Origin: Ramlibacter lithotrophicus
Lineage (GTDB): Bacteria; Pseudomonadota; Gammaproteobacteria; Burkholderiales; Burkholderiaceae_C
Reading direction: 5' to 3'
NCBI RefSeq assembly: GCF_012184415.1
Contig: NZ_VTOX01000008.1
Coordinates: 124,001 to 188,000, forward strand
Length of the DNA: 64,000 bases
Shown: positions 1-64,000 of the stretch, one piece after another
How positions within the stretch are numbered: the stretch's first letter is position 1
Layout: each line of letters starts with the position of its first letter
Position numbers and translations under genes: made by a program
Notes under the pieces: generated by a model
Databases searched by the model: none
The model's input: the letters and a program-made list of their open reading frames with translations, nothing else
Told to the model about the DNA's origin: nothing

Positions 1-1
1 C

Positions 2-1063
2 GCCGGCGCGCAGCTGGTGCCGGTCGCAACGCGCCGGGCGGCGCCGGGGCACAGCCTGCTGAGCGCGATCTGGTGGGTCTACACCCCGTCAGTGGCCGTG
101 CTGGCGCTGGGCATGGGCTGGCCGCAGCCGCAATGGCTCGCCGCCGGTGCCGTCGCCGTGGCGCTGTGCTTTCTTGGCTGGGGCGCGCTGATGCTGCGCA
201 ACCTGCACGGCGGCCGCGGCATGCCCGGCGTGACGGCGCACGGCTGGGCGGCGCTTGCATCGCTGGCGGTGGTGCTCGCCAGCGCGCTGTCGCTGGCCGC
301 CACCTGGCTCGGGCTGCCCGCGCCCAGCCGCACCACCGCCGTGGCGCTGCACCTGGTGTTCGCGCCCTTCGGCTTCATGGGGCTGCTGGCGCTGGGCCTC
401 GCCTACATCCTGGTGCCGATGTTCGCGTTGGCAGAAAGCCCGCGCGAGCGCGACCAGCTGGCGTCCTGCGCGCTCGCGGTGGGTGGCCTGGGGCTGGCCG
501 GCGCCGCCGCCTTCGGCCTGGCGCCGATACCGCTGCGCGTTGCCGCGATCGCGTGCGGCGCGCTGGCCACCGCATTGCACCTGCGGACGATGCGGAACGC
601 GCTGCGCAGCGGGATGCGCCAGGAACTGGGCCGGTCGTTCGTGCTGGTCAGGATCGGCTGGGCCGGGCTGGCCGGGAGCCTGGTGCTGGCGCTGGCCCTC
701 GCGCTCGAATGGCCGGTGCCGCGCCTCGAGGCCTGGTTCGGCCTGGCCGTGATCGGCGTGTGGCTGCTCAGTTTCGTGCTCGGCATGCTGCAGCGCATCC
801 TGCCGTTCCTGTCCGCGATGCATGCCGCGGGCGCCGGCCGCCGGGCGCCGACGCCATCGAGCCTGACGCACGAGCGGGCGCTGGCCATCCACTTCTGGTG
901 CCATGTGACGGCGCTGGGCGGGCTGGCCGCCGCCATCGCCCTCGACAGTGCCTGGGTCGCCACGGCGGCGGCCGCCGTCGGCGCCGCCGGCGCGGCGGCA
1001 TTCTGCTGGTTCGCCGCCGTCGTGCTGGCGCGCCTCGCGAAAAAGAAGGCGACCTTGAGCTAG
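2..1063 (+). CDS. Multi-pass membrane protein, 5' end outside window
   Basis: The reading frame is open from the first bases of the window, so the gene is probably cut at its 5' end; an in-frame GTG at 17 is the first possible start inside. The visible ~350 residues contain about ten hydrophobic segments, including the stretch HLVFAPFGFMGLLALGLAYI and a later LLSFVLGMLQRILPF. Histidines lie near membrane segments (HGW, HLVF, HFWCH), as in haem- or metal-binding membrane proteins, but I cannot place it in a named family. It ends 67 bp before a hemerythrin gene on the same strand, which would fit a role in respiration or nitric-oxide stress (inference only). Confidence 0.7.
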   Translation, partial: AGAQLVPVATRRAAPGHSLLSAIWWVYTPSVAVLALGMGWPQPQWLAAGAVAVALCFLGWGALMLRNLHGGRGMPGVTAHGWAALASLAVVLASALSLAATWLGLPAPSRTTAVALHLVFAPFGFMGLLALGLAYILVPMFALAESPRERDQLASCALAVGGLGLAGAAAFGLAPIPLRVAAIACGALATALHLRTMRNALRSGMRQELGRSFVLVRIGWAGLAGSLVLALALALEWPVPRLEAWFGLAVIGVWLLSFVLGMLQRILPFLSAMHAAGAGRRAPTPSSLTHERALAIHFWCHVTALGGLAAAIALDSAWVATAAAAVGAAGAAAFCWFAAVVLARLAKKKATLS

Positions 1064-1093
1064 CGCAAACCCACGCCACCCGCGCGCCGCGAT

Positions 1094-1117
1094 ATTCCGG
1101 TATCCAGATACCAGAAT
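1094..1117. promoter_or_regulatory. 24-bp near-perfect palindrome upstream of hemerythrin gene
   Basis: The site has ATTC/GAAT ends and a GGTATC-CA-GATACC centre; only one base pair breaks the symmetry. It lies 13 bp before the hemerythrin start, in the only space between that gene and the one before. The form is that of a dimeric repressor operator. Regulators of the Rrf2 type such as NsrR often control hemerythrin-like genes through palindromes, but no regulator gene is visible here and the motif is not a textbook match. Confidence 0.55.
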
Positions 1118-1130
1118 CAGTGGAGACGCC

Positions 1131-1610
1131 ATGAATTCCTCGCAGGTCAGCCGCATGCTCGACGACGAGCACCGGGCCAACATCGCCTTGCTCGGCCAGG
1201 TCGAGCAGCTGCTCTCGCGCAGCCCCCGCTACGACCCGGCCTGCGCCGGACTGCTCGGCCAACTGGTGCGGCTGCTCGAAAACGACGTCGACCGTCACTT
1301 CGCGTTCGAGGAGGAGCAGTTGTTCCCGCGGATGGCGGAGGGCGGCGACGGCGGCATGGCGGGCCTGCTGCAGGAGGAGCACGACGCGATCCGCGAGGTG
1401 TGCGCCGAACTGCTGCCGCTGGCGCGGGAGGCGGCCAAGGGGGCCATCGACGAAGCCGGCTGGAGCGCGCTGCGTCCGCTCGGCATGGAACTCGTCGAGC
1501 GCCAGGTGGCCCACATCCAGAAGGAGACCATGGCGCTGCTGCCGCTGCTGGACGACCTGCTCGACGAGGAGTCCGATCGCGAACTGGCGTTCGCCTACTC
1601 CGCCGCCTGA
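1131..1610 (+). CDS. Hemerythrin HHE domain protein
   Basis: A 159-residue protein made of one four-helix hemerythrin domain. Candidate di-iron ligands are seen in order: His in MLDDEHRANI, the HFAFEEEQLFP segment, His in EEHDAIRE and His in VAHIQKE. Proteins of this family bind O2 or NO through a non-haem di-iron centre in the cytoplasm, or take part in iron-sulfur repair and iron handling. No signal peptide is present. The start ATG follows GGAGACGCC. A palindromic operator lies just upstream and a double-GNAT gene follows after 11 bp, so the two are probably cotranscribed. Confidence 0.85.
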   Translation: MNSSQVSRMLDDEHRANIALLGQVEQLLSRSPRYDPACAGLLGQLVRLLENDVDRHFAFEEEQLFPRMAEGGDGGMAGLLQEEHDAIREVCAELLPLAREAAKGAIDEAGWSALRPLGMELVERQVAHIQKETMALLPLLDDLLDEESDRELAFAYSAA

Positions 1611-1621
1611 AGGAGCCCGCC

Positions 1622-2638
1622 ATGACGACCGCTGGATCCGCCGTTGCCTTCACCATCCGCGCGCTCGCGCGCGACGACCTCCCCGCCGTGGTCGCCATCG
1701 ACGCGGCGCTGGAAGGCCGATCACGGCGCAACTACGTGGAGCGCCGGCTCGCGGCCGCGCTGCGCGAGCCGAAGCTGCACGCACAGTTCGCCGCGTGCGA
1801 CGAGCGCGGACTGGCCGGCTACATCCTGGCGCGGGTGCTGGAGGGCGAGTTCGGGCGCAGCGAACCGGGGCTGCGGCTGGAGATGGTCGGCCTGCGCGAG
1901 GGAACACGCGGTCAGGGCGGCGGCACGCGGCTGTTCCAGGTGCTGGCGGACTGGGGCCGGCGCCACGGCATCCGCGACGTCCACACGACGGCGACCTGGC
2001 GCGACCGGGCCATGCTGGGCTGGCTCGATGCCATGGGCTTCCGGCTGGCACCGAGCTACGTCCTCGACGCCGGACTGCGGCAGGCGGCGAGCCGCGAGCC
2101 GGACGAGCCGGTGACGCTGCCGCGCGGCCACGGGCCGGGGGGCGAGGTCGACTTCGGCGCGCCGCAGGCCAACGACGACGAACGCATGGCGCTGGACCGT
2201 CCCGAGGTGCGGCCGATGGCGTCAGGCGACCTGCGCGAGATCGTCCGCATCGATCGCGGCATCACCGGTCGCGACCGCGGCGGCTACATCGCGGCCCGTG
2301 TCGCGGAGGCGATGGACGACTCGGCGATCCGGGTGTCGCTGACGGCGCGGCGCGACGGCGCGATCGTGGGCTTCGTGATGGCGCGTGCCGACCTGGGCGA
2401 CTATGGCCGCGCCGAGCCGGTGGCGGTGGTCGACACGCTGGGCGTGGACGTCGGGCACTCGCGGCGGCAGGTCGGGCGTGCGCTGCTGGAGCAGTTGTTC
2501 GCCAACCTGGCGGCGCTGCAGATCGAGCGGGTGGAGACGCAGGTGGCTTCCACGCAGCTGCCGCTGTTGTCGTTCTTCCAGCAAAACGGCTTCCAGCCGT
2601 CGCAGCGGCTGGCGTTCGCGCGGCGGCTGGACGTGTAG
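1622..2638 (+). CDS. Tandem GNAT acetyltransferase (two GNAT domains)
   Basis: A 338-residue protein with two GNAT-like halves of about 150 residues. The N-terminal half runs from FTIRALARDDLPAVVAID to the acetyl-CoA loop region GLREGTRGQGGG and the end motif AMLGWLDAMGFRL. The C-terminal half repeats the plan: VRPMASGDLREIVRID, then GVDVGHSRRQVGRALL and LLSFFQQNGF. The ATG at 1622 is preceded by AGGAGCC; a longer in-frame reading upstream overlaps the hemerythrin gene and is not credible. The substrate cannot be told. Its position after the hemerythrin suggests cotranscription. The second domain has the better-preserved acetyl-CoA loop. Confidence 0.8.
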   Translation: MTTAGSAVAFTIRALARDDLPAVVAIDAALEGRSRRNYVERRLAAALREPKLHAQFAACDERGLAGYILARVLEGEFGRSEPGLRLEMVGLREGTRGQGGGTRLFQVLADWGRRHGIRDVHTTATWRDRAMLGWLDAMGFRLAPSYVLDAGLRQAASREPDEPVTLPRGHGPGGEVDFGAPQANDDERMALDRPEVRPMASGDLREIVRIDRGITGRDRGGYIAARVAEAMDDSAIRVSLTARRDGAIVGFVMARADLGDYGRAEPVAVVDTLGVDVGHSRRQVGRALLEQLFANLAALQIERVETQVASTQLPLLSFFQQNGFQPSQRLAFARRLDV

Positions 2639-2659
2639 AAAGCCGACAGTCGAACCCAA

Positions 2660-2826
2660 CAGCCGAACGCACAAGCCGCAGAGATTACGCAGAAGCCGCA
2701 GAAAAGACAGCAGGAAGCATTTTGAATCTTGGAAAAGCCTCCTCGGAGGAGCCTCTCCTATCCTACCTTCCTCAAATCTTCTGCGGCTTCTGCGCTTCCT
2801 TTGCGGCTTCTGCGTTCGGATGTCCG
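2660..2826. repeat. Inverted intergenic repeat R1, copy 1
   Basis: Left arm CAGCCGAACGC followed by AAGCCGCAGAG and CGCAGAAGCCGCAGAA; the right arm reads the same on the other strand (CTTCTGCGGCTTCTGCG, TTTGCGGCTTCTGCGTTCGG). The arms consist of repeated CGCAGAAGCCGCAGA units. A short hairpin, CTCCT-CGG-AGGAG, sits in the middle. The repeat lies between two converging genes and its right end codes for the last residues of the MFS protein on the minus strand. Further copies are at 6441-6585 and 61607-61731. Confidence 0.85.
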
Positions 2827-4541
2827 CTTTGCCCCGTTGAAGGTTCGTCGTCGCCCGCCGCGTCCAGCGCCGGCCACTCGCGCCGGGCCAGCGCCAGCAG
2901 CACCACGCCGGCGCCCAGTGGAACGAGATACACCAGCACTTCGGCCGCCGTGCGCAGCGCCGGCATCGCGTCCAGCTTGCCCAGCCAGTAGCGACCGTAC
3001 ATCGCCAGCAGCAGCGGCGCCATCCACAATGCCGCACGTCGCCAGCCACCGGCCGCCTGGCCCAGCACCTCGCGCCCGGCCAGCAGGAACAGCGCCGACG
3101 CGATGAACACCAGCGTGAAGAAGGTGCCGACGATCGGCTGCGCCCGCCCCAGCAACTCGTGGCTGGACCAGTAAGGCAGCCAGGCCAGGCACGCGAGCCC
3201 CAGCACCAGCGAGGACTTGCGCGCGCGACCCTGCGCCAGCGCGTCGGTGAACGTGCCGGGCGGCCGCTTCATCATCGGCAGCAGCGCCAGCGCAAGCAGG
3301 CCGACGATGGCGTCGACCAGCAAGGTGCGCGGGTAGCCCCACGCCTCCACCGCCACCCCTTGCCAGCTGGCGCTGATCGCGATCGCCAGGTTCATCATGG
3401 CCATGTACGCGGTGAACTGGGTCGCGGCCACCCTGGGGTTGGTCACGTCCATCATGATCGCGGCGTGGGTGCCGTACATGAGGCCCTGGAACACCGCGTA
3501 GGCGAGCGAAGCGATCCACAGCGCGGTGACGAGTTCGGGCAGCGGCGCGCCGCCGGGCGCGCGCGGCATCACGTAGCCGTGGCCCTGCAGCACCCACATC
3601 AGGTAGACGACCGGCAGGCTCATGGCCGCGGTGTAGGCGAACAGGGTGCGCCGCCGCCCCAGGCGGTCCGACAGCAGGCCGCCGACCACCATCGCCGAGC
3701 CGGAGATGATCATGGCCCACAGGTTGATGGCCGCCACCTCGTCGTCCGTCATGCCCACCTCGACGGCCAGGTTGGACTGCAGCGCGAGCCCCAGCGACAT
3801 CGCGCCGGCCGGCAGCAACGAGAAAAACACGCCGGCGAACGCACCGCGCGTGCCGACGAACGCGCGGAATGACTGCACCGCGAAGGCCTTCATCTCGGCG
3901 CCAGCGCGGCGCCAGCCGGCGGCGGCATCGCGCGCCCGCTCCACCGCCGCCTCCTTGATCGGCAGCACGACGAACACGGTGACGGCCAGGATCGCGGCGG
4001 CGACGAAGACGAAGCTGCCCTGGAAGCCGATCACGTCGACCAGGAACAGCACGCCGGCGCCGCCGATCGCCTGGCCGACCGACGCGCCGGCGAACATGAG
4101 GCCGTTGGCGAGGCCGCGCTCGTGCTCCTGCAGCGTGTTGACGGCCAGCGAGTCGATGGCCACATCCTGGATCGCCCCGAAGATGTTGTGCACGAACAGC
4201 ACGGCGGTGAACAGCCACAGGCCTTGCGGCAGCGGCACCAGCACCAGCGACAGCAGCGTGAGCGCCATCACCAGCTGCGTGGCGAGGATCCAGCCGCGGC
4301 GGTGGCCGAAGCGCTGCGAGCGCATGACGTCCACCAGCGGGCCGAACGCCCACTTGAACGCCCACGGCAGGTAGAGCGACGCGACGAATGCGCCGATCTC
4401 GGCCGGGCCGATCCCCTGTCGCCGCAACTGGGTGGCGACCGCGGTGGCGGCGAAGCCGAGCGGAATGCCTTCCGTGACGTAGAGGCCGAAAAAGGCGGCC
4501 AACCGGCCGCGCCGCGTCGCCAGGAGATTGGGAAGTCGCAT
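2772..4541 (-). CDS. AmpG-like MFS transporter
   Basis: A 589-residue permease with about 14 membrane segments. The N-terminal half is typical of the AmpG/acetyl-CoA transporter group of the major facilitator superfamily: LYVTEGIPLGF, LYLPWAFKWAFGPLVD, HRRGWI, and the diagnostic loop GAIQDVAIDSLAV near residue 125. AmpG members import muropeptides; others carry quite different substrates, so the cargo is unknown. The protein is longer than AmpG (about 490), with extra membrane segments at the C-terminus. Its last ~17 residues (GHPNAEAAKEAQKPQKI) are encoded by the R1 repeat, so the gene now ends inside that element. It is followed on no operon partner in the window. Confidence 0.8.
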   Translation of the reverse strand: MRLPNLLATRRGRLAAFFGLYVTEGIPLGFAATAVATQLRRQGIGPAEIGAFVASLYLPWAFKWAFGPLVDVMRSQRFGHRRGWILATQLVMALTLLSLVLVPLPQGLWLFTAVLFVHNIFGAIQDVAIDSLAVNTLQEHERGLANGLMFAGASVGQAIGGAGVLFLVDVIGFQGSFVFVAAAILAVTVFVVLPIKEAAVERARDAAAGWRRAGAEMKAFAVQSFRAFVGTRGAFAGVFFSLLPAGAMSLGLALQSNLAVEVGMTDDEVAAINLWAMIISGSAMVVGGLLSDRLGRRRTLFAYTAAMSLPVVYLMWVLQGHGYVMPRAPGGAPLPELVTALWIASLAYAVFQGLMYGTHAAIMMDVTNPRVAATQFTAYMAMMNLAIAISASWQGVAVEAWGYPRTLLVDAIVGLLALALLPMMKRPPGTFTDALAQGRARKSSLVLGLACLAWLPYWSSHELLGRAQPIVGTFFTLVFIASALFLLAGREVLGQAAGGWRRAALWMAPLLLAMYGRYWLGKLDAMPALRTAAEVLVYLVPLGAGVVLLALARREWPALDAAGDDEPSTGQSGHPNAEAAKEAQKPQKI

Positions 4542-4615
4542 GCCCCGATTGTCGGGGCGGCGGGACGGTGCTCAGCGCGGATGGGCCGCAGCTGCGGCGT
4601 CCGGCGACGCGGCGC

Positions 4616-4822
4616 TTACCAGAGCGCGGAGTCGCGCAGTTCCTGCAGCTTCTGGCGCTGGCGGCGGCGCGCCACGAAACGCCAGCGCGCCACGACGACA
4701 GTGACGGCCAGCGCGGCGAGCACCCATTCGACATGCGTCGCGCCGCCGAGGACCGACGGCGCGAAGAACACCGCCGCCAGGGCCAGTGCGGCAACGCAGA
4801 GGAGAGTGATCACGATTTTCAT
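4616..4822 (-). CDS. Small membrane protein, unknown function
   Basis: A 68-residue protein with two hydrophobic segments (residues about 2-20 and 30-47) and a basic C-terminal tail rich in Arg and Gln (ARWRFVARRRQRQKLQEL). The ATG at 4822 is preferred over an upstream TTG. It sits 75 bp upstream of the MFS gene on the same strand and could share its transcript. No family is recognised. The downstream tail pattern is common in small inner-membrane proteins with a cytoplasmic coiled helix. Confidence 0.5.
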   Translation of the reverse strand: MKIVITLLCVAALALAAVFFAPSVLGGATHVEWVLAALAVTVVVARWRFVARRRQRQKLQELRDSALW

Positions 4823-5043
4823 GTCGCGCAAGAGGCAGGCGTCGGGGCAGCAGAACGAGGATGTTCAGTCGTTATACGAACAAGGGGAGGTGGGAACTGT
4901 AGCGTTTTCCCGAAAGCGTTGCAGGATGGGGACTCTCGGCGTGCGGGATTGACGCGCGCGTGACTTATTGCCGAGCGCGCGCCACCCGTGCCGAGCATGC
5001 CGATTGCCTATGATTGCCCGACCATGACAAGGGACAAGGCAGC

Positions 5044-6435
5044 ATGAACGCAGGGCGGAGACTCACCACCGATGTACTGGTGTCGGGCGGGGGCATGGCC
5101 GGCCTGTGCGCCGCGCTGGCCGCCGCGCAGCAAGGCGCGAAGGTGCTGCTGCTGGAGAAAGGCAACCGCTTCGGCGGCTCGATGTACCTGTCCAACGGCA
5201 TCGTGTGGACGTACGCGGCCAGCGACGAAGTGCGCCGGCGCATCCCGGACGGCGATTCCGCATTGCAGGACGTGCTGGTGTCGCGTCTTGGCGACGGTCT
5301 CGACTGGCTGGAGGCGCAGGGCGTCGCGCTCGAGGCCGAGCGCGTCTACCTGCAGGCCGGCCGCGGCCGTGCCGCCAGCGGTCCGCAGATGACGCAGGCG
5401 CTGGTGGATGCGTTGCGCGAGCGCGGCGGGCAGCTGCTGGCGAGCACGGCGCTGCAGCAGTTGTCGACGCAGGGCGGTGCCGTCACCGGCGCGCTGGCGT
5501 TCGGCGCGGACGGCCCGCTGCACGTCGACGCGCGCGCGGTGGTGCTGGCAACCGGCGGGTTCCAGGGCAATGCGGAGCTGCTCGCGCGTTACGTGAGCCC
5601 GCATGCCGCGTCGATGTACTTGCGGGCGAACCCCTGGAGCACCGGCGACGGCCTGCTGGCGGCACTGGACTCGGGGGCAGCCACGACGCCATGGCTCGAC
5701 ACGTTCTACGGCCATGCCTTGACGGCGCCGCCGGCGCGGTTCGACGCGTCCGGGTTCCAGGAGATGAGCCACAAGTACGGGCCGCTCGCCGTCGCCCTGA
5801 ACCTGCACGGCCAGCGCTTCACCGACGAGTCCGCCGGCACCGGGGAGGAGTGGCTCAATTCGCAGATCGCCCGCCAGCCCCAGGCGAGCGCCGCCTACGT
5901 CTTCGACGCCGTGACCGCGGAGCGTGAATACGAGGGCGGCGCGCTGGCTCGCGTCGTGCTCGAACGCGCGCGCCGCGCCGGCGGGCCGGTGGCGCAGGCG
6001 GCCACGCTGGACGAACTCGCCGTGCAGATGCACGCCTGGGGGCTGCCGCCGATCGAAGTGCTCAGGACGCTGGATGCCTACAACGCGGCGATCCGCGGCG
6101 GCCGCGGCGAGCTGATGCATCCGCCGCGCCGCGGCAATCCGTTCCCGGTGCTGCAGCCGCCGTTCAGCGCGGCGCTGGTGCGGTCGGGCATCACGTTCAC
6201 CTGCGGCGGGTTGCGCTGCGACCTCGACATGCGCGTGCTGCGGCGCGCCCAGTCGGTGTCGACGCTGCCGCTGGTGACGGCGGGAGCCGATGAATTCCAG
6301 TTCGCGTCGGTGCCCGGCCTGTTCGCGGCCGGCTGCGACGTCGGCGGGTTCAGCACCAATGCCTATCTGGGTGGCCTCGCGCAGGCGCTGGTGAGCGGGC
6401 GCATCGCGGGGGCTGGGGCGGCGGAACGCGGGTAA
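5044..6435 (+). CDS. FAD-dependent oxidoreductase, FAD_binding_2 type
   Basis: A 463-residue flavoprotein. The dinucleotide-binding motif is GGGMAGLCAALAAAQQGAK followed by LLLEKG and the GGSMYLSNG loop; the C-terminal FAD contact is FAAGCDVGGFSTNAYLGGLA. This layout is that of the fumarate reductase/3-ketosteroid dehydrogenase/tricarballylate dehydrogenase group, which oxidise or reduce C-C bonds using FAD. The substrate is not evident. It has no Tat or Sec signal and stands alone, with a 220-bp space upstream and an R1 repeat downstream. The ATG at 5044 is chosen over an in-frame TTG at 5014 because the flavin motif begins shortly after and other members start there. Confidence 0.8.
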   Translation: MNAGRRLTTDVLVSGGGMAGLCAALAAAQQGAKVLLLEKGNRFGGSMYLSNGIVWTYAASDEVRRRIPDGDSALQDVLVSRLGDGLDWLEAQGVALEAERVYLQAGRGRAASGPQMTQALVDALRERGGQLLASTALQQLSTQGGAVTGALAFGADGPLHVDARAVVLATGGFQGNAELLARYVSPHAASMYLRANPWSTGDGLLAALDSGAATTPWLDTFYGHALTAPPARFDASGFQEMSHKYGPLAVALNLHGQRFTDESAGTGEEWLNSQIARQPQASAAYVFDAVTAEREYEGGALARVVLERARRAGGPVAQAATLDELAVQMHAWGLPPIEVLRTLDAYNAAIRGGRGELMHPPRRGNPFPVLQPPFSAALVRSGITFTCGGLRCDLDMRVLRRAQSVSTLPLVTAGADEFQFASVPGLFAAGCDVGGFSTNAYLGGLAQALVSGRIAGAGAAERG

Positions 6436-6440
6436 CCCAA

Positions 6441-6585
6441 CAGCCGAACGCAGAAGCCGCAGAGGTCACGCAGAAGCCGCAAAGAACACCGCGGAAGAAT
6501 TGAAGATGGGGCGCCCCATTCGTCCTTCGTTCCTGCAAATCTTCTGCGGTTTCTGCGAAACTTTTGCGGCTTCTGCGTTCGGCTG
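6441..6585. repeat. Inverted intergenic repeat R1, copy 2
   Basis: Same arms as copy 1: left CAGCCGAACGCAGAAGCCGC, right its complement ending in TTCGGCTG. The centre holds a perfect 14-bp palindrome, ATGGGGCGCCCCAT (6506-6519). The repeat fills the gap between the converging flavoprotein and glgC genes, and could end transcription from both sides, although the T-runs after the hairpin are weak. Confidence 0.85.
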
Positions 6586-6615
6586 TCCGACCTCGACTGG
6601 CGGGCTGACTGCGAC

Positions 6616-7926
6616 CTAAAGGTTCTCCAGCATCTCGCACGTCACCAGCACCACGCCGTTGCCGGTGCGGTGGAAGCGCTTCGCGTCCATCTCCGCGTCC
6701 TCGCCGATCACCATGCCCTCCGGGATCCTGCAGCCGCGGTCGATCACCACCTTCGTGAGGCGGCAGTTCCGCCCGATCTCGGTATTGGGCATGATCACCG
6801 CCTGCGTGATGGTGCAGCCCGAGTGCACCCGCACGCTGGAGAACAGCACCGCCTCGCGCAGGACCGAACCAGACACGATGCAGCCGCCCGACGCGATGAC
6901 GTTCGCCGTCACGCCGTGGTTGCCGCGGATGTCGGGCACGAACTTCGCCGGCGGCAACTGCTCCTGGTAGGTCCAGATCGGCCACTCGCGGTCGTAGATG
7001 TTCAGCTCCGGCATGTCCGACGCGAGGTCCAGGTTGGCGGCCCAGAAGGCGTCCACCGTGCCGACGTCGCGCCAGTACGGCCGGTCGCGCGTGGCGTACG
7101 GCACGCTCGACAGGTTGAGCGGATGGGCCAGCACGTTGTCCTCGCGCACCACGCGCGGGATGATGTTCTTGCCGAAGTCGTGCTCGGACGTCTCGTCCGC
7201 GAGATCCTGGGTCAGCAGCTCGTAGAGGTAGTCGGCGTTGAAGACGTAGATGCCCATGCTGCCGAGCGCGCGGTCCGGCTTGCCGGGGATCGGCGGCGGG
7301 TCCTTCGGCTTTTCCAGGAAGGCCGTCACGCGCCGGTGCTCGTCGACGTGCATCACGCCGAGCGCCGTGGCTTCCATCCGCGGCACCTCGATGCAGCCGA
7401 CGGTACAGCGGCTGCCGCTTTCCACATGGTCCAGCAGCATCAGCGAGTAGTCCATCTTGTAGACGTGGTCGCCGGCCAGGATGAGGATGTACTCGGGACC
7501 GTACGACTTGAGGATGTCGATGTTCTGGTAGACCGCATCGGCTGTGCCCCGGTACCAGTAAGCCTCGTTGACGCGCTGCTGCGCCGGCAGCAGGTCGATG
7601 AACTCGTTGGCCTCGCCCCGCAGGAAGTTCCAGCCGCGCTGCAGGTGACGCAGCAGCGAGTGCGACTTGTACTGCGTCAGCACGCCGATGCGGCGGATGC
7701 CCGAGTTGATGCAGTTCGACAGCGCGAAGTCGATGATGCGGAACTTGCCGCCGAAGTAGACGGCCGGCTTGGCGCGCTTGTCGGTCAGCTCCATCAGGCG
7801 CGATCCCCGTCCGCCGGCCAGTACCAGCCCCACGGTCCGGTTGGGCAACTGCCGTGCCAGCATCAAACGGTCGGCGGTCCCCGCCACGCTGTTGCCTTGT
7901 GCATTCTTGCTTTGCTGGTCGACCAT
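6616..7926 (-). CDS. glgC: Glucose-1-phosphate adenylyltransferase
   Basis: A 436-residue enzyme making ADP-glucose and pyrophosphate from ATP and glucose-1-phosphate, the committed step of bacterial glycogen synthesis. Hallmarks are GGRGSRL (38-44) with RAKPA (51-55) for nucleotide binding, GTADAVYQN (127-135), GDHVYKMDY (152-160), FLEKPKDPP, and a C-terminal left-handed beta-helix. Its length matches E. coli GlgC (431). No glgA, glgB or glgP lies nearby. It is followed downstream by an R1 repeat and preceded by a DedA gene on the same strand. Glycogen storage often rises under phosphate limitation, which fits the neighbouring island, but no Pho box was found upstream. Confidence 0.95.
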
Positions 7927-7999
7927 GGCTTCGAGTCCTTGTCGCCCGACTGTCGTTCAGCACGGGTGGCGGCCATGTAGGACGCGATCTCTTCTGCGG

Positions 8000-8626
8000 C
8001 TACTGCCGAGGTGGGCGGCCGCGCCGGCGCCAGAGGAAGAGCAGCACCGCGGACGCCGCGAGCAGCAGCGCGGCCGGAATCAGCACCGCCTGGAAGCGCT
8101 GCACGCCGGCCAGGATGTCCTGCCAGCGGCCGCCGACATACCGCACGCCATAGACCAGCAACGGCAGTTCCACCAGCGCCGCCGCGCCGTCGAAGACGAA
8201 CAGGTGGCGGTACGGAATCCTGAGCGAACCGGCGGCGAAGAACAGGGCGGTGCGCATGCCGGGCATGAAGCGGACGGCAAAGATGGAAGCCGGACCCCAG
8301 CGGCGCATCCGCTCCTGCATCGCGGCCAGGCGGGCCGCGGGCAGCACCCGTTGCGCCGCGCGGTGCCGCAGCAAAGGCGCGCCGAAGCGGTGGCCCCAGT
8401 GGAAGACCAGCGCGTCCGCGGTGAGCAGGCCACACCAGGCGACAGCGATCAGCGGCACCGGCTCCATCACGCCGCGCAGCGTGAGCGCGGCCGCGACCAG
8501 CAGCAGGATGTCTTCGTTGATCGGCAGGCCGAAGCCGCTTGCCGCCAGCGCGCCGAACAGCAGGCCGTAGGCGGGCAGTCCCTGCAGCGATTGCAGGAAG
8601 GCCATCACCGACTCCATCGTGCTCAT
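8000..8626 (-). CDS. DedA family membrane protein
   Basis: A 208-residue protein of the DedA/SNARE-associated (VTT) family, with four to five membrane segments. The family signature appears as LPINEDILLLVAAAL and, in the middle, the Arg-Phe-Met-Pro-Gly-Met-Arg motif (FAVRFMPGMRTALFFAAG). DedA proteins act as lipid flippases; some members recycle undecaprenyl phosphate or move phosphatidylethanolamine in the inner membrane. It lies 73 bp upstream of glgC on the same strand and 52 bp after the 87-residue Pho-box gene, so it may be read through from that promoter. Confidence 0.85.
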   Translation of the reverse strand: MSTMESVMAFLQSLQGLPAYGLLFGALAASGFGLPINEDILLLVAAALTLRGVMEPVPLIAVAWCGLLTADALVFHWGHRFGAPLLRHRAAQRVLPAARLAAMQERMRRWGPASIFAVRFMPGMRTALFFAAGSLRIPYRHLFVFDGAAALVELPLLVYGVRYVGGRWQDILAGVQRFQAVLIPAALLLAASAVLLFLWRRRGRPPRQ

Positions 8627-8678
8627 GGCGCCATTCTGGCGCGAGGCGCTGCCGTCCCGTTTGCCGCGCCGGCCGGCG

Positions 8679-8942
8679 TCACTCGTCGATGGGCTCGGCG
8701 CTGGGTTCCGCGGCCGCCGCGGCCGCGTGGTCCGGCGTCCTTATCGCGGCGGCCGGCGCGAGGTAGCCATCGCGCAGCAGGTCGCTCACGATCTGCTCGC
8801 CCATGCCGTGGAAGAGGCGCCGCAACCGGGTTGCGGGGGCGCGCCGTTCAGCCAGCAGCAGCAGGCTGCGTTCGCGCAGCGCCAGCGTCTGGACGCCCGA
8901 GCGCAGCGCCCGGTCGGCCTTGGGGGTGGTGTGCAGGAACAT
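8679..8942 (-). CDS. 87-residue protein behind a Pho box, function unknown
   Basis: The protein starts MFLHTTPKADRALRSG and is mostly helical, with a leucine- and arginine-rich centre (LALRERSLLLLAERR), a segment MGEQIVSDLLRDGYL and an Ala-rich tail. It has no signal peptide or membrane segment. The ATG at 8942 is fixed by a strong ribosome site GGAGGT 6-8 bases upstream. A two-repeat Pho box lies 36 bp before the start codon, so expression under phosphate starvation is expected. No known family is recognised; short proteins of this style occur in other Burkholderiales. It could form one unit with dedA and glgC downstream. Confidence 0.7.
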   Translation of the reverse strand: MFLHTTPKADRALRSGVQTLALRERSLLLLAERRAPATRLRRLFHGMGEQIVSDLLRDGYLAPAAAIRTPDHAAAAAAEPSAEPIDE

Positions 8943-8977
8943 GGGAAACCTCCGTGGTGCATCGCATTGGACGGGAA

Positions 8978-8999
8978 CTGCATGACGCCCCGATGACGG
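8978..8999 (-). promoter_or_regulatory. Pho box for the 87-residue gene
   Basis: On the minus strand two 11-bp repeats follow each other: CCGTCATCGGG and GCGTCATGCAG. Both carry GTCAT at the same offset, as in the E. coli PhoB consensus (two CTGTCAT-like half-sites per 22 bp). The distance to the start codon is about 36 bp. Binding by the PhoB encoded at 39.4 kb is inferred. Confidence 0.7.
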
Positions 9000-9080
9000 C
9001 GCGGAGCGCACCGCCGCGAGGCGCCCGGCGCCGCGTGCCGGGCCGCATGCCGTCTCCATGCAACGAGCGTGCCGAAACAG

Positions 9081-9107
9081 AACGGCCGCCCCGGGGCGGC
9101 CGTTTTT
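9081..9107. terminator. Intrinsic terminator after phoX
   Basis: A perfect 24-bp palindrome (AACGGCCGCCCC and its complement) is followed by TTTTT on the plus strand and by CTGTTT on the minus strand. It lies 14 bp beyond the stop codon of phoX and should separate phoX from the 87-residue gene. Confidence 0.8.
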
Positions 9108-9120
9108 CGGCGCGGCAGGA

Positions 9121-11358
9121 TCAGCCGAGCACGTCGTCGCCGTCGGCGGCGATCAGCCCGCCGTCGTTGCGGCTGATCGCGATCGTCGCCGAACGCGGTC
9201 GCGCCGCGGCACCGCCGGCGCCGTAGCCCGCATTGCCGGGCCAGTGGCTCAGGTACCTGGACGGGTCGGCAAGGTCGGCCTTGGCCACCGACTCGCCGGG
9301 ATGCTGGATGTTGACGAAGATGGTCCGCCCGTCCGGCGTTTCGGTGATGCCGGTGATCTCGCAATCGACCGGGCCGACCAGGAAGCGCCGCAGGTTCTGC
9401 GTGGTCGGCCTGGCGCCGACGCGGGTCTGCACCGCCAGGGTGCTGCCGTCCGCCTTCTGGTAGTTGATCGTCTGCGCTGCGCCGTCGCCCACCTGGCCTG
9501 CCTTGGCGACCAGCATCATGCAGTTGGTGACGTCGGTGTAGGCGCCGTCGTCGGTCTGGATGAACGCCAGGCCGGTCTTGCGGCTGAACCAGATCCCATC
9601 CGGGCTCGAGAAGTCGTTCTCGGGGTTCAGTGCCGACAGGTTGATCCGGGCCGGGTCCATGCCGGCCTCCGCGCCGAACAGGTAGATGTCCCAGGTGAAG
9701 GTGGTGGCGCCGCTTTCGTTGCCGGCCTCGCGCAGCCGCACGATGTGGCCGTTGACGTTGCCGGACGAGCTTGTCGCCGTGGGCGCGTCGGTGTAGGAAC
9801 GCGGGTTCACGGCGTCGACCTGGTGCTGCGAGGAACTCGAAGGTTCCACCTTGCGGTTGCTGTTGTTGGTCAGCGTGACGTAGATCTCGCCGGTGACCGG
9901 GTGCACCGCGCACCATTCCGGCCGGTCCATCTTCGTGGCGCCGACGGCATCGGCGGCCAGGCGCGCGTTGACCAGCAGGTCGGCCTGGTCCGCAAAGCGG
10001 TAGCGCGAGTAGCCTGCGATCGTGGCGTTGCCCAGGGTCAGCTCGATCCACTGGCCGCTGCCATCGGCGTTGAACTTCGCCACGTACAGTTTGCCGTTGT
10101 CCAGGTACTTGTCGCCGGTGGTGATGCGGTTGGCCGGGTTGGCATCGGCGTCACTCCAGGTAGCTGCGGACACGAACTTGTAGATGTATTCGCCGCGCGA
10201 GTCGTCGCCCATGTAGACGGCCAGCGGCTTGCCCGCCCTGGCCGGCCCGAACACGCCCATCTCGTGCGCGAAGCGGCCCAGCGCCGTGCGCTTGCGCGCC
10301 GCCTGCCCCTTGTCGTAGGGATCTACCTCCAGCATGTAGCCGTAGGTGTTCATCTCGTTGCGGTAGTCGTCGCTGCCGTCTGCCGAGGTGCCGGTCTGGC
10401 TGATGTTCCAGCGCGCGTACCTGTCGTCGGCGCCGGCGGTTTCCCAGCCGTGCCGGCTGGACGCGCCCTGCGCCTTGCCGTAGCGCACCAGCGATACCAC
10501 GCTGGGGGCCGCACTGCCGCCCCGGGCGGCGTCGTCGGTTGCCGAGCGGGTGAAATAGCCGTTCCAGTTCTCTTCGCTGGTGAGATACGTGCCCCATGGC
10601 GTCACGCTCGCGCCGCAGTTGTTGATGGTGCCGCGGGTCTGCGTGCCGGCCGGCGAGTACTTCGTCTTCAGCAAGGCGCTGCCGCGCGCGGGGCCGTTCA
10701 GCTGGATCGGCGTCAGCGGCGTGATGCGGCGGTTGAACGCCGAGTCGCGGCGGTACGCGAACCTGCCGCCCGCCTGCTGCACCTCGACGAAGGACAGGCC
10801 ATGGGCGTCCACCTCCTTGTCGGCCTCGGCGGCGGGGCGGGGCCGCGCCGTCACGCCGGCCTGGTGCAGGAACTGGTCGGTGATGGCCTCGTGGTTGACG
10901 GCGAGGATGCCGCGCTGGGAGCCGGCCGCATCGCGCGCCGTGCCGGCGGCGTTCAGCGGGAAGAACTCCATCCCGTCGTGGTGATCGCCGGCGCGGTTGG
11001 CGAAGTCGGTGTCGGTGCCGTCGTTGCGGTAGGCCGGCGTCGCCGCGGTGAGCGGATCGCCCAGCGCGTACAGCACCGTCGCGGTGTAGCCGGCGGGCAC
11101 CGTGACGGCGTCCGCCTTGTTCTTCGCGACCGGGTTGAAGCCGAGCGTGATCGGCGTGGGACCGTCGCTGCCGCCGCCGCAGGCCGGCAGGGAAGCGAGC
11201 ATCGCGGCGCCCGCGGTGCCCAGCCCGACGTGCAGCAGGTTGCGGCGCGACAGCCGCGCTTCCAGCACGTCCATCAGCGAGGGGTTGCCGCTGGTGTTGC
11301 TGTCTTCCTCGTCGATCCGGTGCAGCGCCGCCGCTTCCGTCTTCGTCGTCATGTTCAT
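9121..11358 (-). CDS. phoX: PhoX family alkaline phosphatase, Tat-exported
   Basis: A 745-residue DUF839/PhoX protein. The twin-arginine signal SRRNLL (37-42) is followed by a hydrophobic stretch and then LPACGGG, a possible lipobox with Cys60. PhoX enzymes are Ca/Fe-dependent periplasmic phosphomonoesterases that release phosphate from organic esters. Family landmarks are GDHHDGMEFFPLN, the repeated segments ILAVNHEAITD and SEENWNGYF, and the beta-propeller-like C-terminal half with GIWFSRKTGLAFIQTDDG. The ATG at 11358 follows AGGAAC. A four-repeat Pho box lies 55-98 bp upstream, and the divergent phnC gene has its own Pho box in the same spacer. Confidence 0.93.
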   Translation of the reverse strand: MNMTTKTEAAALHRIDEEDSNTSGNPSLMDVLEARLSRRNLLHVGLGTAGAAMLASLPACGGGSDGPTPITLGFNPVAKNKADAVTVPAGYTATVLYALGDPLTAATPAYRNDGTDTDFANRAGDHHDGMEFFPLNAAGTARDAAGSQRGILAVNHEAITDQFLHQAGVTARPRPAAEADKEVDAHGLSFVEVQQAGGRFAYRRDSAFNRRITPLTPIQLNGPARGSALLKTKYSPAGTQTRGTINNCGASVTPWGTYLTSEENWNGYFTRSATDDAARGGSAAPSVVSLVRYGKAQGASSRHGWETAGADDRYARWNISQTGTSADGSDDYRNEMNTYGYMLEVDPYDKGQAARKRTALGRFAHEMGVFGPARAGKPLAVYMGDDSRGEYIYKFVSAATWSDADANPANRITTGDKYLDNGKLYVAKFNADGSGQWIELTLGNATIAGYSRYRFADQADLLVNARLAADAVGATKMDRPEWCAVHPVTGEIYVTLTNNSNRKVEPSSSSQHQVDAVNPRSYTDAPTATSSSGNVNGHIVRLREAGNESGATTFTWDIYLFGAEAGMDPARINLSALNPENDFSSPDGIWFSRKTGLAFIQTDDGAYTDVTNCMMLVAKAGQVGDGAAQTINYQKADGSTLAVQTRVGARPTTQNLRRFLVGPVDCEITGITETPDGRTIFVNIQHPGESVAKADLADPSRYLSHWPGNAGYGAGGAAARPRSATIAISRNDGGLIAADGDDVLG

Positions 11359-11412
11359 TGAAGTTCCTTCCTGGTGTGGTTGTCGTCGCGAGAGCTCGGC
11401 AGCGTAGACATG

Positions 11413-11456
11413 CTTCGTGACAGCGGCGTGGCAGCAAGGTGACGGTTGGGTGACGG
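11413..11456 (-). promoter_or_regulatory. Four-repeat Pho box for phoX
   Basis: On the minus strand four consecutive 11-mers occur: CCGTCACCCAA, CCGTCACCTTG, CTGCCACGCCG and CTGTCACGAAG. All share C-x-G-(T/C)-C-A-C in register. Two repeats make one PhoB dimer site, so this would be a double Pho box, as at strongly regulated promoters such as pstS in E. coli. Confidence 0.85.
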
Positions 11457-11470
11457 AGAACCACCTCGCG

Positions 11471-11492
11471 CTGCCATCAGCCCGTCACATTT
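11471..11492 (+). promoter_or_regulatory. Pho box for phnCDE
   Basis: Two 11-bp repeats, CTGCCATCAGC and CCGTCACATTT, lie 38 bp before the phnC start on its own strand and 14 bp away from the phoX Pho box on the other strand. Confidence 0.75.
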
Positions 11493-11530
11493 CGGCCGCA
11501 GCATGCAGCCATCTTTTGAAGGGGGAAACG

Positions 11531-12403
11531 ATGGAGACTGCAATTCGCGTCAGCGCACTGAGCAAGACCTTCGGCAACGGACGCAAGGCGCTGCAGGAGA
11601 TCGAGCTGGAGATCGCCCCCGGCGAGATGGTGGCGCTGATCGGAGCCTCCGGTTCCGGCAAGTCGACGTTGCTGCGGCACCTGGCCGGGCTCACGGCCGG
11701 CGACACGGGACACGTCGAGGTTCACGGCCGCACCGTGCAATTGCATGGGAGCGTGGCAGGCGACATCCGCTCGGTGCGCGCGGGGATCGGCTTCGTCTTC
11801 CAGCAGTTCAACCTGGTCGCGCGTCTGCCGGTGCTGGTCAACGTGCTGGCCGGGATGTTGCACAAGGTGCCGCTGTGGCGCAGCCTGGCGCTCGTCTTCA
11901 CGCGCGAGGAAAAGGCCCGCGGGGTGGAGGCGCTGCGCCGCGTGGGCATCGCGGAGTGCTGCTTTCAGCGCGCCTCTACCCTGTCGGGCGGGCAGCAGCA
12001 GCGCGCCGCGATCGCCCGAGCGATGGTGCAGGGAGCGCGGGTGATCCTGGCCGACGAACCGATCGCATCGCTCGATCCGGAGTCTTCGCGCCGAGTGATG
12101 GACATCCTGGCCAAGGTCAACCGCGAGGATGGCTGCACGGTCGTCGTCTCGCTGCACCAGGTCAACGTGGCGATGCGCTACTGCGCCCGGACGGTGGCGC
12201 TGCACCGCGGCCGGGTGGTGTATGACGGTCCTTCGTCGGCGCTCACGCCGCAACTGCTGCGCGAGCTGTACGGCGCGGACGCCGACGAGATCCTCTCGCT
12301 CGGCGACCACATCGGCAGCCTGCACGGCGCGCACCGCCCGGCGGAGCCCCGGCCGTCCTGGACCGTACCGCGGCCGGCGGTCAGCGCGGCCCAGCCTGCC
12401 TGA
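11531..12403 (+). CDS. phnC: Phosphonate ABC transporter ATPase
   Basis: A 290-residue ATPase that powers uptake of phosphonates with PhnD and PhnE. Walker A is GASGSGKST, the signature [15 protein letters not shown] and Walker [13 protein letters not shown]. It is slightly longer than E. coli PhnC (262), mainly in the C-terminal tail rich in Pro and Arg. The ATG at 11531 follows AAGGGGG; an upstream in-frame reading would run through the Pho box and is rejected. It opens the phnCDE operon with phnD 48 bp downstream. Confidence 0.93.
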
Positions 12404-12451
12404 GCCGCGGTGGCCCCGGCACTTCCAACCCCAACCAAAGAGGAAAGCTCC

Positions 12452-13417
12452 ATGATCAAGAAGATCGCAAGCGCACTGGCTGCCGTCGCGGCACTGGCCT
12501 GCGTGCCGGCCGCGGCGCAGGACCTGAAGGAAATCAACTTCGGCATCATCTCGACCGAGTCGTCGCAGCACCTCAAGTCCGATTGGCAGCCGGTGCTGGA
12601 CGACATGGGCCGCAAGACCGGCTACAAGGTGAATGCCTTCTTCGCGTCGGACTATGCCGGCATCATCGAGGGCATGCGCTTCGGCAAGGTGCACGTCGCC
12701 TGGTTCGGCAACAAGTCGGCGATGGAGGCGGTGGACCGGGCCGGCGGCGAGGTGTTCGCCCAGATGGTCAACGCCGACGGCACCCAGGGCTATTACTCGC
12801 ACCTGATCGTGCACAGGGACAGCCCGCTCAAGTCGCTGGACGACGTGCTGAAGAACAGCAGGAACCTGTCCTTCGGCAACGGCGACCCCAACTCCACCTC
12901 GGGCTTCCTGGTGCCCGCCTACTACGTGTTCGCGCAGAACAGGGTCGATCCCAAGACTGCCTTCAAGGTCACGCGCAGCGCCAACCATGAAAGCAACGCG
13001 CTCGCGGTGGCCAACCGGCAGGTCGACGTGGCGACCAACAACAGCGAGAACCTCGCCAAGCTCGGCGATCGGATGCCGGAGAAGTTCCGCGAGATCCGCG
13101 TCGTCTGGACCTCGCCGCTGATCCCGCTCGATCCGCTGGTCATGCGCAAGGACCTGCCGGAGGCAGCCAGGCAGAAGGTCAAGGACTTCTTCTACAGCTA
13201 CGGCCAGGGCGGCCAGCAGGAGAAGGACAACCTGATGAAGCTGTCCAAGCTGTCTGCGTTCAAGCCGTCCACGAATGCGCAACTGGTGCCGATCCGCCAG
13301 CTCGAACTGTTCAAGGACCGCAACAAGGTCGAGGCCGACGCCGCGCTGCCGGCGGCCGAGAAGCAGGCCAGGCTGGCGGACATCGATCGCCGGCTCGCGC
13401 AGCTGGGGACCCACTGA
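12452..13417 (+). CDS. phnD: Phosphonate-binding periplasmic protein
   Basis: A 321-residue solute-binding protein for phosphonates. A Sec signal peptide [23 protein letters not shown] ends near residue 22. The family core follows: [23 protein letters not shown], then [34 protein letters not shown] and [18 protein letters not shown]. It binds substrate such as 2-aminoethylphosphonate in the periplasm and hands it to PhnE. The start is preceded by GAGGAAAG. Its length and motifs match E. coli PhnD closely, so the transporter is likely a true C-P lyase-linked system rather than a phosphite carrier. Confidence 0.94.
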
Positions 13418-13425
13418 GCGGGGCC

Positions 13426-14220
13426 GTGCACTCCCCCGCCCAACTGCGCGTGGTGCCGCCGGCGCCGCGCGCGAACCTTGCCGCGCTGCTCGCCTGGGGC
13501 GTGCTGGCGGCGCTGCTGGCCGCCTCCTGGAAGGGCGCGGACATGCGCCCGGCCGATCTGTGGCGCGATTCGTCCAACATGGGGCAGTACGCCGCCAGCT
13601 TCTTCCCGCCGGACTTCCGCGAATGGCGCTACTACCTCGAAGAGATGGTGGTGACGCTGCAGATCGCGCTCTGGGGGACAGCACTGGCGGTCGTCTGTGC
13701 GGTGCCGCTGGGCCTGCTGTCGTCCGCCAACATCGCACCGGTTTGGGTGCGCCAGCCGGTGCGGCGGTTGATGGATGCGGCGCGCGCCATCAACGAGATG
13801 GTGTTCGCCATGCTGTTCATCGTGGCCGTCGGGCTTGGACCGTTTGCCGGCGTGCTCGCGCTGTGGGTCCATACCACCGGCATCCTCGCCAAGCTGTTCT
13901 CCGAGGCGGTGGAGGCGATCGATCCGCAGCCGGTGGAAGGCATCCGCGCCACCGGGGCCAATGCGCTGGAGGAGATCCTGTACGGCGTGATCCCGCAGGT
14001 GCTGCCGCTGTGGATTTCCTATTCGCTGTACCGCTTCGAGTCGAACGTGCGCTCGGCATCCGTCGTCGGCATGGTCGGCGCCGGCGGCATCGGCGTGGTG
14101 CTGTGGGAGATCATCCGCGGCTTCCAGTACGCGCAGACCTGCGCCGTGATGATCGTGATCGTCGTGACGGTGAGCCTGATCGACCTGGTGTCGGCCCGCA
14201 TCCGGCAGGCGCTGGTCTGA
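13426..14220 (+). CDS. phnE: Phosphonate ABC transporter permease
   Basis: A 264-residue inner-membrane permease. It starts with GTG at 13426, 8 bp after phnD. About six hydrophobic segments are visible, and the ATPase-contact loop (EAA motif) is seen as [29 protein letters not shown]. The segment [25 protein letters not shown] is typical of PhnE. It closes the phnCDE operon and converges on phnO, with only 28 bp between the two stop codons. Confidence 0.93.
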
Positions 14221-14248
14221 GCTCGCCGGTGCGGGGCTTGGGGAACTG

Positions 14249-14695
14249 CTAGGGCGTTCCGGCCAGCCGCTTCACCAGGTACTTCGGCGACTCGTCGTAA
14301 CCCTGGCGCGCGTAGAAGCGGTGCGCGTCGTGGCGCCGTGCATGCGAATGCAGTTCGATCCGGTCGCAACCGCGGGCCCGGGCTTCCGTCACGGCGCGCT
14401 GTTCCAGCAGCGCCCCCACGCCGAGCGAGCGAGCGGCCTCGTCGACGCACAGGTAAGCGATGCGGCAGAAGTCGCCGGCCAGCGCGATCTGCGGCATGAA
14501 GTGCAGCGAGATGAAGCCCAGCACCTTGCTGCCGGCGTGCGCCACCAGGAGCAGTGCGTCGGGATGGACTCGCAGTTGCCGGATACGGTCCGCGAGGAAG
14601 GAGTCGCTGCCCGGATAACCGAGTTGCGCCAGCAGCTGCGCCAGCGCGGGCAGGTCGTCGGGTGTCGCGTCGCGGATTTCAAGCTGTGGCGGCAT
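14249..14695 (-). CDS. phnO: PhnO-like aminoalkylphosphonate N-acetyltransferase
   Basis: A 148-residue GNAT protein. The acetyl-CoA loop reads CVDEAARSLGVGALL and the C-terminal motif RRHDAHRFYARQGYDESPKYLVK closely follows E. coli PhnO (RHDAHRFY...GY). PhnO acetylates aminoalkylphosphonates, protecting the cell and helping their use by C-P lyase. Its first 17 bases overlap the end of phnN, so the two are translated from one message. Assignment rests on the C-terminal motif and the gene neighbourhood; a general GNAT function is the alternative. Confidence 0.75.
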   Translation of the reverse strand: MPPQLEIRDATPDDLPALAQLLAQLGYPGSDSFLADRIRQLRVHPDALLLVAHAGSKVLGFISLHFMPQIALAGDFCRIAYLCVDEAARSLGVGALLEQRAVTEARARGCDRIELHSHARRHDAHRFYARQGYDESPKYLVKRLAGTP

Positions 14696-15248
14696 GGGCG
14701 GATTCCGTCCTGGTGGTCAGTGTTTCAAGATAGCGCAGCAGAAGCTCGCCGGCGGCGGCGATGGACGCATCGTTGTGGATCACCAGGTCGGCGTCCAGCG
14801 TGACCCGGGCGTTGCGGGCCAGCCGCGAAACGATCGCGGCCGGCGCCTCCCGGCCGCGGTGGCGCAGCCGCGCGACCAGCTGCGCTGGCGGGGCCGTGAC
14901 CAGGACCCGCCGCATCCACGGGCTGGCGAGCAGTTCCTGCGCGTGTTCGCGCGAACCGTTCACGACCACCACCCGGCCCCAGGCGACCTGGTGCGCATAG
15001 CGCAGCGGCACGGCGTAGCCGAAGCCGTGCGCCTGCCAGTGCCAGGCGAACGCGCCGCTGCCACGCAGGAACGAATAGTCCTCGGGGTCTATCGGGTCAT
15101 GGTCCGAACCGGGCTGCGCAGGGCGGGTGACCAGACGGCGGGCGAACACGATGTCGCTGCGCGCCGCCAGCGCTCCCCGGGCCCAGTCCAGCACGCTGTC
15201 CTTGCCGGCGCCGGACGGGCCGCACACGAACACCCAGCACCCGCTCAT
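14679..15248 (-). CDS. phnN: Ribose 1,5-bisphosphate phosphokinase
   Basis: A 189-residue P-loop kinase with Walker A GPSGAGKDS near the N-terminus, RLVTRPAQPGSDHD, and VVVNGSREHAQELL. PhnN turns ribose 1,5-bisphosphate, left by C-P lyase action, into PRPP, so that the ribose carrier is recycled to nucleotide synthesis. The ATG at 15248 overlaps the stop of the DUF1045 gene (ATGA type). It lies between the DUF1045 gene and phnO in a three-gene unit reading against the main phn operon. Confidence 0.9.
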   Translation of the reverse strand: MSGCWVFVCGPSGAGKDSVLDWARGALAARSDIVFARRLVTRPAQPGSDHDPIDPEDYSFLRGSGAFAWHWQAHGFGYAVPLRYAHQVAWGRVVVVNGSREHAQELLASPWMRRVLVTAPPAQLVARLRHRGREAPAAIVSRLARNARVTLDADLVIHNDASIAAAGELLLRYLETLTTRTESAHAATA

Positions 15249-15985
15249 GGCGCCAGCTCCGCTTCGGCGACGCGGCGAAACGGCGCTCGCGGATCGGGCT
15301 GGACGAACAGGCACAGCCGGTCCAGCACCAGGGGTGCCTGCGCGTTGAGACTGGCGACCGGGTCCGCCACCTGAGCGATGACCTCCCGCGCGGTGGCGGC
15401 GTCGACCGGCCCGGTCAGCGTCATGTGGAAGCGGAAGCGCTCCAGCACGTGGGGATACCCGAACCGCTCCAGCAGTTCGTGGCCGCGCAGATCCTGCGCC
15501 GCCAGTGGACGGCGCGTGCGTTCGGCCTCGCTCAGCGGGGCCCGGAGATCGTCCAGTCCGGTGACGCAGGCCGCCGCCAGCGCCTGCAGCGCAGCGGGCG
15601 GGGCCGCCGGCACCAGTGCCACGAACCCGTCCATCCACTGCGGCTCCAGGCGGCCGAGCGGAATGCGCCGCTGGCCGGCCGCGAAGTGTTCCAACCGGGC
15701 CACCAGGTCGTCGCCGCTGTGGCGGCCCGAAAGCCGGAACGGCGCCTTCAGCGTGGCGTGGAAACCGTAGCGGCGCGGCTCCGCGGTCAACGCCTCCAGT
15801 TCCGCCCGGCTGCGTGCAGCGGTCGCCGGCTGCGCCACCGGGGCATCCCGGATGTCGTCGCGGCCGAGCCACGATGCGCCGAACGCCCACCACGGCGACT
15901 CGCGGCCCGGCGCGAAGTACACGGCATGGCGGATCGTGGCGGCGCCGCAGCTCGCCGTCGCGGGACTTCGTGATTCGCTTGTCAT
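15245..15985 (-). CDS. DUF1045 phosphonate-metabolism protein
   Basis: A 246-residue protein of the DUF1045 family, distantly related to 2H phosphoesterases: two His-x-Thr/Ser-like motifs are visible, FHATLKAPF and FHMTLTGP. Members are almost always encoded beside phnN and are thought to act in processing phosphonate-derived ribose phosphates, but no reaction is established to my knowledge. The likely ATG at 15985 lies inside the Pho box used by phnG on the other strand; another in-frame ATG is at 16021. A start codon inside the divergent promoter means its own promoter must overlap the phnG leader. Confidence 0.82.
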   Translation of the reverse strand: MTSESRSPATASCGAATIRHAVYFAPGRESPWWAFGASWLGRDDIRDAPVAQPATAARSRAELEALTAEPRRYGFHATLKAPFRLSGRHSGDDLVARLEHFAAGQRRIPLGRLEPQWMDGFVALVPAAPPAALQALAAACVTGLDDLRAPLSEAERTRRPLAAQDLRGHELLERFGYPHVLERFRFHMTLTGPVDAATAREVIAQVADPVASLNAQAPLVLDRLCLFVQPDPRAPFRRVAEAELAP

Positions 15986-15999
15986 ATCAGGGTCATGTT
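15978..15999 (+). promoter_or_regulatory. Pho box for phnGHIJKLM
   Basis: Two 11-bp repeats, CTTGTCATATC and AGGGTCATGTT, give GTCAT twice exactly 11 bp apart. The site is 88 bp before phnG and overlaps the start codon of the DUF1045 gene reading the other way. Confidence 0.8.
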
Positions 16000-16086
16000 G
16001 CGGTGTTGAACTTGGGCGCATGGCGGCACGGTACCGACCGGGCCGCGCCTCATCCGACCAATCTAGCGATTCATGGCGACACTCCT

Positions 16087-16542
16087 ATGACAACACCGCA
16101 GGCGGCACAGGCAAGGCGTCGCGACTGGCTGTCTGTACTCACGCGCGCACCCACCGAAGATCTAGAGGCCTGCGCGGGCCGCGCCGGGCCCCTGCCGCCG
16201 GTCGAGACCGTTCGGCGGGCCGAGGTCGGAATGGTGATGCTGCGCGGGCGCGTGGGCGGGACGGGCGATGCCTTCAACCTGGGCGAGGCGAGCCTCACGC
16301 GCTGCGCGGTCCGGCTCGGCGGCACGCTGGGCGTCGGCTACGTACTGGGGCGGGACCGCCGCAAGGCCGAACTGGTGGCGCTGTTCGATGCCTTGCTGCA
16401 GGACGAGCAACGCCATCCGGCCTGGATGCGCGAGGTGGTCGAGCCGCTGCGCGAGCGCCAGCAACGCGAGCGCGGTGCCGCCAGCCGGGCTGCGGCGAGC
16501 TCGCGCGTCGATTTCTTCACGATGGTGAGGGGGGAAGCATGA
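16087..16542 (+). CDS. phnG: C-P lyase complex subunit PhnG
   Basis: A 151-residue protein opening the C-P lyase operon. PhnG is part of the PhnGHIJ core complex that moves alkylphosphonate onto ATP-derived ribose and then splits the C-P bond. Typical segments are RRDWLSVLTRAP at the start, AEVGMVMLRGRVGGTGDAFNLGE with TRCAVRLG, and VGYVLGRDRRKAELVALFDALLQ. Length agrees with E. coli PhnG (150). Its stop overlaps the phnH start (ATGA). The codon at 16087 is the only sensible ATG. Confidence 0.94.
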   Translation: MTTPQAAQARRRDWLSVLTRAPTEDLEACAGRAGPLPPVETVRRAEVGMVMLRGRVGGTGDAFNLGEASLTRCAVRLGGTLGVGYVLGRDRRKAELVALFDALLQDEQRHPAWMREVVEPLRERQQRERGAASRAAASSRVDFFTMVRGEA

Positions 16543-17153
16543 CGGGATCCGCATGGCGCGCGGGGCTGGCCGATCCGGTGCACGACGCCCAGCAGACGTA
16601 CCGGGCGGTGCTCGACGCGTTCGCCCGGCCCGGGCAGCGCGTGAGCGTCGGGCAGCCGGTGGCAGGCCTGCCGCTGGGCGCGGCGATGGCGCATCTGCTG
16701 CTGACCCTGACGGACGACGACACCGCCGTCTGGTGGCAGCACGATGTGGACGCGTGCGCGCCCTGGTTGCGGTTCCATACCGGCGCCAGGCTCTCGGCGT
16801 CGCCGCATGAGGCCTCGTTCGTGGTGCTGACGGATCCGCGGCGGATGCCGGCGCTGGAGGAATTTGCCCAGGGCACCGCCGCCGCGCCGGAGCGTTCCGC
16901 CACGCTGCTGATCGAGGTGCCGTCGCTGGACGACGGGCCCGCGCTGCACTGGCATGGTCCGGGCATCCGCGGCTCGCAGACCGTGCGCATCGACGGCTTG
17001 GCGCCAGCCTTCTGGAGCCAGTGGCAGGCCAACCGCGCGGCCTTTCCGCAGGGCGTGGACATCGTCTTCACCTGCGGCGCGGCGGCCATCGGCCTGCCGC
17101 GCACGACCCGCGTGGCCCGCCTGGAGGAACTCTCGCCATGTACGTTGCCATAA
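16539..17153 (+). CDS. phnH: C-P lyase complex subunit PhnH
   Basis: A 204-residue structural subunit of the C-P lyase core complex, with the PhnH beginning GLADPVHDAQQTYRAVLDAFARPG and the end VDIVFTCGAAAIGLPRTTR. It binds to PhnI/PhnG in the heterodimeric core and has no known catalytic residues of its own. A strong ribosome site (GAGGGGGG) lies before its ATG inside the 3' end of phnG. It overlaps phnI by 16 bp. Confidence 0.94.
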   Translation: MTGSAWRAGLADPVHDAQQTYRAVLDAFARPGQRVSVGQPVAGLPLGAAMAHLLLTLTDDDTAVWWQHDVDACAPWLRFHTGARLSASPHEASFVVLTDPRRMPALEEFAQGTAAAPERSATLLIEVPSLDDGPALHWHGPGIRGSQTVRIDGLAPAFWSQWQANRAAFPQGVDIVFTCGAAAIGLPRTTRVARLEELSPCTLP

Positions 17154-18265
17154 AGGGCGGTGCCGCGGCCATCGAGGCGTCCTGGGCCCTGCTGGCCCGC
17201 CAGCGGCGCGGCGATCCCACCCTGCCGGTGCTGGACGTGGAGCAGATCCGCGAGCAACTGCCGCTGGCCGTCGACCGCGTGATGACCGAGGGGTCGCTGT
17301 ATGACCGCGAGCTTGCCGCCCTGGCGATCAAGCAGGCGGCGGGTGACCTGGTCGAGGCGATCTTCCTGCTGCGCGCCTATCGCACCACGCTGCCGCGCTT
17401 CGGCCCGGCCGAGCCGCTGGATACCGCGCGGATGCATCTGGTGCGCCGGATTTCGGCCGCGTTCAAGGACGTGCCCGGCGGCCAGGTGCTGGGGCCCACC
17501 TCGGACTACACGCAGCGATTGCTCGACTTTTCGCTGCTGGCGGACGGCGCCGAGCCCGAGCCGCCCGCCCTGCCGCCGGCGCAGCCGCTGCCGCCGCGGG
17601 TGCCGCGCGTGCACGAGCTGATGGCGCGCGAAGGCCTCATGGAAACGCCGCGGGCGCCGCTGTCCGAACCGCCGGGCGACCTGACGCGCGAACCACTGAT
17701 GTTTCCCGCCGATCGGGCGCTTCGCCTGCAGGCGCTGGCCCGCGGCGACGAGGGCTGGCTGCTCGGCATGGGCTATGCGAGCCAGCGCGGCTATGCCCAC
17801 GGCCATCCGTTCGCCGGCGAGATCCGGAGGGGCGCGGTGGCGGTGGAGGTGGTGGCCGACGAACTCGGTTTCGCCATCGACGTCGGCGACATCGAAGTCA
17901 CGGAGTGCCAGATGATCAACCAGTTCGCCGGCAGCCAGGAGGTGCCGCCCCAGTTCACCCAGGGTTACGGGCTGGCCTTCGGCGGCTGCGAGCGCAAGGC
18001 GATGGCGATGGCACTGGTCGACCGCACGCTGCGCGCGCGCGAGCTCGGCGAACCCGCCGTGGCGCCGACCCAGGACGAGGAGTTCGTGCTCGCGCATGCC
18101 GACAGCCTGGAGGCATCGGGCTTCGTGCAGCACCTGAAATTGCCGCACTACGTGGATTTCCAGGCGGAGCTGGAACTGGTGCGCCGGCTGCGGGCCGCCC
18201 GGGCCGACGACAAGCCGGCGCGGCAGCGCGAGCCGCACGACAACCCCGGCAAGAAGGCCGCCTGA
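17138..18265 (+). CDS. phnI: C-P lyase nucleosidase subunit PhnI
   Basis: A 375-residue subunit. PhnI, with PhnG, PhnH and PhnL, replaces the adenine of ATP by the phosphonate at C1 of ribose. Landmarks: MYVAIKGGAAAIEASWALL at the start, YDRELAALAIKQAAGDLVEA, and the highly conserved LGMGYASQRGYAHGHPFAGEIR, followed by EVTECQMINQF and TQGYGLAFGGCERKAMAMAL. The stop codon shares one base with the phnJ start. Length fits E. coli PhnI (354) plus a short tail rich in charged residues. Confidence 0.95.
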   Translation: MYVAIKGGAAAIEASWALLARQRRGDPTLPVLDVEQIREQLPLAVDRVMTEGSLYDRELAALAIKQAAGDLVEAIFLLRAYRTTLPRFGPAEPLDTARMHLVRRISAAFKDVPGGQVLGPTSDYTQRLLDFSLLADGAEPEPPALPPAQPLPPRVPRVHELMAREGLMETPRAPLSEPPGDLTREPLMFPADRALRLQALARGDEGWLLGMGYASQRGYAHGHPFAGEIRRGAVAVEVVADELGFAIDVGDIEVTECQMINQFAGSQEVPPQFTQGYGLAFGGCERKAMAMALVDRTLRARELGEPAVAPTQDEEFVLAHADSLEASGFVQHLKLPHYVDFQAELELVRRLRAARADDKPARQREPHDNPGKKAA

Positions 18266-19161
18266 TGGACGCGAACTACAACTTCGCGTTCCTCGACGAG
18301 CGCACCAAGAAGATGATCCGGCGGGCCATGCTCAAGGCCGTGGCGATCCCCGGCTACCAGGTGCCCTTCGGCTCGCGCGAGATGCCGTTCGCCCATGGCT
18401 GGGGCACCGGCGGCATCCAGGTGACGGCCAGCGTCATCGGACGCGGCGACGTGCTCAAGGTGATCGACCAGGGCAGCGACGACACCACCAACGCGGTGAA
18501 CATCCGCCGCTTCTTCGCCCGCACGACCGGCGTGCGGACGACCACGAGGACGGCCGAGGCGACGATCATCCAGACCAGGCACCGGGTGCCGGAGGCGCCG
18601 CTGAAGGAGGGCCAGATCCTGGTCTACCAGGTGCCCATGCCCGAGCCGCTGTTCCGGCTGGAGCCGCGGAGGCGCGAAACGATCACGCTGCATGCGCTGG
18701 CCGAATACGGCCTGATGAACGTGAGGCTGTACGAGGACATCGCCCAGCTCGGCGCGATCTCGCGCACCTACGACTACCCGGTGCTGGTGGACGAACGCTA
18801 TCTCGCGTCGCCTTCGCCCATCCCGAAGTTCGACAACCCGAAGCTGCACATGAGCCCGGCCCTGCAGCTGTTCGGCGCCGGCCGCGAAAAGCGCCTGTAC
18901 GCCATCCCGCCGCACACCCCCGTGCGCAGCCTGGATTTCGAGGACCATCCTTTCGAGGTGCAGCGCTGGTCGCAGGCCTGCGCGCTGTGCGGTGCGCAGG
19001 ACAGCTTTCTCGACGAGATGATCGTGGACGACGCCGGCGGGCGGCTGTTCGTGTGCTCGGACAGCGACTATTGCGGCGAGCGCCGCGCCGCCGGCCATTC
19101 CGGAGCGCAGCAGGCGGTGCCGGCCGAACACCCGCTGGCGGCGGCAGGGAGCCTGCCGTGA
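18265..19161 (+). CDS. phnJ: C-P lyase radical SAM subunit PhnJ
   Basis: A 298-residue catalytic subunit that breaks the C-P bond by radical chemistry, giving alkane and ribose cyclic phosphate. The cysteine pattern C-x2-C-x21-C-x5-C is complete (CALCGAQDS... then CSDSDYC); three Cys hold the 4Fe-4S cluster and the last corresponds to the thiyl-radical Cys272 of E. coli. Other landmarks: FLDERTKKMIRRAMLKAVAIPGYQVPFGSREMP split over residues 9-42, and YDYPVLVDERYLASPSPIPKFD. The C-terminal tail is longer and Ala-rich. It overlaps phnK by 4 bp. Confidence 0.96.
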   Translation: MDANYNFAFLDERTKKMIRRAMLKAVAIPGYQVPFGSREMPFAHGWGTGGIQVTASVIGRGDVLKVIDQGSDDTTNAVNIRRFFARTTGVRTTTRTAEATIIQTRHRVPEAPLKEGQILVYQVPMPEPLFRLEPRRRETITLHALAEYGLMNVRLYEDIAQLGAISRTYDYPVLVDERYLASPSPIPKFDNPKLHMSPALQLFGAGREKRLYAIPPHTPVRSLDFEDHPFEVQRWSQACALCGAQDSFLDEMIVDDAGGRLFVCSDSDYCGERRAAGHSGAQQAVPAEHPLAAAGSLP

Positions 19162-19964
19162 ACGGCGAGGTCCTGCTCAGCGCGCGGGGGGTCGGCAAGT
19201 CGTTCGTCCAGGCGGGGCGCAGGCGCTGGGCCTGCCGCAGCGTGAGCTTCGATCTGTATCCGGGCGAGGTGCTGGCGGTGGTCGGCGAATCCGGATCGGG
19301 CAAGACCACGCTGCTGCGCCTGCTGGCGGCACGCCTGGCCTGCGACGAGGGCTCCGTGCACTACCGGGTGCGCGACGAGGGAGCCGCCGCGGCCGACACG
19401 CTGGTCGATCTGGCCGGCCTGTCCGAGGCGCGCCTGCGCTGGCTGGCCCGCACCGACTGGGGTTTCGTCGAACAGCACGCCCGCGAGGGATTGCGCATGA
19501 ACGTTTCCGGCGGCGCCAACATCGGCGAGCGGATGATGGCGCTGGGCGCGCGGCATTACGGGCGGCTGCGGTCGCAGGCCAGCGCGTGGATGCAGCGGGT
19601 GGAGCTGGACCCGGCGCGCATCGACGACCTGCCGGGCATCTGGTCCGGCGGCATGCAGCAGCGCCTGCAGATCGCGCGCAACCTCGTCACCGAGCCGCGC
19701 CTGCTGTTCATGGACGAACCCACCACCGGACTGGACGTGTCGGTGCAGGCGCGCCTGCTGGACCTGCTGCGGGCCCTGGTGGACGAGCTGCAGCTGGCCG
19801 CCGTGGTCGTCACGCACGACCTGGCGGTCGCCCGGCTGCTGGCGCACCGGATGGTGGTGATGAAGGACGGCCTGGTCGTGGAGCAGGGACTCACCGACCG
19901 CGTGCTCGACGACCCGCAGCATGCCTACACCCAGTTGCTGGTGTCCTCCGTGCTCACACCTTGA
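19158..19964 (+). CDS. phnK: C-P lyase ABC-type subunit PhnK
   Basis: A 268-residue ABC-type ATPase that is not a transporter but docks on the PhnJ subunits of C-P lyase. Walker A is GESGSGKTT, the signature WSGGMQQRLQIARNL and Walker B LLFMDEPTTGLDVS. It starts with GTG at 19158, overlapping the phnJ stop (GTGA). Length and the typical PhnK motif AREGLRMNVSGGANIGERMM support the call over a dipeptide-transport ATPase. Confidence 0.94.
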   Translation: MNGEVLLSARGVGKSFVQAGRRRWACRSVSFDLYPGEVLAVVGESGSGKTTLLRLLAARLACDEGSVHYRVRDEGAAAADTLVDLAGLSEARLRWLARTDWGFVEQHAREGLRMNVSGGANIGERMMALGARHYGRLRSQASAWMQRVELDPARIDDLPGIWSGGMQQRLQIARNLVTEPRLLFMDEPTTGLDVSVQARLLDLLRALVDELQLAAVVVTHDLAVARLLAHRMVVMKDGLVVEQGLTDRVLDDPQHAYTQLLVSSVLTP

Positions 19965-19975
19965 ACCGCGCCGCC

Positions 19976-20692
19976 ATGACACCCGTGCTCGAAGCCGCCC
20001 GGCTCGCCAAATCGTTCGTCCTGCATGGCCGGGGCGGGGTCGAACTGCCGGTGTTCGCCGGCGTGGACCTGCAGCTGCACGCGGGCGAATGCCTCGCGCT
20101 CACGGGCCGCTCCGGCAGCGGCAAGAGCTCGCTGCTGCGTTGCCTCTACGGCAACTACGGCGCCAGCAGCGGCGCGATCCGCATCCGCCACCGCGGCCGC
20201 TGGCTGGACCTGGCGGCGGCCGCGCCGCGCGAGGTCATCGATGTGCGGCGCCACACCCTGGGCTATGTCTCGCAGTTCCTGCGCGCGATTCCCCGCGTGC
20301 CGGCACTGGACGTGGTGGCCGAGCCGTTGCGGCGGCTGGGACAGGACGCCGATGAAGCGCGTGCGCAGGCCGGCCGCTGGCTGGCCCGGCTCAACCTGCC
20401 CGAGCACCTGTGGCAGTTGCCGCCGGCCACCTTCTCGGGCGGCGAGCAGCAGCGGGTGAACATCGCCCACGGCCTGATCGCGCAGCTGCCGGTGCTGCTG
20501 CTCGACGAGCCTACGGCTTCGCTGGACGCCGCGAACCGGCGCGTGGTGGTGGACCTGATCCGCGAGGCCTGCGAGCGCGGCGCCGCGGTGATCGGAATCT
20601 TTCACGACGACGAAGTCCGCACGGCGGTCGCCGACCGCTGCCTGGACGTGGAGCAGCACCGCTGCGCAGCCAACCTCAGGAATCCGACATGA
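19976..20692 (+). CDS. phnL: C-P lyase ABC-type subunit PhnL
   Basis: A 238-residue ABC-type ATPase needed with PhnGHI for making the ribose-phosphonate intermediate. Walker A is GRSGSGKSS, the signature FSGGEQQRVNIAHGL and Walker B LLLDEPTASLD. The segment YVSQFLRAIPRVPALDVVAEPL is specific for PhnL. The ATG at 19976 is 11 bp after phnK; the stop overlaps the phnM start. Confidence 0.94.
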   Translation: MTPVLEAARLAKSFVLHGRGGVELPVFAGVDLQLHAGECLALTGRSGSGKSSLLRCLYGNYGASSGAIRIRHRGRWLDLAAAAPREVIDVRRHTLGYVSQFLRAIPRVPALDVVAEPLRRLGQDADEARAQAGRWLARLNLPEHLWQLPPATFSGGEQQRVNIAHGLIAQLPVLLLDEPTASLDAANRRVVVDLIREACERGAAVIGIFHDDEVRTAVADRCLDVEQHRCAANLRNPT

Positions 20693-21828
20693 AGCAGCGC
20701 CTCATCCGCAACGCCCGCATCGTCACCGCGAGCGAAACCTTCACCGGTTGCGTCGCCATCGAGGGCGATACCATCCGCTCGGTGGAGCGCGACGGGACGT
20801 CGGCCTGCGGCGCCGAGGACTGGGACGGCGACTGGCTGCTGCCCGGCCTGGTGGAACTGCACACCGACAACCTGGAGAAGCACCTGGTGCCGCGTCCCGG
20901 CGTGCTGTGGAACGCGACGTCAGCGACCGTGACCCACGACGCGCAGTGCGCGGCGGCCGGCATCACCACGGTGCTCGACTCGATCGTGATCGGCGACATG
21001 GACCAGGGCGGGGCGCGCAGCCAGACCTACGAGCCGTCGATCCAGGCCCTGCACGGCTGCCGCCAGCGCGAGCTGCTGCGCGTCGAGCACCTGCTGCACC
21101 TGCGCTGCGAAGTGTCGGCGCCCGACCTGATGGACGTGTTCGAACGCTACGCCGACGACCCGCTGGTGGAACTGGTCAGCGTGATGGACCACACGCCGGG
21201 CCAGCGCCAGTGGCGCAACCTGGCCAAGTACCGGCGCTACACCGAGCGCAACGGCAGCCTGCGCGACGACGACTACGAGCGGCTGGTGGAGGATCGCCGC
21301 CGGGACCAGGAGCGGTTCGCCGCGAGCCACCGCGCGGCCGTCGTGGCCGGCAGCCATGCCCGGCGCATTCCGCTGGCCAGCCACGACGACACCGAGGTCG
21401 AGCATGTGGAACAGGCCCGCTCGGAGCAGATCGACCTGTCGGAATTTCCGACCACCGTGGCAGCGGCGCAGGCGGCCCGCGCCGCCGGCCTCGGCATCAT
21501 CATGGGCGGGCCGAACCTGGTGCAAGGCGGCTCGCACTCCGGCAACGTCTCGGCGGCCGAGCTGGCGCAGCGCGACCTGCTGGACATCATGTCGTCCGAC
21601 TACGTTCCTTCCAGCCTCATCCATTCGGCCTTCCTGCTGCGCCAGCAACTGGGATGGAGCCTGCCCAAGGCCGTGAACACGGTCACGCGCAATCCGGCCC
21701 AGGCCATCGGCCTGGCAGACCGCGGCGAAATCGCGCCGGGGCGGCGGGCCGACTTCATCCGCGTCAAGGAAGCCGCCGGCATGCCGGTCGTGCGCGGGAC
21801 CTGGTGCCGCGGCGAGCGGGCTTTCTGA
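20689..21828 (+). CDS. phnM: Ribophosphonate triphosphate hydrolase PhnM
   Basis: A 379-residue amidohydrolase-fold enzyme removing pyrophosphate from 5-triphosphoribosyl-1-phosphonate, giving the PhnJ substrate. Metal-site motifs are GLVELHTDNLEKHLVPRPGV, the carboxylate region HTPGQRQW, LASHDDTEVEHVE and the C-terminal IMSSDYVPSSLIHSAF; NPAQAIGLADRGEIAPGRRAD is the usual end of this family. It closes the seven-gene operon. No phnP follows, so cyclic ribose phosphate must be handled by another enzyme, possibly the DUF1045 protein (inference). Confidence 0.95.
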   Translation: MKQRLIRNARIVTASETFTGCVAIEGDTIRSVERDGTSACGAEDWDGDWLLPGLVELHTDNLEKHLVPRPGVLWNATSATVTHDAQCAAAGITTVLDSIVIGDMDQGGARSQTYEPSIQALHGCRQRELLRVEHLLHLRCEVSAPDLMDVFERYADDPLVELVSVMDHTPGQRQWRNLAKYRRYTERNGSLRDDDYERLVEDRRRDQERFAASHRAAVVAGSHARRIPLASHDDTEVEHVEQARSEQIDLSEFPTTVAAAQAARAAGLGIIMGGPNLVQGGSHSGNVSAAELAQRDLLDIMSSDYVPSSLIHSAFLLRQQLGWSLPKAVNTVTRNPAQAIGLADRGEIAPGRRADFIRVKEAAGMPVVRGTWCRGERAF

Positions 21829-21861
21829 AGAGAGGAGAGCCGCGCGCGGCCAGGCCGGCGC

Positions 21862-22941
21862 TCACTTCCGGGCGCGGTGCCGCAGCGCCTCGAGCATGCC
21901 TCGCCAACGGGCAATCGCGCGCTGTCGCCACGAGCCGGCACCTGACGCGAGCGCGCCGAGGCGCAGCCAGGTGTCGTCCGCATAGTCCTGCGCGTCGAGC
22001 GTGGCGCGAATGCCGACGTCGGCCGCGTGGGCCGCGATCCAGCGCGCTGCTGCCTCCCGGCCGAGGGAGAACAGCTCGAGGATCATGCCCGCATCGGCCG
22101 AGGCGCGGCTGGAGGGCGGAAAGCGCAGCAGTTCCTCGCTGCCGCCGATGCGGTGCAGGCGGATCAGCCGCCGCGCGGGGAGCAGGCCGAGCGCCACCAG
22201 CTGGTTGGCGTGGGCGACGGTCCTGACCTGCGACAAAAGGCTAGCGTTGAATGCCAGTTCCTGGGCGCGTTGCTGCACGTCATGCATGCTGGCAGGAACC
22301 GCCGAGCACATCGGGTTGATCTGCACCAGCAGGACGTCGATGGGGCCGTCGATGGCGAGAAACGGCGACAGTGGCGGATTGATCGAATAGCCGCCGTCCC
22401 AGTAGGCTTCCCCATCCACCAGGGCCGTGGGGAACAGCGTCGGCAGGCAGGTCGACGCAAGCACCGCATCGAGCGTGACTTCCGTGCCGCGGAAGATCTT
22501 GGCCCGGCCGCTGCGCACATGGGTGGCCCCGAGGTGCACCGCCGGAGCGCGGCTGTCCTGCAGCGCCGCGAAATCGACGTGGCGCTGCAGCAGGTTCTGC
22601 AGGGGATGAAACGAGAGCGCCGGCCCGCCCGGCCAGCCGATCAGCGAGGCGGTCCCGACCCAGGCCGACAGCCACTGGCGCTGTACCGAGCCATAGACGC
22701 CGAGTCCCATCACTTCTTCCCACACGCGGCGCAGCGCCTCGCGGGCGCCGGTCTGGCGGTCGGCGCCGCTGCGAGCCGCGACCGACCAGCCGCTGGCCAG
22801 CGCGACGGCATTGACGGCGCCGGCGCTCGACCCGGTGAGCACGGGAATGACGGCCCGAGCCTCCAGGATCGCATCCAGCACGCCCCAGGTGAACGCGCCA
22901 TGCGAGCCACCGCCCTGCAGGGCAAGATGAAGCGGCTTCAT
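21862..22941 (-). CDS. Patatin-like phospholipase
   Basis: A 359-residue lipid acyl hydrolase. It shows all patatin elements: the oxyanion loop GGGSHGAF (10-17), the nucleophile elbow GSSAG (37-41, Ser39), and the DGG of AYWDGGYS carrying the catalytic Asp. There is no signal peptide, so it should act on the inner leaflet or storage lipids. The ATG at 22941 places the glycine loop near the N-terminus as usual; the long upstream in-frame reading crosses the promoter. A Pho box on its strand lies 170-190 bp upstream, so it may free fatty acids from phospholipids during phosphate starvation. It converges on phnM. Confidence 0.85.
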   Translation of the reverse strand: MKPLHLALQGGGSHGAFTWGVLDAILEARAVIPVLTGSSAGAVNAVALASGWSVAARSGADRQTGAREALRRVWEEVMGLGVYGSVQRQWLSAWVGTASLIGWPGGPALSFHPLQNLLQRHVDFAALQDSRAPAVHLGATHVRSGRAKIFRGTEVTLDAVLASTCLPTLFPTALVDGEAYWDGGYSINPPLSPFLAIDGPIDVLLVQINPMCSAVPASMHDVQQRAQELAFNASLLSQVRTVAHANQLVALGLLPARRLIRLHRIGGSEELLRFPPSSRASADAGMILELFSLGREAAARWIAAHAADVGIRATLDAQDYADDTWLRLGALASGAGSWRQRAIARWRGMLEALRHRARK

Positions 22942-23112
22942 GACGCAGTCATGCAAGAAGCGTTCACTTTCGGAGGCACTGACCTGGTGCGCGTGGGTGC
23001 AGGACGGCCTTGCCAAGGTCGACCGCGACCGGCACTTGCGCGAACTTCCTGGTGCCACAGGTGCATGTTGAAGACGTATTGCGGTGGACAATTGGTCGAG
23101 GTTAGGTGGACC

Positions 23113-23134
23113 GTGTGACGCGACGGTGACTCGG
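23113..23134 (-). promoter_or_regulatory. Pho box for patatin gene
   Basis: Read on the minus strand, CGAGTCACCGT is followed by CGCGTCACAC; GTCAC occurs twice exactly 11 bp apart. The site is about 172 bp upstream of the patatin start, so a long leader would be transcribed. Confidence 0.6.
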
Positions 23135-23170
23135 CGGCGGCCTGTTCCGGAACGCACGCGGGTCGCCGCG

Positions 23171-23192
23171 GTGTCATCACGTCGTCACACTG
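23171..23192 (+). promoter_or_regulatory. Pho box for ppk2
   Basis: Two 11-bp repeats, GTGTCATCACG and TCGTCACACTG, with GTCAT and GTCAC 11 bp apart. It is 173 bp before the ppk2 start. Confidence 0.65.
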
Positions 23193-23364
23193 GCGTGGCA
23201 AATTTGTTTTGCCGCTGCGCAAGCGCGGTTGTCTGCCGGCCTCCACGGGGCCCTTGGCGTGCCCGGCCAGCGCCGGGCGCGCTCCTTTTTCCCCGCGTCA
23301 TCGGACGGCGCCAGCGCCGGCTGCTGCTGCGTCCTGGGCGCCCACGTCATTCGGTGTCACGACA

Positions 23365-24333
23365 ATGACATATTTGCGTGGTCTGCTCTCGACAGAGGGT
23401 GTCGCGTGGGACATCGGCAGGGACGATATGGGGAACGAAGAGTTCGCACAGCGCATGCAGCGTGAGGTGCTCGACAGCTACGACGAGGAGCTCGAACTCG
23501 AACTCGAAGACCGGCCATTCGACGCCGCCGGCAACGAGATCGCGCTGACGGAGCAGGAGAAGCTGGAGCGCCGGCACTATTTCGCCGAGCTGCTGCGGTT
23601 GCAGGGTGAACTGGTCAAGCTGCAGGACTGGGTGGTAGCCACCGGCCACAAGGTCGTGATTCTGTTCGAGGGCCGCGACGCGGCTGGCAAGGGCGGCGTC
23701 ATCAAGCGTATCACCCAGCGGTTGAATCCGCGCGTCTGCCGGGTGGCGGCCCTGCCGGCGCCCAACGACCGCGAGCGCACGCAGTGGTACTTCCAGCGTT
23801 ACGTGACGCACCTGCCCGCGGCGGGCGAGATCGTGCTGTTCGACCGCAGTTGGTACAACCGCGCGGGCGTAGAGCGCGTGATGGGCTTCTGCTCGGACGA
23901 GCAGTACGACGAGTTCTTCCGGACGGTGCCGGAATTCGAGAAGATGCTCGTGCGCTCGGGCATCCAGCTGATCAAGTACTGGTTTTCCATCTCGGACGAA
24001 GAGCAGCACCTGCGCTTCCTCAGCCGCATTCAGGACCCGCTCAAGCAGTGGAAGCTCAGCCCGATGGACCTGGAGTCGCGCCGCTGCTGGGAGCAGTACA
24101 CGCGGGCCAAGGAAGTGATGCTGGAGCGCACGCACATCCCGCAGGCCAAGTGGTGGATCGTCGAAGGTGACAACAAGAAGAAGGCGCGGCTGAACTGCAT
24201 TGCCCATCTGCTGTCGCAGGTGCCTTACCAGGAGGTTGAGCATGCCGCGGTGCAGTTGCCGGAGCGGGTCCGGCACAAGGACTACTCGCGGCGGCCGCTG
24301 CCCAAGAGCATGTTCGTTCCCGGCAAGTACTGA
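23365..24333 (+). CDS. ppk2: Polyphosphate kinase 2
   Basis: A 322-residue PPK2-family kinase moving phosphate between polyphosphate and nucleotides. Walker A is EGRDAAGKGGVIKR (102-115), the lid region LPAPNDRERTQWYFQRYV and Walker B FDRSWYNRAGVERVMGF. The C-terminal part WKLSPMDLESRRCWEQYTRAKEVML is typical of class I PPK2, which prefer nucleoside diphosphate or polyphosphate synthesis/use depending on the enzyme. The ATG at 23365 gives a ~50-residue acidic lead (EELELELEDRPFD). Behind a Pho box, it would use stored polyphosphate as phosphate donor in starvation. Confidence 0.92.
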   Translation: MTYLRGLLSTEGVAWDIGRDDMGNEEFAQRMQREVLDSYDEELELELEDRPFDAAGNEIALTEQEKLERRHYFAELLRLQGELVKLQDWVVATGHKVVILFEGRDAAGKGGVIKRITQRLNPRVCRVAALPAPNDRERTQWYFQRYVTHLPAAGEIVLFDRSWYNRAGVERVMGFCSDEQYDEFFRTVPEFEKMLVRSGIQLIKYWFSISDEEQHLRFLSRIQDPLKQWKLSPMDLESRRCWEQYTRAKEVMLERTHIPQAKWWIVEGDNKKKARLNCIAHLLSQVPYQEVEHAAVQLPERVRHKDYSRRPLPKSMFVPGKY

Positions 24334-24363
24334 AGCAGTCCCGACGGATTCCCCGCGTCGCGC

Positions 24364-24900
24364 TCAGTTCCGGCTTGCTAGTCCCTGCGCGAGCAGCTCG
24401 TGCGCCCGGGCGCGGTCGCGGCGGCCCAGCGGGGTGAAGCGCTGGCCGCGCTGGTGGTTGTAGAAGACGAAGAAGCGCTCCAGTTCCTCGAGCAGCCCCG
24501 GCGGCAGATCGGCCAGGTCGCGCCAGCCGCCGTGCAGGTGGCTGTGGACGGCGACCGCCAGCAGCCGCTCGTTGCGGCGGGGCGGCTGGGACGGCGCGGC
24601 CTGCTGCGCCTCGATCACACCCACCAAGCGGCAGGCGGCCACCGTGCCGGGGAGCAAGGGTTCGTCCGCGAAGACAAGAATGTCCAGCGGGTCGCCGTCC
24701 TCGCCGCGCGTCGACGGCACGAACCCGAAGTTGCAGGGAAACGCCGTGCCCAGGGGGAGCGCGTGATGCAGTTCGAAGGCGCCCAGGCTCGCCTGGTACT
24801 TGAGCTTGTGGCGACTGCCGGTCGCCACTTCGATGACCGCACGCACCGCGTCGTCACCGTCCAGCGGCTCCAGCTTGTCGAGGGTGGGGACCGAGGACAT
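24364..24900 (-). CDS. Inorganic pyrophosphatase family protein, divergent active site
   Basis: A 178-residue homologue of family I soluble pyrophosphatase. The metal-binding DxDPxD core is intact (GEDGDPLDILV), as are KLKY and PCNFGFVPST. By hand alignment with E. coli PPase from memory, the two active-site tyrosines (51, 55) are Phe, Asp102 is Asn, Lys104 is Arg and Arg43 seems lost. Hydrolysis of pyrophosphate is therefore uncertain; another phosphoanhydride may be the substrate. An in-frame ATG at 24912 is an alternative start. It converges on ppk2 (30 bp between the stops). Confidence 0.75.
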   Translation of the reverse strand: MSSVPTLDKLEPLDGDDAVRAVIEVATGSRHKLKYQASLGAFELHHALPLGTAFPCNFGFVPSTRGEDGDPLDILVFADEPLLPGTVAACRLVGVIEAQQAAPSQPPRRNERLLAVAVHSHLHGGWRDLADLPPGLLEELERFFVFYNHQRGQRFTPLGRRDRARAHELLAQGLASRN

Positions 24901-25104
24901 GCGCCGCAGCATCGGTTTCCATGGCCCGCCATCCTGTAGTCGCCGGCCGCCAGCCGTTGTCGTCCGCCAGCACCGGCGACCGGCAAAGACCTGCTCCGGG
25001 CCGGGCTGTCACGGAGTGTTCATGTTGGGAGCGCATCCTGTGGTTCTGCGCCGCGGGGCGACCTGCGGCGACGCTCCTTTCCATGTCTTGCAGAAGGATT
25101 CCCG

Positions 25105-25452
25105 GTGTTCATTTTCAATCCGGTCGTCGCGTTCTTTGCCGGCGCCCCCGCCTGGAAGGTGTCCGAATTTGCGGAGTTCCCCGAACTGCCCGCTGGGGCG
25201 GACGACTCGCTGCGCGATGAATTCCTGATCGCCGGCGGACTGGCGCTGGTGTTGTCGCGCTGTCCGCGCCCGGCAGCACCCCGGCGCTTTCCAGCCGCGA
25301 TGCGTGTGTACGAAGCCCTCAAGCGCGGTGGCCGCCGCCGCGGCGTCGTATCGCCCCAGTTGCTCAGCGACGCCAGCCATGAGGTGGCGGAGTTCGCCGA
25401 CCAGGCCACGCGCGACGCCCTGCGGCGGCGCATGCGTGCCGCGCTGAGCTGA
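25105..25452 (+). CDS. Hypothetical protein, 115 residues
   Basis: Begins with GTG at 25105 after AGAAGGATT. The N-terminus MFIFNPVVAFFAGAPAWKVSEF is weakly hydrophobic, the rest basic and helical (PRRFPAAMRVYEALKRGGRRRG). It might bind nucleic acid or membrane lipids, but no family is recognised. A weak Pho-box-like pair lies about 80 bp upstream (CTGTCACGGAG, TGTTCATGTTG at 25006-25027). It is 2 bp from the next gene and both probably form one unit. Confidence 0.5.
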   Translation: MFIFNPVVAFFAGAPAWKVSEFAEFPELPAGADDSLRDEFLIAGGLALVLSRCPRPAAPRRFPAAMRVYEALKRGGRRRGVVSPQLLSDASHEVAEFADQATRDALRRRMRAALS

Positions 25453-25454
25453 CG

Positions 25455-25925
25455 ATGGGTGCCCGGTCGGGCTTGGCGCTCAGGGCCCTGGCCGTCGCGG
25501 GCCTGCTGCAGGCGCTGCACGTCGCCGCCACAGCCGCCACAGCCGCTCCGTGTGCCACAACGGTCGGTGAACTGCGCTCGCTCGCGGGCGACGCCGCGTT
25601 CCCCTTGCGCTGGGAAGAGACCTCGATGTCGGATGGCAAGCCGCTGGTGGTGTCGATCGCGGACCGGGACGACGGGCTGTTCCTCGAGTTCGTCAAGGCC
25701 CGGGAGGGATTGTGGGCCGAGGGTGCGGCGACGATCTGCCAGGCCGGCGCGCAGCTGCAGGCGCGGTTGAAGGCGAGGCGGCTGCGGGTCGGCCCGTCGG
25801 CGCACTGGATCCTGCGGCATTCCATCGGCCAGGGTGGCACGTTCATGCTGTCGCGGCAGCCTGGCGGGCAGTTGCGGATCGCGACACCGGGCTGGAGCGG
25901 CCTGTTCGTGCCGCTTCGGGACTGA
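25455..25925 (+). CDS. Hypothetical exported protein, 156 residues
   Basis: An N-terminal signal peptide is visible (about residues 1-31, LALRALAVAGLLQALHVAATAATAA split over the first 30). The mature part holds two Cys (APCATTVGEL and ATICQAG), likely one disulfide in the periplasm, and a C-terminal beta-rich region ending GWSGLFVPLRD. No family is recognised. It follows the 115-residue gene directly and lies just ahead of the Pho box of the next operon. Confidence 0.6.
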   Translation: MGARSGLALRALAVAGLLQALHVAATAATAAPCATTVGELRSLAGDAAFPLRWEETSMSDGKPLVVSIADRDDGLFLEFVKAREGLWAEGAATICQAGAQLQARLKARRLRVGPSAHWILRHSIGQGGTFMLSRQPGGQLRIATPGWSGLFVPLRD

Positions 25926-25937
25926 AGCCGGCCGCGT

Positions 25938-25959
25938 TTGTCATCTCGCTGTCATGCAT
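25938..25959 (+). promoter_or_regulatory. Pho box for the small-protein/M14/hydrolase operon
   Basis: TTGTCATCTCG followed by CTGTCATGCAT gives GTCAT twice exactly 11 bp apart, one of the closest matches to the E. coli consensus in the window. It lies 39 bp before the ATG of the 37-residue protein. Confidence 0.85.
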
Positions 25960-25998
25960 CCAGGCGAAACTGCGCCAAGAATGATCGCGGAGACGGGC

Positions 25999-26112
25999 AT
26001 GAACAAATGGTCGGCCGCCAGCGCGCTGGCGCTCGCGCTCGCGGTCGCTGGTGGGCTCCTGGAGTTCGCGCGCCTGCAAGTCTGGCGCTTGCGGTCCCGG
26101 GTGCTGCGCTGA
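25999..26112 (+). CDS. 37-residue single-span membrane protein
   Basis: Starts MNKWSAASALALALAVAGG and ends with a basic tail ARLQVWRLRSRVLR. One membrane helix covers about residues 6-24; the positive tail suggests the C-terminus faces the cytoplasm. The ATG at 25999 has GGAG seven bases upstream; an in-frame ATG at 25981 would add six residues. It is the first gene after a strong Pho box and is followed after 49 bp by the M14 peptidase gene. Function unknown. Confidence 0.55.
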   Translation: MNKWSAASALALALAVAGGLLEFARLQVWRLRSRVLR

Positions 26113-26161
26113 CGCGAACCGGACCCGCCTGGCGGCGTGCGCGCCGCGCCGCAACCGCTGC

Positions 26162-27172
26162 ATGAATCTGCCCGAACTGGCACAGCTCGAACGCCTGATC
26201 GCCAGCGCCGGCGGCGAACTCGAGGTGCGCATCGAGTGCACCGTCCGCCATGAAGGCCAGGAACTGCCGGTCTACGTCCTGGCCCTGGGCACTCCTGCGC
26301 CGGAGGCACCCGCAGTCGGGTTCTTCGGCGGCGTGCACGGCCTGGAGCGCATCGGTACGCGCGTGGTGATCGCCTTTCTGCACAACCTGGTGGCGCGGCT
26401 GCGCTGGGATGCCGCGCTGCACGGCTTGCTGGCCCGGGTGCGGGTGGTCTGCATGCCATTGGTGAACCCAGGTGGCATGGCGCGCGGCACGCGGGCCAAT
26501 CCCGCCGGGGTCGACCTCATGCGCAACGCGCCGGTGGAGGCGGCCGACCCCGTGCCTTTCCTCGTGGGCGGCCATCGCATCAGCGCCGGCTTGCCGTGGT
26601 ACCGCGGCCGGGCCGATGCGCCGATGGAGCCGGAAAGCCGCGCGCTCTGCGCCGCTGTGCAGCGAGAGCTTCACCGCAGGCCATTCAGCATCGCCCTGGA
26701 TTGCCACTCCGGGTTCGGCATGCGCGACCGCCTCTGGTTTCCCTACGCGCACCGTCGCCAGCCCATGCCGCAGCTGGCCCAGTTGCATGCGCTGCAGGAG
26801 ATCTTCCGCGAGTCGCAACCCTTCCACCCGTACGAGTTCGAGCCGCAAAGTCGCCAGTACCTGGCGCATGGCGATCTCTGGGATCACCTGCACCGGTGCG
26901 CGCCGGACGGCTTGGGCGAGGTGTTCCTGCCGCTGACACTCGAAATGGGTTCCTGGCTGTGGGTGAAGAAGAATCCCCGCCAGGTGTTCCGCCGCGACGG
27001 CATCTTCAATCCGCTGATCGAGCACCGGGAGCACCGGGTGCTGCGCCGCCATGTGCCGCTGCTCGAATTCATGCTGCGCGCCGCGGCGGGATACCGTGGC
27101 TGGCTGCCGGACGGTCCGGCGCTCGAGGCGCATCAGCGGCAGGCGCTGGCCCGCTGGTACGGTGTGCGATGA
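26162..27172 (+). CDS. M14 family zinc peptidase/deacylase
   Basis: A 336-residue cytoplasmic protein of the zinc carboxypeptidase (M14)/aspartoacylase fold. Zinc ligands are seen as GGVHGLER (His59, Glu62) and DCHSG (His182); VNPGGMARGTRANPAGVDLMRN supplies the substrate-binding Arg/Asn, and Glu261 in LTLEMGSW is a likely catalytic base. There is no signal peptide, so cell-wall peptide recycling or deacylation inside the cell are possible. It overlaps the hydrolase gene by 4 bp and is controlled by a Pho box, an unusual setting for this family. Confidence 0.8.
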   Translation: MNLPELAQLERLIASAGGELEVRIECTVRHEGQELPVYVLALGTPAPEAPAVGFFGGVHGLERIGTRVVIAFLHNLVARLRWDAALHGLLARVRVVCMPLVNPGGMARGTRANPAGVDLMRNAPVEAADPVPFLVGGHRISAGLPWYRGRADAPMEPESRALCAAVQRELHRRPFSIALDCHSGFGMRDRLWFPYAHRRQPMPQLAQLHALQEIFRESQPFHPYEFEPQSRQYLAHGDLWDHLHRCAPDGLGEVFLPLTLEMGSWLWVKKNPRQVFRRDGIFNPLIEHREHRVLRRHVPLLEFMLRAAAGYRGWLPDGPALEAHQRQALARWYGVR

Positions 27173-27936
27173 CGACCTGGGTGCTGCTGCGGGGCTGGGC
27201 GCGCGAGGCGCGCCATTGGGAGGAATTTCCGCAGGTACTGGCCGCCGCCCTGCCGCCCGGGAACCGCGTGCTGGCGCTGGACCTGCCCGGCAACGGCGCG
27301 CGCAATGGCGAACCGAGTCCCGCCAGCGCCGCCGCGATGGTGGGCGCGCTGCGTGCCGACCTCCAGCGGCATACGCCTGGCGGCCCTTACGGCGTCGTGG
27401 CGCTGTCGCTGGGGGGAATGGTCGCCTGGCAGTGGGCGTGCGAGCGTCCGCAGGAGCTGGCCGCCTGCGTGCTGATCAACACCAGTGTCGGCGCCCGCTC
27501 GCCCTTCTGGCGGCGGCTGCGACCGGCGGCGTATCTGCCATTGCTGGGATTGCTGCGGCCGGGGCTCGGTCCTCTGGAACGCGAGCACGCCATCCTCGCA
27601 CTGACCAGCAACCACCGCGCCGCGGACGCCGCCCTGGCCGAGCGCTGGGCGGCCTACGCGCGCGAGCGGCCGGTCACGGTCGCCGACGCCGTGCGCCAAC
27701 TGGTGGCCGCCGCGCGCTACCGGGCGCCGCCGGCGGCGCCCCGGGTCCCGATCCTGCTGCTGGCCGCGCGGGCCGATCGCCTGGTGTCGGCGCAATGCTC
27801 GCGCAGCATGGGGCAGCACTGGCAACTGCCGGTTCGCACGCATGAATCGGCGGGACACGATCTGCCGCTGGACGCGCCGCAGTGGGTGGCGGCGGAAGTG
27901 GCGCGGTGGTGGGGCGCAGCAGGCGTCGGGTGCTGA
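27169..27936 (+). CDS. Alpha/beta hydrolase
   Basis: A 255-residue alpha/beta hydrolase. The nucleophile elbow is ALSLGG (Ser80), the acid probably Asp in ARADRLVS and the base His in SAGHDLPLD. The usual HG oxyanion motif is replaced by LRGWAREARHW, as in BioH/MenH-like members and thioesterase-type enzymes. It is translationally coupled to the M14 gene (ATGA overlap). The same operon sits next to lipid-remodelling genes, so lipid or ester turnover in phosphate starvation is plausible (inference). Confidence 0.8.
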   Translation: MTTWVLLRGWAREARHWEEFPQVLAAALPPGNRVLALDLPGNGARNGEPSPASAAAMVGALRADLQRHTPGGPYGVVALSLGGMVAWQWACERPQELAACVLINTSVGARSPFWRRLRPAAYLPLLGLLRPGLGPLEREHAILALTSNHRAADAALAERWAAYARERPVTVADAVRQLVAAARYRAPPAAPRVPILLLAARADRLVSAQCSRSMGQHWQLPVRTHESAGHDLPLDAPQWVAAEVARWWGAAGVGC

Positions 27937-27942
27937 GCGGCG

Positions 27943-27986
27943 CTGTCACATGCGCGCCATGGAAGTGCCATCAGGGTGTCATGCGC
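27943..27986 (+). promoter_or_regulatory. Four-repeat Pho box for olsB-plcP-agt
   Basis: Four 11-mers run head to tail: CTGTCACATGC, GCGCCATGGAA, GTGCCATCAGG and GTGTCATGCGC. The cores TGTCAC, CGCCAT, TGCCAT and TGTCAT are in register. The block is 44 bp, the same size as the phoX array, and ends 39 bp before the olsB start. Confidence 0.85.
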
Positions 27987-28025
27987 CGACTCGACACTGG
28001 GCGGCGTTCACACAGGAGTCTTCGG

Positions 28026-28850
28026 ATGAACGAGCTGCCGATCCCCACGTTGCCCTTGTCGCCGGCGAGGCGGTCCCGGGCGGCGCTGCACCGTCCGCAT
28101 CATGGCCAGCCTGCGGCGCCGGGCGGTGCCATCTCGGCGACCTGGGCACGCCACCAGGACGAGGTGCGCGAGGCCCAGCGCCTGAGGTACCAGGTGTTCG
28201 CGGGCGAGATGGGTGCGCGACTCGACGCGCGCATCGCGGGCCATGACATCGACCTGTTCGACGAGTACTGCGAGCACCTGATCGTGCGCGAACTGGAGTC
28301 GGGGCAGGTCATCGGCACCTACCGCGTGCTCACGCCAGCCCAGGCCCGCCGCGTCGGCAGCCTCTACAGCGACACCGAGTTCGATTTGGTGCGGCTGCGC
28401 GCCTTGCGCGAGCGGATGGTGGAACTGGGGCGCAGCTGCGTGCATCCGAACCATCGGAACGGCGGCGTCATCATGACGCTGTGGGGCGCCCTCGGCGCCT
28501 TCATGGTGCGCAACGACCTGGACGTGATGATCGGCTGCGCCAGCATTCCCATGCTGCACAACGGCATCGTGAGCGGCGACGTCGCGGCCAGCATCTGGCG
28601 CCAGCTGCGCGAGACGCACCTGGCGCCGGTGGAGGACCAGGTGCGCCCGCGCCTGCCGCTGCCGGTGGAGGCGCTGGACGGCTGCCTGCCGGTCGAGCCG
28701 CCGCCGCTGATCAAGGGCTACCTCAGGCTGGGGGCGAAGGTGCTGGGACCGCCGGCGTGGGATCCCGACTTCAACAGCGCGGACCTGCCGCTGATGATGC
28801 GGCTGTCCGACCTTCCGGCCCGTTATCGCAAGCACTTCCTGGGCGACTGA
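28026..28850 (+). CDS. olsB: Ornithine-lipid N-acyltransferase (OlsB-like)
   Basis: A 274-residue acyltransferase of the OlsB/hemolysin-like GNAT group, which links a 3-hydroxy fatty acid from ACP to the alpha-amino group of ornithine. Landmarks: AQRLRYQVFAGEMGA, DIDLFDEYCEHLIVRE, VIGTYRVLTP, SDTEFDLVRL, ELGRSCVHPNHR and MIGCASIPML. The N-terminal ~40 residues are low in order. No olsA is in the window; the second acylation would need a partner elsewhere. It opens a Pho-box operon with plcP and agt, all aimed at replacing phospholipids by phosphorus-free lipids. Confidence 0.85.
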   Translation: MNELPIPTLPLSPARRSRAALHRPHHGQPAAPGGAISATWARHQDEVREAQRLRYQVFAGEMGARLDARIAGHDIDLFDEYCEHLIVRELESGQVIGTYRVLTPAQARRVGSLYSDTEFDLVRLRALRERMVELGRSCVHPNHRNGGVIMTLWGALGAFMVRNDLDVMIGCASIPMLHNGIVSGDVAASIWRQLRETHLAPVEDQVRPRLPLPVEALDGCLPVEPPPLIKGYLRLGAKVLGPPAWDPDFNSADLPLMMRLSDLPARYRKHFLGD

Positions 28851-29711
28851 ATGCGCGCGGCCTTCGACGGACTCGGCCCGCTGCTGCCGCAGCTCGGAGC
28901 GCCGCCGTGGGCGGACGCCGACGAGGCGGCCGGCGCGCGCCGCGTGCGCAGCGTGTTCATCTCCGACGTGCATCTGGGTACGCGGGGCTGCCAGGCAGTC
29001 GCGCTGCTGGACTTCCTGAAAGCCCATCCGAGCGATCATCTCTACCTGGTCGGCGACATCGTCGATGGCTGGCAGTTGCGCAAGGGCTGGTACTGGCCGC
29101 AGGCGCACAACGACGTGGTGCAAAAGGTGCTGCGCGCCGCCCGCAAGGGCTGCCGTGTCGTCTTCGTGCCCGGCAACCACGACGAATTCGCGCGCCAGTT
29201 CGCGGGCCATTCGTTCGGCGGAATCGAGGTCCTGCACGACGCGGTGCACGTGACGGCCGACGGGCGCCGCTTGTGGGTGATCCACGGTGATGCCTTCGAC
29301 GCGGTGGTGCAATGCGCGCGCTGGCTCGCCTATGTCGGCGACACCTTGTACGAGTTCAGCCTGCGCCTGAACCGCCACCTCAACCACCTGCGGGCCCGGC
29401 TGGGGCTGCCGTACTGGTCACTGTCCGCATGGCTCAAGCACAAGGTGAAGAAGGCGCTCAGCTACGTCACCGATTTCGAGCATGCCGTCGCGCGCGAGGC
29501 GCGGCGGCGGGGCCACCACGGCGTCGTCTGCGGCCACATCCATCGCGCGGAGATGCGGATGATCGACGGGGTGCTGTACTGCAACGACGGCGACTGGGTC
29601 GAGAGCCTTACCGCCCTCGTCGAGCACCACGACGGGAGGCTCGAACTGGTGACGTGGGCGCCGCCGATCCATGGGCGAGCGGGCCACACCATCAAGGAGC
29701 ATGTCGAATGA
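28851..29711 (+). CDS. plcP: PlcP-type phospholipase C / LpxH-like metallophosphoesterase
   Basis: A 286-residue calcineurin-type phosphoesterase with all metal motifs: Asp39-x-His41, GDIVD (68-72), GNHD (108-111), HGD (145-147) and GHIH (228-231). The blocks GWYWPQAHNDVV and NRHLNHLR are those of the PlcP group, often annotated as UDP-2,3-diacylglucosamine diphosphatase. PlcP cuts phosphatidylglycerol and phosphatidylethanolamine to diacylglycerol in phosphate-starved alphaproteobacteria and marine bacteria. It starts directly after the olsB stop and overlaps the glycosyltransferase gene (ATGA). The Pho box and agt neighbour favour PlcP over a lipid A enzyme. Confidence 0.82.
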   Translation: MRAAFDGLGPLLPQLGAPPWADADEAAGARRVRSVFISDVHLGTRGCQAVALLDFLKAHPSDHLYLVGDIVDGWQLRKGWYWPQAHNDVVQKVLRAARKGCRVVFVPGNHDEFARQFAGHSFGGIEVLHDAVHVTADGRRLWVIHGDAFDAVVQCARWLAYVGDTLYEFSLRLNRHLNHLRARLGLPYWSLSAWLKHKVKKALSYVTDFEHAVAREARRRGHHGVVCGHIHRAEMRMIDGVLYCNDGDWVESLTALVEHHDGRLELVTWAPPIHGRAGHTIKEHVE

Positions 29712-30796
29712 AGATCGCGCTGGTCACCGATGCCTGGGCGCCGCAGGTCAACGGCGTCGTCACCACCTTGCTCGAACTGGTGAAGGAGCTCACCGCCGCC
29801 GGGCATGAAGTGCTGGTGGTGGAGCCGGGCCAGTTCCGCACCCGGCCGTGCCCGGGGTATGCAGGCATCGACCTGGCCATCCGTCCGGGGCGGCAGCTGG
29901 CGCGGCAGATCGACGCGTTCGCGCCCGATGCCATCCACCTGGCGACGGAAGGGCCGCTGGGGTGGGCGGGGCGCAGGTACTGCCTGCGACGCGGCCTGGC
30001 CTTCACCACGGCATTCCACACCAAGTTCCCCGAGATCGTGAACGCGGCGGTGAAGCTCCCGGTGTCGTGGGGCTATGCGTTGATGCGGCGCTTCCACGGT
30101 CCTTCGTCGGGGATCATGGTGCCGACCCGCAGCGTGCTCGGGATGCTGGAGCAGCGCCGCTTTCACAACCTGCGCGCCTGGACCCACGGGGTCGACACGC
30201 GCCTGTTCCCGTTCCAGCGGGAGCCGCAGGCGCATGAACTGCTCGCCGGGCTGCCGCGGCCGATCGCGCTCTTCGTCGGTCGCGTCTCCTACGAAAAGAA
30301 CATCCAGGCCTTCCTCGACATGGCATTCACTGGCAGCAAGGTGGTCTGCGGCGTCGGGCCGGTGGCCACCCGGCTGCAGCAGCGGCATCCACACGCGCGC
30401 TGGATCGGCCTGCTGCCGCGGGCCGAACTGGCCCGCCTCTACGCGGCCGCCGACGTCTTCGTCTTCCCCAGCCATGCCGACACCTTCGGCCTGGTGATGG
30501 TGGAAGCGATGGCCTGCGGCACGCCGGTCGCGGCGTTTCCGGTCGACGGGCCGCTGGAAGTGCTGGGCCGGCTGCACCCTGACGGCACGCGGCCGTTGGG
30601 CGGAGCTCTGCACGACGACCTGCGCACCGCGTGCGCCGCGGCGCTGTCGGTGCCGCGCGAAGAGGCGCGCGAGCGCGCGATGGATTTCAGCTGGCGCGTC
30701 GCGAGCGAGATGTTCGAGGCGTTCCTGGTGCCCGCGCGGCGCGCGCGGATGGTCCGGGAGCACGCGCCGGGCAAAGGGGTGGCGACATGGATCTGA
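29708..30796 (+). CDS. agt: GT4 glycosyltransferase, Agt-like diacylglycerol glycosyltransferase
   Basis: A 362-residue GT-B enzyme of family GT4. The N-terminal half has VTDAWAPQVNGVVTTL and HLATEGPLGWAGRRYC; the C-terminal half carries ALFVGRVSYEKNIQAFL and the nucleotide-sugar site FPSHADTFGLVMVEAMACGTPVAAFP. Such enzymes (Agt in Agrobacterium, next to plcP in many bacteria) put a hexose or uronic acid on diacylglycerol, making glycolipids in place of phospholipids. Mannosyltransferases are similar in sequence, so the sugar is not certain. It overlaps sixA by 10 bp. Confidence 0.82.
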   Translation: MKIALVTDAWAPQVNGVVTTLLELVKELTAAGHEVLVVEPGQFRTRPCPGYAGIDLAIRPGRQLARQIDAFAPDAIHLATEGPLGWAGRRYCLRRGLAFTTAFHTKFPEIVNAAVKLPVSWGYALMRRFHGPSSGIMVPTRSVLGMLEQRRFHNLRAWTHGVDTRLFPFQREPQAHELLAGLPRPIALFVGRVSYEKNIQAFLDMAFTGSKVVCGVGPVATRLQQRHPHARWIGLLPRAELARLYAAADVFVFPSHADTFGLVMVEAMACGTPVAAFPVDGPLEVLGRLHPDGTRPLGGALHDDLRTACAAALSVPREEARERAMDFSWRVASEMFEAFLVPARRARMVREHAPGKGVATWI

Positions 30797-31248
30797 TCCT
30801 CTGGCGCCATCCGGAAGCCGAGGACGAGGCGGAGGGGCAGGACGACCTCGACCGCGCATTGACGTCGCGTGGCGAAAAGCACGCGGCACGGGTGGCCGCG
30901 TGGCTGGACCGGCACCTGGGCGAAGGGGCGCGCGTGCTGTGCAGCCCGGCCCGGCGCTGCGAGCAGACGGCGCTGGCACTTGCGCGCAAGTACAAGGTGG
31001 TGGATGCGCTGGCGCCGGAGCGCGGGGGGGCGGCGCTGCTGGATGCGGCGCACTGGCCGTCGGCGCGGCAGCCGGTGGTGGTGATCGGCCACCAGCCGAC
31101 GCTCGGCGAAGTCGTGTCGCAGCTGCTGCGGATCCAGGGCGACCAATGCGCTTTCCGCAAGGGAAGCGCCTGGTGGCTGCGCACCCGCGAGCGCGACGGC
31201 CACGTCCAGACAGTGGTGTGGGCGGTGCAGACGCCGGAACTGGTCTAG
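30787..31248 (+). CDS. sixA: SixA-like phosphohistidine phosphatase
   Basis: A 153-residue histidine-phosphatase superfamily protein. The active site reads LWRHPEAED (RHP in place of RHG, as in many SixA members), with CSPARRCEQTA and the second His in VIGHQPTLGE. SixA removes phosphate from histidines, for instance in phosphotransfer proteins. As last gene of the lipid-remodelling operon its target is unknown. Its stop codon overlaps that of the gene on the other strand by four bases. Confidence 0.85.
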   Translation: MDLILWRHPEAEDEAEGQDDLDRALTSRGEKHAARVAAWLDRHLGEGARVLCSPARRCEQTALALARKYKVVDALAPERGGAALLDAAHWPSARQPVVVIGHQPTLGEVVSQLLRIQGDQCAFRKGSAWWLRTRERDGHVQTVVWAVQTPELV

Positions 31249-31685
31249 GACGCTTTTTCCTCGGTCTTCACCTTCGCGGGCCGGCCGGTCTTGATCGCGG
31301 GCAGGCCCGCCAGCAGCCCCAGCAGCTGTGCATCCGGCATCGCGCTCAGTGCCATCACACCGGCGCGCAGCATCTCGCTCTTCTTCGAGGGGCGGCCGAG
31401 CCGGGCGGCGCGCGCTTTCAGCACGTCGATCGCAGCGTACTCGGACTTCGGCATGGTGAAGCTGTCGCGCACCAGCTTGACCTTCTTTTCCTTTTCCACG
31501 CCGGCCACCAGGCCCGCGCCTTGCGGCGCCGCCGGCGCTTGCGGTGCGGCGGCCGGTTTCGCAGCGACGGCCGCCGGTGCTGGCCGCGCGGGTCCGGCTG
31601 GCGCGCGCTTGACGGCGGTTCGCCTGGCGGCGCCGGCCTTGGGCGGCGCTTTCGGTTTGCTGGCGGAGGATCGGGCGACGGCCAT
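31245..31685 (-). CDS. Basic Ala/Pro/Lys-rich probable DNA-binding protein
   Basis: A 146-residue protein in two parts. Residues 1-60 are a disordered tail of Lys, Ala and Pro (SSASKPKAPPKAG, RRTAVKRAPAGPARPAP), as in histone H1-like proteins. The C-terminal part (VRDSFTMPKSEYAAIDVLKARAARLGRPSKKSEML) resembles a ribbon-helix-helix fold: a short strand, then two helices with PSKKSEMLRAG. This suggests a nucleoid or regulatory protein. A 27-bp palindrome sits between its ribosome site (AAGGAGCT) and upstream DNA, suggesting self-regulation. Confidence 0.65.
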   Translation of the reverse strand: MAVARSSASKPKAPPKAGAARRTAVKRAPAGPARPAPAAVAAKPAAAPQAPAAPQGAGLVAGVEKEKKVKLVRDSFTMPKSEYAAIDVLKARAARLGRPSKKSEMLRAGVMALSAMPDAQLLGLLAGLPAIKTGRPAKVKTEEKAS

Positions 31686-31697
31686 GTAAGCTCCTTG

Positions 31698-31724
31698 AAA
31701 CGGTATAAATAGTTTATACGGTTT
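31698..31724. promoter_or_regulatory. 27-bp AT-rich palindromic operator
   Basis: AAAC-x-GTATAAA-TAG-TTTATAC-x-GTTT: the arms are perfect complements apart from one position. It begins 13 bp before the start of the ribbon-helix-helix-like gene and is the most AT-rich run in several kilobases. A bound protein would block the promoter or the leader of that gene; self-control is the simplest reading. It is also 35 bp from the end of ppx. Confidence 0.65.
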
Positions 31725-31759
31725 GCGCGGCGCCGTCGAGCAACACCGGCGAGGCCGCC

Positions 31760-33229
31760 TCAGGCCAGGGCCAGCGACCAGGGCGTCTTCTGCCAGGCCA
31801 GGGATTCCTGGCGCAGCAGGTGCGCGGACTGCGGCCAGGCGGCGGTCCACCCCTCGCGCACGGACAGGCGCAGTTCGCGGCCCGCTCCCTGCAGCAGCAG
31901 CCCCTTCACATCGGGATCGCGTCGCGCGTGGCAGAGAATCACGGCCAGCCTCAGGCACAGCAACTGATGGACGAAGGCCTCGTCCTCGAAATCCGCCTGC
32001 AGCTTGCGCAGCTTGCCGCGGTGTCCCAGCACCAGCAGGCTCAGGCGGTGCAGCTCGTCCTGTGTGAATCCGAGCGCGTCGACGTTGTCCAGGAGATACG
32101 CGCCGTGCTTGTGCGAGTCGCTGTGCGAGACCGCGTTGCCGATCTCGTGCAGGCGTCCTGCCCACATCAGGGCGCTCTCGGGGGCGGCCGCGCCCGGCCG
32201 CAGCTGGCGAAAGAGATGGCAGGCCAGGAGGCCGACGCGATCGCCTTGGCGGGGGTCGGCCTCGAACCTGGCCACCAGACGCGAGACCGTGGCCTCGCGC
32301 ACGTCGGTGGCGCGGTGCTCCCGGTCCAGCATGTCGTACAGGACGCCGTGGCGCAGCGCGCCGGCTGCCGGACGCATCTCGTCGATCTCGAGCAGCCGGA
32401 ACAACGCGCGCAGCACGCTGACGCCGCCGCCTATCACCGGCCGCCGGTCGTCCCGCAGGCCGCCGAGCCGCACCCTGTCGGCGCTGCGCGCTGCCAGCAG
32501 CCGGTCCACCAGCCAGTCGAGGCCATCCCACGAGATGACGCCTGGCGGTCTGCCCGCGGCGGCCACGATGTCGGCCACCGCGCCTACCGTTCCGGACGAG
32601 CCGTACGCCACCTCCCAGCCGACCGGGGCCGTTAGCGCCGCAGCCTCTTCGAGGATCGCCTGCGCGGCGATCTCGGCATGTTCGAACGCCGACGGCGTGA
32701 ACTGCCCGTCTGGGAAATAGCGGGTCGACCAGGTGACGCTGCCGACGCGGTAGCTTTCCATCAGCCGCGCGTCGAACTGCCGACCCAGGATCAGCTCGGT
32801 GGAGCGGCCGCCGATGTCCACCACCAGCCGGTGTTCGTCCGACTGCGGCAGCAGGCGGGCGACGCCCTGGTAGATGAGGCGTGCCTCTTCACGACCTGAG
32901 ATCACCTCGATCGGGAAGCCCAGCACCTGCCGGGCGCGCGCCAGGAAGACTTCACGGTTGCGCGCCTCGCGCAAGGTCTGGGTGGCGACGGCGCGGACCT
33001 GCCCGTCACCGAACCCGGCCAGGCGCTCGGCGAAGCGCGCGAGGCAGGCGTAGCCGCGGTCCATCGCCTCCGCGGTCAGGTTACGCGCCCCGTCCAGGCC
33101 GCCGCCCTGGCGCACCGTCTCCTTGAGGTATTCCACCCGGCGTACCTGGCCGTGCTCGTGGCGGCCGATCTCGAGCCGGAAGCTGTTGGAACCGAGATCG
33201 ACTGCGGCGAGCAGCGTACCGTCTTGCAT
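31760..33229 (-). CDS. ppx: Exopolyphosphatase
   Basis: A 489-residue Ppx/GppA-type phosphatase that removes terminal phosphates from polyphosphate. The actin-like fold is shown by AVDLGSNSFRLEIGR at the start, EEARLIYQGVA and DIGGRSTELILG, and the C-terminal HD-like region GRLHEIGNAVSHSDSHKHGAYLL. The ATG at 33229 sets the phosphate-binding loop near residue 10; the longer in-frame reading upstream is unlikely. No ppk1 is in the window. No Pho box was found at its start. Confidence 0.92.
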   Translation of the reverse strand: MQDGTLLAAVDLGSNSFRLEIGRHEHGQVRRVEYLKETVRQGGGLDGARNLTAEAMDRGYACLARFAERLAGFGDGQVRAVATQTLREARNREVFLARARQVLGFPIEVISGREEARLIYQGVARLLPQSDEHRLVVDIGGRSTELILGRQFDARLMESYRVGSVTWSTRYFPDGQFTPSAFEHAEIAAQAILEEAAALTAPVGWEVAYGSSGTVGAVADIVAAAGRPPGVISWDGLDWLVDRLLAARSADRVRLGGLRDDRRPVIGGGVSVLRALFRLLEIDEMRPAAGALRHGVLYDMLDREHRATDVREATVSRLVARFEADPRQGDRVGLLACHLFRQLRPGAAAPESALMWAGRLHEIGNAVSHSDSHKHGAYLLDNVDALGFTQDELHRLSLLVLGHRGKLRKLQADFEDEAFVHQLLCLRLAVILCHARRDPDVKGLLLQGAGRELRLSVREGWTAAWPQSAHLLRQESLAWQKTPWSLALA

Positions 33230-33302
33230 GCGTGGTGCCCAGGAGCGGTCAGGATAGCATCCGCTGGCACGGCGTGGGTGCGTGGCGCGCGGCCGGACCG
33301 CG

Positions 33303-34445
33303 TCAGCCCACGACCCGACCACCGGCGGTCAGCATGGTCTGCGTCACGTAGCCGCCGGCGCGTCGCCGCGCGTCGAAGCCCACCCGCAAGCCGCCGAGGT
33401 CGACCGGCTGTTGCCGCTGGCAGGCGGCCAGCACGGCGGAGCGCGTCAGCGGCCCGTCGATGCCCTGCAGCACCGCGAAGGTGGCACGCGCGGCCACGAA
33501 GCCCGCCAGGCTGAGCGGGACGGGCGGCTCGTCGAACAGGCGCGCCATCACTTCCCGGTAGTGCCGCACGACGGGCAGCGCCGAGGTGACCATTGGTACG
33601 GTCTGGGTCGCGATCACCGGCGTCGAGCGGGCGCCGCCCATCTGCTGCACGGCCTGCAGGTTGACGTCCGACAAGGCGATCACGAAGCGCTGCCGCTGCT
33701 GGCGGTCGAGGCCCTGCGTGAACTGCACCAGCTCGGGCGTGCCGCCGATGAACAGCAGCAGCGCGGGCGACTGCGGCCCGAGGCGCTGTCCCAGTGCGGA
33801 AAGGTCGCCGGTGCCGGGGTAGGCGCGCAGGCGCAGGTCCATGCCCGCGGCGATGCGTGCGATGTCGTCCTGGTGCCGCCCTTGTTCCGCTGCCGATGCG
33901 TACACCACCCCGACATCCTGCACGCCCACCAGGGCCAGGGATTTCAGCGCGTGCGCGACCTGCTCGGCGCGACCGGCAAACACCGGAAAAGTGCTGTCCC
34001 CCAGCGGGGCACTCGAGTTCTGCAGCCAGGGTGCGAGGTGGGCCAGCCCCGCGGGAGCCGTGGTGAGCAGCTGCGCGACCTGTGCAGCGACGGGGTCGCC
34101 GGCCGTTCCGGACAGGGCCACGCATGACGGATCGGCCACGGCCGCCTGCACGGCCTGGCGTACGGCCTTCGCGCTGCCGTCGATTTCCAGCGTTTCATGC
34201 CGCACCGGACGGCCGCGCAGGCCGCCTTGCGCGTTGATGTCCTGCCACGCGGCGCGCGATCCCAGCAGGAAATCCTTGGCCACGTCCTGCTGGGCCATCG
34301 ACGTATCGAGGATCTGGACGACCGTGACAGGAGCGGCGGCGCTCTTGCGGGTCGGTTGGCCGATGGCGCTGCCGGCGACGGCGGCCAAGGCGCTGCCGCG
34401 CAGGAGAGTGCGACGGCTCAGGCGGGGGAGTTGGGGCATGGTCAT
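33303..34445 (-). CDS. Leu/Ile/Val-type ABC substrate-binding protein
   Basis: A 380-residue periplasmic-binding protein of the branched-chain amino-acid type (Peripla_BP_6). It has a twin-arginine signal (SRRTLLRGSALAAVAGSA), then VTVVQILDTSMAQQDVAKDFLLGSRAAWQDINAQGG and CVALSGTAGDPVAAQV. No transporter genes lie near it. A Pho box on its strand is in the spacer shared with pstS, so its ligand may be a phosphorus compound or it may act as a sensor (inference). It could also be translated from ATG 34439. Confidence 0.8.
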   Translation of the reverse strand: MTMPQLPRLSRRTLLRGSALAAVAGSAIGQPTRKSAAAPVTVVQILDTSMAQQDVAKDFLLGSRAAWQDINAQGGLRGRPVRHETLEIDGSAKAVRQAVQAAVADPSCVALSGTAGDPVAAQVAQLLTTAPAGLAHLAPWLQNSSAPLGDSTFPVFAGRAEQVAHALKSLALVGVQDVGVVYASAAEQGRHQDDIARIAAGMDLRLRAYPGTGDLSALGQRLGPQSPALLLFIGGTPELVQFTQGLDRQQRQRFVIALSDVNLQAVQQMGGARSTPVIATQTVPMVTSALPVVRHYREVMARLFDEPPVPLSLAGFVAARATFAVLQGIDGPLTRSAVLAACQRQQPVDLGGLRVGFDARRRAGGYVTQTMLTAGGRVVG

Positions 34446-34477
34446 GCGTGGGGAAGCCGATGGAGGATAGGGACCAT

Positions 34478-34499
34478 CCATGACACGACGGTGACGCCG
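34478..34499 (-). promoter_or_regulatory. Pho box for the Leu-type binding protein
   Basis: On the minus strand GCGTCACCGTC is followed by GTGTCATGG; GTCAC and GTCAT are exactly 11 bp apart. It is about 33 bp upstream of the binding-protein start and 34 bp from the pstS Pho box. Confidence 0.65.
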
Positions 34500-34533
34500 G
34501 AGGCCTGGCGCGGTCGCTTTCGGCTTGCACCTG

Positions 34534-34566
34534 CTGTCACAAAGCTGTCATGAAGGCCTCATAGAG
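34534..34566 (+). promoter_or_regulatory. Pho box for pstSCAB
   Basis: CTGTCACAAAG and CTGTCATGAAG are a near-consensus pair; a third 11-mer, GCCTCATAGAG, continues the register more weakly. The pstS start follows 32 bp later. Confidence 0.92.
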
Positions 34567-34598
34567 TCCACACAACCGATTCACTCAGAGAGGTCACC

Positions 34599-35636
34599 AT
34601 GAAGCTCACCAGCCGCATCCTTCCCGTCGGCATCGCCGCGCTCGCGTTCAGCGGCTTCGCGCTGGCGCAGGACGTCACCGGCGCCGGCGCCACGTTCCCG
34701 GCGCCGCTGTACGCCAAGTGGGCGTCGGACTACAACAAGGCCACCGGCGTCAAGATCAACTACCAGTCGGTCGGCTCGGGGGCGGGCATCAAGCAGATCG
34801 ACGCCAAGACCGTCGCTTTCGGCGCGTCCGACATGCCGCTGAAGGACGAAGACCTGGCCAAGAAGGGTCAGATCCAGTTCCCCATGGTGATCGGCGGGGT
34901 GGTTCCGGTGGTCAACATCAAGGGCATCGAGCCCGGCCAGCTGCGCCTGAACGGTCAGGTGCTGGGCGACATCTACCTGGGCAAGATCACCAAGTGGACC
35001 GACCCGGCCATCAAGGCGCTGAACCCGAACCTGGCGCTGCCCGACGCCGCCATCAGCCCGGTGCGCCGCGCCGACGGCTCCGGCACCACCTTCATCTTCA
35101 CCAACTACCTGTCCAAGGTGAATGCGGACTGGAAGGGCAAGGTCGGCGAAGGCACGGCGGTGAACTGGCCCACCGGTGCCGGCGGCAAGGGCAACGAGGG
35201 CGTGGCCGCCTTCGTCGGCCGCCTGCCCAACTCGATCGGCTACGTCGAGTACGCCTACGTGAAGCAGAACAAGATGAACTACGCGCTGATGCAGAACAGC
35301 GCCGGCCAGTTCGTCGCCCCTGACGACAGTGCGTTCAAGGCGGCCGCTGCCGGCGCCGACTGGTCCAAGAGCTACTACCAGATCCTGACCAACCAGCCGG
35401 GCGCGCAGTCCTGGCCTCTCACCGGCGCCACCTTCATCCTGATGCACAAGGTCCAGGAGAAGCCGGCGGAAGCCGCTGCCGCACTCAAGTTCTTCGAGTG
35501 GACGTACAAGAACGGCGACCAGACCGCCGCCGCGCTGGATTACGTGCCCATGCCCGACAGCGTGAAGGCGCAGGTCATGAAGCTGTGGACGGCCGAGATC
35601 AAGGACGGCTCGGGCAAGACGGTGGCGTTCAAGTAA
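34599..35636 (+). CDS. pstS: Phosphate-binding protein PstS
   Basis: A 345-residue periplasmic phosphate receptor of the PstSCAB importer. The Sec signal ends near ALAQ (residue 24). Ligand-binding blocks: GAGATFPAPLYAKWASDYNK, SVGSGAGIKQI, FGASDMPLK, and RRADGSGTTFIFTNYLS. Behind the best Pho box in the window, it should be the most strongly induced gene in phosphate starvation. A GC-rich hairpin after the stop probably lowers read-through to pstC. Confidence 0.96.
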   Translation: MKLTSRILPVGIAALAFSGFALAQDVTGAGATFPAPLYAKWASDYNKATGVKINYQSVGSGAGIKQIDAKTVAFGASDMPLKDEDLAKKGQIQFPMVIGGVVPVVNIKGIEPGQLRLNGQVLGDIYLGKITKWTDPAIKALNPNLALPDAAISPVRRADGSGTTFIFTNYLSKVNADWKGKVGEGTAVNWPTGAGGKGNEGVAAFVGRLPNSIGYVEYAYVKQNKMNYALMQNSAGQFVAPDDSAFKAAAAGADWSKSYYQILTNQPGAQSWPLTGATFILMHKVQEKPAEAAAALKFFEWTYKNGDQTAAALDYVPMPDSVKAQVMKLWTAEIKDGSGKTVAFK

Positions 35637-35662
35637 GAAAACGGGCAAGGTGCCGCAGCCAA

Positions 35663-35685
35663 GGCCGGGACGTCGCGTCCCGGCC
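35663..35685 (+). terminator. Attenuator hairpin between pstS and pstC
   Basis: A perfect 10-bp stem, GGCCGGGACG-TCG-CGTCCCGGCC, lies 26 bp after the pstS stop and is followed by GTTCCGTTCC, not a true T-run. It probably protects the pstS message or stops part of the transcripts so that PstS is made in excess over the membrane parts. Confidence 0.6.
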
Positions 35686-35783
35686 GTTCCGTTCCGACAG
35701 CAAAGGTGCTGGTGTCCTCTACACTTCCGGCCGATGAGGCCGTTCTCCATCTTTCCCCGCCGGCGCCCGGGCGCAGCCGCACG

Positions 35784-36749
35784 ATGAGCTCCCCGCCGCC
35801 CGTCCGCAGCGCCCGCGCCGGGGCAGTCCTCGACCGCCTGTTCGGCTGGACCGCCCGCTTCGCCGCCCTGGTCACGTTGGGTCTGCTGGTGGGGATCCTG
35901 GTCTCCTTGCTGGTCGGCGCATGGCCGGCCATCCAGAAGTACGGGCTGGGCTTCCTCACCAACAGTGTCTGGGATCCGGTCAGCGGGGAGTACGGCGGCC
36001 TGGTCATGATCTACGGCACCGTCGCCACCTCGATCATCGCGCTCGTGATCGCCGTGCCCGTGAGCTTCGGCATTGCCCTGTTCCTGACCGAGCTTTCGCC
36101 CGCCTGGCTGAAGCGGCCGCTGGGCACCGCCATCGAGTTGCTCGCCGCGGTGCCGTCGATCGTGTATGGCATGTGGGGCCTGCTGGTCTTCGGCCCCATC
36201 CTCGCCACCTGGGTCCAGCAGCCGTTGCAGGCGCTGTTCAGCGACGTGCCTTACCTGGGGGCACTGTTTTCCGGCCCGCCAGTCGGCATCGGCATCCTGG
36301 CCGCGGGCATCATCCTGGCCATCATGATCATCCCGTTCATCGCGGCGGTGATGCGCGACGTGTTCGACGTCACGCCGCCGATGCTCAAGGAATCGGCGTA
36401 TGCCCTGGGCTCCACCACCTGGGAGGTGGTCTACCAGGTCGTGCTGCCCTATACCAAGAGCGGCGTCATCGGCGGCATCATGCTCGGCCTCGGCCGCGCG
36501 CTGGGCGAGACCATGGCCGTGACCTTCATCATCGGCAACTTCAACCAGCTCGACACGCTGAGCCTGTTCGCGCCTGCCAACAGCATCACCTCGGCGCTCG
36601 CCAACGAGTTCGCCGAGGCCGCCGACGGCCTGCACCAGTCCGCCCTGATCTACCTGGGGCTGGTGCTGTTCTTCATCACGTTCGTGGTGCTCGCGCTGTC
36701 CAAGCTGCTGCTGTTGCGGCTGCGCCGCAACGAAGGGACACGCGCGTGA
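35784..36749 (+). CDS. pstC: Phosphate ABC transporter permease PstC
   Basis: A 321-residue membrane protein with six or more segments. Family blocks include [27 protein letters not shown] (broken by the membrane), [17 protein letters not shown] and the ATPase-contact loop [20 protein letters not shown], then [10 protein letters not shown]. The ATG at 35784 is used; an upstream in-frame start would put a hydrophilic extension before the first helix. It is coupled to pstA through a GTGA overlap. Confidence 0.94.
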
Positions 36750-37645
36750 GCACGAATCCGTCCTCCACCGGCGAGCGTTTGATCCGCGCCGCAACCAGTG
36801 CCCAGGAGCGCGAGCGCAGGTATTCCGCGCGCAAACGGGTCAATACGGTGGCGCTGGCCCTCGCGCTGGCGGCCATGGCCTTCGGCGTCTTCTGGTTGAT
36901 CTGGATCCTGTGGGAAACGGTGCGCCTGGGCTTTGCCGGCATGACCTGGGCCACCATCAGCGAGATGACGCCGCCGCCCAACGAGGCCGGCGGCCTGCTC
37001 AACGCGATGTGGGGCTCGCTGCTGATGGTGCTGCTGGCGACCTGCGTCGGCACGCCGGTCGGCATCATGGCCGGCATCTACCTGGCCGAATACGACCCGA
37101 AGGGCTGGCTGGGCAACAGCACCCGGTTCGTCAACGACATCCTGCTGTCGGCGCCGTCGATCGTCATCGGTCTGTTCGTCTACGCCGTGGTCGTGGCGCG
37201 GTACAAGCAGTTTTCCGGGCTCGCCGGCGCGATCGCACTGGCGCTGATCGTGATTCCGGTCGTCATCCGCACCACCGAGAACATGCTGCTGCTGGTGCCG
37301 GCGGCCCAGCGCGAAGCGGCCTATGCGCTGGGCGCACCCAAGTGGAAGGTCGTCGGCAGCATCACGCTGCGCGCGGCGCGTGCCGGCGTCGTCACCGGCG
37401 TGCTGCTGGCGGTTGCCCGGATCGCGGGCGAGACCGCGCCGCTGCTGTTCACGGCGCTCAACAACCAGTTCTTCACGTCGAACATGGGCGAGCCGATGGC
37501 GAGCCTGCCGGTCGTGATCTTCAAGTTCGCCATGAGCCCGTACGAGAACTGGCAGCAGCTGGCCTGGGCCGGCGTCTTCATCATCACGCTGGCCGTGCTG
37601 GGCCTGAACATCCTGGCGCGCGTGTTCACGCGCAGCAAGCTTTGA
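36746..37645 (+). CDS. pstA: Phosphate ABC transporter permease PstA
   Basis: A 299-residue permease. It starts at GTG 36746 inside the pstC stop. Blocks: [35 protein letters not shown] in the first membrane part, [18 protein letters not shown], the contact loop [20 protein letters not shown] and [15 protein letters not shown]. Together with PstC it forms the channel of the high-affinity phosphate importer. Four bases separate it from pstB. Confidence 0.94.
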
Positions 37646-37649
37646 AACC

Positions 37650-38432
37650 ATGAATGCTCCAATGACCGCCGGGCCCGACGCCGCCAAGCTGGCCGTGCGC
37701 GACCTGAACTTCTACTACGGCAAGTTCCACGCGCTGCGCGACATCAACCTCGAGATCGCGGAAAAGAAGGTGACTGCGTTCATCGGCCCGTCCGGCTGCG
37801 GCAAATCGACGCTGCTGCGCACCTTCAACCGCATGTTCGAGCTGTACCCGGACCAGCGGGCCGAAGGCGAGATCGTGCTGGACGGCGAGAACCTGCTGAC
37901 GTCGAGACAGGACGTGGCGCTGATCCGGGCCCGCATCGGCATGGTGTTCCAGAAGCCGACGCCGTTCCCGATGTCGATCTACGACAACATCGCGTTCGGC
38001 GTGCGGCTGTTCGAGCGCCTCAACGAGGCCGACATGGACGAGCGCGTCGAGTGGGCGCTGCGCAAGGCAGCCCTCTGGGACGAGGTCAAGGACAAGCTGG
38101 GGCAGACCGGCTCCGGCCTGTCCGGCGGCCAGCAGCAGCGGCTGTGCATCGCCCGCGGCATCGCGATCCGGCCCGAGGTGCTGCTGCTCGACGAGCCGTG
38201 CTCGGCGCTGGACCCCATTTCCACCGGCAAGATCGAGGAGCTGATCGTGGAGCTGAAGCGCGACTACACGGTGGTCATCGTGACGCACAACATGCAGCAG
38301 GCCGCGCGGGTCTCGGACTACACGGCCTACATGTACCTGGGCAACCTGATCGAGGTCGGCGAGACCGAGCAGATCTTCTTCAAGCCCAAGCGGCAGGAGA
38401 CCGAGGACTACATCACCGGCCGTTTCGGCTAA
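37650..38432 (+). CDS. pstB: Phosphate ABC transporter ATPase PstB
   Basis: A 260-residue ATPase. Walker [28 protein letters not shown]-loop [18 protein letters not shown], signature [15 protein letters not shown] and Walker [13 protein letters not shown] are all typical of PstB. It energises phosphate uptake and, with PhoU, signals phosphate sufficiency to PhoR. Its stop codon TAA directly abuts the 270-bp repeat that separates it from phoU; normally pstB and phoU lie side by side. Confidence 0.96.
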
Positions 38433-38702
38433 GGAAGCTCTGAATGAATCGCGTCGCGCGCGCTCGAGACGAAAGCGGGATGATTTGTCCGCCAAATTCC
38501 TGGCCGGTGCTGGTTGCACCGGCCAGGAATTTGGTGGGCAAAGGGCCGGCTTTTCGTCCGAGCCCTACGGGACGGCGCTTTTCCGGGCGACCTGGGGTGT
38601 TACGAGACCAGGCAAGCCGTCCAGGCTTGCCTTGGGTCTCGCGCCTACCATCTCATCCCGGAAAAGCACCGTCGCGCACGGCGGGATTCGTTCAGAGCTT
38701 CC
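38433..38702 (+). repeat. 270-bp structured element with terminal inverted repeats, copy A
   Basis: The ends are GGAAGCTCTGAA and TTCAGAGCTTCC, a perfect 12-bp inverted repeat. Inside are two long hairpins: one closed by GACGAAAGC and GGCTTTTCGTC around a 19-bp stem ending in GCCGGTGC/GCACCGGC, the other closed by GACGGCGCTTTTCCGG and CCGGAAAAGCACCGTC around AGGCAAGCC/GGCTTGCCT. A second copy, 88% identical by hand count and exactly as long, lies at 41526-41795 in the opposite orientation. There is no clear target duplication. It resembles a MITE or large REP-type element. Confidence 0.88.
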
Positions 38703-38716
38703 TTTAGGAGCACGAC

Positions 38717-39421
38717 ATGGCTGACAAGCATCTTTCCACCCAGTTCGATTCGGAGCTCGGCTCGCTGTCGTCCCGCGTGATGGAACTCGGCGGGCTGGTC
38801 GAATCCCAGATCCGCCAGGCGATCGACTCCCTGGCCAACTTCAACGAGGAGGCGGCGCACCAGGTGCTCGAGAACGAGGCGCGGGTGAACCAGATGGAGG
38901 TCGACATCGACCGCGAGCTGTCGTCGGTGATCGCCCGGCGCCAGCCGACGGCGCGCGACCTGCGCCTGCTGATGGCGATCTCCAAGACCACCGCCAATCT
39001 GGAACGGGTCGGCGACGAGGCCGAGCGGATCGCGCGCATGGTGCGGTCGATCATCGAGAAGAGCGGCGCGGTGCGGGCGCTCCCCGCCAACGAGCTCTCG
39101 GTCGCCGCCGACCTCGCGTCGCGGCAGCTGCGCAAGGCGCTCGACGCCTTCGCACGCCTGGACACGCGCGCCGCGCTCGCCATCATGAAGGAGGACGACC
39201 TGCTGGACCAGGAGTTCAACGGCTTCGTGCGCAAGCTGATCACCTACATGATGGAGGACCCGCGCACGATCTCGAGCAGCCTGGACCTGCTGTTCGTCGC
39301 CAAGGCGATCGAGCGCATCGGCGACCACGCCAAGAACATCGCGGAATTCATCATCTACGTGGTCAAGGGCGCCGACGTTCGCCACACCTCGATGGAAGAC
39401 ATCGAGTCGGCGTTGAAATAG
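38717..39421 (+). CDS. phoU: Phosphate signalling protein PhoU
   Basis: A 234-residue helical protein with two PhoU repeats. Each carries the metal-cluster motif: ISKTTANLERVGDEAERIARM and AKAIERIGDHAKNIAEFI. PhoU joins PstSCAB to PhoR and switches the Pho response off when phosphate is plentiful. It follows the inserted 270-bp element after 14 bp; AGGAGC before the ATG gives a good ribosome site. It begins the phoU-phoB-phoR block that lies between the two copies of the element. Confidence 0.96.
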   Translation: MADKHLSTQFDSELGSLSSRVMELGGLVESQIRQAIDSLANFNEEAAHQVLENEARVNQMEVDIDRELSSVIARRQPTARDLRLLMAISKTTANLERVGDEAERIARMVRSIIEKSGAVRALPANELSVAADLASRQLRKALDAFARLDTRAALAIMKEDDLLDQEFNGFVRKLITYMMEDPRTISSSLDLLFVAKAIERIGDHAKNIAEFIIYVVKGADVRHTSMEDIESALK

Positions 39422-39428
39422 CCGGGCA

Positions 39429-40157
39429 ATGAAGCAGCCGCCGCGCATCCTGCTCGTCGAGGACGAACCCGCCATCGCCGAACTGATTTCGGTCAATCTG
39501 CGGCATAGCGGCTTTCTTCCGGTCTGGGCAGCGGAGGGCGCGGCGGCGCAGCGCGAGATCGACAACGCGTTGCCTGACGCCATCCTGCTGGACTGGATGC
39601 TGCCGGGCCCCAGCGGCATCACGCTCGCCAGGCGCTGGCGCGCCGACCCGCGCACGCGCGCCGTGCCGATCCTGATGCTCACCGCCAAGGGTGACGAGCC
39701 GGACAAGGTGGCGGGGCTCGACGCCGGCGCCGATGACTACATCACGAAGCCGTTCTCGACCCAGGAACTGCTCGCGCGCATCCGGGCGGCGCTGCGCCGG
39801 CGCGCGCCGGAGCGGACCGAGGATGTCGTGTCCGTCGGCGAGCTGACCCTTGACGGCGCGACGCACCGCGTCAGCTGGCGGGGCCGGCCGCTGAAGGTGG
39901 GGCCGACCGAGTTCAAGCTGCTGCAGTACCTGATGAAGCATCCGGAGCGCGTCCACAGCCGCCAGCAGTTGCTGGACAAGGTGTGGGGCGACCACGTGTT
40001 CATCGAGGAACGCACGGTGGACGTGCACGTGAAGCGCCTGCGCGAGGCGCTGGGCGCGGAGGCCGGCGCCATGGTGGAGACCGTGCGCGGTGTCGGTTAC
40101 CGCGTGACCGCGCAGCCGCAGGCGACGACCGCCGCCCCGCGGCAGCGCGCCGGCTGA
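39429..40157 (+). CDS. phoB: Phosphate regulon response regulator PhoB
   Basis: A 242-residue OmpR-type regulator. The receiver domain has Glu11-Asp12, phospho-acceptor Asp55 (ILLDWMLPG) and the conserved Lys in DDYITKPFS; the winged-helix DNA-binding domain is at about 132-228 (VGPTEFKLLQYLMKHPERVHSRQQLLDKVWG, RTVDVHVKRLREAL). PhoB dimers bind the 11-bp repeats seen upstream of many genes in this window. The gene lies 7 bp after phoU and 6 bp before phoR. Confidence 0.95.
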   Translation: MKQPPRILLVEDEPAIAELISVNLRHSGFLPVWAAEGAAAQREIDNALPDAILLDWMLPGPSGITLARRWRADPRTRAVPILMLTAKGDEPDKVAGLDAGADDYITKPFSTQELLARIRAALRRRAPERTEDVVSVGELTLDGATHRVSWRGRPLKVGPTEFKLLQYLMKHPERVHSRQQLLDKVWGDHVFIEERTVDVHVKRLREALGAEAGAMVETVRGVGYRVTAQPQATTAAPRQRAG

Positions 40158-40163
40158 GCGGCC

Positions 40164-41492
40164 ATGGCGGTGCGCCTGCTTTTCTTCCTGCTGTTCCTCG
40201 GGGCCGGCGGGGGCGCCGGCTGGTGGAGCGGCGGCAGCCGGGGCGCGCTGGCCGGATTGGCGGCGGGCGCCGTGCTCTGGTTCATGTTCGAGACGGCGCG
40301 TGGGTTGCGGGTGCTGCACTGGCTGCGCCGCGGGCCGGCCGCGGCTGCGCCGCGGCTCGGCGGTCTGTGGGGCGAGGCGTGCGATCGCATGCAGCGGGCG
40401 CTGCTGCAGCGCGAACGCGAAGTGCAGCAGGCGCAGCGCCGCCTGGACGAGTTCCTGTCCGCCATCCAGCGTTCGCCCAATGGCGTCGTCCTGCTGGACC
40501 CGCAGGGTCGCATCGAATGGGCGAACGACACGGCGGCGGCCCAGTTCGGCCTCGATCCCCAGCGCGACCTGCAGCAGCACATCGTCAACCTGGTGCGCGA
40601 GCCCGATTTCAACGCGTACTACCAGGCGCGCAGCTTCGCCGCCGACATCGTCATCGCCGCGCCTGGCAGTTCCGCCGCCCGGCCGCGAAAGCTGTCGGTC
40701 CGCCTGCACCCGTACGGCGAGGGCCGGCTGCTGCTGCTGGCGCGCGACGTCACGGCGGTGGAGCAGGCCGAGGTGATGCGCCGCGATTTCGTCGCGAACG
40801 TTTCGCACGAGATCCGCACGCCGCTGACGGTGCTCGCGGGTTTTGTCGAGACCTTGCAGACGCTGGAGCTGCCGGCCGATGAACGGGGCCGCTACCTGCA
40901 GATGATGGCGCAGCAGGCCCAGCGCATGCAGACGCTGGTCGCCGACCTGCTGACGCTGTCGCGCCTGGAGGGCAGCCCGCTGCCCGGCGCCGGCGAGTGG
41001 ACGGCTCTGGCGCCGCTGCTGGGCCAATGCGAGCAGGAGGCGCGCTCCGTTGCCCTCGCCTTGGGCAAGACGCTCGACCTGCACTTCGAGCCCGCTCCCG
41101 GTGCCCGGATCGGCGGCGTGGCCAGCGAATTGCTCAGCGCGTTCTCCAACCTCGTGAGCAACGCCGTGCGCTACACGCCCGACGGCGGCAGCGTCACGGT
41201 GGGGGCCCGGGTGCTGCCCGGCGGGCGCCTCGAGTTCACGGTGCGCGATACCGGCCCGGGCATCGCGGCGGAACACATCCCCAGGCTGACCGAGCGCTTC
41301 TACCGCGTCGACCGCAGCCGGTCGCGCGAGACCGGCGGCACCGGCCTGGGACTGGCGATCGTCAAGCACGTGGTGCAGCGCCACGGCGGCGAGCTGAGGA
41401 TCGAGAGCCGGCCCGGGGCCGGGTCCACGTTCGCGATCGAGCTGCCGGCGGCGCGGGTGCGCACCGAGCCGGCGGCGGCGCTTCAGGGATAA
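40164..41492 (+). CDS. phoR: Phosphate regulon sensor kinase PhoR
   Basis: A 442-residue histidine kinase. One or two membrane segments occupy residues 4-45, a PAS domain about 96-200, the phospho-accepting His215 lies in FVANVSHEIRTPLTVLAG, and the ATP-binding part shows SNAVRYTPDGG, DTGPGIAAEHIPRLTERFYRVD and GGTGLGLAIVKHV. This is the standard PhoR plan. It phosphorylates PhoB when PstSCAB-PhoU reports low phosphate. The second copy of the 270-bp element starts 34 bp after its stop. Confidence 0.95.
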   Translation: MAVRLLFFLLFLGAGGGAGWWSGGSRGALAGLAAGAVLWFMFETARGLRVLHWLRRGPAAAAPRLGGLWGEACDRMQRALLQREREVQQAQRRLDEFLSAIQRSPNGVVLLDPQGRIEWANDTAAAQFGLDPQRDLQQHIVNLVREPDFNAYYQARSFAADIVIAAPGSSAARPRKLSVRLHPYGEGRLLLLARDVTAVEQAEVMRRDFVANVSHEIRTPLTVLAGFVETLQTLELPADERGRYLQMMAQQAQRMQTLVADLLTLSRLEGSPLPGAGEWTALAPLLGQCEQEARSVALALGKTLDLHFEPAPGARIGGVASELLSAFSNLVSNAVRYTPDGGSVTVGARVLPGGRLEFTVRDTGPGIAAEHIPRLTERFYRVDRSRSRETGGTGLGLAIVKHVVQRHGGELRIESRPGAGSTFAIELPAARVRTEPAAALQG

Positions 41493-41525
41493 TCGAAACC
41501 AGCCGGGCTCGTCCCGGAAAGCTCG

Positions 41526-41795
41526 GGAAGCTCTGAACAAATCCCGCCGTGCGCGACGGTGCTTTTCCGGGATGAGATGCAAGGCGCCAGACCGAAGGCA
41601 AGCCTGGGCGGCTTGCCTGGTCTGGTAACGCGGCAGGTCGCCCGGAAAAGCGCCGTCCCTTCGGGCTCGGACGAAAACGGGCCCTTTGCCCACCATGTTT
41701 CTGGCCGGTGCGTCCAGCACCGGCTGCGAAACCTGGCGGACAAATCATCCCGTTTTCGTCTCGCGCGCGCGCGACGCGATCTGTTCAGAGCTTCC
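41526..41795 (-). repeat. 270-bp structured element with terminal inverted repeats, copy B
   Basis: Reverse orientation relative to copy A at 38433. The 12-bp ends are identical. Changes against copy A keep the pairing: CGAGACC/GGTCTCG becomes CCAGACC/GGTCTGG and GACGAAAGC/GGCTTTTCGTC becomes GACGAAAACG/CGTTTTCGTC. Its right end GCTTCC merges with the first helix of the TPP riboswitch. It fills most of the 432 bp between phoR and thiM. Confidence 0.88.
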
Positions 41796-41872
41796 CCGGG
41801 GTGTCCCGCCGTGCGCGGACTGAGAAATACCCTTTGAACCTGAACTGGGTCGTACCAGCGGAGGGAAGCCAC
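41794..41872 (+). ncRNA. TPP riboswitch (THI element)
   Basis: The conserved blocks are all present in order: CCGGGGTGTCCC, CTGAGAAATACCC, TTTGAACCTGAACTGGGT, and TACCAGCGGAGGGAAGCC. They form the thiamine pyrophosphate aptamer that shuts down thiamine genes when TPP is plentiful. GCTTCCC (41790-41796) can pair with GGGAAGC (41863-41869) to close helix P1; most of the 5' strand of that helix belongs to the end of repeat copy B. thiM begins 52 bp downstream. Confidence 0.95.
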
Positions 41873-41924
41873 ACGCGCACCGTGCGCCTTCCGCCTCCGA
41901 CCCGCCTCGAGCAAGGATTGACGG

Positions 41925-42758
41925 ATGGGCCTCCAACACATCGACGCCGCCGCCCTGTGGGCCGACCTGCAGGCGGTGCGCGAGCGCGCGCCGCTGGTGC
42001 ACAGCATCACCAACTTCGTCGTGATGAACTACAACGCCAACGCCTTGCTGGCGCTGGGAGCCTCGCCCGTGATGGCGCACGCACAGGAGGAAGTGGCCGA
42101 CATGGCCGGCATCGCGCAGGCGCTGGTGCTCAACATCGGCACGCTGGAGCCGGACTGGATCCGCGCCATGAAGACGGCGCTGCAGGCGGCGCGCGCCCGC
42201 GGCATCCCGGTCGTGCTGGACCCGGTCGGTGCCGGCGCCACGCCGTACCGCAACGCCGCGCTGGCCGACCTGATGGCTGCCGGCGCGCCCTCCATCGTCC
42301 GCGGCAACGGCTCCGAGATCATGAGCGTGGCCGGCGTCGCCGCGAAGACGCGCGGCGTCGACAGCAGCGCGTCGTCGGGCGAGGCCGTGGACGCGGCCAG
42401 GGCGCTGGCGCGAGACATCGGCGGGGTGGTGTGCGCCAGCGGCGCCGACGACCACGTGGTGGACGCGGCCGGCCGCTGGGCGGTGCTGTCCAACGGCCAC
42501 CCATGGATGACGCGCGTGACCGGCGTCGGCTGTTCGGCGAGCGCCCTGGTCGGCGCCTTCGCGGCGGTGCAGCCGGATGCGTGGCGCGCCACGGTCTCCG
42601 CGATGGCCTGCCTGGGCGTTGTGGGCGAACTTGCCGTGGAGCGCACGCAGGCGGCCGGCGCGGGCGTGGGGCGGCTGCAGATTGAATTGCTCGACGGCCT
42701 GCAGCTGCTGGAACGCGAGGCGTTCACGTCGCGCCTGAAACTCGACGTGCGCGGGTGA
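41925..42758 (+). CDS. thiM: Hydroxyethylthiazole kinase
   Basis: A 277-residue kinase that phosphorylates 4-methyl-5-(2-hydroxyethyl)thiazole in thiamine salvage. Typical blocks: [30 protein letters not shown] (the substrate loop), [23 protein letters not shown] and [15 protein letters not shown] with the catalytic Cys. The ATG at 41925 follows a TPP riboswitch. The stop overlaps the thiE start by 4 bp (GTGA). Confidence 0.95.
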
Positions 42759-43402
42759 CGGGCGCGATGAAGTTCCAGGCCGATGTCCTTCGGCTGTGCC
42801 TGGTCACCGACAGCACGCTCTGCGGCGAGCGCGGCGTGCTGGCGGTCGTCGAGGCCGCGGTCCAGGGCGACGTGAGCTGCGTCCAGCTGCGCGAGAAGGC
42901 GCTGGACACGCGGGCGTTCGTGGAGCGCGCTCGCGCGCTGAAGGCCCTGCTCGAGCCGCGCGGCGTGCCGCTGGTCATCAACGACCGCGTCGACGTCGCG
43001 CTGGCCTGCGGTGCCGACGGCGTGCACGTGGGCCAGAGCGACATGCCGCCGCAGGACGTGCGCCGGCTGATGCCGCACGCGCTGGTGGGGCTGTCGATCG
43101 AAACGCTGGCGCAGCTGCCGGCGGCCGAACTGGCGCCGGTGGACTACTACGGCGTGAGCCCGGTGTTCGCGACCGGGACCAAGCCCGATGCCGCACCGGC
43201 CCTGGGGCTGGACGGGCTGCGCGCGATCCGCGCCCGCACGGCGCGGGCGCTGGTCGCCATCGGCGGCATCCACGCCGGCAACGCCGCCGCCGTGATGGCT
43301 GCCGGGGCCGACGGCGTCGCGGTGGTCAGTGCCGTGTGCGCCGCGCCCGATCCGGCGGCGGCGGCCCGCCTGCTGCGCGACAGCATGGGGCGGGCCGGCT
43401 GA
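42755..43402 (+). CDS. thiE: Thiamine phosphate synthase
   Basis: A 215-residue TIM-barrel enzyme joining HMP-pyrophosphate and thiazole phosphate. Landmarks are [56 protein letters not shown] and the phosphate loop [24 protein letters not shown]. The GTG at 42755 overlaps thiM; ATG 42767 ([10 protein letters not shown]) would be an alternative start. No thiD or thiC is in the window, so HMP-pyrophosphate must be supplied from genes elsewhere. Confidence 0.93.
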
Positions 43403-43407
43403 GGCGG

Positions 43408-43911
43408 CTACTCGTACTGCGCCGCGATCCCCTCGCGACCGGTCCCGACGTCGCCGGCAAGGGCGCGCTCCAGCCGCGCGGCCAGCGCGCGATCGAGCGT
43501 GCGCAACATGGCCAGGTCGGCGCGCGCCCGCTCCATGTCTCCCTGTTGCGAGAACAGCACGCCGCGGTACATGTAGGCCTGTGCGAGGTTCGGCTTCAGC
43601 GCGATCGCGCGGTTGTAGTGCGCGAGCGAGGCTGCAAAGTTGTGGCTTCCCTGCATGCGCAGCGCATAGGCGAGGTTGTTGTGCGCCTCGGCCAGTTCGC
43701 CGTCCACGGCCAGCGCCGCCTCGAAGCGCGCCTGCGCCTCGCGGAAGTCGCGCGCCACCAGCAGCGCAACGCCGTCGTTGTAGAGGCGGACTGCGTCGGC
43801 GCGGCCGCCGCCCGCCGGCACCGGCAGCGGATCGCTCTCCACCGCGGCGGCGGCGGCCGTCGCCAACGCCAGCAGCGCTGCCACCGCGGCACTGCGCGAC
43901 GAGGCCTTCAT
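43408..43911 (-). CDS. Exported TPR protein
   Basis: A 167-residue protein with a Sec signal (ALLALATAAAAAV, ends near residue 25) and about three TPR repeats: AVRLYNDGVALLVARDFREAQARFEAAL, AEAHNNLAYALRMQGSHNFAASL and AQAYMYRGVLFSQQGDMERARADL in segments. It probably scaffolds a periplasmic complex. The gene overlaps the larger TPR gene upstream by 4 bp, and its stop faces thiE after 5 bp. Confidence 0.75.
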   Translation of the reverse strand: MKASSRSAAVAALLALATAAAAAVESDPLPVPAGGGRADAVRLYNDGVALLVARDFREAQARFEAALAVDGELAEAHNNLAYALRMQGSHNFAASLAHYNRAIALKPNLAQAYMYRGVLFSQQGDMERARADLAMLRTLDRALAARLERALAGDVGTGREGIAAQYE

Positions 43912-45518
43912 CGCGTGACCGACATCCGCGCCAGTTGCAGGCCTTGCGTGCCGGCGTCGGCCTCGGCCGTCTGGCGCGTGATGTGCTGGCTGTATTCGCG
44001 GCTCTTGCCGGCGTCGCCGGCGCGCTCGGCGGCAACCGCCGCACCGGCCAGCGCCCGCAGGCGGTTCGGCTCCTTCTTCAGCACGGCCTCGAATTCGCGC
44101 AACGCTTCTGGCGCCTTGCCGGCTTCCAGCAGGGCGCTGGCCAGCACCTCGCGTGCCGGCAGCAGCGGTCCCGGCGTCACGGCATGCTTCTCGCTGGCGT
44201 CCTCGCGGTCGGCCGCCTGGCGCAGGCCGGCCAGGCCGGCCTCGGCATCGCCGCGCTTGAACGTGCCGAAGCCGCCGACCACGTCGAGCTGGATCCCGAT
44301 CTGTTCCACCCAGTACCCGAGCTTCAGCTCGCTGGCGCGGTCGCGCAGCGCCTGGAGCCGGGTGACCTCGGCAGCGACGGCGGCGGCGTCCCTCGTGGCG
44401 GCGGCGCCGAGCGCGCGGGCGTAGGCGTTGGCCGCCTCAGCCTGCGGATACTTTGTCCACGGATAGCTGCCGGCGGCCGGCGCCAGTGGCAGTTTCGCGG
44501 CCGCCGCCCAGTCGCCGCGTTCCAGTGCCAGGCGTGCCGGGATCGCGGCATAGGCGTACGCCGCGGCAAAGTGATCGGGCGGCGTGGCCAACGCCAGCGA
44601 GCGTTCCCGCACCTGCTGCGCGGCCCGATCCTGTCCCATCTGCAGGTGGGCGTAGACCATGTAGTCGTACGCGTGCAGCGTGTTCCAGCCAGTGGCCGAG
44701 TCGGCTTTCGCGGAGGCGTCGTTCGCCGCCACCGAGTCCTTCCAGGCGCCGACGCGCGTGAAGATGTGCGACGGCATGTGCTGCGCGTGCGAGGCCGCCG
44801 GCGCGATCTTGCTGTAGCGCTGCGCCGCCGTCAGGCCCTGGCCGGCGAGCGGCGGATAGTCGTAGCTGTGGATCAGGTAATGCGCCACGCCCGGGTGTTC
44901 GGGGTGCTTCTTGAACACCGGCTCGAGCTGCTGCGCCGCCTTGAGCTGGTTGGTGTACTTCTTGTCGGCCGGATCGAACGTGGCCGACAGCACCAGGCTG
45001 TGCAGGATGACGGCCTCGGGATCGTCCGCATGCCTCGCGGCGACGCCTTGCAGGGCGCTCTCCAGCGCCTTCGCGCGGGTTGCGTGATTGAGCTTGTCGG
45101 CGTCGCGGAAGAACACCGAAAGCGCATCCACGTAGTCACGTTCGCGCTGCGACTTCAGGCCCGTCCTGCGCGCCTGCTCCATCAGCTCGGCGCCTTCGGC
45201 CAGCGTCCTGGCCGAGACGTTGCCCGGCCAGCCGAACGGGTTGTCGAGCGACGCGAGCGCCCGCACCCAGTGCGCCATGCCGCAGGAAGCGTCGGCCTGC
45301 AGGGCCCGCTCCAGCGGCGCCTTGACCCGTTCCATCGCAAACGAGTGGAAATAGGCCATCGCGAGGTCGATCTCCTGCTGGGCCTCGGCGCTGCAGTCCA
45401 CCTTGAAGTGGACCGATCCGAGCTTGCCGGGCGCGGCTTGCGTGCCGTGCGCCAGCACGGTGCCTGCAGCGCAGGCGGCCGCCACGGCGACGGCGGACCG
45501 GACGAGACATGAACGCAT
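43908..45518 (-). CDS. Large exported TPR-like protein
   Basis: A 536-residue helical-repeat protein with a signal peptide (LVRSAVAVAAACAAGTVLAHG, cleavage near residue 24). It contains the markers LAMAYFHSFAMERVKAPLERAL, HAQHMPSHIFTRVGAWKDSVAAN and KAPEALREFEAVLKKEPNRLRAL, recognised in a family of periplasmic TPR proteins of unknown role. The motif SHAQHMPSHIF is highly conserved in that family, and its histidines could bind a metal. The ATG at 45518 follows AAGGAGG. It is coupled to the small TPR gene. Confidence 0.75.
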   Translation of the reverse strand: MRSCLVRSAVAVAAACAAGTVLAHGTQAAPGKLGSVHFKVDCSAEAQQEIDLAMAYFHSFAMERVKAPLERALQADASCGMAHWVRALASLDNPFGWPGNVSARTLAEGAELMEQARRTGLKSQRERDYVDALSVFFRDADKLNHATRAKALESALQGVAARHADDPEAVILHSLVLSATFDPADKKYTNQLKAAQQLEPVFKKHPEHPGVAHYLIHSYDYPPLAGQGLTAAQRYSKIAPAASHAQHMPSHIFTRVGAWKDSVAANDASAKADSATGWNTLHAYDYMVYAHLQMGQDRAAQQVRERSLALATPPDHFAAAYAYAAIPARLALERGDWAAAAKLPLAPAAGSYPWTKYPQAEAANAYARALGAAATRDAAAVAAEVTRLQALRDRASELKLGYWVEQIGIQLDVVGGFGTFKRGDAEAGLAGLRQAADREDASEKHAVTPGPLLPAREVLASALLEAGKAPEALREFEAVLKKEPNRLRALAGAAVAAERAGDAGKSREYSQHITRQTAEADAGTQGLQLARMSVTR

Positions 45519-45757
45519 GGTTGCCTCCTTGTTTGGCACCCGCCATCTGGGTCTGGCGGAGCGGCGATTTGGAGCTTCCACGCTGAGCCGGTCAATCGCG
45601 CATATGCGGGAGTTGTCACACCGGTCGGGCTGCCTTCGCCGCACCGTGCTCGTACCGGACTGGCATCCGGTAACCGAAGTTGCACCGGATGCGATGTCGC
45701 GCCCCGGCGAAAACGTGAATGGCCGCGCCCGCGACAGGGATTTCCTCGCGATCCGGG

Positions 45758-45784
45758 TTGACCTTGACATCGTGTCAAGGTCAA
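45758..45784 (+). promoter_or_regulatory. Perfect MerR-family operator/promoter
   Basis: TTGACCTTGACA-TCG-TGTCAAGGTCAA has perfect 12-bp arms, with TTGACC forming a -35 hexamer. MerR-type regulators (CueR, HmrR, CadR kinds) bind such dyads in promoters with a long -35/-10 spacer and switch them on with metal or oxidative signals. The DUF4396 gene starts 28 bp downstream. No MerR-family gene is in the window. Confidence 0.75.
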
Positions 45785-45811
45785 CACTCCATGCCTCCAA
45801 GGAGATCGACG

Positions 45812-46324
45812 ATGAAAGATGCCTCCCATGCTGCCCATACCGCCCGACCCGCCCACGGGGGCCACGGGGGCCACGGTGCCGCCCCGCCAGGCCTGAACGC
45901 CACGGCCTTCCAGGCCACGCTCCACTGCCTGTCGGGCTGTGCCGTTGGCGAAGTCCTGGGCATGGTGATCGGCACCGCGCTGGGCCTGTCGAACGGCGCC
46001 ACGATCGCGCTCGCCGTCGTGCTGGCATTCCTCTTCGGCTACGCCTTCACCATGGTGCCGCTGCTGCGCACGGGGATGGAGTGGCGCCGGGCGGCGAAGC
46101 TGGCGCTGGCCGCCGACACCGCGTCGATCGCCATCATGGAAATCGTCGACAACCTGGTGATGCTGGCCGTGCCGGGCGCGATGGACGCGCCGCTGTCGTC
46201 GCCGCTGTTCTGGGGCGCCCTCGCGTTCGCGCTGGTCGTCGCGGGCGTCGCCGCGTATCCGGTGAACCGCTGGCTGATCGGCCGCGGACTCGGCCACGCG
46301 GTGGTGCACGCCCATCACCATTGA
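45812..46324 (+). CDS. DUF4396 membrane protein with His-rich ends
   Basis: A 170-residue protein with four membrane segments and His-rich termini (HAAHTARPAHGGHGGHG and HAVVHAHHH). The core LHCLSGCAVGEVLGMVIGT and IMEIVDNLVML match DUF4396 proteins, which often sit beside copper genes. The His clusters suggest metal binding or transport across the inner membrane, which agrees with the MerR-type operator upstream. The start has AAGGAGATCG ahead of it. Metal identity is unknown. Confidence 0.78.
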   Translation: MKDASHAAHTARPAHGGHGGHGAAPPGLNATAFQATLHCLSGCAVGEVLGMVIGTALGLSNGATIALAVVLAFLFGYAFTMVPLLRTGMEWRRAAKLALAADTASIAIMEIVDNLVMLAVPGAMDAPLSSPLFWGALAFALVVAGVAAYPVNRWLIGRGLGHAVVHAHHH

Positions 46325-46357
46325 CCGGGCCGCCTGTCGTGTCGACGGAAAAACCAT

Positions 46358-46375
46358 TTCGCACGTATGTGCTAT
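46358..46375. promoter_or_regulatory. TetR operator, site 1
   Basis: TTCGCAC-GTAT-GTGCTAT, an imperfect 18-bp dyad 11 bp before the tetR start. It matches the perfect site at 47029 in its left half and in GTGC of its right half, so the TetR protein probably represses its own gene. Confidence 0.7.
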
Positions 46376-46385
46376 TCTTGCACCC

Positions 46386-46988
46386 ATGGACGCCAGGACG
46401 CAGAAAAGCGAGCTGACCCGCGCCGCCATCGTCGGCGCGGCGCTGGACATGGCGTCAGCGCAAGGGCTCGAATCGATCACGCTCCAGGCGGTGGCCGACC
46501 GGCTGGCCCTGTCGAAGAGCGGCGTCTTCTCCCGCGCAGGATCGCGCGAGGCGCTGCAGAAGGCGGTGATCGAGGAGTTCGGGCGCCGTTTCCTGGCCGA
46601 CGTGTTCGTGCCCGCCATGCAGCGGGCGCGCGGGCTGCCGCGGCTGGACGACATCGTCGAGCGCTGGATCGGGCGCATCGGGCACGCGGCCGCCAACGAG
46701 GCCTGCATCTTCTCGGCCGGCGCCTTCGAACTCGACGACCGGGACGGGCCGCTGCGCGACCTGCTGCACGGCGAGGTGACGCGCTGGCGCGGCGTCCTGC
46801 GCCGCACCGTGCTGCAGTCGGTCGAAGCCGGGCACCTCAAGCCCGACACCGACGCCGACTTGCTGGTGGCCGAGATCTACGCGCTGATCCTGGGCCTCAT
46901 GCACGACACCCGCTTCCTGCGCGACCCGCGCGCACCGGAGCGGGCCCGCGCCAGCTGGCGGCGGCTGCGCAGCAGTTACCTGGCGTAG
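46386..46988 (+). CDS. TetR family transcription regulator
   Basis: A 200-residue repressor. The N-terminal helix-turn-helix is AAIVGAALDMASAQGLESITLQAVADRLALSKSGVFS split at about residues 13-50. The C-terminal ligand domain (HAAANEACIFSAGAFELDDRDG, LKPDTDADLLVAEIYALILGLMHD) is of the TetR_C_33-like type. It lies between two matching operators and heads a unit with the 37-residue gene and an alpha/beta hydrolase, so it likely controls lipid or xenobiotic ester use. Confidence 0.88.
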   Translation: MDARTQKSELTRAAIVGAALDMASAQGLESITLQAVADRLALSKSGVFSRAGSREALQKAVIEEFGRRFLADVFVPAMQRARGLPRLDDIVERWIGRIGHAAANEACIFSAGAFELDDRDGPLRDLLHGEVTRWRGVLRRTVLQSVEAGHLKPDTDADLLVAEIYALILGLMHDTRFLRDPRAPERARASWRRLRSSYLA

Positions 46989-47028
46989 ACCGCCACCGAG
47001 CGACGCCGCCACGTTTGTTTCGTCATAT

Positions 47029-47046
47029 TTCGCACAGTCGTGCGAA
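47029..47046. promoter_or_regulatory. TetR operator, site 2
   Basis: TTCGCAC-AGTC-GTGCGAA, a perfect 18-bp dyad with seven-base arms, 17 bp before the 37-residue gene. With site 1 it defines a likely local regulon: tetR itself and the small gene/hydrolase pair. Confidence 0.75.
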
Positions 47047-47063
47047 TAACCAAGGAGGTTGCC

Positions 47064-47177
47064 ATGTTCACGCTCTTCATTCTTGCCGCCGCCTGGGGCG
47101 CCTGGCGCGTCGCCACGGCGGCGCTTGCCTCGTTGCGCGACCTGCCGCGCAGCAACCAGGACATGATCTTCTACTGA
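47064..47177 (+). CDS. 37-residue small membrane-associated protein
   Basis: Starts MFTLFILAAAWGAWRVATAA and ends LRDLPRSNQDMIFY. One amphipathic or membrane helix spans residues 2-22. AAGGAGGTT lies 5-6 bp before its ATG, one of the best ribosome sites in the window. It is placed between a TetR operator and the hydrolase gene, 14 bp upstream of the latter, so it is very likely expressed and may act with the hydrolase. Confidence 0.65.
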   Translation: MFTLFILAAAWGAWRVATAALASLRDLPRSNQDMIFY

Positions 47178-47191
47178 AAGGCAAGGCCGCC

Positions 47192-48082
47192 ATGAACGAC
47201 ACCATCGCGCCGGCCGCGGCGCTGTACGGATCGAGCACGGGCGTGCGCCTGTTGCGCCTGGCGATGGCCGCCACGCAGCGGTTGTGGCCGGGCCTGGCGG
47301 TACGCGCCGCCGCGCGCCTGTTCGCAACGCCGATGCCGCCGCGCTGGCTGCGCCGGCCGCCCGCCTGGGACGCCGCCTGGAAGGTCGAGCCGTGGGCCTT
47401 CGAGCAGGCCAGCCTCACGGTCTACTCGCCGGCATCCGTCGCACCGCGCTCGCGCATTGCGCTGCTGGTGCACGGCTGGGGTGGCCACGCCGGGCAGATG
47501 CTGCTGCTGGCGCAGGCGCTCTCGCAGCAGGGATTGACCCCGGTCCTGGTGGAGATGCCGGCCCATGGCCGCAGCGCCGGGTCGGTGAGCAACCTGCCGC
47601 AGTTCGTGCGGGCGCTCGAATACGTCGCCGCGCGGCTGCAGCAGCAAGGCCATCGGCTGCAGGTGGTGGTCGCGCACTCGCTGGGCGCGAACGCGGCTGC
47701 CTATGCCGCCGGCCGCGGGCTGCCGGCCGAGCGCCTGGTGCTGATCGCGCCACCGGCCTCGGCGCGCGAGTACACGCGGTTCTTCGCGCGGGTGTTCGGC
47801 CTCAGCGAAGCGACTCGCGCGGCGCTGCAGGCGCGCATCGAGGCGCGCGAGGCGATCGTGATGCCGGAACTGGAGCCGCCGGCGGTGGGGCCGCGCATCC
47901 GCGTGCCGACGCTGGTCGTGCATGACCGCGCCGACCGGGTCAACCCGTTCAAGGACGGCCAGGCCTTCGCCCACGCGATCCGTGGCGCACGGCTGCTGGC
48001 GACCGAGGGGCTCGGGCATGGCAAGGTGCTCGGCGACGCCGGCGTGGTCGGGCAGGTGACGCTGTTCGCCGCCGCGGGCTGA
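47192..48082 (+). CDS. Alpha/beta hydrolase
   Basis: A 296-residue hydrolase with the oxyanion segment VHGWGGHAGQM, nucleophile elbow AHSLGAN (in place of GHSLG), acid in VHDRADRVNP and His in GLGHGKVLG. The N-terminal 75 residues carry a hydrophobic start and many basic residues, perhaps for membrane contact. Regulated with the upstream small gene by TetR. The substrate is unknown; esters or lipids are likely for a TetR-controlled hydrolase. Confidence 0.82.
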   Translation: MNDTIAPAAALYGSSTGVRLLRLAMAATQRLWPGLAVRAAARLFATPMPPRWLRRPPAWDAAWKVEPWAFEQASLTVYSPASVAPRSRIALLVHGWGGHAGQMLLLAQALSQQGLTPVLVEMPAHGRSAGSVSNLPQFVRALEYVAARLQQQGHRLQVVVAHSLGANAAAYAAGRGLPAERLVLIAPPASAREYTRFFARVFGLSEATRAALQARIEAREAIVMPELEPPAVGPRIRVPTLVVHDRADRVNPFKDGQAFAHAIRGARLLATEGLGHGKVLGDAGVVGQVTLFAAAG

Positions 48083-48092
48083 CCCGCTCCGC

Positions 48093-49229
48093 TCAGCGCG
48101 CCGCCGGCGCGGAACGCTGCGCCGTGCGCCTGCGTCCGCCCTGGCGCAGCGCGGCGAGACTGTCTTCGAGCTCACCCGACAGCGTGCGGCTCAGCCGCGA
48201 CTCCAGCAGCGCGAGCACGGCCGCCTCTTCGGGCTTGAGCGACGCGAGGTCTTCGCGCAGTTCGTCCTGGACCTCGCGCCGGATCTCCAGCAGCAGCGCG
48301 CCTTCGGCGTACGACTGCAGGATCTCCGGATGCACGTAGCACTTGCGGCAGATCGTCGGCGTGTTGCCCAGGCGCGCGGCCACCCGTTCGATCGCCGCCT
48401 TGACGTTCTTCTTCTGCGCCGCCTGCGTGTCGAACGCCTCGACCTCCTGCAGTGCCAGCGCCGCCATCACGGTGCCGGCCCAGGTGCGGAAGTCCTTGGC
48501 CGTGATGTCCTCGCCGGTGATCTCGCGCAGGTAGGCGTTGACGTCGGCGGAGCTCACCTGCCTGAGCTCGCCGTTCTCGTCGACGTACTGGAACAGCTCC
48601 TGGCCCGGAAGGTCCTGGCAGGCCTTGACGATCTTCGCCACCCGCCGGTCCTTCAGCTGCAGCTGCCAGGTCCTGCCGCTCTTGCCCTTGAACCGGAAGC
48701 GCAGCTGGGAGCCATCGACCTTGACGTGCGGATTGCGCAAGGTGGTCAGGCCGTAGCTGTCGTTGCGCTTCGCATAGTCGTCGTTGCCGACGCGGATCAG
48801 CGTCGTCTCCAGCAGGTGCACCACGGTGGCCAGCACCTTCTCGCGCGGCAGGCCGCGCAGCGCCATGTGCTCCGCCACCCTGGCGCGGATGTTGGGCAGG
48901 GCGCGCGCGAACTCCATCATGTGCTCGTACTTGGTGGCTTCGCTGAACTCGCGGAACTGCGGGTGGTAGCGGTATTGCTTGCGGCCGCGCGCGTCGCGGC
49001 CGGTCGCCTGCAGGTGGCCGTTGGGCTTGGGGCAGATCCACACGTCGCTCCAGGCGGGCGGGATCGCGAGCTTGCGAATGCGCTCCAGTGCACCCTCATC
49101 CTCCAGCGCCTTGCCGTTGGGCCTGAGATAGCGAAAGGTATCTCCCGCACGCTCGCGCCGGATGCCGGGGTCTTCGTCGGAGACGTAGACCAGGCCGGCG
49201 GACTCGGCGACTTCGCTGGGATCGGTCAT
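48093..49229 (-). CDS. DNA topoisomerase IB
   Basis: A 378-residue poxvirus-type topoisomerase I that relaxes supercoils through a 3'-phosphotyrosyl bond. The nucleophile is probably Tyr298 (TICRKCYVHPEIL); Arg and Lys of the active site lie in TTLIRVGNDDYAKRNDSYGLTTLRN and FRFKGKSGRTW. The N-terminal domain has YRYHPQFREFSEATKYEHM. Length and motifs fit the bacterial enzymes such as that of Deinococcus. It converges on the hydrolase gene with 10 bp between. Confidence 0.93.
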   Translation of the reverse strand: MTDPSEVAESAGLVYVSDEDPGIRRERAGDTFRYLRPNGKALEDEGALERIRKLAIPPAWSDVWICPKPNGHLQATGRDARGRKQYRYHPQFREFSEATKYEHMMEFARALPNIRARVAEHMALRGLPREKVLATVVHLLETTLIRVGNDDYAKRNDSYGLTTLRNPHVKVDGSQLRFRFKGKSGRTWQLQLKDRRVAKIVKACQDLPGQELFQYVDENGELRQVSSADVNAYLREITGEDITAKDFRTWAGTVMAALALQEVEAFDTQAAQKKNVKAAIERVAARLGNTPTICRKCYVHPEILQSYAEGALLLEIRREVQDELREDLASLKPEEAAVLALLESRLSRTLSGELEDSLAALRQGGRRRTAQRSAPAAR

Positions 49230-49346
49230 GCGGTGTCGGATGGGCGCGCCTCGACAGTGAAGCGCCCAGCCATTGTGGAAGCGCCGCCACGACGGGCGTG
49301 TAGGACCGCAGGCGCGCGCGCTGTCCGACCCGGACCGCGATGGTTC

Positions 49347-49979
49347 CTATCGCCGCCGCGCCACCAACCCGATCAGGGCCGACATGCCTTTGTGGCCCGT
49401 GCCTTCGGCGACTTCGGCCTCGTACTCGCGCAATTCGAGGATGTCCCAGTCCGCGAAGGCCTGGCGCAGCATGGCCTCCGTGTACAGATGGGCCAGGTAC
49501 GGCGGCCCCCCGGTCTTGTACTCGAGCTGCCTGGGCGTATAGCCCTGCAGCAGCAGCAGCCCGCCGGGCCTGAGCGTGCGGCGGCACTGCGCGAAGAGCC
49601 GCTCGCGCAACGCTGGATCGGCGAACTGCACGAAGATCGCGACCACCGCGTCGTAAGTCGCTTCCGGCCACGCGAAGCCGTCGACGTCGCTGACCGCGAA
49701 ATCCACCTTCACGCCGCGCTCCGCCGCGAGCGCGCGCGCCTTGGCCACGCCCACCGGCGAGATGTCGAAGGCGTCGACGGCCAGCCCCTGCTGCGCCAGC
49801 CAGACGCTGTTGCGGCCCTCGCCATCGGCCACGGAGAGCACGCGCTGGCCCGCCTGCAGCAGCCCGCGGTGTTCGCGCAGCCAGGCGTTCGGCGCCGTGC
49901 CGAACAGGTATTCGTCAGTCTGGAAGCGCCGGTTCCAGGTCTCGGCGGCGTCGGTGAAGGCGGTGGGCGGGGTGGACAT
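49347..49979 (-). CDS. SAM-dependent methyltransferase (TehB/thiopurine type)
   Basis: A 210-residue class I methyltransferase. Motif I is VLSVADGEGRNSVWLAQQG, motif II VDAFDISPVGVAKA, and the later motifs FAVSDVDGFAWP and LRPGGLLLLQGYTP. FGTAPNAWLREH at the start is common in TehB-like enzymes that detoxify tellurite or thiols. The true substrate is not known. It stands alone between topoisomerase and the CvpA-CAP gene. Confidence 0.85.
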   Translation of the reverse strand: MSTPPTAFTDAAETWNRRFQTDEYLFGTAPNAWLREHRGLLQAGQRVLSVADGEGRNSVWLAQQGLAVDAFDISPVGVAKARALAAERGVKVDFAVSDVDGFAWPEATYDAVVAIFVQFADPALRERLFAQCRRTLRPGGLLLLQGYTPRQLEYKTGGPPYLAHLYTEAMLRQAFADWDILELREYEAEVAEGTGHKGMSALIGLVARRR

Positions 49980-50036
49980 GATGGCGATTGTGCATGCCGG
50001 TGCCGTCCACCTGGCGGTCGGCTGTTGGGCCCGCGT

Positions 50037-51032
50037 TCAGTTCCGGAAATTCTGCGTCACCATCAACCCATGCACCCCGCCGTCCAGCACGCCGATCCCC
50101 ACCCGGCCGAACTGCGGCCGCAGGATGTTCGCGCGGTGCCCGGCCGATTCCATCAGCCCACGGTGCGCCGCCGGCAGCGTGCGCGCCAGTGCCAGGTTTT
50201 CGCCGGCGACCAGATAGCGCACCTTCGCTTCGCGCATGCGGTCGAACGGATCGTCGCGATCCGGGCTGACGTGCGAGAAATAGCTGCGCGCGAACATGTC
50301 CCGGCTGTGCGCGCGCGCCAGCGGCGTCAGTTCGGGGTCGGCCTGCAATGGCTTGAGGCCGCGCTGCACCCGTTCGGCGTTCACCATCGCCAGCATCCGC
50401 GCCTCGAGGTCGGGCCGCTCCCGCCCCTGCGTCACGCGAAACGGCAGCGGCACCGACGTCTTCGATTCGACCGGCACGATCAGCGCGTGAAGCGTGCGCC
50501 GGATCGGCCGCTCGAAGATCGGCTCCAGCCTGGCCTGCAGCCACTCGGCCGGCGCCGACAGGCGGCTCGCGATCGCGCTGTCGCGCGCCACGCGCGTGAG
50601 CTGGTCGAACGCGGGCACGGCGAGCAGCAGCAGCGCGACCACCGTGGCGTTGATCAGGCCGTTCAACACGCCGGGGGCGAGCCCCAGCAAACGGTTGCCG
50701 ACATGGGCGTGGGCGGTGCGCGGCAACGCGGCGATGGCACGCCCGGCCAGGATTGCCAGCGCCGCATACAGGACGGCGAAGATCGACAGGAAGGCCAGCG
50801 GCGGCGCCCAGTCGCCCAGCACCGGGAACCGCCCTTGCAGCCAGGCCGCCGGCTGTGCGTAGCCCGCCAGCGCCACCGCCAGGCTGATCGCCAGCGTCAA
50901 CAGCTGCAGCGCCGTGGCGACGAAGCCGCGGCGCCAGCCGCCGAGCGCGCCCAGCAGCACGACGGCGACCAGCAGCCAGTCCACGGCATTGGTGGCGGAG
51001 AGCGGAGGCAGCCAGGTGGAAAGTTGGTCCAT
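50037..51032 (-). CDS. CvpA-CAP fusion protein
   Basis: A 331-residue protein with two parts. Residues about 12-165 form a CvpA-type membrane domain (VDWLLVAVVLLGALGGWRRGF, LPRTAHAHVGNRLLGLAPGVLNG). Residues about 210-331 form a CAP/SCP domain: MLAMVNAERVQRGLKPL, LARAHSRDMFARSYFSHVSPD and ESAGHRANILRPQFGRVGIGV with the usual His and Glu. The latter should lie in the periplasm. The ATG at 51032 is preferred over 51095. Such fusions appear in several bacteria; CvpA helps survival under envelope stress. Confidence 0.85.
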   Translation of the reverse strand: MDQLSTWLPPLSATNAVDWLLVAVVLLGALGGWRRGFVATALQLLTLAISLAVALAGYAQPAAWLQGRFPVLGDWAPPLAFLSIFAVLYAALAILAGRAIAALPRTAHAHVGNRLLGLAPGVLNGLINATVVALLLLAVPAFDQLTRVARDSAIASRLSAPAEWLQARLEPIFERPIRRTLHALIVPVESKTSVPLPFRVTQGRERPDLEARMLAMVNAERVQRGLKPLQADPELTPLARAHSRDMFARSYFSHVSPDRDDPFDRMREAKVRYLVAGENLALARTLPAAHRGLMESAGHRANILRPQFGRVGIGVLDGGVHGLMVTQNFRN

Positions 51033-51137
51033 GGAGGGCGGGGCGCAGCCACGACAGTATCCCCCGCAGCCTGCCGCCGCCCGGTAGGACGCCATTGACG
51101 GTGGCGCCCTCGCGCCGTTGCGTCGATGCGTGGCCGA

Positions 51138-52229
51138 TCAGGCCTTCGCGCGCGGCGCCCGCGCGGTGCTGCGTGCCGGCGCTGCGGGGGCTTGCGGCGG
51201 CGGCGCCGTGCTGCCGCGGAACACGAGGTCGAACGGGAGCGTCTGGTTGGCGACGTATTCGCGCCCGTCCAGGCGGGCGACCAACTGCTCCGCGGCCGCC
51301 CGCCCGATCTCGACGATCGGCGTGCGCACGCTGGTCAGGCCCGGCGTCTGCGTGGCGCCGAGGTCGGTGTTGTCGACGCCGGTGATCGACACGTCCTGCG
51401 GAATGCGCACGCCGGCGGCGCGGCACGCCATCATGGCGCCCACGGCCAGCACGTCGTTGGTCGCGAGCACCGCCGTCGGCCGCTGCGGCAGCGCGAGCAG
51501 CCGCTCCATGGCCTCCTGCGCCGAGGCGAGCGCGATCGGCGCGTATTGGACGTGCGACTCGTGCAGGGCGAGCCCCGCCTCGGCCAGCGCCGCCCGGATG
51601 CCCGCGCCGCGCTCTCGGCCGCGGTCGTTGCCGTCCAGCGGCGCGCTGATCATGCCGAAGCGGCGGTGCCCCAGCGCGATCAGGTGGCGCGCCATCTGGT
51701 GGCCGGCGGCGCGGTTGTCGAATCCGATGCAGGGGCGGCGGCGCTCGGGGTCGACGCCCCAGGTGAGCACGAACGGGCGGCCGTAGTCCTCCAGCAGCGC
51801 GAAGAGCCGCGGGTCGTGCTCCACGCCGACGAAGACGAAAGCGTCGACGCCGTGCTCGATCAGGTGCCGCGCGACCTGCAGTTCCTGCGCCAGGTCGTAA
51901 TGGTGTTCGGCCAGCACCACGGCATAGCCGTGCTGGCTCAGCGTCTGCTGCAGCGCGCTGGTGGTGCGTGCGTACAGCGCGTAATCGAACGACGGGACGA
52001 TGGCGCCGACCATGCGGCTGCGCTGGCTGCGCAGCGACCGCGCCACGCCGTGCGGCACGTAGCGCAGCTTGGCCATGGCGTCGCGCACGCGCTCCAGGGT
52101 GGCGGGGTCGACGTGCTCCGGATTGTTCAGCGCGCGCGACACGGTCGCGGTCGACACCCCGGCCAGCAGGGCGACATCCCTGGCAGCGGTGCGGGTGCGG
52201 GTGCGGGTGGCGGGCGGTGGCGCATCCAT
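51138..52229 (-). CDS. LacI family transcription regulator
   Basis: A 363-residue repressor with the helix-turn-helix ARDVALLAGVSTATVSRALNN and the hinge LRYVPHGVARSLRSQ, followed by a sugar-binding periplasmic-like domain (VGAIVPSFDYALYARTTSAL, AVLATNDVLAVGAM, ITGVDNTDLGATQTPGLTSV). It contains an RTRTRT run coded by a GCGGGT microsatellite at about 52191-52214. The ATG at 52229 is used because the next in-frame ATG (52265) falls within the operator. It is divergent from the importer-sulfatase operon and probably represses it until an inducer sugar appears. Confidence 0.9.
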   Translation of the reverse strand: MDAPPPATRTRTRTAARDVALLAGVSTATVSRALNNPEHVDPATLERVRDAMAKLRYVPHGVARSLRSQRSRMVGAIVPSFDYALYARTTSALQQTLSQHGYAVVLAEHHYDLAQELQVARHLIEHGVDAFVFVGVEHDPRLFALLEDYGRPFVLTWGVDPERRRPCIGFDNRAAGHQMARHLIALGHRRFGMISAPLDGNDRGRERGAGIRAALAEAGLALHESHVQYAPIALASAQEAMERLLALPQRPTAVLATNDVLAVGAMMACRAAGVRIPQDVSITGVDNTDLGATQTPGLTSVRTPIVEIGRAAAEQLVARLDGREYVANQTLPFDLVFRGSTAPPPQAPAAPARSTARAPRAKA

Positions 52230-52250
52230 CACCGGTGAGCTTATCCGCTT

Positions 52251-52264
52251 TGCAATCGATTGCA
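52251..52264. promoter_or_regulatory. LacI-type operator O1
   Basis: A perfect 14-bp palindrome TGCAATCGATTGCA with the central CG pair typical of LacI-family sites, 22 bp upstream of the lacI-type start. It should bind the LacI protein encoded to its left. Confidence 0.8.
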
Positions 52265-52339
52265 TATTCGGTCGACCCGGCGAGGGAAATCCCTGACGCC
52301 AGGGGGCTGGAGCCGCTGGGCATCGACCGGCAGAATGCA

Positions 52340-52353
52340 TGTAATCGAATACA
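52340..52353. promoter_or_regulatory. LacI-type operator O2
   Basis: TGTAATCGAATACA, sharing ten of fourteen bases with O1 and the same central CG. It lies 105 bp before the binding-protein start and 89 bp from O1; the pair could allow repression by DNA looping. Confidence 0.65.
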
Positions 52354-52458
52354 CGGGCAGGGCGGTCCCGCCGGCCTGACGCTGCGGCTTTCCCCGCGCC
52401 GGGTGATGCACGAGCCCGGCCGGTTTTCGCCAGTGCACAAGAACCAGGAGACAAGCCC

Positions 52459-53871
52459 ATGAGAGACCGCATTCCGCAGATCCCGCACCAGCCGGGGCGC
52501 CGGCGCGCGCTGAAGCAGGCCGCTTCGGTGGGCATGTTGGCCGCCGCCGCGCCGCACCTGCTGACCAGCGCCCACGCGCAGGCCGACGACCTGGGGCCGT
52601 ACCGCAGCGCGAAGATCAACTGGAAGCAGGTCGAGGGCGAATCGATCTCGGTGGCCGTCATTCCGGCCAGCTATTTCGACAACCTGGGCACGCTGCTGCC
52701 GCAGTTCGAGGCGCTCACCGGCGTCAAGGTGCGCATCGAGAAGGTGCCGCCGGGGCAGATCCGGCAGAAGGCGATGCTGGACCTGTCGTCGAAGACGACC
52801 ACCTATGCGACGCATGCGGCCGACCCGATGTACTACCCGCTGTACGTCGCCAACAAGTGGGTCGATCCGCTGGACAAGTACCTGAACGACAAGACGCTGA
52901 CGGACCCGGCGTGGTACCAGTACGAGGACATCATCAAGGCCTGGCGCGAGGCCGACTCGGTCGACGGCAAGCCGTACGGCATCCCGTACGACGGCGAAGT
53001 CACGGTTCAGGTCTACCGCAAGGACCTGTACGACGCCAAGGGCCTCAAGCCGGCCGACACCTACGACCAGCTGCTGGCCAACGCGAAGGCGGTGCACGAC
53101 CCCGCCAACCGCATCTATGGCCTCGCGCTGCGCGGCTTCTCCGGCGCCGGGCAGAACATGTACATCTACCCGTCGCTGTTCCGCGGCTTCGGCGGCGAGT
53201 GGTTCAAGGGCAAGGACATCGTCGTCAACTCGCCCGAGGCCGTGAAGGCGCTGGAGTGGTACGTGAACGCGCTGACCCAGTACGCGCCGCCCGCGGTGCG
53301 CAACTGGAACTGGCCCGACATCGCCGACGCCTTCTCGCAAGGCACGGTGGCGACGTACATCGATGCGCATTCGTCGGCCGCGGTGTTGAACAACCCGGAG
53401 AAGTCGAAGGTGATCGGCAAGATCGGCTTCGCCCGCTGGCCCAAGGGGCCGAACGGCAAGCGCGTGACCTCGATCTGGAACTGGGGCTTCCCGATCAACT
53501 CGGCCCTCACCGAGAAGCAGAAGAAGGCCACCTGGCTGTTCATCACCTGGGCGACGTCGGCCGAGACCCAGGCCCGCACCTCGTGGAAGTTCGCCGGCCC
53601 GGCCAAGCGATCCGGCCTGAACCGGCTGTCGTCGTGGAAGTCGCCCGACTTCGCCAAGGCGATGGGCAGCGCCGGCGTCAACTTCATCCCGGCCGCGCTC
53701 GAATCGCTGGAGCAGGACACCGACGTCGAATGGCGCCCGCGCGTGCCGCAATGGCCGGCCGTCGGCGAGACCATGGCGACCGCGATCCAGTCGGCACTGG
53801 TGGGCCAGAAGAAGCCCAAGGAAGCGCTCGACGAGGCCCAGGCGCGCATCCAGCAGATCCTCAAGGGCTGA
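52459..53871 (+). CDS. Sugar-type ABC substrate-binding protein, Tat-exported
   Basis: A 470-residue family 1 solute-binding protein. The signal RRRALKQAASVGMLAAAAPHL fits the Tat route. The mature part has VAVIPASYFDNLGTLLPQFEALTGVKVRIEKV, DPLDKYLNDKTLTDPAWYQ, YGIPYDGEVTVQVYRKDLYD and GFSGAGQNMYIYPSLFRGFGGEW. Such proteins bind mono- or oligosaccharides; with a sulfatase downstream, a sulfated sugar or a sulfate ester is likely (inference). It opens a seven-gene operon behind the LacI operators. Confidence 0.85.
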   Translation: MRDRIPQIPHQPGRRRALKQAASVGMLAAAAPHLLTSAHAQADDLGPYRSAKINWKQVEGESISVAVIPASYFDNLGTLLPQFEALTGVKVRIEKVPPGQIRQKAMLDLSSKTTTYATHAADPMYYPLYVANKWVDPLDKYLNDKTLTDPAWYQYEDIIKAWREADSVDGKPYGIPYDGEVTVQVYRKDLYDAKGLKPADTYDQLLANAKAVHDPANRIYGLALRGFSGAGQNMYIYPSLFRGFGGEWFKGKDIVVNSPEAVKALEWYVNALTQYAPPAVRNWNWPDIADAFSQGTVATYIDAHSSAAVLNNPEKSKVIGKIGFARWPKGPNGKRVTSIWNWGFPINSALTEKQKKATWLFITWATSAETQARTSWKFAGPAKRSGLNRLSSWKSPDFAKAMGSAGVNFIPAALESLEQDTDVEWRPRVPQWPAVGETMATAIQSALVGQKKPKEALDEAQARIQQILKG

Positions 53872-53876
53872 TCCCG

Positions 53877-54806
53877 GTGTCGGTTCCGGCAGCCTCGATC
53901 CCTGCGGCGGGCGGCAGCGCCGCGCCGCCGCTCGACACGCTGGCTCGGCAGGAGCGGCGCTTCGCGCTGGCCCTGCTGGCGCCGGCGCTGCTGGTGCTGC
54001 TGGTCACGACGACGGCCCCGTTGTTCTACCTGGCGTGGAACAGTCTCAACCGTATCGACCTCGGCATGCCCTGGCTGTCGGGGTTCGCCGGGCTCGAGAA
54101 CTACGCCAAGATGGGCAGCGACCCCCGCTTCTGGAACTCGCTGTGGCTGACGTTCGTCTACACCGCGTCCACCGTCGTGCTGCAGGTGGTGCTGGGGCTG
54201 TCGCTGGCGCTGCTGGTGCTGCAGATTCCCAAGGGCCAGGGCGTCCTGCGCGTGGCCGCCATCCTGCCGATCGTGCTGGCGCCGGTGGTGGTGGGCCTGT
54301 TCTGGCGCACGCTGGTGCTGTCGCCGGAGTTCGGCCTGGTCGACCTGGTCACGCGCGCGCTCGGCCTGGGGTCGCACAACTGGCTGGGCGACCCGCAGCT
54401 GGCGCTGATCTCGGTGATTGCGATCCACACCTGGCAGTGGACGCCGTTCGCCTTCCTGGTGCTGCTCGCGACCCTGGCGACGCTGCCGCCCGACGTCTAC
54501 GAAGCGGCGCGGCTGGACCGCGCCACGGCCTGGCAGCGCTTCCGCTACATCACGCTGCCCTTGATCCGGCCGGCCATCATGATGGTGGTGATCATGCGGA
54601 TGATGACGGCGCTGTCGGCCTTCGCCGCCATCTTCGCGGCCACCGGCGGCGGGCCCGGTTCGGCGACCGAAATCCTCAACCTGTACGCGTACCGGACCTC
54701 GTTCACCGAGTTGAACCTGGGCTACGGCGCGTCGCTCGCGATGGTGCTGCTGGGGATCACGATGGCGATTTCCTATTTCATGTTCCGGCTGCGGAGGGCG
54801 CGATGA
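53877..54806 (+). CDS. Sugar ABC transporter permease 1 (MalF type)
   Basis: A 309-residue permease starting with GTG 53877, five bases after the binding-protein stop. Six membrane segments follow a 30-residue cytoplasmic lead. The ATPase-contact motif is DVYEAARLDRATAWQRFRYITLPLIRPA. The last base pairs overlap the next permease gene (ATGA). It forms the channel with the next gene product. Confidence 0.9.
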   Translation: MSVPAASIPAAGGSAAPPLDTLARQERRFALALLAPALLVLLVTTTAPLFYLAWNSLNRIDLGMPWLSGFAGLENYAKMGSDPRFWNSLWLTFVYTASTVVLQVVLGLSLALLVLQIPKGQGVLRVAAILPIVLAPVVVGLFWRTLVLSPEFGLVDLVTRALGLGSHNWLGDPQLALISVIAIHTWQWTPFAFLVLLATLATLPPDVYEAARLDRATAWQRFRYITLPLIRPAIMMVVIMRMMTALSAFAAIFAATGGGPGSATEILNLYAYRTSFTELNLGYGASLAMVLLGITMAISYFMFRLRRAR

Positions 54807-55642
54807 AGCGTTCCGCGATGCGACGCGTGGTCCTCGCCGTGGCGGCCGGCCTGATGCTGGCGGTGTGGGCGTTCCCGGTGGTGTGGGGCCTGCTCACCTC
54901 GTTCAAGACCGAGCGCGACGTGCTGGCCTATCCGCCGGTGTGGCTGTTCAAGCCGACGCTGGACAACTACCGCGAGGTGCTGTTCGGCACCTCGTCGATC
55001 CTGCCCAATCTCTGGTCCAGCCTGATCGTGTCCACGGCGTCCACGCTGCTGACGATGCTGATCGCCGTCCCCGCCGCCTACGCGCTGGCCCGCCTGCGCT
55101 ATCCGGGCAAGAAGGCGTCCGGCTTCTACGTGCTGGCCACGCAGATGCTGCCGCCGGTGGGGTTGATCATTCCCTATTACCTCGTGCTGCAGAAGATCGG
55201 GATGCTCGATACGTATTCCGGCTTGACGGCGATCTACCTCACCTTCGCGCTGCCGTTCGCGATCTGGCTGATGGTGTCGTACTTCGAGGACGTGCCGTTC
55301 GAGATGGAGGAGGCCGCGCTGCTCGATCGCGCCGGCCGGCTGCGCACGCTCTGGTACGTGATCCTGCCGCAGGTGGGAGGCGGCATTGCCGTCACGACGG
55401 TGTTCGTGTTCCTCAACGCGTGGAACGAATTCCTGTTCGCCGTCGTGCTGGGCGGCAACAACGTGCGCCCGGTCACCGTGGCGATGTTCAATTTCATATC
55501 CGTGGAGCAGACCCAGTGGGCGCGCCTGGCGGCCGGGGCCATGCTGGCCATGGCCCCGGTGATCCTGATCGGCCTGTTCGCGCAGCGCCACATCGTGAAG
55601 GGACTGACGATTGGCGCCGTGAAGGGAGGAGGCCGCCGATGA
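54803..55642 (+). CDS. Sugar ABC transporter permease 2 (MalG type)
   Basis: A 279-residue permease with six membrane segments. Features: WGLLTSFKTERDVLAYPPVWL near the start and the contact motif EMEEAALLDRAGRLRTLWYVILPQVGGGI, then FLNAWNEFLFAVVL, all usual in MalG-like proteins. It overlaps the ATPase gene by 4 bp. Confidence 0.9.
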   Translation: MKRSAMRRVVLAVAAGLMLAVWAFPVVWGLLTSFKTERDVLAYPPVWLFKPTLDNYREVLFGTSSILPNLWSSLIVSTASTLLTMLIAVPAAYALARLRYPGKKASGFYVLATQMLPPVGLIIPYYLVLQKIGMLDTYSGLTAIYLTFALPFAIWLMVSYFEDVPFEMEEAALLDRAGRLRTLWYVILPQVGGGIAVTTVFVFLNAWNEFLFAVVLGGNNVRPVTVAMFNFISVEQTQWARLAAGAMLAMAPVILIGLFAQRHIVKGLTIGAVKGGGRR

Positions 55643-56697
55643 ACCAGTCCGCCAACGTCAGGCTCGAGGGCGTCGTCAAGCGTCACGGGACCTTTACCGC
55701 GCTGCATGGCGTCGACCTGGAGATCCGCCCCGGCGAGTTCTTCGCGCTGCTGGGACCGTCGGGTTCGGGCAAGACGACCACGCTGCGCATCCTGGCCGGG
55801 CTGGAGCCGGTCAACGCCGGCCGGGTGCTGATGGACGGCGCCGACGTCACCAACACCCAGCCGGGCGAACGCGACGTGGCCATGGTGTTCCAGAGCTACG
55901 CCTTGTATCCGCACATGACGGTGGCCGGCAACATCGGCTTTCCGCTGCGCATGGTCGGCCGGCCCCAGGCCGAGATCGACGGCGCGGTGCGCGAGGCAGC
56001 GGACAAGGTCGACATCGGACACCTGCTCGACCGGCGGCCCGGCCAGCTGTCCGGCGGCCAGCAGCAAAGGTGCGCGCTGGCGCGCGCCATCGTGCGCCAT
56101 CCGCGCCTGTTCCTGCTGGACGAGCCGCTGTCCAACCTCGACGCCAAGCTGCGCCTGGAGACGCGGGCCGAGCTGCGCAAGCTGCAGCGCTCGCTGGGCG
56201 TCACGGCGGTCTACGTCACGCACGACCAGGAAGAGGCGATGACCGTGGCCGACCGGATGGCGATCTTCATGGAAGGCCGCATCGTGCAGACCGGCACGCC
56301 CAAGGAGGTATTCATGAAGCCGGCGACCGTGACCGTGGCCGGCTTCATCGGCACGCCGCCGATGAACCTGCTGCCCGGATCGCTCGCGGGCGGCGAGGTG
56401 CTGGTGGCCGGCGCGCGCCTGCCCGTGCAGGGCGCCGCGGGCGGCGCGGCGCGCGACGTGACGCTGGGCGTGCGGCCGGGCGACATCCGCATCGCCGCGC
56501 AGGGCATTCCCGCGCAGGTGGAGCTGATCGAGGACTACGGCGACAGCACGGTCGTCGACCTCGACGTGCAAGGCCAGCGCGTGAAGATGCGTTCCGGCGC
56601 GCGTCCCGGCGTCACCGAGGGCGAAGCCGTGTTCCTCTCGTTCGAGCCCGAGGCCGCGCACCTGTTCGATCGTGCGTCCGGGCTGCGGATTCAATAG
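55639..56697 (+). CDS. Sugar ABC transporter ATPase (MalK/UgpC type)
   Basis: A 352-residue ATPase. Walker A GPSGSGKTT, Q-loop MVFQSYALYPHMTVAGNI, signature [15 protein letters not shown], Walker B LFLLDEPLSNLDAK and the TOBE domain (VTLGVRPGDIRIA) mark the MalK/UgpC group. It energises the two permeases encoded before it. The sulfatase gene follows after 23 bp, with the ribosome site AAGGAAGGTG. Confidence 0.92.
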   Translation: MNQSANVRLEGVVKRHGTFTALHGVDLEIRPGEFFALLGPSGSGKTTTLRILAGLEPVNAGRVLMDGADVTNTQPGERDVAMVFQSYALYPHMTVAGNIGFPLRMVGRPQAEIDGAVREAADKVDIGHLLDRRPGQLSGGQQQRCALARAIVRHPRLFLLDEPLSNLDAKLRLETRAELRKLQRSLGVTAVYVTHDQEEAMTVADRMAIFMEGRIVQTGTPKEVFMKPATVTVAGFIGTPPMNLLPGSLAGGEVLVAGARLPVQGAAGGAARDVTLGVRPGDIRIAAQGIPAQVELIEDYGDSTVVDLDVQGQRVKMRSGARPGVTEGEAVFLSFEPEAAHLFDRASGLRIQ

Positions 56698-56720
56698 CCA
56701 TCAAGGAAGGTGACCACGCC

Positions 56721-58361
56721 ATGACCGGCAAGCCGAACATCCTGCTCATTCTCAACGACGACATGGGCTACTCCGACATCGGCTGCTACGGCGGCGAAGT
56801 CGAGACGCCCAATCTCGATCGCCTCGCCGCCAACGGCATCCGCTTCTCTCAGTTCTACAACACGGCGCGCTGCAGCCCGTCGCGCGCGTCGCTGCTCACG
56901 GGCCTGCATCCGCATCAGACCGGCATCGGGGTGCTCACCTACAACATGGGGCCGGAAGGCTATGCCGGCAACCTGAACCGGCGCTGCGTCACCATCGCCG
57001 AGGCGCTGAAGGCGAGCGGCTACCGCAGCTACCTCAGCGGCAAGTGGCACGTGGCGGGCAACCTGACGCAGCCCACCGACAGCTGGCCGCTGCAGCGCGG
57101 CTTCGACGAGTTCTACGGCACCATCATCGGCGCGGGCAGCTTCTACGATCCCAACACGCTCACCCGCGGCAACGCCAACATTGAGCACGAGGCGAAGGAG
57201 CCCGGCTTCTTCTACACCGACGCCATCAGCGACAACGCCGTGGAGTTCATCCGCCGCCACCAGCGCGAGCACGCCGGCAAGCCGTTCTTCCAGTACGTGG
57301 CCTACACGGCGCCGCACTGGCCGCTGCACGCCCACGATGAGGACATCGCGAAGTACAAGGGCCGGTTCGATGCGGGCTGGGACAAGCTGCGCGAGGACCG
57401 TCTCGAGCGGCTGGTGAAGTCCGGCATCCTGGACCAGGCGTGGCCGCTCACGGACCGCGATCCGACCCAGCCGGCGTGGACACAGGCGCAGCACAAGGAA
57501 TGGCTGTTGCGCTGCATGGAGGTGTACGCCGCGCAGATCGACCGCATGGACCAGGGCATAGGCCGCATCCTGCGCTCGCTGGAAGAGACCGGCCAGCTGG
57601 AAAACACCTTGGTGATCTTCCTGTCCGACAACGGCGCCTGCGCCGAGGACATTCCGGACAACCTCACCGTCGACGAACTGGTCGACAAGCTGATGATCGC
57701 CAAGGAGCGCACGCGGGCCGGCGAGCCGGTGCACTTCGGCAACGATCCGTCGCTGATGCCCGGTCCCGAGAACACCTACCAGAGCTACGGCCGGGCCTGG
57801 GCCAACCTCTCGAACTCCCCGTTCCGCCTGTACAAGCACTGGATCCACGAAGGCGGCATCTCGACGCCGCTGATCATGCACTGGCCGGCGGCGATGGGGC
57901 AGCGCAACGCGATCCGCCACACGCCCGGCTACCTGCCGGACATCATGGCGACGGTGCTCGACGTCACCGGCACGCCGTATCCGCAGGAGTGGCAGGGGCA
58001 CAAGATCGAGCCGCTGGAAGGGCACAGCCTGCTGCCAGCCTTCAATCGCGAGCTGACCACCCGCCCGCCCATGTTCTGGGAGCACGAAGGCAATGCCGCG
58101 GTGCGCATCGGCAAGTGGAAGCTGGTGCGCAAGTTTCCCGATCCCTGGGAGCTGTACGACATGGAGCTCGATCGCACCGAGCTGAACGACGTGGCGGCGC
58201 AGCACCCGGACCGGGTCAAGGACATGTTGGCGCAGTACGAAGCCTGGGCGAGGCGCTGCGGCGTGATCCCCAAGGAGCGGATCGACCAGTTGCTGCGCGA
58301 CCAGAAAGTACCTACCGCGTTCTGGGAACGCGACGACTTCAGGGCGCCTTACCTGCCGTGA
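56721..58361 (+). CDS. Type I sulfatase
   Basis: A 546-residue arylsulfatase-type enzyme. The formylglycine site is CSPSRASLLTG with Cys51, the metal residues Asp13-Asp14 (LILNDDMGYSDIGC) and SGKWHVAG, and the later metal site FLSDNGACAED. The active Cys must be oxidised to formylglycine by FGE or a radical maturase, both encoded just downstream. There is no signal peptide, so it acts in the cytoplasm on a substrate brought in by the importer ahead. Confidence 0.93.
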   Translation: MTGKPNILLILNDDMGYSDIGCYGGEVETPNLDRLAANGIRFSQFYNTARCSPSRASLLTGLHPHQTGIGVLTYNMGPEGYAGNLNRRCVTIAEALKASGYRSYLSGKWHVAGNLTQPTDSWPLQRGFDEFYGTIIGAGSFYDPNTLTRGNANIEHEAKEPGFFYTDAISDNAVEFIRRHQREHAGKPFFQYVAYTAPHWPLHAHDEDIAKYKGRFDAGWDKLREDRLERLVKSGILDQAWPLTDRDPTQPAWTQAQHKEWLLRCMEVYAAQIDRMDQGIGRILRSLEETGQLENTLVIFLSDNGACAEDIPDNLTVDELVDKLMIAKERTRAGEPVHFGNDPSLMPGPENTYQSYGRAWANLSNSPFRLYKHWIHEGGISTPLIMHWPAAMGQRNAIRHTPGYLPDIMATVLDVTGTPYPQEWQGHKIEPLEGHSLLPAFNRELTTRPPMFWEHEGNAAVRIGKWKLVRKFPDPWELYDMELDRTELNDVAAQHPDRVKDMLAQYEAWARRCGVIPKERIDQLLRDQKVPTAFWERDDFRAPYLP

Positions 58362-58368
58362 GGCTGTC

Positions 58369-59319
58369 GTGAACGGCAAGGCCTGCTGCGTGCCGGCACG
58401 CGCCGGCGGGGCGACGACGACGCCGGCCGAGCACCGGAGCGCCGTCGCGACGCAGTCCGCCCCGCACGGCCTGCTGGCGCTGCCGGGGGGCCAGTTCGTC
58501 ATGGGCAGCGACGACCGTGAAGGCTTTCCGGCCGATGGCGAAGGGCCGGCCCGCCGCGTGATGCTCAGCCCGTTCCGGATCGCTGCCGCGGCGGTGACCA
58601 ATGCGCAGTTCGGCGACTTCGTGCGCACGACCGGCTACATCACGCAGGCCGAGCAGGCCGGCTCATCGTTCGTTTTCTACCTGCAGGTGCCGCAGGCGCT
58701 GCGCACCGCCATCCGGAAAGTGCCTTCCGGCCTGCCCTGGTGGCTTGACGTGCCCGACGCCTGCTGGCAGCGTCCCGAAGGTCCGGGGTCGCACATCCGC
58801 GACCGCATGGACCACCCGGTGGTGCATGTGTCGTGGCACGACGCGCGGGCCTACTGCGCCTGGGCCGGCGGCCGGCTGCCCACCGAAGCGCAGTGGGAGT
58901 TCGCGGCGCGGGGCGGCCTGGCGGGGCGTCGCTTCCCGTGGGGCGACGAACTGCCGGCCGATCCGCCTTGCAACATCTGGCGCGGCGCGTTTCCCAACCA
59001 GCCGGCCAGTGGCTGGCAGCCGGGCACCGTGCCGGTCCGCTCGTTCGCGCCGAACGGATTGGGCCTGTACAACGCCGCCGGCAACGTGTGGGAATGGTGC
59101 GAGGACTGGTTCAGCCCCGATTACCATCGCGGCACCGCCGCAGCCGATCCGCTGCAGTCGCAGGAGACGGGTCGGCGGTCCAGCCGCGGCGGCTCCTTCC
59201 TGTGCCACGAGTCCTACTGCAACCGCTACCGCGTAGCCGCGCGCGGCTCCAACACGCCGGACAGCTCCGCGAGCAACCAGGGCTTCCGGATGGCCGGCCA
59301 TGGTGAGCCGCTCGCCTGA
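58369..59319 (+). CDS. Formylglycine-generating enzyme (FGE/SUMF1)
   Basis: A 316-residue SUMF1-domain protein. The key pair is present as GGSFLCHESYCNRYRVAAR (Cys279, Cys284), which matches the copper-binding cysteines of human FGE, and the end NTPDSSASNQGFRM is nearly the same as in the eukaryotic enzyme. FGE uses O2 to turn the sulfatase Cys into formylglycine. The gene starts with GTG after the sulfatase stop (8 bp). It overlaps the radical maturase gene by 20 bp. Confidence 0.93.
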   Translation: MNGKACCVPARAGGATTTPAEHRSAVATQSAPHGLLALPGGQFVMGSDDREGFPADGEGPARRVMLSPFRIAAAAVTNAQFGDFVRTTGYITQAEQAGSSFVFYLQVPQALRTAIRKVPSGLPWWLDVPDACWQRPEGPGSHIRDRMDHPVVHVSWHDARAYCAWAGGRLPTEAQWEFAARGGLAGRRFPWGDELPADPPCNIWRGAFPNQPASGWQPGTVPVRSFAPNGLGLYNAAGNVWEWCEDWFSPDYHRGTAAADPLQSQETGRRSSRGGSFLCHESYCNRYRVAARGSNTPDSSASNQGFRMAGHGEPLA

Positions 59320-60481
59320 GCCCGGCGCGCCCGCCGGCCCGCATCCCTTCCACGTGATGGCGAAGCCGGCGGGGCCGGCCTGCAACCTGCGCTGCGACTA
59401 CTGCTTCTATCTGGCGAAGGACAAGCTGTTTCCGCCGCGCCAGCCGCGCCGCATGAACGACGCCACGCTGGAAGCGTTCGTGCGCCAGTACATCGAGGCG
59501 CAGCCCGGCGACCGGGTCGTCTTTTCGTGGCAAGGCGGCGAGCCGACGCTGCTGGGCGTCGAGTACTACCGGCGCGCGCTGGCGCTGCAGCGGCGCCATG
59601 GGCGCGGGCGCCGCATCGAGAACACCTTGCAGACCAACGGCACGCTGCTCGACGACGAATGGGGCCGGTTCCTGCAGGGCAACGGCTTCCTGGTCGGCAT
59701 CAGCATCGACGGCCCGCCGGCGCTGCACGACCGCTCGCGCCTGGACGCGAAGCAGCGGCCTTCGTCGGCACGGGTGCTGCGCGGGCTTCAGGTGCTGCAG
59801 CGCCACGGCGTGCCCTTCAACACGCTGACCTGCGTGAGCGCCGCCAACGCCGGCTCGCCGCTGGAGGTGTACCGGTACCTCAAGGAGATCGGCTCGCGCC
59901 ACCTGCAGTTCATTCCGGTGGTGGAGCAGGCGCCGGGACGGCCCGGCGCCGTCACGCCGCAGTCGGTGACCGGCGAGCAGTGGGGCCGCTTTCTCACGGC
60001 GATCTTCGACGAGTGGGTGCGCAGCGACGTCGGCGAGGTGTACGTCGACATGTTCGAGCTGAGCCTGGCGAAATGGGTCGGCGTGCCGGGCGGCGTGTGC
60101 GTGCATGCCGAGAACTGCGGCGACGCGCTCGCGATCGAGCACGATGGGTCGGTCTATTCATGCGACCACTACGTGGATCCGGAGCATCGGGTCGGCTCGA
60201 TCCATGAACGTTCCCTGGCGCAACTGGCCGTCGGCGCGCAGCAGACGAAGTTCGGACAGGACAAGTCGCACCGCCTGCCGGACGCCTGCTATGCGTGTCC
60301 CGTGCTGTTCGCGTGCAACGGCGGCTGCCCGAAGCACCGCTTCGCCGGCCCGGACGGCGCACACAACCATCTGTGCGAGGGATACCGGGCGTACTTCACG
60401 CACGTCGACGCGTCGATGCAGCAAATGGCGGACCTGTACCGGCGCGGGCAGAGCCCGGCGCAGGTCATGAGCATGCTGTAA
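59300..60481 (+). CDS. Anaerobic sulfatase-maturing radical SAM enzyme
   Basis: A 393-residue radical SAM protein. The Cx3Cx2C cluster motif is GPACNLRCDYCFYL (Cys28, 32, 35). The C-terminal SPASM region carries CVHAENCGD, SCDHYVDPEHRVG and CYACPVLFACNGGCPKHRF for two further clusters. It belongs to the anSME/AslB group that converts the sulfatase Cys or Ser to formylglycine without O2. The O2-using maturase is encoded in the same operon just before. It closes the operon proper; the Bug gene follows after 131 bp. Confidence 0.93.
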   Translation: MVSRSPEPGAPAGPHPFHVMAKPAGPACNLRCDYCFYLAKDKLFPPRQPRRMNDATLEAFVRQYIEAQPGDRVVFSWQGGEPTLLGVEYYRRALALQRRHGRGRRIENTLQTNGTLLDDEWGRFLQGNGFLVGISIDGPPALHDRSRLDAKQRPSSARVLRGLQVLQRHGVPFNTLTCVSAANAGSPLEVYRYLKEIGSRHLQFIPVVEQAPGRPGAVTPQSVTGEQWGRFLTAIFDEWVRSDVGEVYVDMFELSLAKWVGVPGGVCVHAENCGDALAIEHDGSVYSCDHYVDPEHRVGSIHERSLAQLAVGAQQTKFGQDKSHRLPDACYACPVLFACNGGCPKHRFAGPDGAHNHLCEGYRAYFTHVDASMQQMADLYRRGQSPAQVMSML

Positions 60482-60612
60482 GGAATTCGCATTTCCCTGC
60501 ACACGATCGCCTTACCGGCGGGCCGCCGCGGCACGGGGAATCCCGGGGGCCGAACGCGGCCGTACCATGCCAAGATGCTCTTCTTTCGATAGCAACCGGA
60601 GACCCGAAGAAG

Positions 60613-61590
60613 ATGGATCGCAATCGCCGACTCACGACCCTCGCCTGCCTCGCCGCCCTCGGCAGCGCCGCCTTCCCGGTGCGCGCGCAGGGCAAGTGGC
60701 CGTCCAAGCCGATCACCTACGTCGTGCCGTTCGCGGCCGGCGGGACGACCGACGTGCTGGCCCGCACCTTCGGCCAGCGGTTGTCGGTGCTCCTGGGCCA
60801 GCCGGTCGTCGTCGACAACAAGCCGGGCGCCGGCGGCAACGTCGGTTCCGCGTTCGTCGCCAAGGCGCCGGCGGACGGCTACACGATCCTGGGCGGCACG
60901 ATCAGCTCGCACTCGATCAACGTGAGCCTGTATCCGAACATGCCGTACGACCCGGTGAAGGACTTCGTCCCGGTCGCCCTGTACGGCACGCTGCCCAACG
61001 TGCTCGTCGTCAAGGCCGACTCGCCGTTCAAGAGCGTCGCCGACGTGGTCGCGGCGGCCAAGGCGAAGCAGAACCTGTCGTACAGCTCGTCCGGCGCCGG
61101 CACCTCGCAGCACCTGTCGGGCGAGCTGTTCAAGAACATGGCGGGCGTCGACATCCTGCACGTGCCGTACAAGGGCAGCAGCCCGTCGATGCAGGCCCTG
61201 CTGGGCGATCAGGTCACGATGTGCTTCGAGAACATCCTCTCGTGCATCCCGCTGATCCAGTCCGGCAAGCTGCGCGCGCTGGGCGTGACTTCGACCACGC
61301 GCGCCAGCGGCCTGCCCGACGTGCCGACGATGGCGGAGGCCGGGCTGAAGGGCTTCGAAATCGTGTCGTGGCAAGGCGTGTTCGCGCCGGCCGGCACGCC
61401 GGCGCCGGTGGTGGAGCAGTTGTCGACGACGATCCTGAAGATCATCCAGGAGCCGGAGATCAAGGCCAAGCTGCTGGGCCTGGGGCTGGAGCCTTCGACG
61501 ATGACGCAGGCTCAGTTCGCGGCGTTCCAGAAGGCCGAAGTGGCGAAGTGGGCGAAGCTGATCAAGGCGGCGAACATCAAGCTGGATTGA
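60613..61590 (+). CDS. Bug-type tripartite tricarboxylate transporter binding protein
   Basis: A 325-residue periplasmic binding protein of the Bug/TctC family, very common in Burkholderiales. A signal peptide ends at residue 26 (PVRAQ), then KPITYVVPFAAGGTTDVLARTFGQRLS, VVVDNKPGAGGNVGSAFVAKAPADGYTI split, YNMPYDPVKDF-like NMPYDPVKDFVPVALYG and VPYKGSSPSMQALLGDQV. Ligands in the family are carboxylates; here perhaps the acid made from the desulfated sugar (inference). No TctA/TctB genes lie next to it. Confidence 0.9.
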   Translation: MDRNRRLTTLACLAALGSAAFPVRAQGKWPSKPITYVVPFAAGGTTDVLARTFGQRLSVLLGQPVVVDNKPGAGGNVGSAFVAKAPADGYTILGGTISSHSINVSLYPNMPYDPVKDFVPVALYGTLPNVLVVKADSPFKSVADVVAAAKAKQNLSYSSSGAGTSQHLSGELFKNMAGVDILHVPYKGSSPSMQALLGDQVTMCFENILSCIPLIQSGKLRALGVTSTTRASGLPDVPTMAEAGLKGFEIVSWQGVFAPAGTPAPVVEQLSTTILKIIQEPEIKAKLLGLGLEPSTMTQAQFAAFQKAEVAKWAKLIKAANIKLD

Positions 61591-61606
61591 AGGCGGAAGG
61601 CAGGAG

Positions 61607-61731
61607 CGGACTTCCGGACGCGGAAGCCGCAGAGGTCCCGCTGAAGCCGCAGAAAAGTCAGAAAGAAAAGGGAGGGGCTCCCCTCCTTTTTTGCATTGGA
61701 TTTCCTTTGCGGCTTCTGCGTTCGGATGTCC
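61607..61731. repeat. Inverted intergenic repeat R1, copy 3
   Basis: Left arm CCGGACGCGGAAGCCGCAGAG and CTGAAGCCGCAGAAAAG, right arm TTTGCGGCTTCTGCGTTCGG. More diverged than copies 1 and 2 but with the same plan: two-unit arms and a GC-rich hairpin at the centre. Again it lies between two converging genes. Confidence 0.8.
61671..61692. terminator. Bidirectional intrinsic terminator inside R1 copy 3
   Basis: GGAGGGG-CT-CCCCTCC forms a perfect stem followed by TTTTTT on the plus strand. On the minus strand the hairpin is followed by CTTTTCTTT. It should stop transcripts from both the Bug gene and the UxaA-family gene. Confidence 0.85.
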
Positions 61732-61750
61732 TGTGCGCGTCCGGGCGACC

Positions 61751-63298
61751 TCAGCTCATGATCCCCACCTGCCACGGCACGAACTCGTGGTCGCCCAGGC
61801 CCAGCAGTTCGCTCTTGCTGCGCTCCCCCGACGCCGTGCGCAGGAACAGCTCGAAGATCCGCTGACCCATTTCCTGCACCGACGCCGTGCCGTCCAGGAT
61901 CTCGCCGCAGTTGATGTCCATGTCCTCTTCCAGCTTGCGGTACATGGGCGTGTTGGTCGCCAGCTTCAGGCACGGCGCCGGCTTGGAGCCGAACATCGAG
62001 CCGCGCCCGGTCGTGAACGCGATCAGGTTCGCGCCGCCCGCGATCTGGCCCGTTGCCGACACGGGGTCGAAGCCGGGCGTGTCCATGAACACGAAGCCCC
62101 TGGCCGTCACCGGCTCGGCGTAGCGGTACACCGCCATCAGCGGCCCGGTGCCGCCCTTCATGGACGAACCCAACGACTTCTCGAAGATGTTCGCCAGTCC
62201 GCCGACCTGGTTGCCGGGGCTTACCTGGCCGTTGATCTGCACGTCGCGGCCCGGCGAATAGACGTCCTTCCACCAGCGCACGCGCTCGATCAGCTTCTCG
62301 CCGATGGCACGGCTCGCGGCGCGCCGCGTGAGCGTGTGCTCCACGCCGTAGATCTCAGGCGTCTCCGACAGGATGCCGGTGCCGCCGTGGCGGGCCAGGA
62401 TGTCGATGGCGGCGCCCAGCGCCGGATTGGCGGTGATCGAGGAGAAGCCGTCGGAGCCGCCGCACTGCAGGCCCACGCACAGGTGGCTCGCCGAGACCGT
62501 CTGGCGCTTCGCCGCGTTCGCCTCGGGCAACAGCGCCTTCACCGCCGCTATGCCGGCCTCGATGGTCTTCCGGGTGCCGCCGCTCTCCTGCATGATGAAG
62601 GTGTGCAGCTTCGGGCCCGGTGCCAGGCCTTCCTGCTCCAGCAGGCCGGCCAGCTGGTTGCGCTCGCAGCCCAGGCCGATGATCATCGCGGCCGCCAGGT
62701 TGGGATGGCGCGCGTAGCCCGCCATGGTTCGCCGCAGCAGCTGCATCGGCTCGCCCGACATCTCCATGCCGCAACCGATGCCGTGCGCGAAGGCGACGAC
62801 CCCGTCGACGTTCGGGTAGTCCGCCAGCCGCTCCGGCGTGAACCACTCCGCGATCTTCTTGACCACCGTGGCCGAGCAGTTCACCGTCGACAGGATGCCG
62901 ATGAAGTTGCGCGTGCCCACCTGGCCGTTCGCCCGCACGTACCCCTGGAACGTCGCGCGCTGCGCTTCGGGCAGCAGTTGCACCGGCTGGTATTGCGTCG
63001 CATGGGCGTAGTCGCGGTCGAACTCGCGGAACTCCGTGTTGTGGCTGTGCACCATCGTGCCGGGTTCGATGTCGGCGTTGGCGAAGCCCACGGTGGTGTT
63101 GTACTTGAGGATCGCCTCGCCCTTCGCGATGCGGCGCGCCGCGATCTTGTAGCCCGCCGGCGTCTGGCTGCGGCTCGTGAAGTTCTCGGCGGGCACCTCA
63201 GTGCCGATCGCCACGTCCATCCGCGCGACGACGACGTTGTCCTCGGGATGCAGGCGGATCACGGGACCGATGATGCGTTTGGCGGCGGTGGCTGTCAT
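61751..63298 (-). CDS. UxaA family altronate/galactarate dehydratase
   Basis: A 515-residue sugar-acid dehydratase. It has an N-terminal SAF domain (about 1-90, HPEDNVVVARMDVAIGTEVP) and the large C-terminal UxaA domain: RANGQVGTRNFIGILSTVNCSATVV, FAHGIGCGMEMSG, IIGLGCERNQL, CVGLQCGGSDGFSSITANPALG and FMDTPGFDPVSATGQIAGGANLIAFTTGRGS. The Cys-containing motifs bind Fe. It dehydrates altronate, galactarate or a related acid; which one cannot be told. It fits a pathway that breaks down sugar acids, perhaps linked to the sulfatase operon facing it. Confidence 0.88.
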   Translation of the reverse strand: MTATAAKRIIGPVIRLHPEDNVVVARMDVAIGTEVPAENFTSRSQTPAGYKIAARRIAKGEAILKYNTTVGFANADIEPGTMVHSHNTEFREFDRDYAHATQYQPVQLLPEAQRATFQGYVRANGQVGTRNFIGILSTVNCSATVVKKIAEWFTPERLADYPNVDGVVAFAHGIGCGMEMSGEPMQLLRRTMAGYARHPNLAAAMIIGLGCERNQLAGLLEQEGLAPGPKLHTFIMQESGGTRKTIEAGIAAVKALLPEANAAKRQTVSASHLCVGLQCGGSDGFSSITANPALGAAIDILARHGGTGILSETPEIYGVEHTLTRRAASRAIGEKLIERVRWWKDVYSPGRDVQINGQVSPGNQVGGLANIFEKSLGSSMKGGTGPLMAVYRYAEPVTARGFVFMDTPGFDPVSATGQIAGGANLIAFTTGRGSMFGSKPAPCLKLATNTPMYRKLEEDMDINCGEILDGTASVQEMGQRIFELFLRTASGERSKSELLGLGDHEFVPWQVGIMS

Positions 63299-63340
63299 GG
63301 TGTGCTGTGGAAGTGGGGTACTGCAGGGGGGCAAGCGATT

Positions 63341-64000
63341 CTAGGCGGCGTGCCGCGCCGCCGGCAGCGATATCCGCACGGCCAGTCCGCCCAGTGCCGC
63401 CGACTGCCGCACCGCCACCTGGGCGCGGTGCAGGTCCGCGATGCGCCGCACGATCGACCAGCCGAGCCCGCTGCCGCTGGCTTCGTTGCCGGCGACGCGG
63501 AAGAACCGCTGTCCCAGGCGCGCGAGGTCGGCGTCGGGCAGGCCGGGGCCGCTGTCTTCCACCGTCAGCACGACCTGGCCGGCTTCGGCCGCGAGGCGCA
63601 CGGCGATGCGGGCCCGCGGCGGGCTGTAGCGGGCGGCGTTGTCGACCAGGTTGCGCACCAGCACGTACAGCAGAACCTCGTCGCCCACCACCACGCTGGC
63701 CGCGCCGGCGTCGACGTCGAGCATCTGGCCACGGGCGAGCGCCGCCGGCGCGACCTCGGCGACCGCGCCGCGCACCACGGCGGCGAGGTCGACGCGTTCG
63801 CCCGCCGCAGCCGCGTCCGCTTCCAGCCGCGACAGCGTCAGCAGTTGCTCGACCAGGCGCGCGGCGCGGTCGCAGCCGGCCAGCGTGTTGCGCAGCGCGT
63901 GGCGGCGGCGCTCGTCGTCGGCTTCGGCCAGCGCCACCTGTGCCTGCGCCCGGATCGCGGCGATCGGCGTGCGCAGTTCGTGCGCCGCGTCGGCCGTGAA
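63341..64000 (-). CDS. Sensor histidine kinase, C-terminal part (cut by window end)
   Basis: Only the last 220 residues are in the window; the frame runs to the final base. It begins in FTADAAHELRTPIAAIRAQAQV with the phospho-accepting His, followed by an ATP-binding domain (VRNLVDNAARYSP, VEDSGPGLPDADLARLGQRFFR and SGSGLGWSIVRRI). The sequence around the His is that of QseC/TctE-type kinases. TctE kinases control tricarboxylate uptake with Bug-type proteins. A stop lies 42 bp from the UxaA gene start. Confidence 0.85.
   Translation of the reverse strand, partial: FTADAAHELRTPIAAIRAQAQVALAEADDERRRHALRNTLAGCDRAARLVEQLLTLSRLEADAAAAGERVDLAAVVRGAVAEVAPAALARGQMLDVDAGAASVVVGDEVLLYVLVRNLVDNAARYSPPRARIAVRLAAEAGQVVLTVEDSGPGLPDADLARLGQRFFRVAGNEASGSGLGWSIVRRIADLHRAQVAVRQSAALGGLAVRISLPAARHAA

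Follow-up and report, generated by a model that had tools for sequence, protein, structure and literature searches.

Two 270-bp elements bracket phoU-phoB-phoR in the 64,000-nucleotide stretch of Ramlibacter lithotrophicus DNA analysed here (the window). We propose that they probably belong to a MITE-like superfamily that is mobilized in trans by several transposases of the IS5 type, and whose ends have been exchanged on a conserved folded core. According to this model, a non-coding element of ∼270 bp with terminal inverted repeats (TIRs) of the IS5-superfamily kind would be cut and inserted at CTAG/YTAR or TNA sites by transposases made elsewhere, the transposition itself being what we infer. 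The core, two inverted bulged hairpins and a mini hairpin, would form a four-way junction together with the terminal stem. If this core is kept while both ends are exchanged together, one core lineage could use different transposases, and different transposases can probably move members of the family.

Copy 1 (38433..38702, + strand, 270 bp; R1 model match at 38561-38680, 119.7 bits) lies between pstB (37650..38432, +; TIGR00972) and phoU (38717..39421, +; TIGR02135). It starts directly 3' of the pstB stop codon, a TAA that touches the element, and ends 14 bp 5' of phoU. Copy 2 (41526..41795, − strand, 270 bp; R1 model match at 41548-41667, 118.3 bits) sits between phoR (40164..41492, +; TIGR02966) and thiM-thiE. 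The two copies are in inverted orientation, with phoU, phoB (39429..40157, +; TIGR02154) and phoR between them. Both begin with GGAAGCTCTGAA and end with TTCAGAGCTTCC, the 12-bp ends being perfect, and the full-length alignment gives 88.9% identity. The sequence-only reading had described two inverted 270-bp elements with identical 12-bp ends and ∼12% divergence, separating pstB from phoU and phoR from the thiamine operon; the alignment, the coordinates and the gene names from NCBIfam models bear this out. Neither copy is flanked by an exact target duplication (flanks CTAA/TTTA and CCGG/CGAG), for which decay is a possible reason.

Comparison with relatives indicated that both copies are insertions. 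Among 29 pstB/phoU loci taken from the 58 genus relatives with a match, 28 were readable and all 28 lack the element; none of the 29 gave an R1 model match. pstB and phoU are side by side in these relatives, the gap being 4-23 bp in 26 of the 28 and 91 and 108 bp in the other two, against 284 bp here. The element is also absent from the thiM region of six relatives, this region being available at useful length in 7 of 59 genus genomes, the present one included. Within the genome, 14 places match copy 1 (seven full copies, one enlarged, three truncated and three stem-only), of which the window pair accounts for two of the full copies and 12 lie elsewhere; three further diverged members are also present. 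From copy 1 the full copies diverge by 4-13%. From the empty pstB/phoU sites and the copies elsewhere we concluded that the window copies are insertions. The unit is not an ordinary leader in all relatives, and it does have other copies.

An invertible switch, flipping phoUBR by recombination between the copies, would be suggested by their inverted orientation, 89% identity and longest identical run of 40 bp. We consider it scarcely credible, as pstB and phoU retain their ancestral order and no inverted allele was seen, with the thiM region usable in only 7 of the 59 genus genomes. On the transposition model, the two insertions would bracket phoUBR by happenstance.

The predicted folding energy of copy 1 is -198.6 kcal/mol compared to -110.2 ± 5.7 for 200 shuffles (z -15.4). 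The predicted fold runs nearly end to end and is not one hairpin. As mapped by hand and by the predicted fold, it comprises on the + strand the left side of the terminal stem P1 (38433..38461; helix 1, including the terminal repeat), the long hairpin of arm A (38462..38563; helices 2-4), the mini hairpin P3 (38564..38571; helix 5, CC-CTAC-GG), the long hairpin of arm B (38572..38673; helices 6-7, hand-mapped, with the conserved bulged motif GTTnC ... GCCT) and the right side of P1 (38674..38702; helix 1). Both C-G pairs of P3 are invariant in 34 of 34 elements. The arm-A stretch of copy 2 (41655..41771, +) gave an opposite-strand match to the arm-B model (32.7 bits, E 8.3e-5); arms A and B are inverted relatives. 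Two-sided changes occur at 82 of 111 pairs, and 91.4% of the cells are paired. Across the family, the fold and the bulged-stem motif are conserved and the terminal repeats are widely different.

This strong covariation, together with the finding that in 27 of 34 elements the + strand folds better than the complementary one, could speak for a functional regulatory RNA that acts as a leader, an attenuator or a site of processing in the pstB-phoU gap and upstream of thiM. Such a role appears quite improbable, since the element is missing at these sites in the relatives described above and copies occur at other sites. Moreover, mismatches at pairs supported from either strand are G-T in 136 cases versus A-C in 155 (56 versus 67 for pairs found from both strands). 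As the two kinds are about equal, one transcribed strand is not favoured and we claim no RNA function. The Rfam search returned no fitting family: apart from the TPP riboswitch next to copy 2, it gave only weak matches to MIR918 (best E 0.01, 31.6 bits; gathering score 268).

The arm covariance model found relatives in 104 of 299 genomes of the family, about a third of those sampled, and in 23 of 369 genomes of the class, yet the element family matches no Rfam model. Because at most 12 or at most nine candidates were scored per genome, the numbers of matches per genome are lower bounds. Length is 264-275 bp in 34 of 36 bounded elements (193 and 405 bp in the other two), and no conserved reading frame was seen in the elements by eye. 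Entry to the tally of 91 different elements used below required 16 of 20 end positions to match and a length of 240-345 bp. Seven of 56 pattern-found loci were dropped as chance by context (L090, L095, L106, L107, L110, L115 and L126; L115 had passed a simple regex), and 36 of 41 model-found loci were read, the other five being cut off or differently laid out. The core pattern had no match within the window itself, because both window copies deviate from it.

The target duplications follow the type of end: GG ends go with CTAG, and GA[AG][CT][CG]TG ends with TNA. For the latter, an exact 3-bp repeat was present in 9 of 23 elements and was TNA in all of them (permuted mean 2.6; 0.05% of 2000 permutations reached this number). 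In the GG class, exact CTAG was found in 14 of 61 (permuted mean 6.2; 0 of 2000 permutations as high). The remaining 14 of 23 and 47 of 61 had no exact duplication under a strict rule, by which a few boundaries are misplaced; four of the 91 elements belong to no TIR class.

For four TIR types, ISs were found whose ends equal or nearly equal those of elements, with IS and elements in different genomes. The best agreement with element ends was 16 of 16 bases for L062 (IS5_4 type, TTAG duplication) and for L261, L268 and L069, 15 of 16 for L272 and 14 of 16 for L270 (TGA duplication); L267 and L259 reached 11 and 12 of 16 and fit no compared element. The ends of L062, whose transposase is frameshifted, agree with copy 1 at 12 of 16 bases. 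No genome with both IS and elements of the same ends was seen, the exact matches being across genomes; in the one same-genome pair that was read (genome G124), GAACCTGTTCAAAGTC and GAACCTGTTTACGATC agree at 12 of 16. Given IS5-type outer ends and fitting duplications, many copies have a transposition boundary at their outer limits. The suggestion of a MITE moved in trans is well supported by dispersed copies, empty sites, IS5-type ends with duplications, and IS ends elsewhere.

In the present genome, the family looks stranded, since no IS with GGAAGCTCTGAA ends is found there and the full copies are 4-13% from copy 1. Allowing at most one mismatch, these ends occur at 33 places (control 16), with no IS-like spaced pair among them. 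All 20 exact places are ends of element copies, and of the 13 one-mismatch places six are at copies and seven stand alone. That no transposase is near holds for the two Pfam families checked, the sole DDE_Tnp_1 and the sole Y1_Tnp match being on another contig. The DDE_Tnp_1 match, which is decayed, was rejected as a partner, having no related ends. A search for DUF4096 transposases in 16 carrier genomes left nine without a match, and one of these nine (G248) has 41 forward and 41 reverse end matches.

The case for exchange of ends comes from Curvibacter and from the core tree. Four copies on one Curvibacter scaffold share 93-98% of the inner 222 bp and differ at 34-55% of the end positions. 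A second Curvibacter genome shows 8% difference in the inner part against 36% in the ends, yet L097 and L123, one from each of the two genomes, have a common end type with ends only 11% different. For comparison, the seven full copies in the present genome differ by 0-9% at the ends and by 2-15% inside. None of the four Curvibacter copies has a clear target duplication, and no IS matching their individual ends was found.

It is possible, if doubtful, that these are ordinary IS5-family MITEs whose core is common by descent and whose ends underwent slow drift alongside their IS partners without ever being exchanged. On the core tree the TIR classes form clusters, needing 10 changes where the minimum possible is four and the shuffled mean 36.5, which means that as a rule the ends are inherited with the core; graded variants of GGnnnnTCTG are also numerous among the TIRs. 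The tree has 106 columns, 36 of its 80 inner branches are open and long branches meet; on the starred branches alone fewer changes are forced (1-4 per class). It used 85 of the 91 rows, six with a core of more than 140 bases being left out and six of the used rows being unclassed. Slow drift is, however, difficult to reconcile with near-identical cores on one scaffold bearing such different ends, and with the L097/L123 pair. Exchange of ends on a kept core, our preferred reading, could have occurred perhaps by fold-back copying, or alternatively by placement of the core inside another palindromic MITE.

In an alternative that we regard as unlikely, the two inner hairpins would themselves be mobile, as a cassette resembling a REP dimer that enters the centres of palindromes, stem-only MITEs included, so that the different ends are different hosts and not exchanged ends. 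Stem-only versions of 87 and 52 bp exist in the present genome (L048, L049 and L050), another was recognized by eye in G124 (L254), and single-arm versions occur (L254, L255, L292 and L295). The Curvibacter ends without clear duplications would also fit, and REP dimers inside palindromes are described in PMC3733652. On the other hand, the outer ends match IS5-superfamily TIRs with fitting target duplications, no core-linked enzyme was found, the core is present in 0 of 16 Y1_Tnp loci, and the stem-only versions are explicable equally as deletions.

Movement as a REPIN by a REP-associated tyrosine transposase (RAYT) is very improbable. The two inverted bulged hairpins would suit it, and a Y1_Tnp gene was present in 20 of 20 carriers of the first sample and, in the family sample, in 85 of 104 carriers versus 137 of 195 non-carriers (p 0.037). 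Nevertheless, 19 of the 104 carriers have no Y1_Tnp match, and the Y1_Tnp loci lack the core, as noted above. RAYT products are not expected to show target duplications or IS5-type ends, both of which are found here. The idea of a large REP-like element stands in part: the core, with its two inverted bulged hairpins, resembles a REP dimer, but no REP tags were seen and the element does not depend on a RAYT gene.

Nesting within palindromes is a further likeness to REP dimers. According to PMC3733652, the CGTC-1 REP dimers of Halothiobacillus neapolitanus lie within 41-bp palindromes starting GGGaaGCTT, and cyanobacterial REP dimers within longer palindromes. The elements described here differ from REP dimers and REPINs in having arms of ∼100 nt rather than 20-40 bp, carriers without any Y1_Tnp match, and IS5-type ends with target duplications. 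No GTAG or CGTC tag conserved at the hairpin foot was seen by eye in alignment A1.

MITEs are usually regarded as deletion products tied to a single parent IS. The present elements are like IS5-superfamily MITEs in being short, dispersed and sporadic, without a transposase gene, and with IS5-like TIRs and CTAG/TNA duplications. In contrast, their internal sequence is not shared with the IS (no R1 core match in the 16 transposase-bearing loci scanned), one folded core spans several TIR and duplication types, and ends vary between copies of one genome. Polaromonas belongs to the Comamonadaceae, because of which a MITE of Polaromonas sp. JS666 is possibly a member of the family; this MITE (Mattes et al. 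2008) is cited in PMC10969869. The same paper presents QMITE2 of Coxiella, likewise a structured bacterial MITE, with a transcript predicted to form a very stable stem-loop; unlike the present elements, whose ends vary over one core, it is described there with one TIR pair. The titles, abstracts and listings surveyed in the open PMC literature (cited: PMC10969869, PMC4853749, PMC3852290 and PMC3733652) contained no earlier description of the element family.

More tentatively, we suggest that the folded core is the conserved part and the ends an exchangeable shell. By swapping both ends at once, the core would survive and move on from one transposase to the next in the same genome, in Burkholderiales as in other Gammaproteobacteria. 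If true, a non-coding element with a kept core and changing ends would be a hyperparasite of several transposases, the change of ends would explain how it outlives any single IS, and fold-back end exchange would become testable.

A looser core pattern matched seven viral contigs. By eye, L290 and L294 carry the whole two-arm element and L292 and L295 arm B only; L293 looks like chance, and the single match to the tip pattern was judged chance by context. A plasmid search with copy 1 gave no match, and one with another family member matched one Comamonas plasmid.

Targeting of stop codons was rejected. Of the 91 elements, 42 lie at the stop codon of a reading frame 150 codons or longer, but controls were similar: 28 of 57 for the GG class versus 32 of 65 control CTAG sites, and 2 of 14 for the TNA class versus 678 of 7412. 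The placement is attributed to target preference.

Copies of the element sit beside or at stop codons of operon genes, here adjacent to the phosphate regulon and to a thiamine riboswitch. The TPP riboswitch of thiM-thiE (41787..41883, +; RF00059) scores 50.6 bits, under the gathering score of 54.3, and its match begins within the final 9 bp of copy 2, which abuts the riboswitch and apparently weakens it.

Two 270-bp folded elements with common ends (GGAAGCTCTGAA...TTCAGAGCTTCC) bracket phoU-phoB-phoR on opposite strands, as the sequence-only reading had described. Copy 1 lies between pstB and phoU (38433-38702, + strand) and copy 2 between phoR and thiM-thiE (41526-41795, - strand; pstB, phoU, phoR, thiM and thiE were named by NCBIfam). 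The copies are 88.9% identical, the longest identical run being 40 bp. Inversion of phoUBR between them is possible, as is an effect of the elements on pst-pho read-through.

The elements are not ordinary leaders shared by all relatives. phoU was matched in 58 genus relatives, and among the best 29 loci, which we examined, 28 were readable across the pstB/phoU junction. The two genes were side by side there: from pstB stop to phoU start, 26 of the 28 had a gap of 4-23 bp and the other two had gaps of 91 and 108 bp, compared with 284 bp in the window. R1, a covariance model of arm B by which the element core is detected, had no match at pstB/phoU in any of the 29 loci. The junctions with gaps of 91 and 108 bp (L130 and L143) carry other GC-rich sequence free of R1 matches, and repeats may preferentially occupy this junction.

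Nor are the two copies alone, since 14 places in the own genome match copy 1. Seven are full copies, including the two in the window; the others are an enlarged copy of 335 bp (L044), three truncated copies (L045, L046 and L047) and stem-only versions of 87, 52 and 52 bp (L048, L049 and L050). Three diverged members (L219-L221) come in addition. BLAST with copy 1 gave a match in 9 of 60 genus genomes, the own genome included. We observed the arm-B tip pattern at 56 loci in named genomes, 49 of which were judged real from context, in Ramlibacter, Curvibacter, Hylemonella, Hydrogenophaga, Caenimonas, Piscinibacter and Rubrivivax, as well as in other Burkholderiales, Comamonadaceae, betaproteobacterial records and MAGs labelled just Proteobacteria. 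With a cut-off of E 1e-5, R1 had matches in 104/299 family genomes (63/141 genera) and in 23/369 class genomes (18/272 genera; 21 genomes outside the family). By eye, genus members G008, G012 and G056 carry the same elements as named Ramlibacter records. One TIR (terminal inverted repeat) pattern with at most one mismatch occurred 41 times forward and 41 times reverse in a complete genome (G248), and 165 and 166 times in a draft (G124); the control pattern gave 0 in both.

The elements share a shape in which the terminal stem P1, carrying the terminal repeats, encloses two long arms, A and B, with a mini hairpin (CCC-NNN-GGG) between them. Folding energy was -198.6 kcal/mol for copy 1, whose shuffled versions averaged -110.2 (z -15.4), and -185.8 kcal/mol for copy 2. 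In an alignment of 34 relatives, pairing was kept in 91.4% of cells, falling to ∼45% when partners were shifted by one column, and 82 of 111 pairs showed two-sided change. The covariation score was 0.349 vs 0.127 shuffled, and none of 500 shuffles, which ignore relatedness, matched the real alignment on any of five measures. Close copies carry few one-sided changes, and two-sided ones arise with growing divergence. Among 36 of the 41 model-found loci, GTTnC of the bulge motif was kept in 35, as was the mini hairpin, and GCC(T/C) in all 36, matches of a kind that R1 favours; the tip GTCCAG was kept in just 6.

In 73 of 91 elements, arm A aligned better with the reverse-complemented arm B than with arm B itself (worse in 13, tied in 5). 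R1 also matched copy 2 over the side that holds arm A, on the opposite strand (32.7 bits, E 8.3e-5), and gave a weak match (27 bits) on the reverse strand of copy 1 arm B. Judged by sequence, arms A and B are inverted relatives of each other. The + strand outfolded its complement in 27 of 34 elements. One transcribed strand is not favoured, because G-T and A-C mismatches at pairs predicted from either strand were about equal (136 and 155); such near-equality would be expected alike from selection on DNA, from selection on transcripts in both orientations or from fold-back correction. By eye, the arm A loop TGGAC is complementary to the arm B loop GTCCA in many Ramlibacter-type elements, as in a kissing contact; other types lack this complementarity, and copies 1 and 2 are each changed in one of the two loops.

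Length was 264-275 bp in 34 of 36 bounded elements (193 and 405 bp in the other two), and the ends varied widely (GGAAGCTCTGAA, GGATGCTCTGCACAAC, GGGACCCTCTGCATAAC, GGCCTGTTCACAC, TGTCCTGTCCC, GGAGCCTGCGCGG, GAACGTGTTTGCGATC and others). On the Curvibacter scaffold NZ_KQ483358.1, four elements (L114, L121, L122 and L123) differed by 2-7% inside and by 34-55% at the ends, which are complementary within each element; in a second Curvibacter genome, L075 and L097 differed by 8% inside and 36% at the ends. In contrast, among the seven full copies of the own genome the ends differed by 0-9% and the inner parts by 2-15%. On a core tree built without the ends, TIR classes needed 10 changes (minimum 4, shuffled mean 36.5), so that ends mostly follow descent yet have changed repeatedly; this count is rough because of 106 columns, many open forks and long branches, the starred branches alone forcing 1-4 changes per class. 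An element with GGCCTGTTCACAC ends, L127, falls inside a well-supported group of TGTCC elements; aligned with L029, it has several changes and gaps at each end, among others scattered along its length.

A tentative reading, to which we give somewhat less than an even chance, is that the ends form an exchangeable shell around a core under selection. Alternatively, the core may have been placed inside palindromic MITEs (short mobile DNA without a transposase gene) with different ends. Single-arm and stem-only elements occur, as do extra hairpins in some elements (L023, L031 and L044), which would fit either reading; REP dimers within palindromes are reported in PMC3733652. By eye, the single-arm element of L254 (1-240; G124:C2) sits between two 40-bp flanks that are mutual inverted repeats, and thus mid-way in a longer palindrome; a stem-only hairpin with GGCCTGTTCACAC ends adjoins it. 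On a putative viral contig (L295, IMGVR_UViG_3300002938_000002), arm-B-only elements with GGAACCTCTGAA ends lie at 4780-4835 and 7213-7268, the latter with TTAA on either side by eye. In searches of the open literature, no description of this element family was found.

The type of target duplication goes with the type of end (91 different elements). GA[AG][CT][CG]TG ends had an exact 3-bp duplication, always TNA, in 9/23 (permuted mean 2.6), GG ends an exact CTAG in 14/61 (permuted mean 6.2) and TGTCC ends CTAG in 2/3, all of them counts on the low side because the rule misplaces a few boundaries. Most of the 91, both window copies included, had no exact duplication. Of the control CTAG sites in element flanks, 32/65 lie at the end of a reading frame of 150 codons or more; an IS preferring CTAG would often hit stop codons and restore them through duplication.

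IS and element ends were compared over 16 bases, and the best fit was taken for each IS. L062, an IS of the same genus with a TTAG duplication, frameshifted, whose open-frame pieces match the IS5_4 model NF033581 and DUF772, agreed at 16/16 with elements L189 and L105. Agreement was likewise 16/16 for L261, L268 and L069 with L205 and L203, 15/16 for L272 with L210, and 14/16 for L270 (TGA duplication) with L223 and L212. For L270, L272 and L261, open-frame pieces fit the IS5_3 model, NF033580, as well as DUF4096; L268 has a DUF4096 match, and L069 stems from a DDE_Tnp_1 match. Two further ISs, L267 and L259, fitted at 11 and 12 of 16, the background level. The core was found at 0/16 transposase-bearing loci, so that what the elements have in common with the ISs is their ends and not their interiors. 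The good fits pair ISs and elements of different genomes, and the one same-genome pair read, in G124, agrees at 12/16. A DUF4096 search of 16 carrier genomes left 9 without a match. One of these nine, G248, has 41 copies, and no pair of its ends was spaced like an IS among the matches listed; in the own genome no IS with fitting ends was found. Partner ISs may have been lost or be of another type, or the partner reading may be partly wrong.

The best reading, which we consider probable, is that these elements form a MITE-like superfamily and are moved in trans by transposases of the IS5 superfamily. The sequence-only reading had offered a MITE moved in trans or a large REP-like element; IS5-type ends and matching duplications speak for the former, and REP membership fell away, as 19/104 carriers lack a match to Y1_Tnp, the REP-associated transposase. 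None of 16 Y1_Tnp loci had the core, and no conserved tag was seen by eye in the alignment. Y1_Tnp matched in 222/299 genomes of the family sample, and the own genome has one such RAYT-like gene (G000:C3:388382-388711) with no core beside it.

In consensus scans, terminator-like sites numbered 2 (2.0 expected), and the one promoter-like site (0.1 expected) is within phoU, outside the elements. A TPP riboswitch before thiM (Rfam, 41787-41883) scores 50.6 bits against a gathering score of 54.3, and its match begins within the final 9 bp of copy 2; in six thiM relatives, where R1 had no match, the top riboswitch scores were 57.7 to 67.5. Insertion of copy 2 probably weakened the P1 stem of the riboswitch, and thiM may be less well controlled by thiamine.
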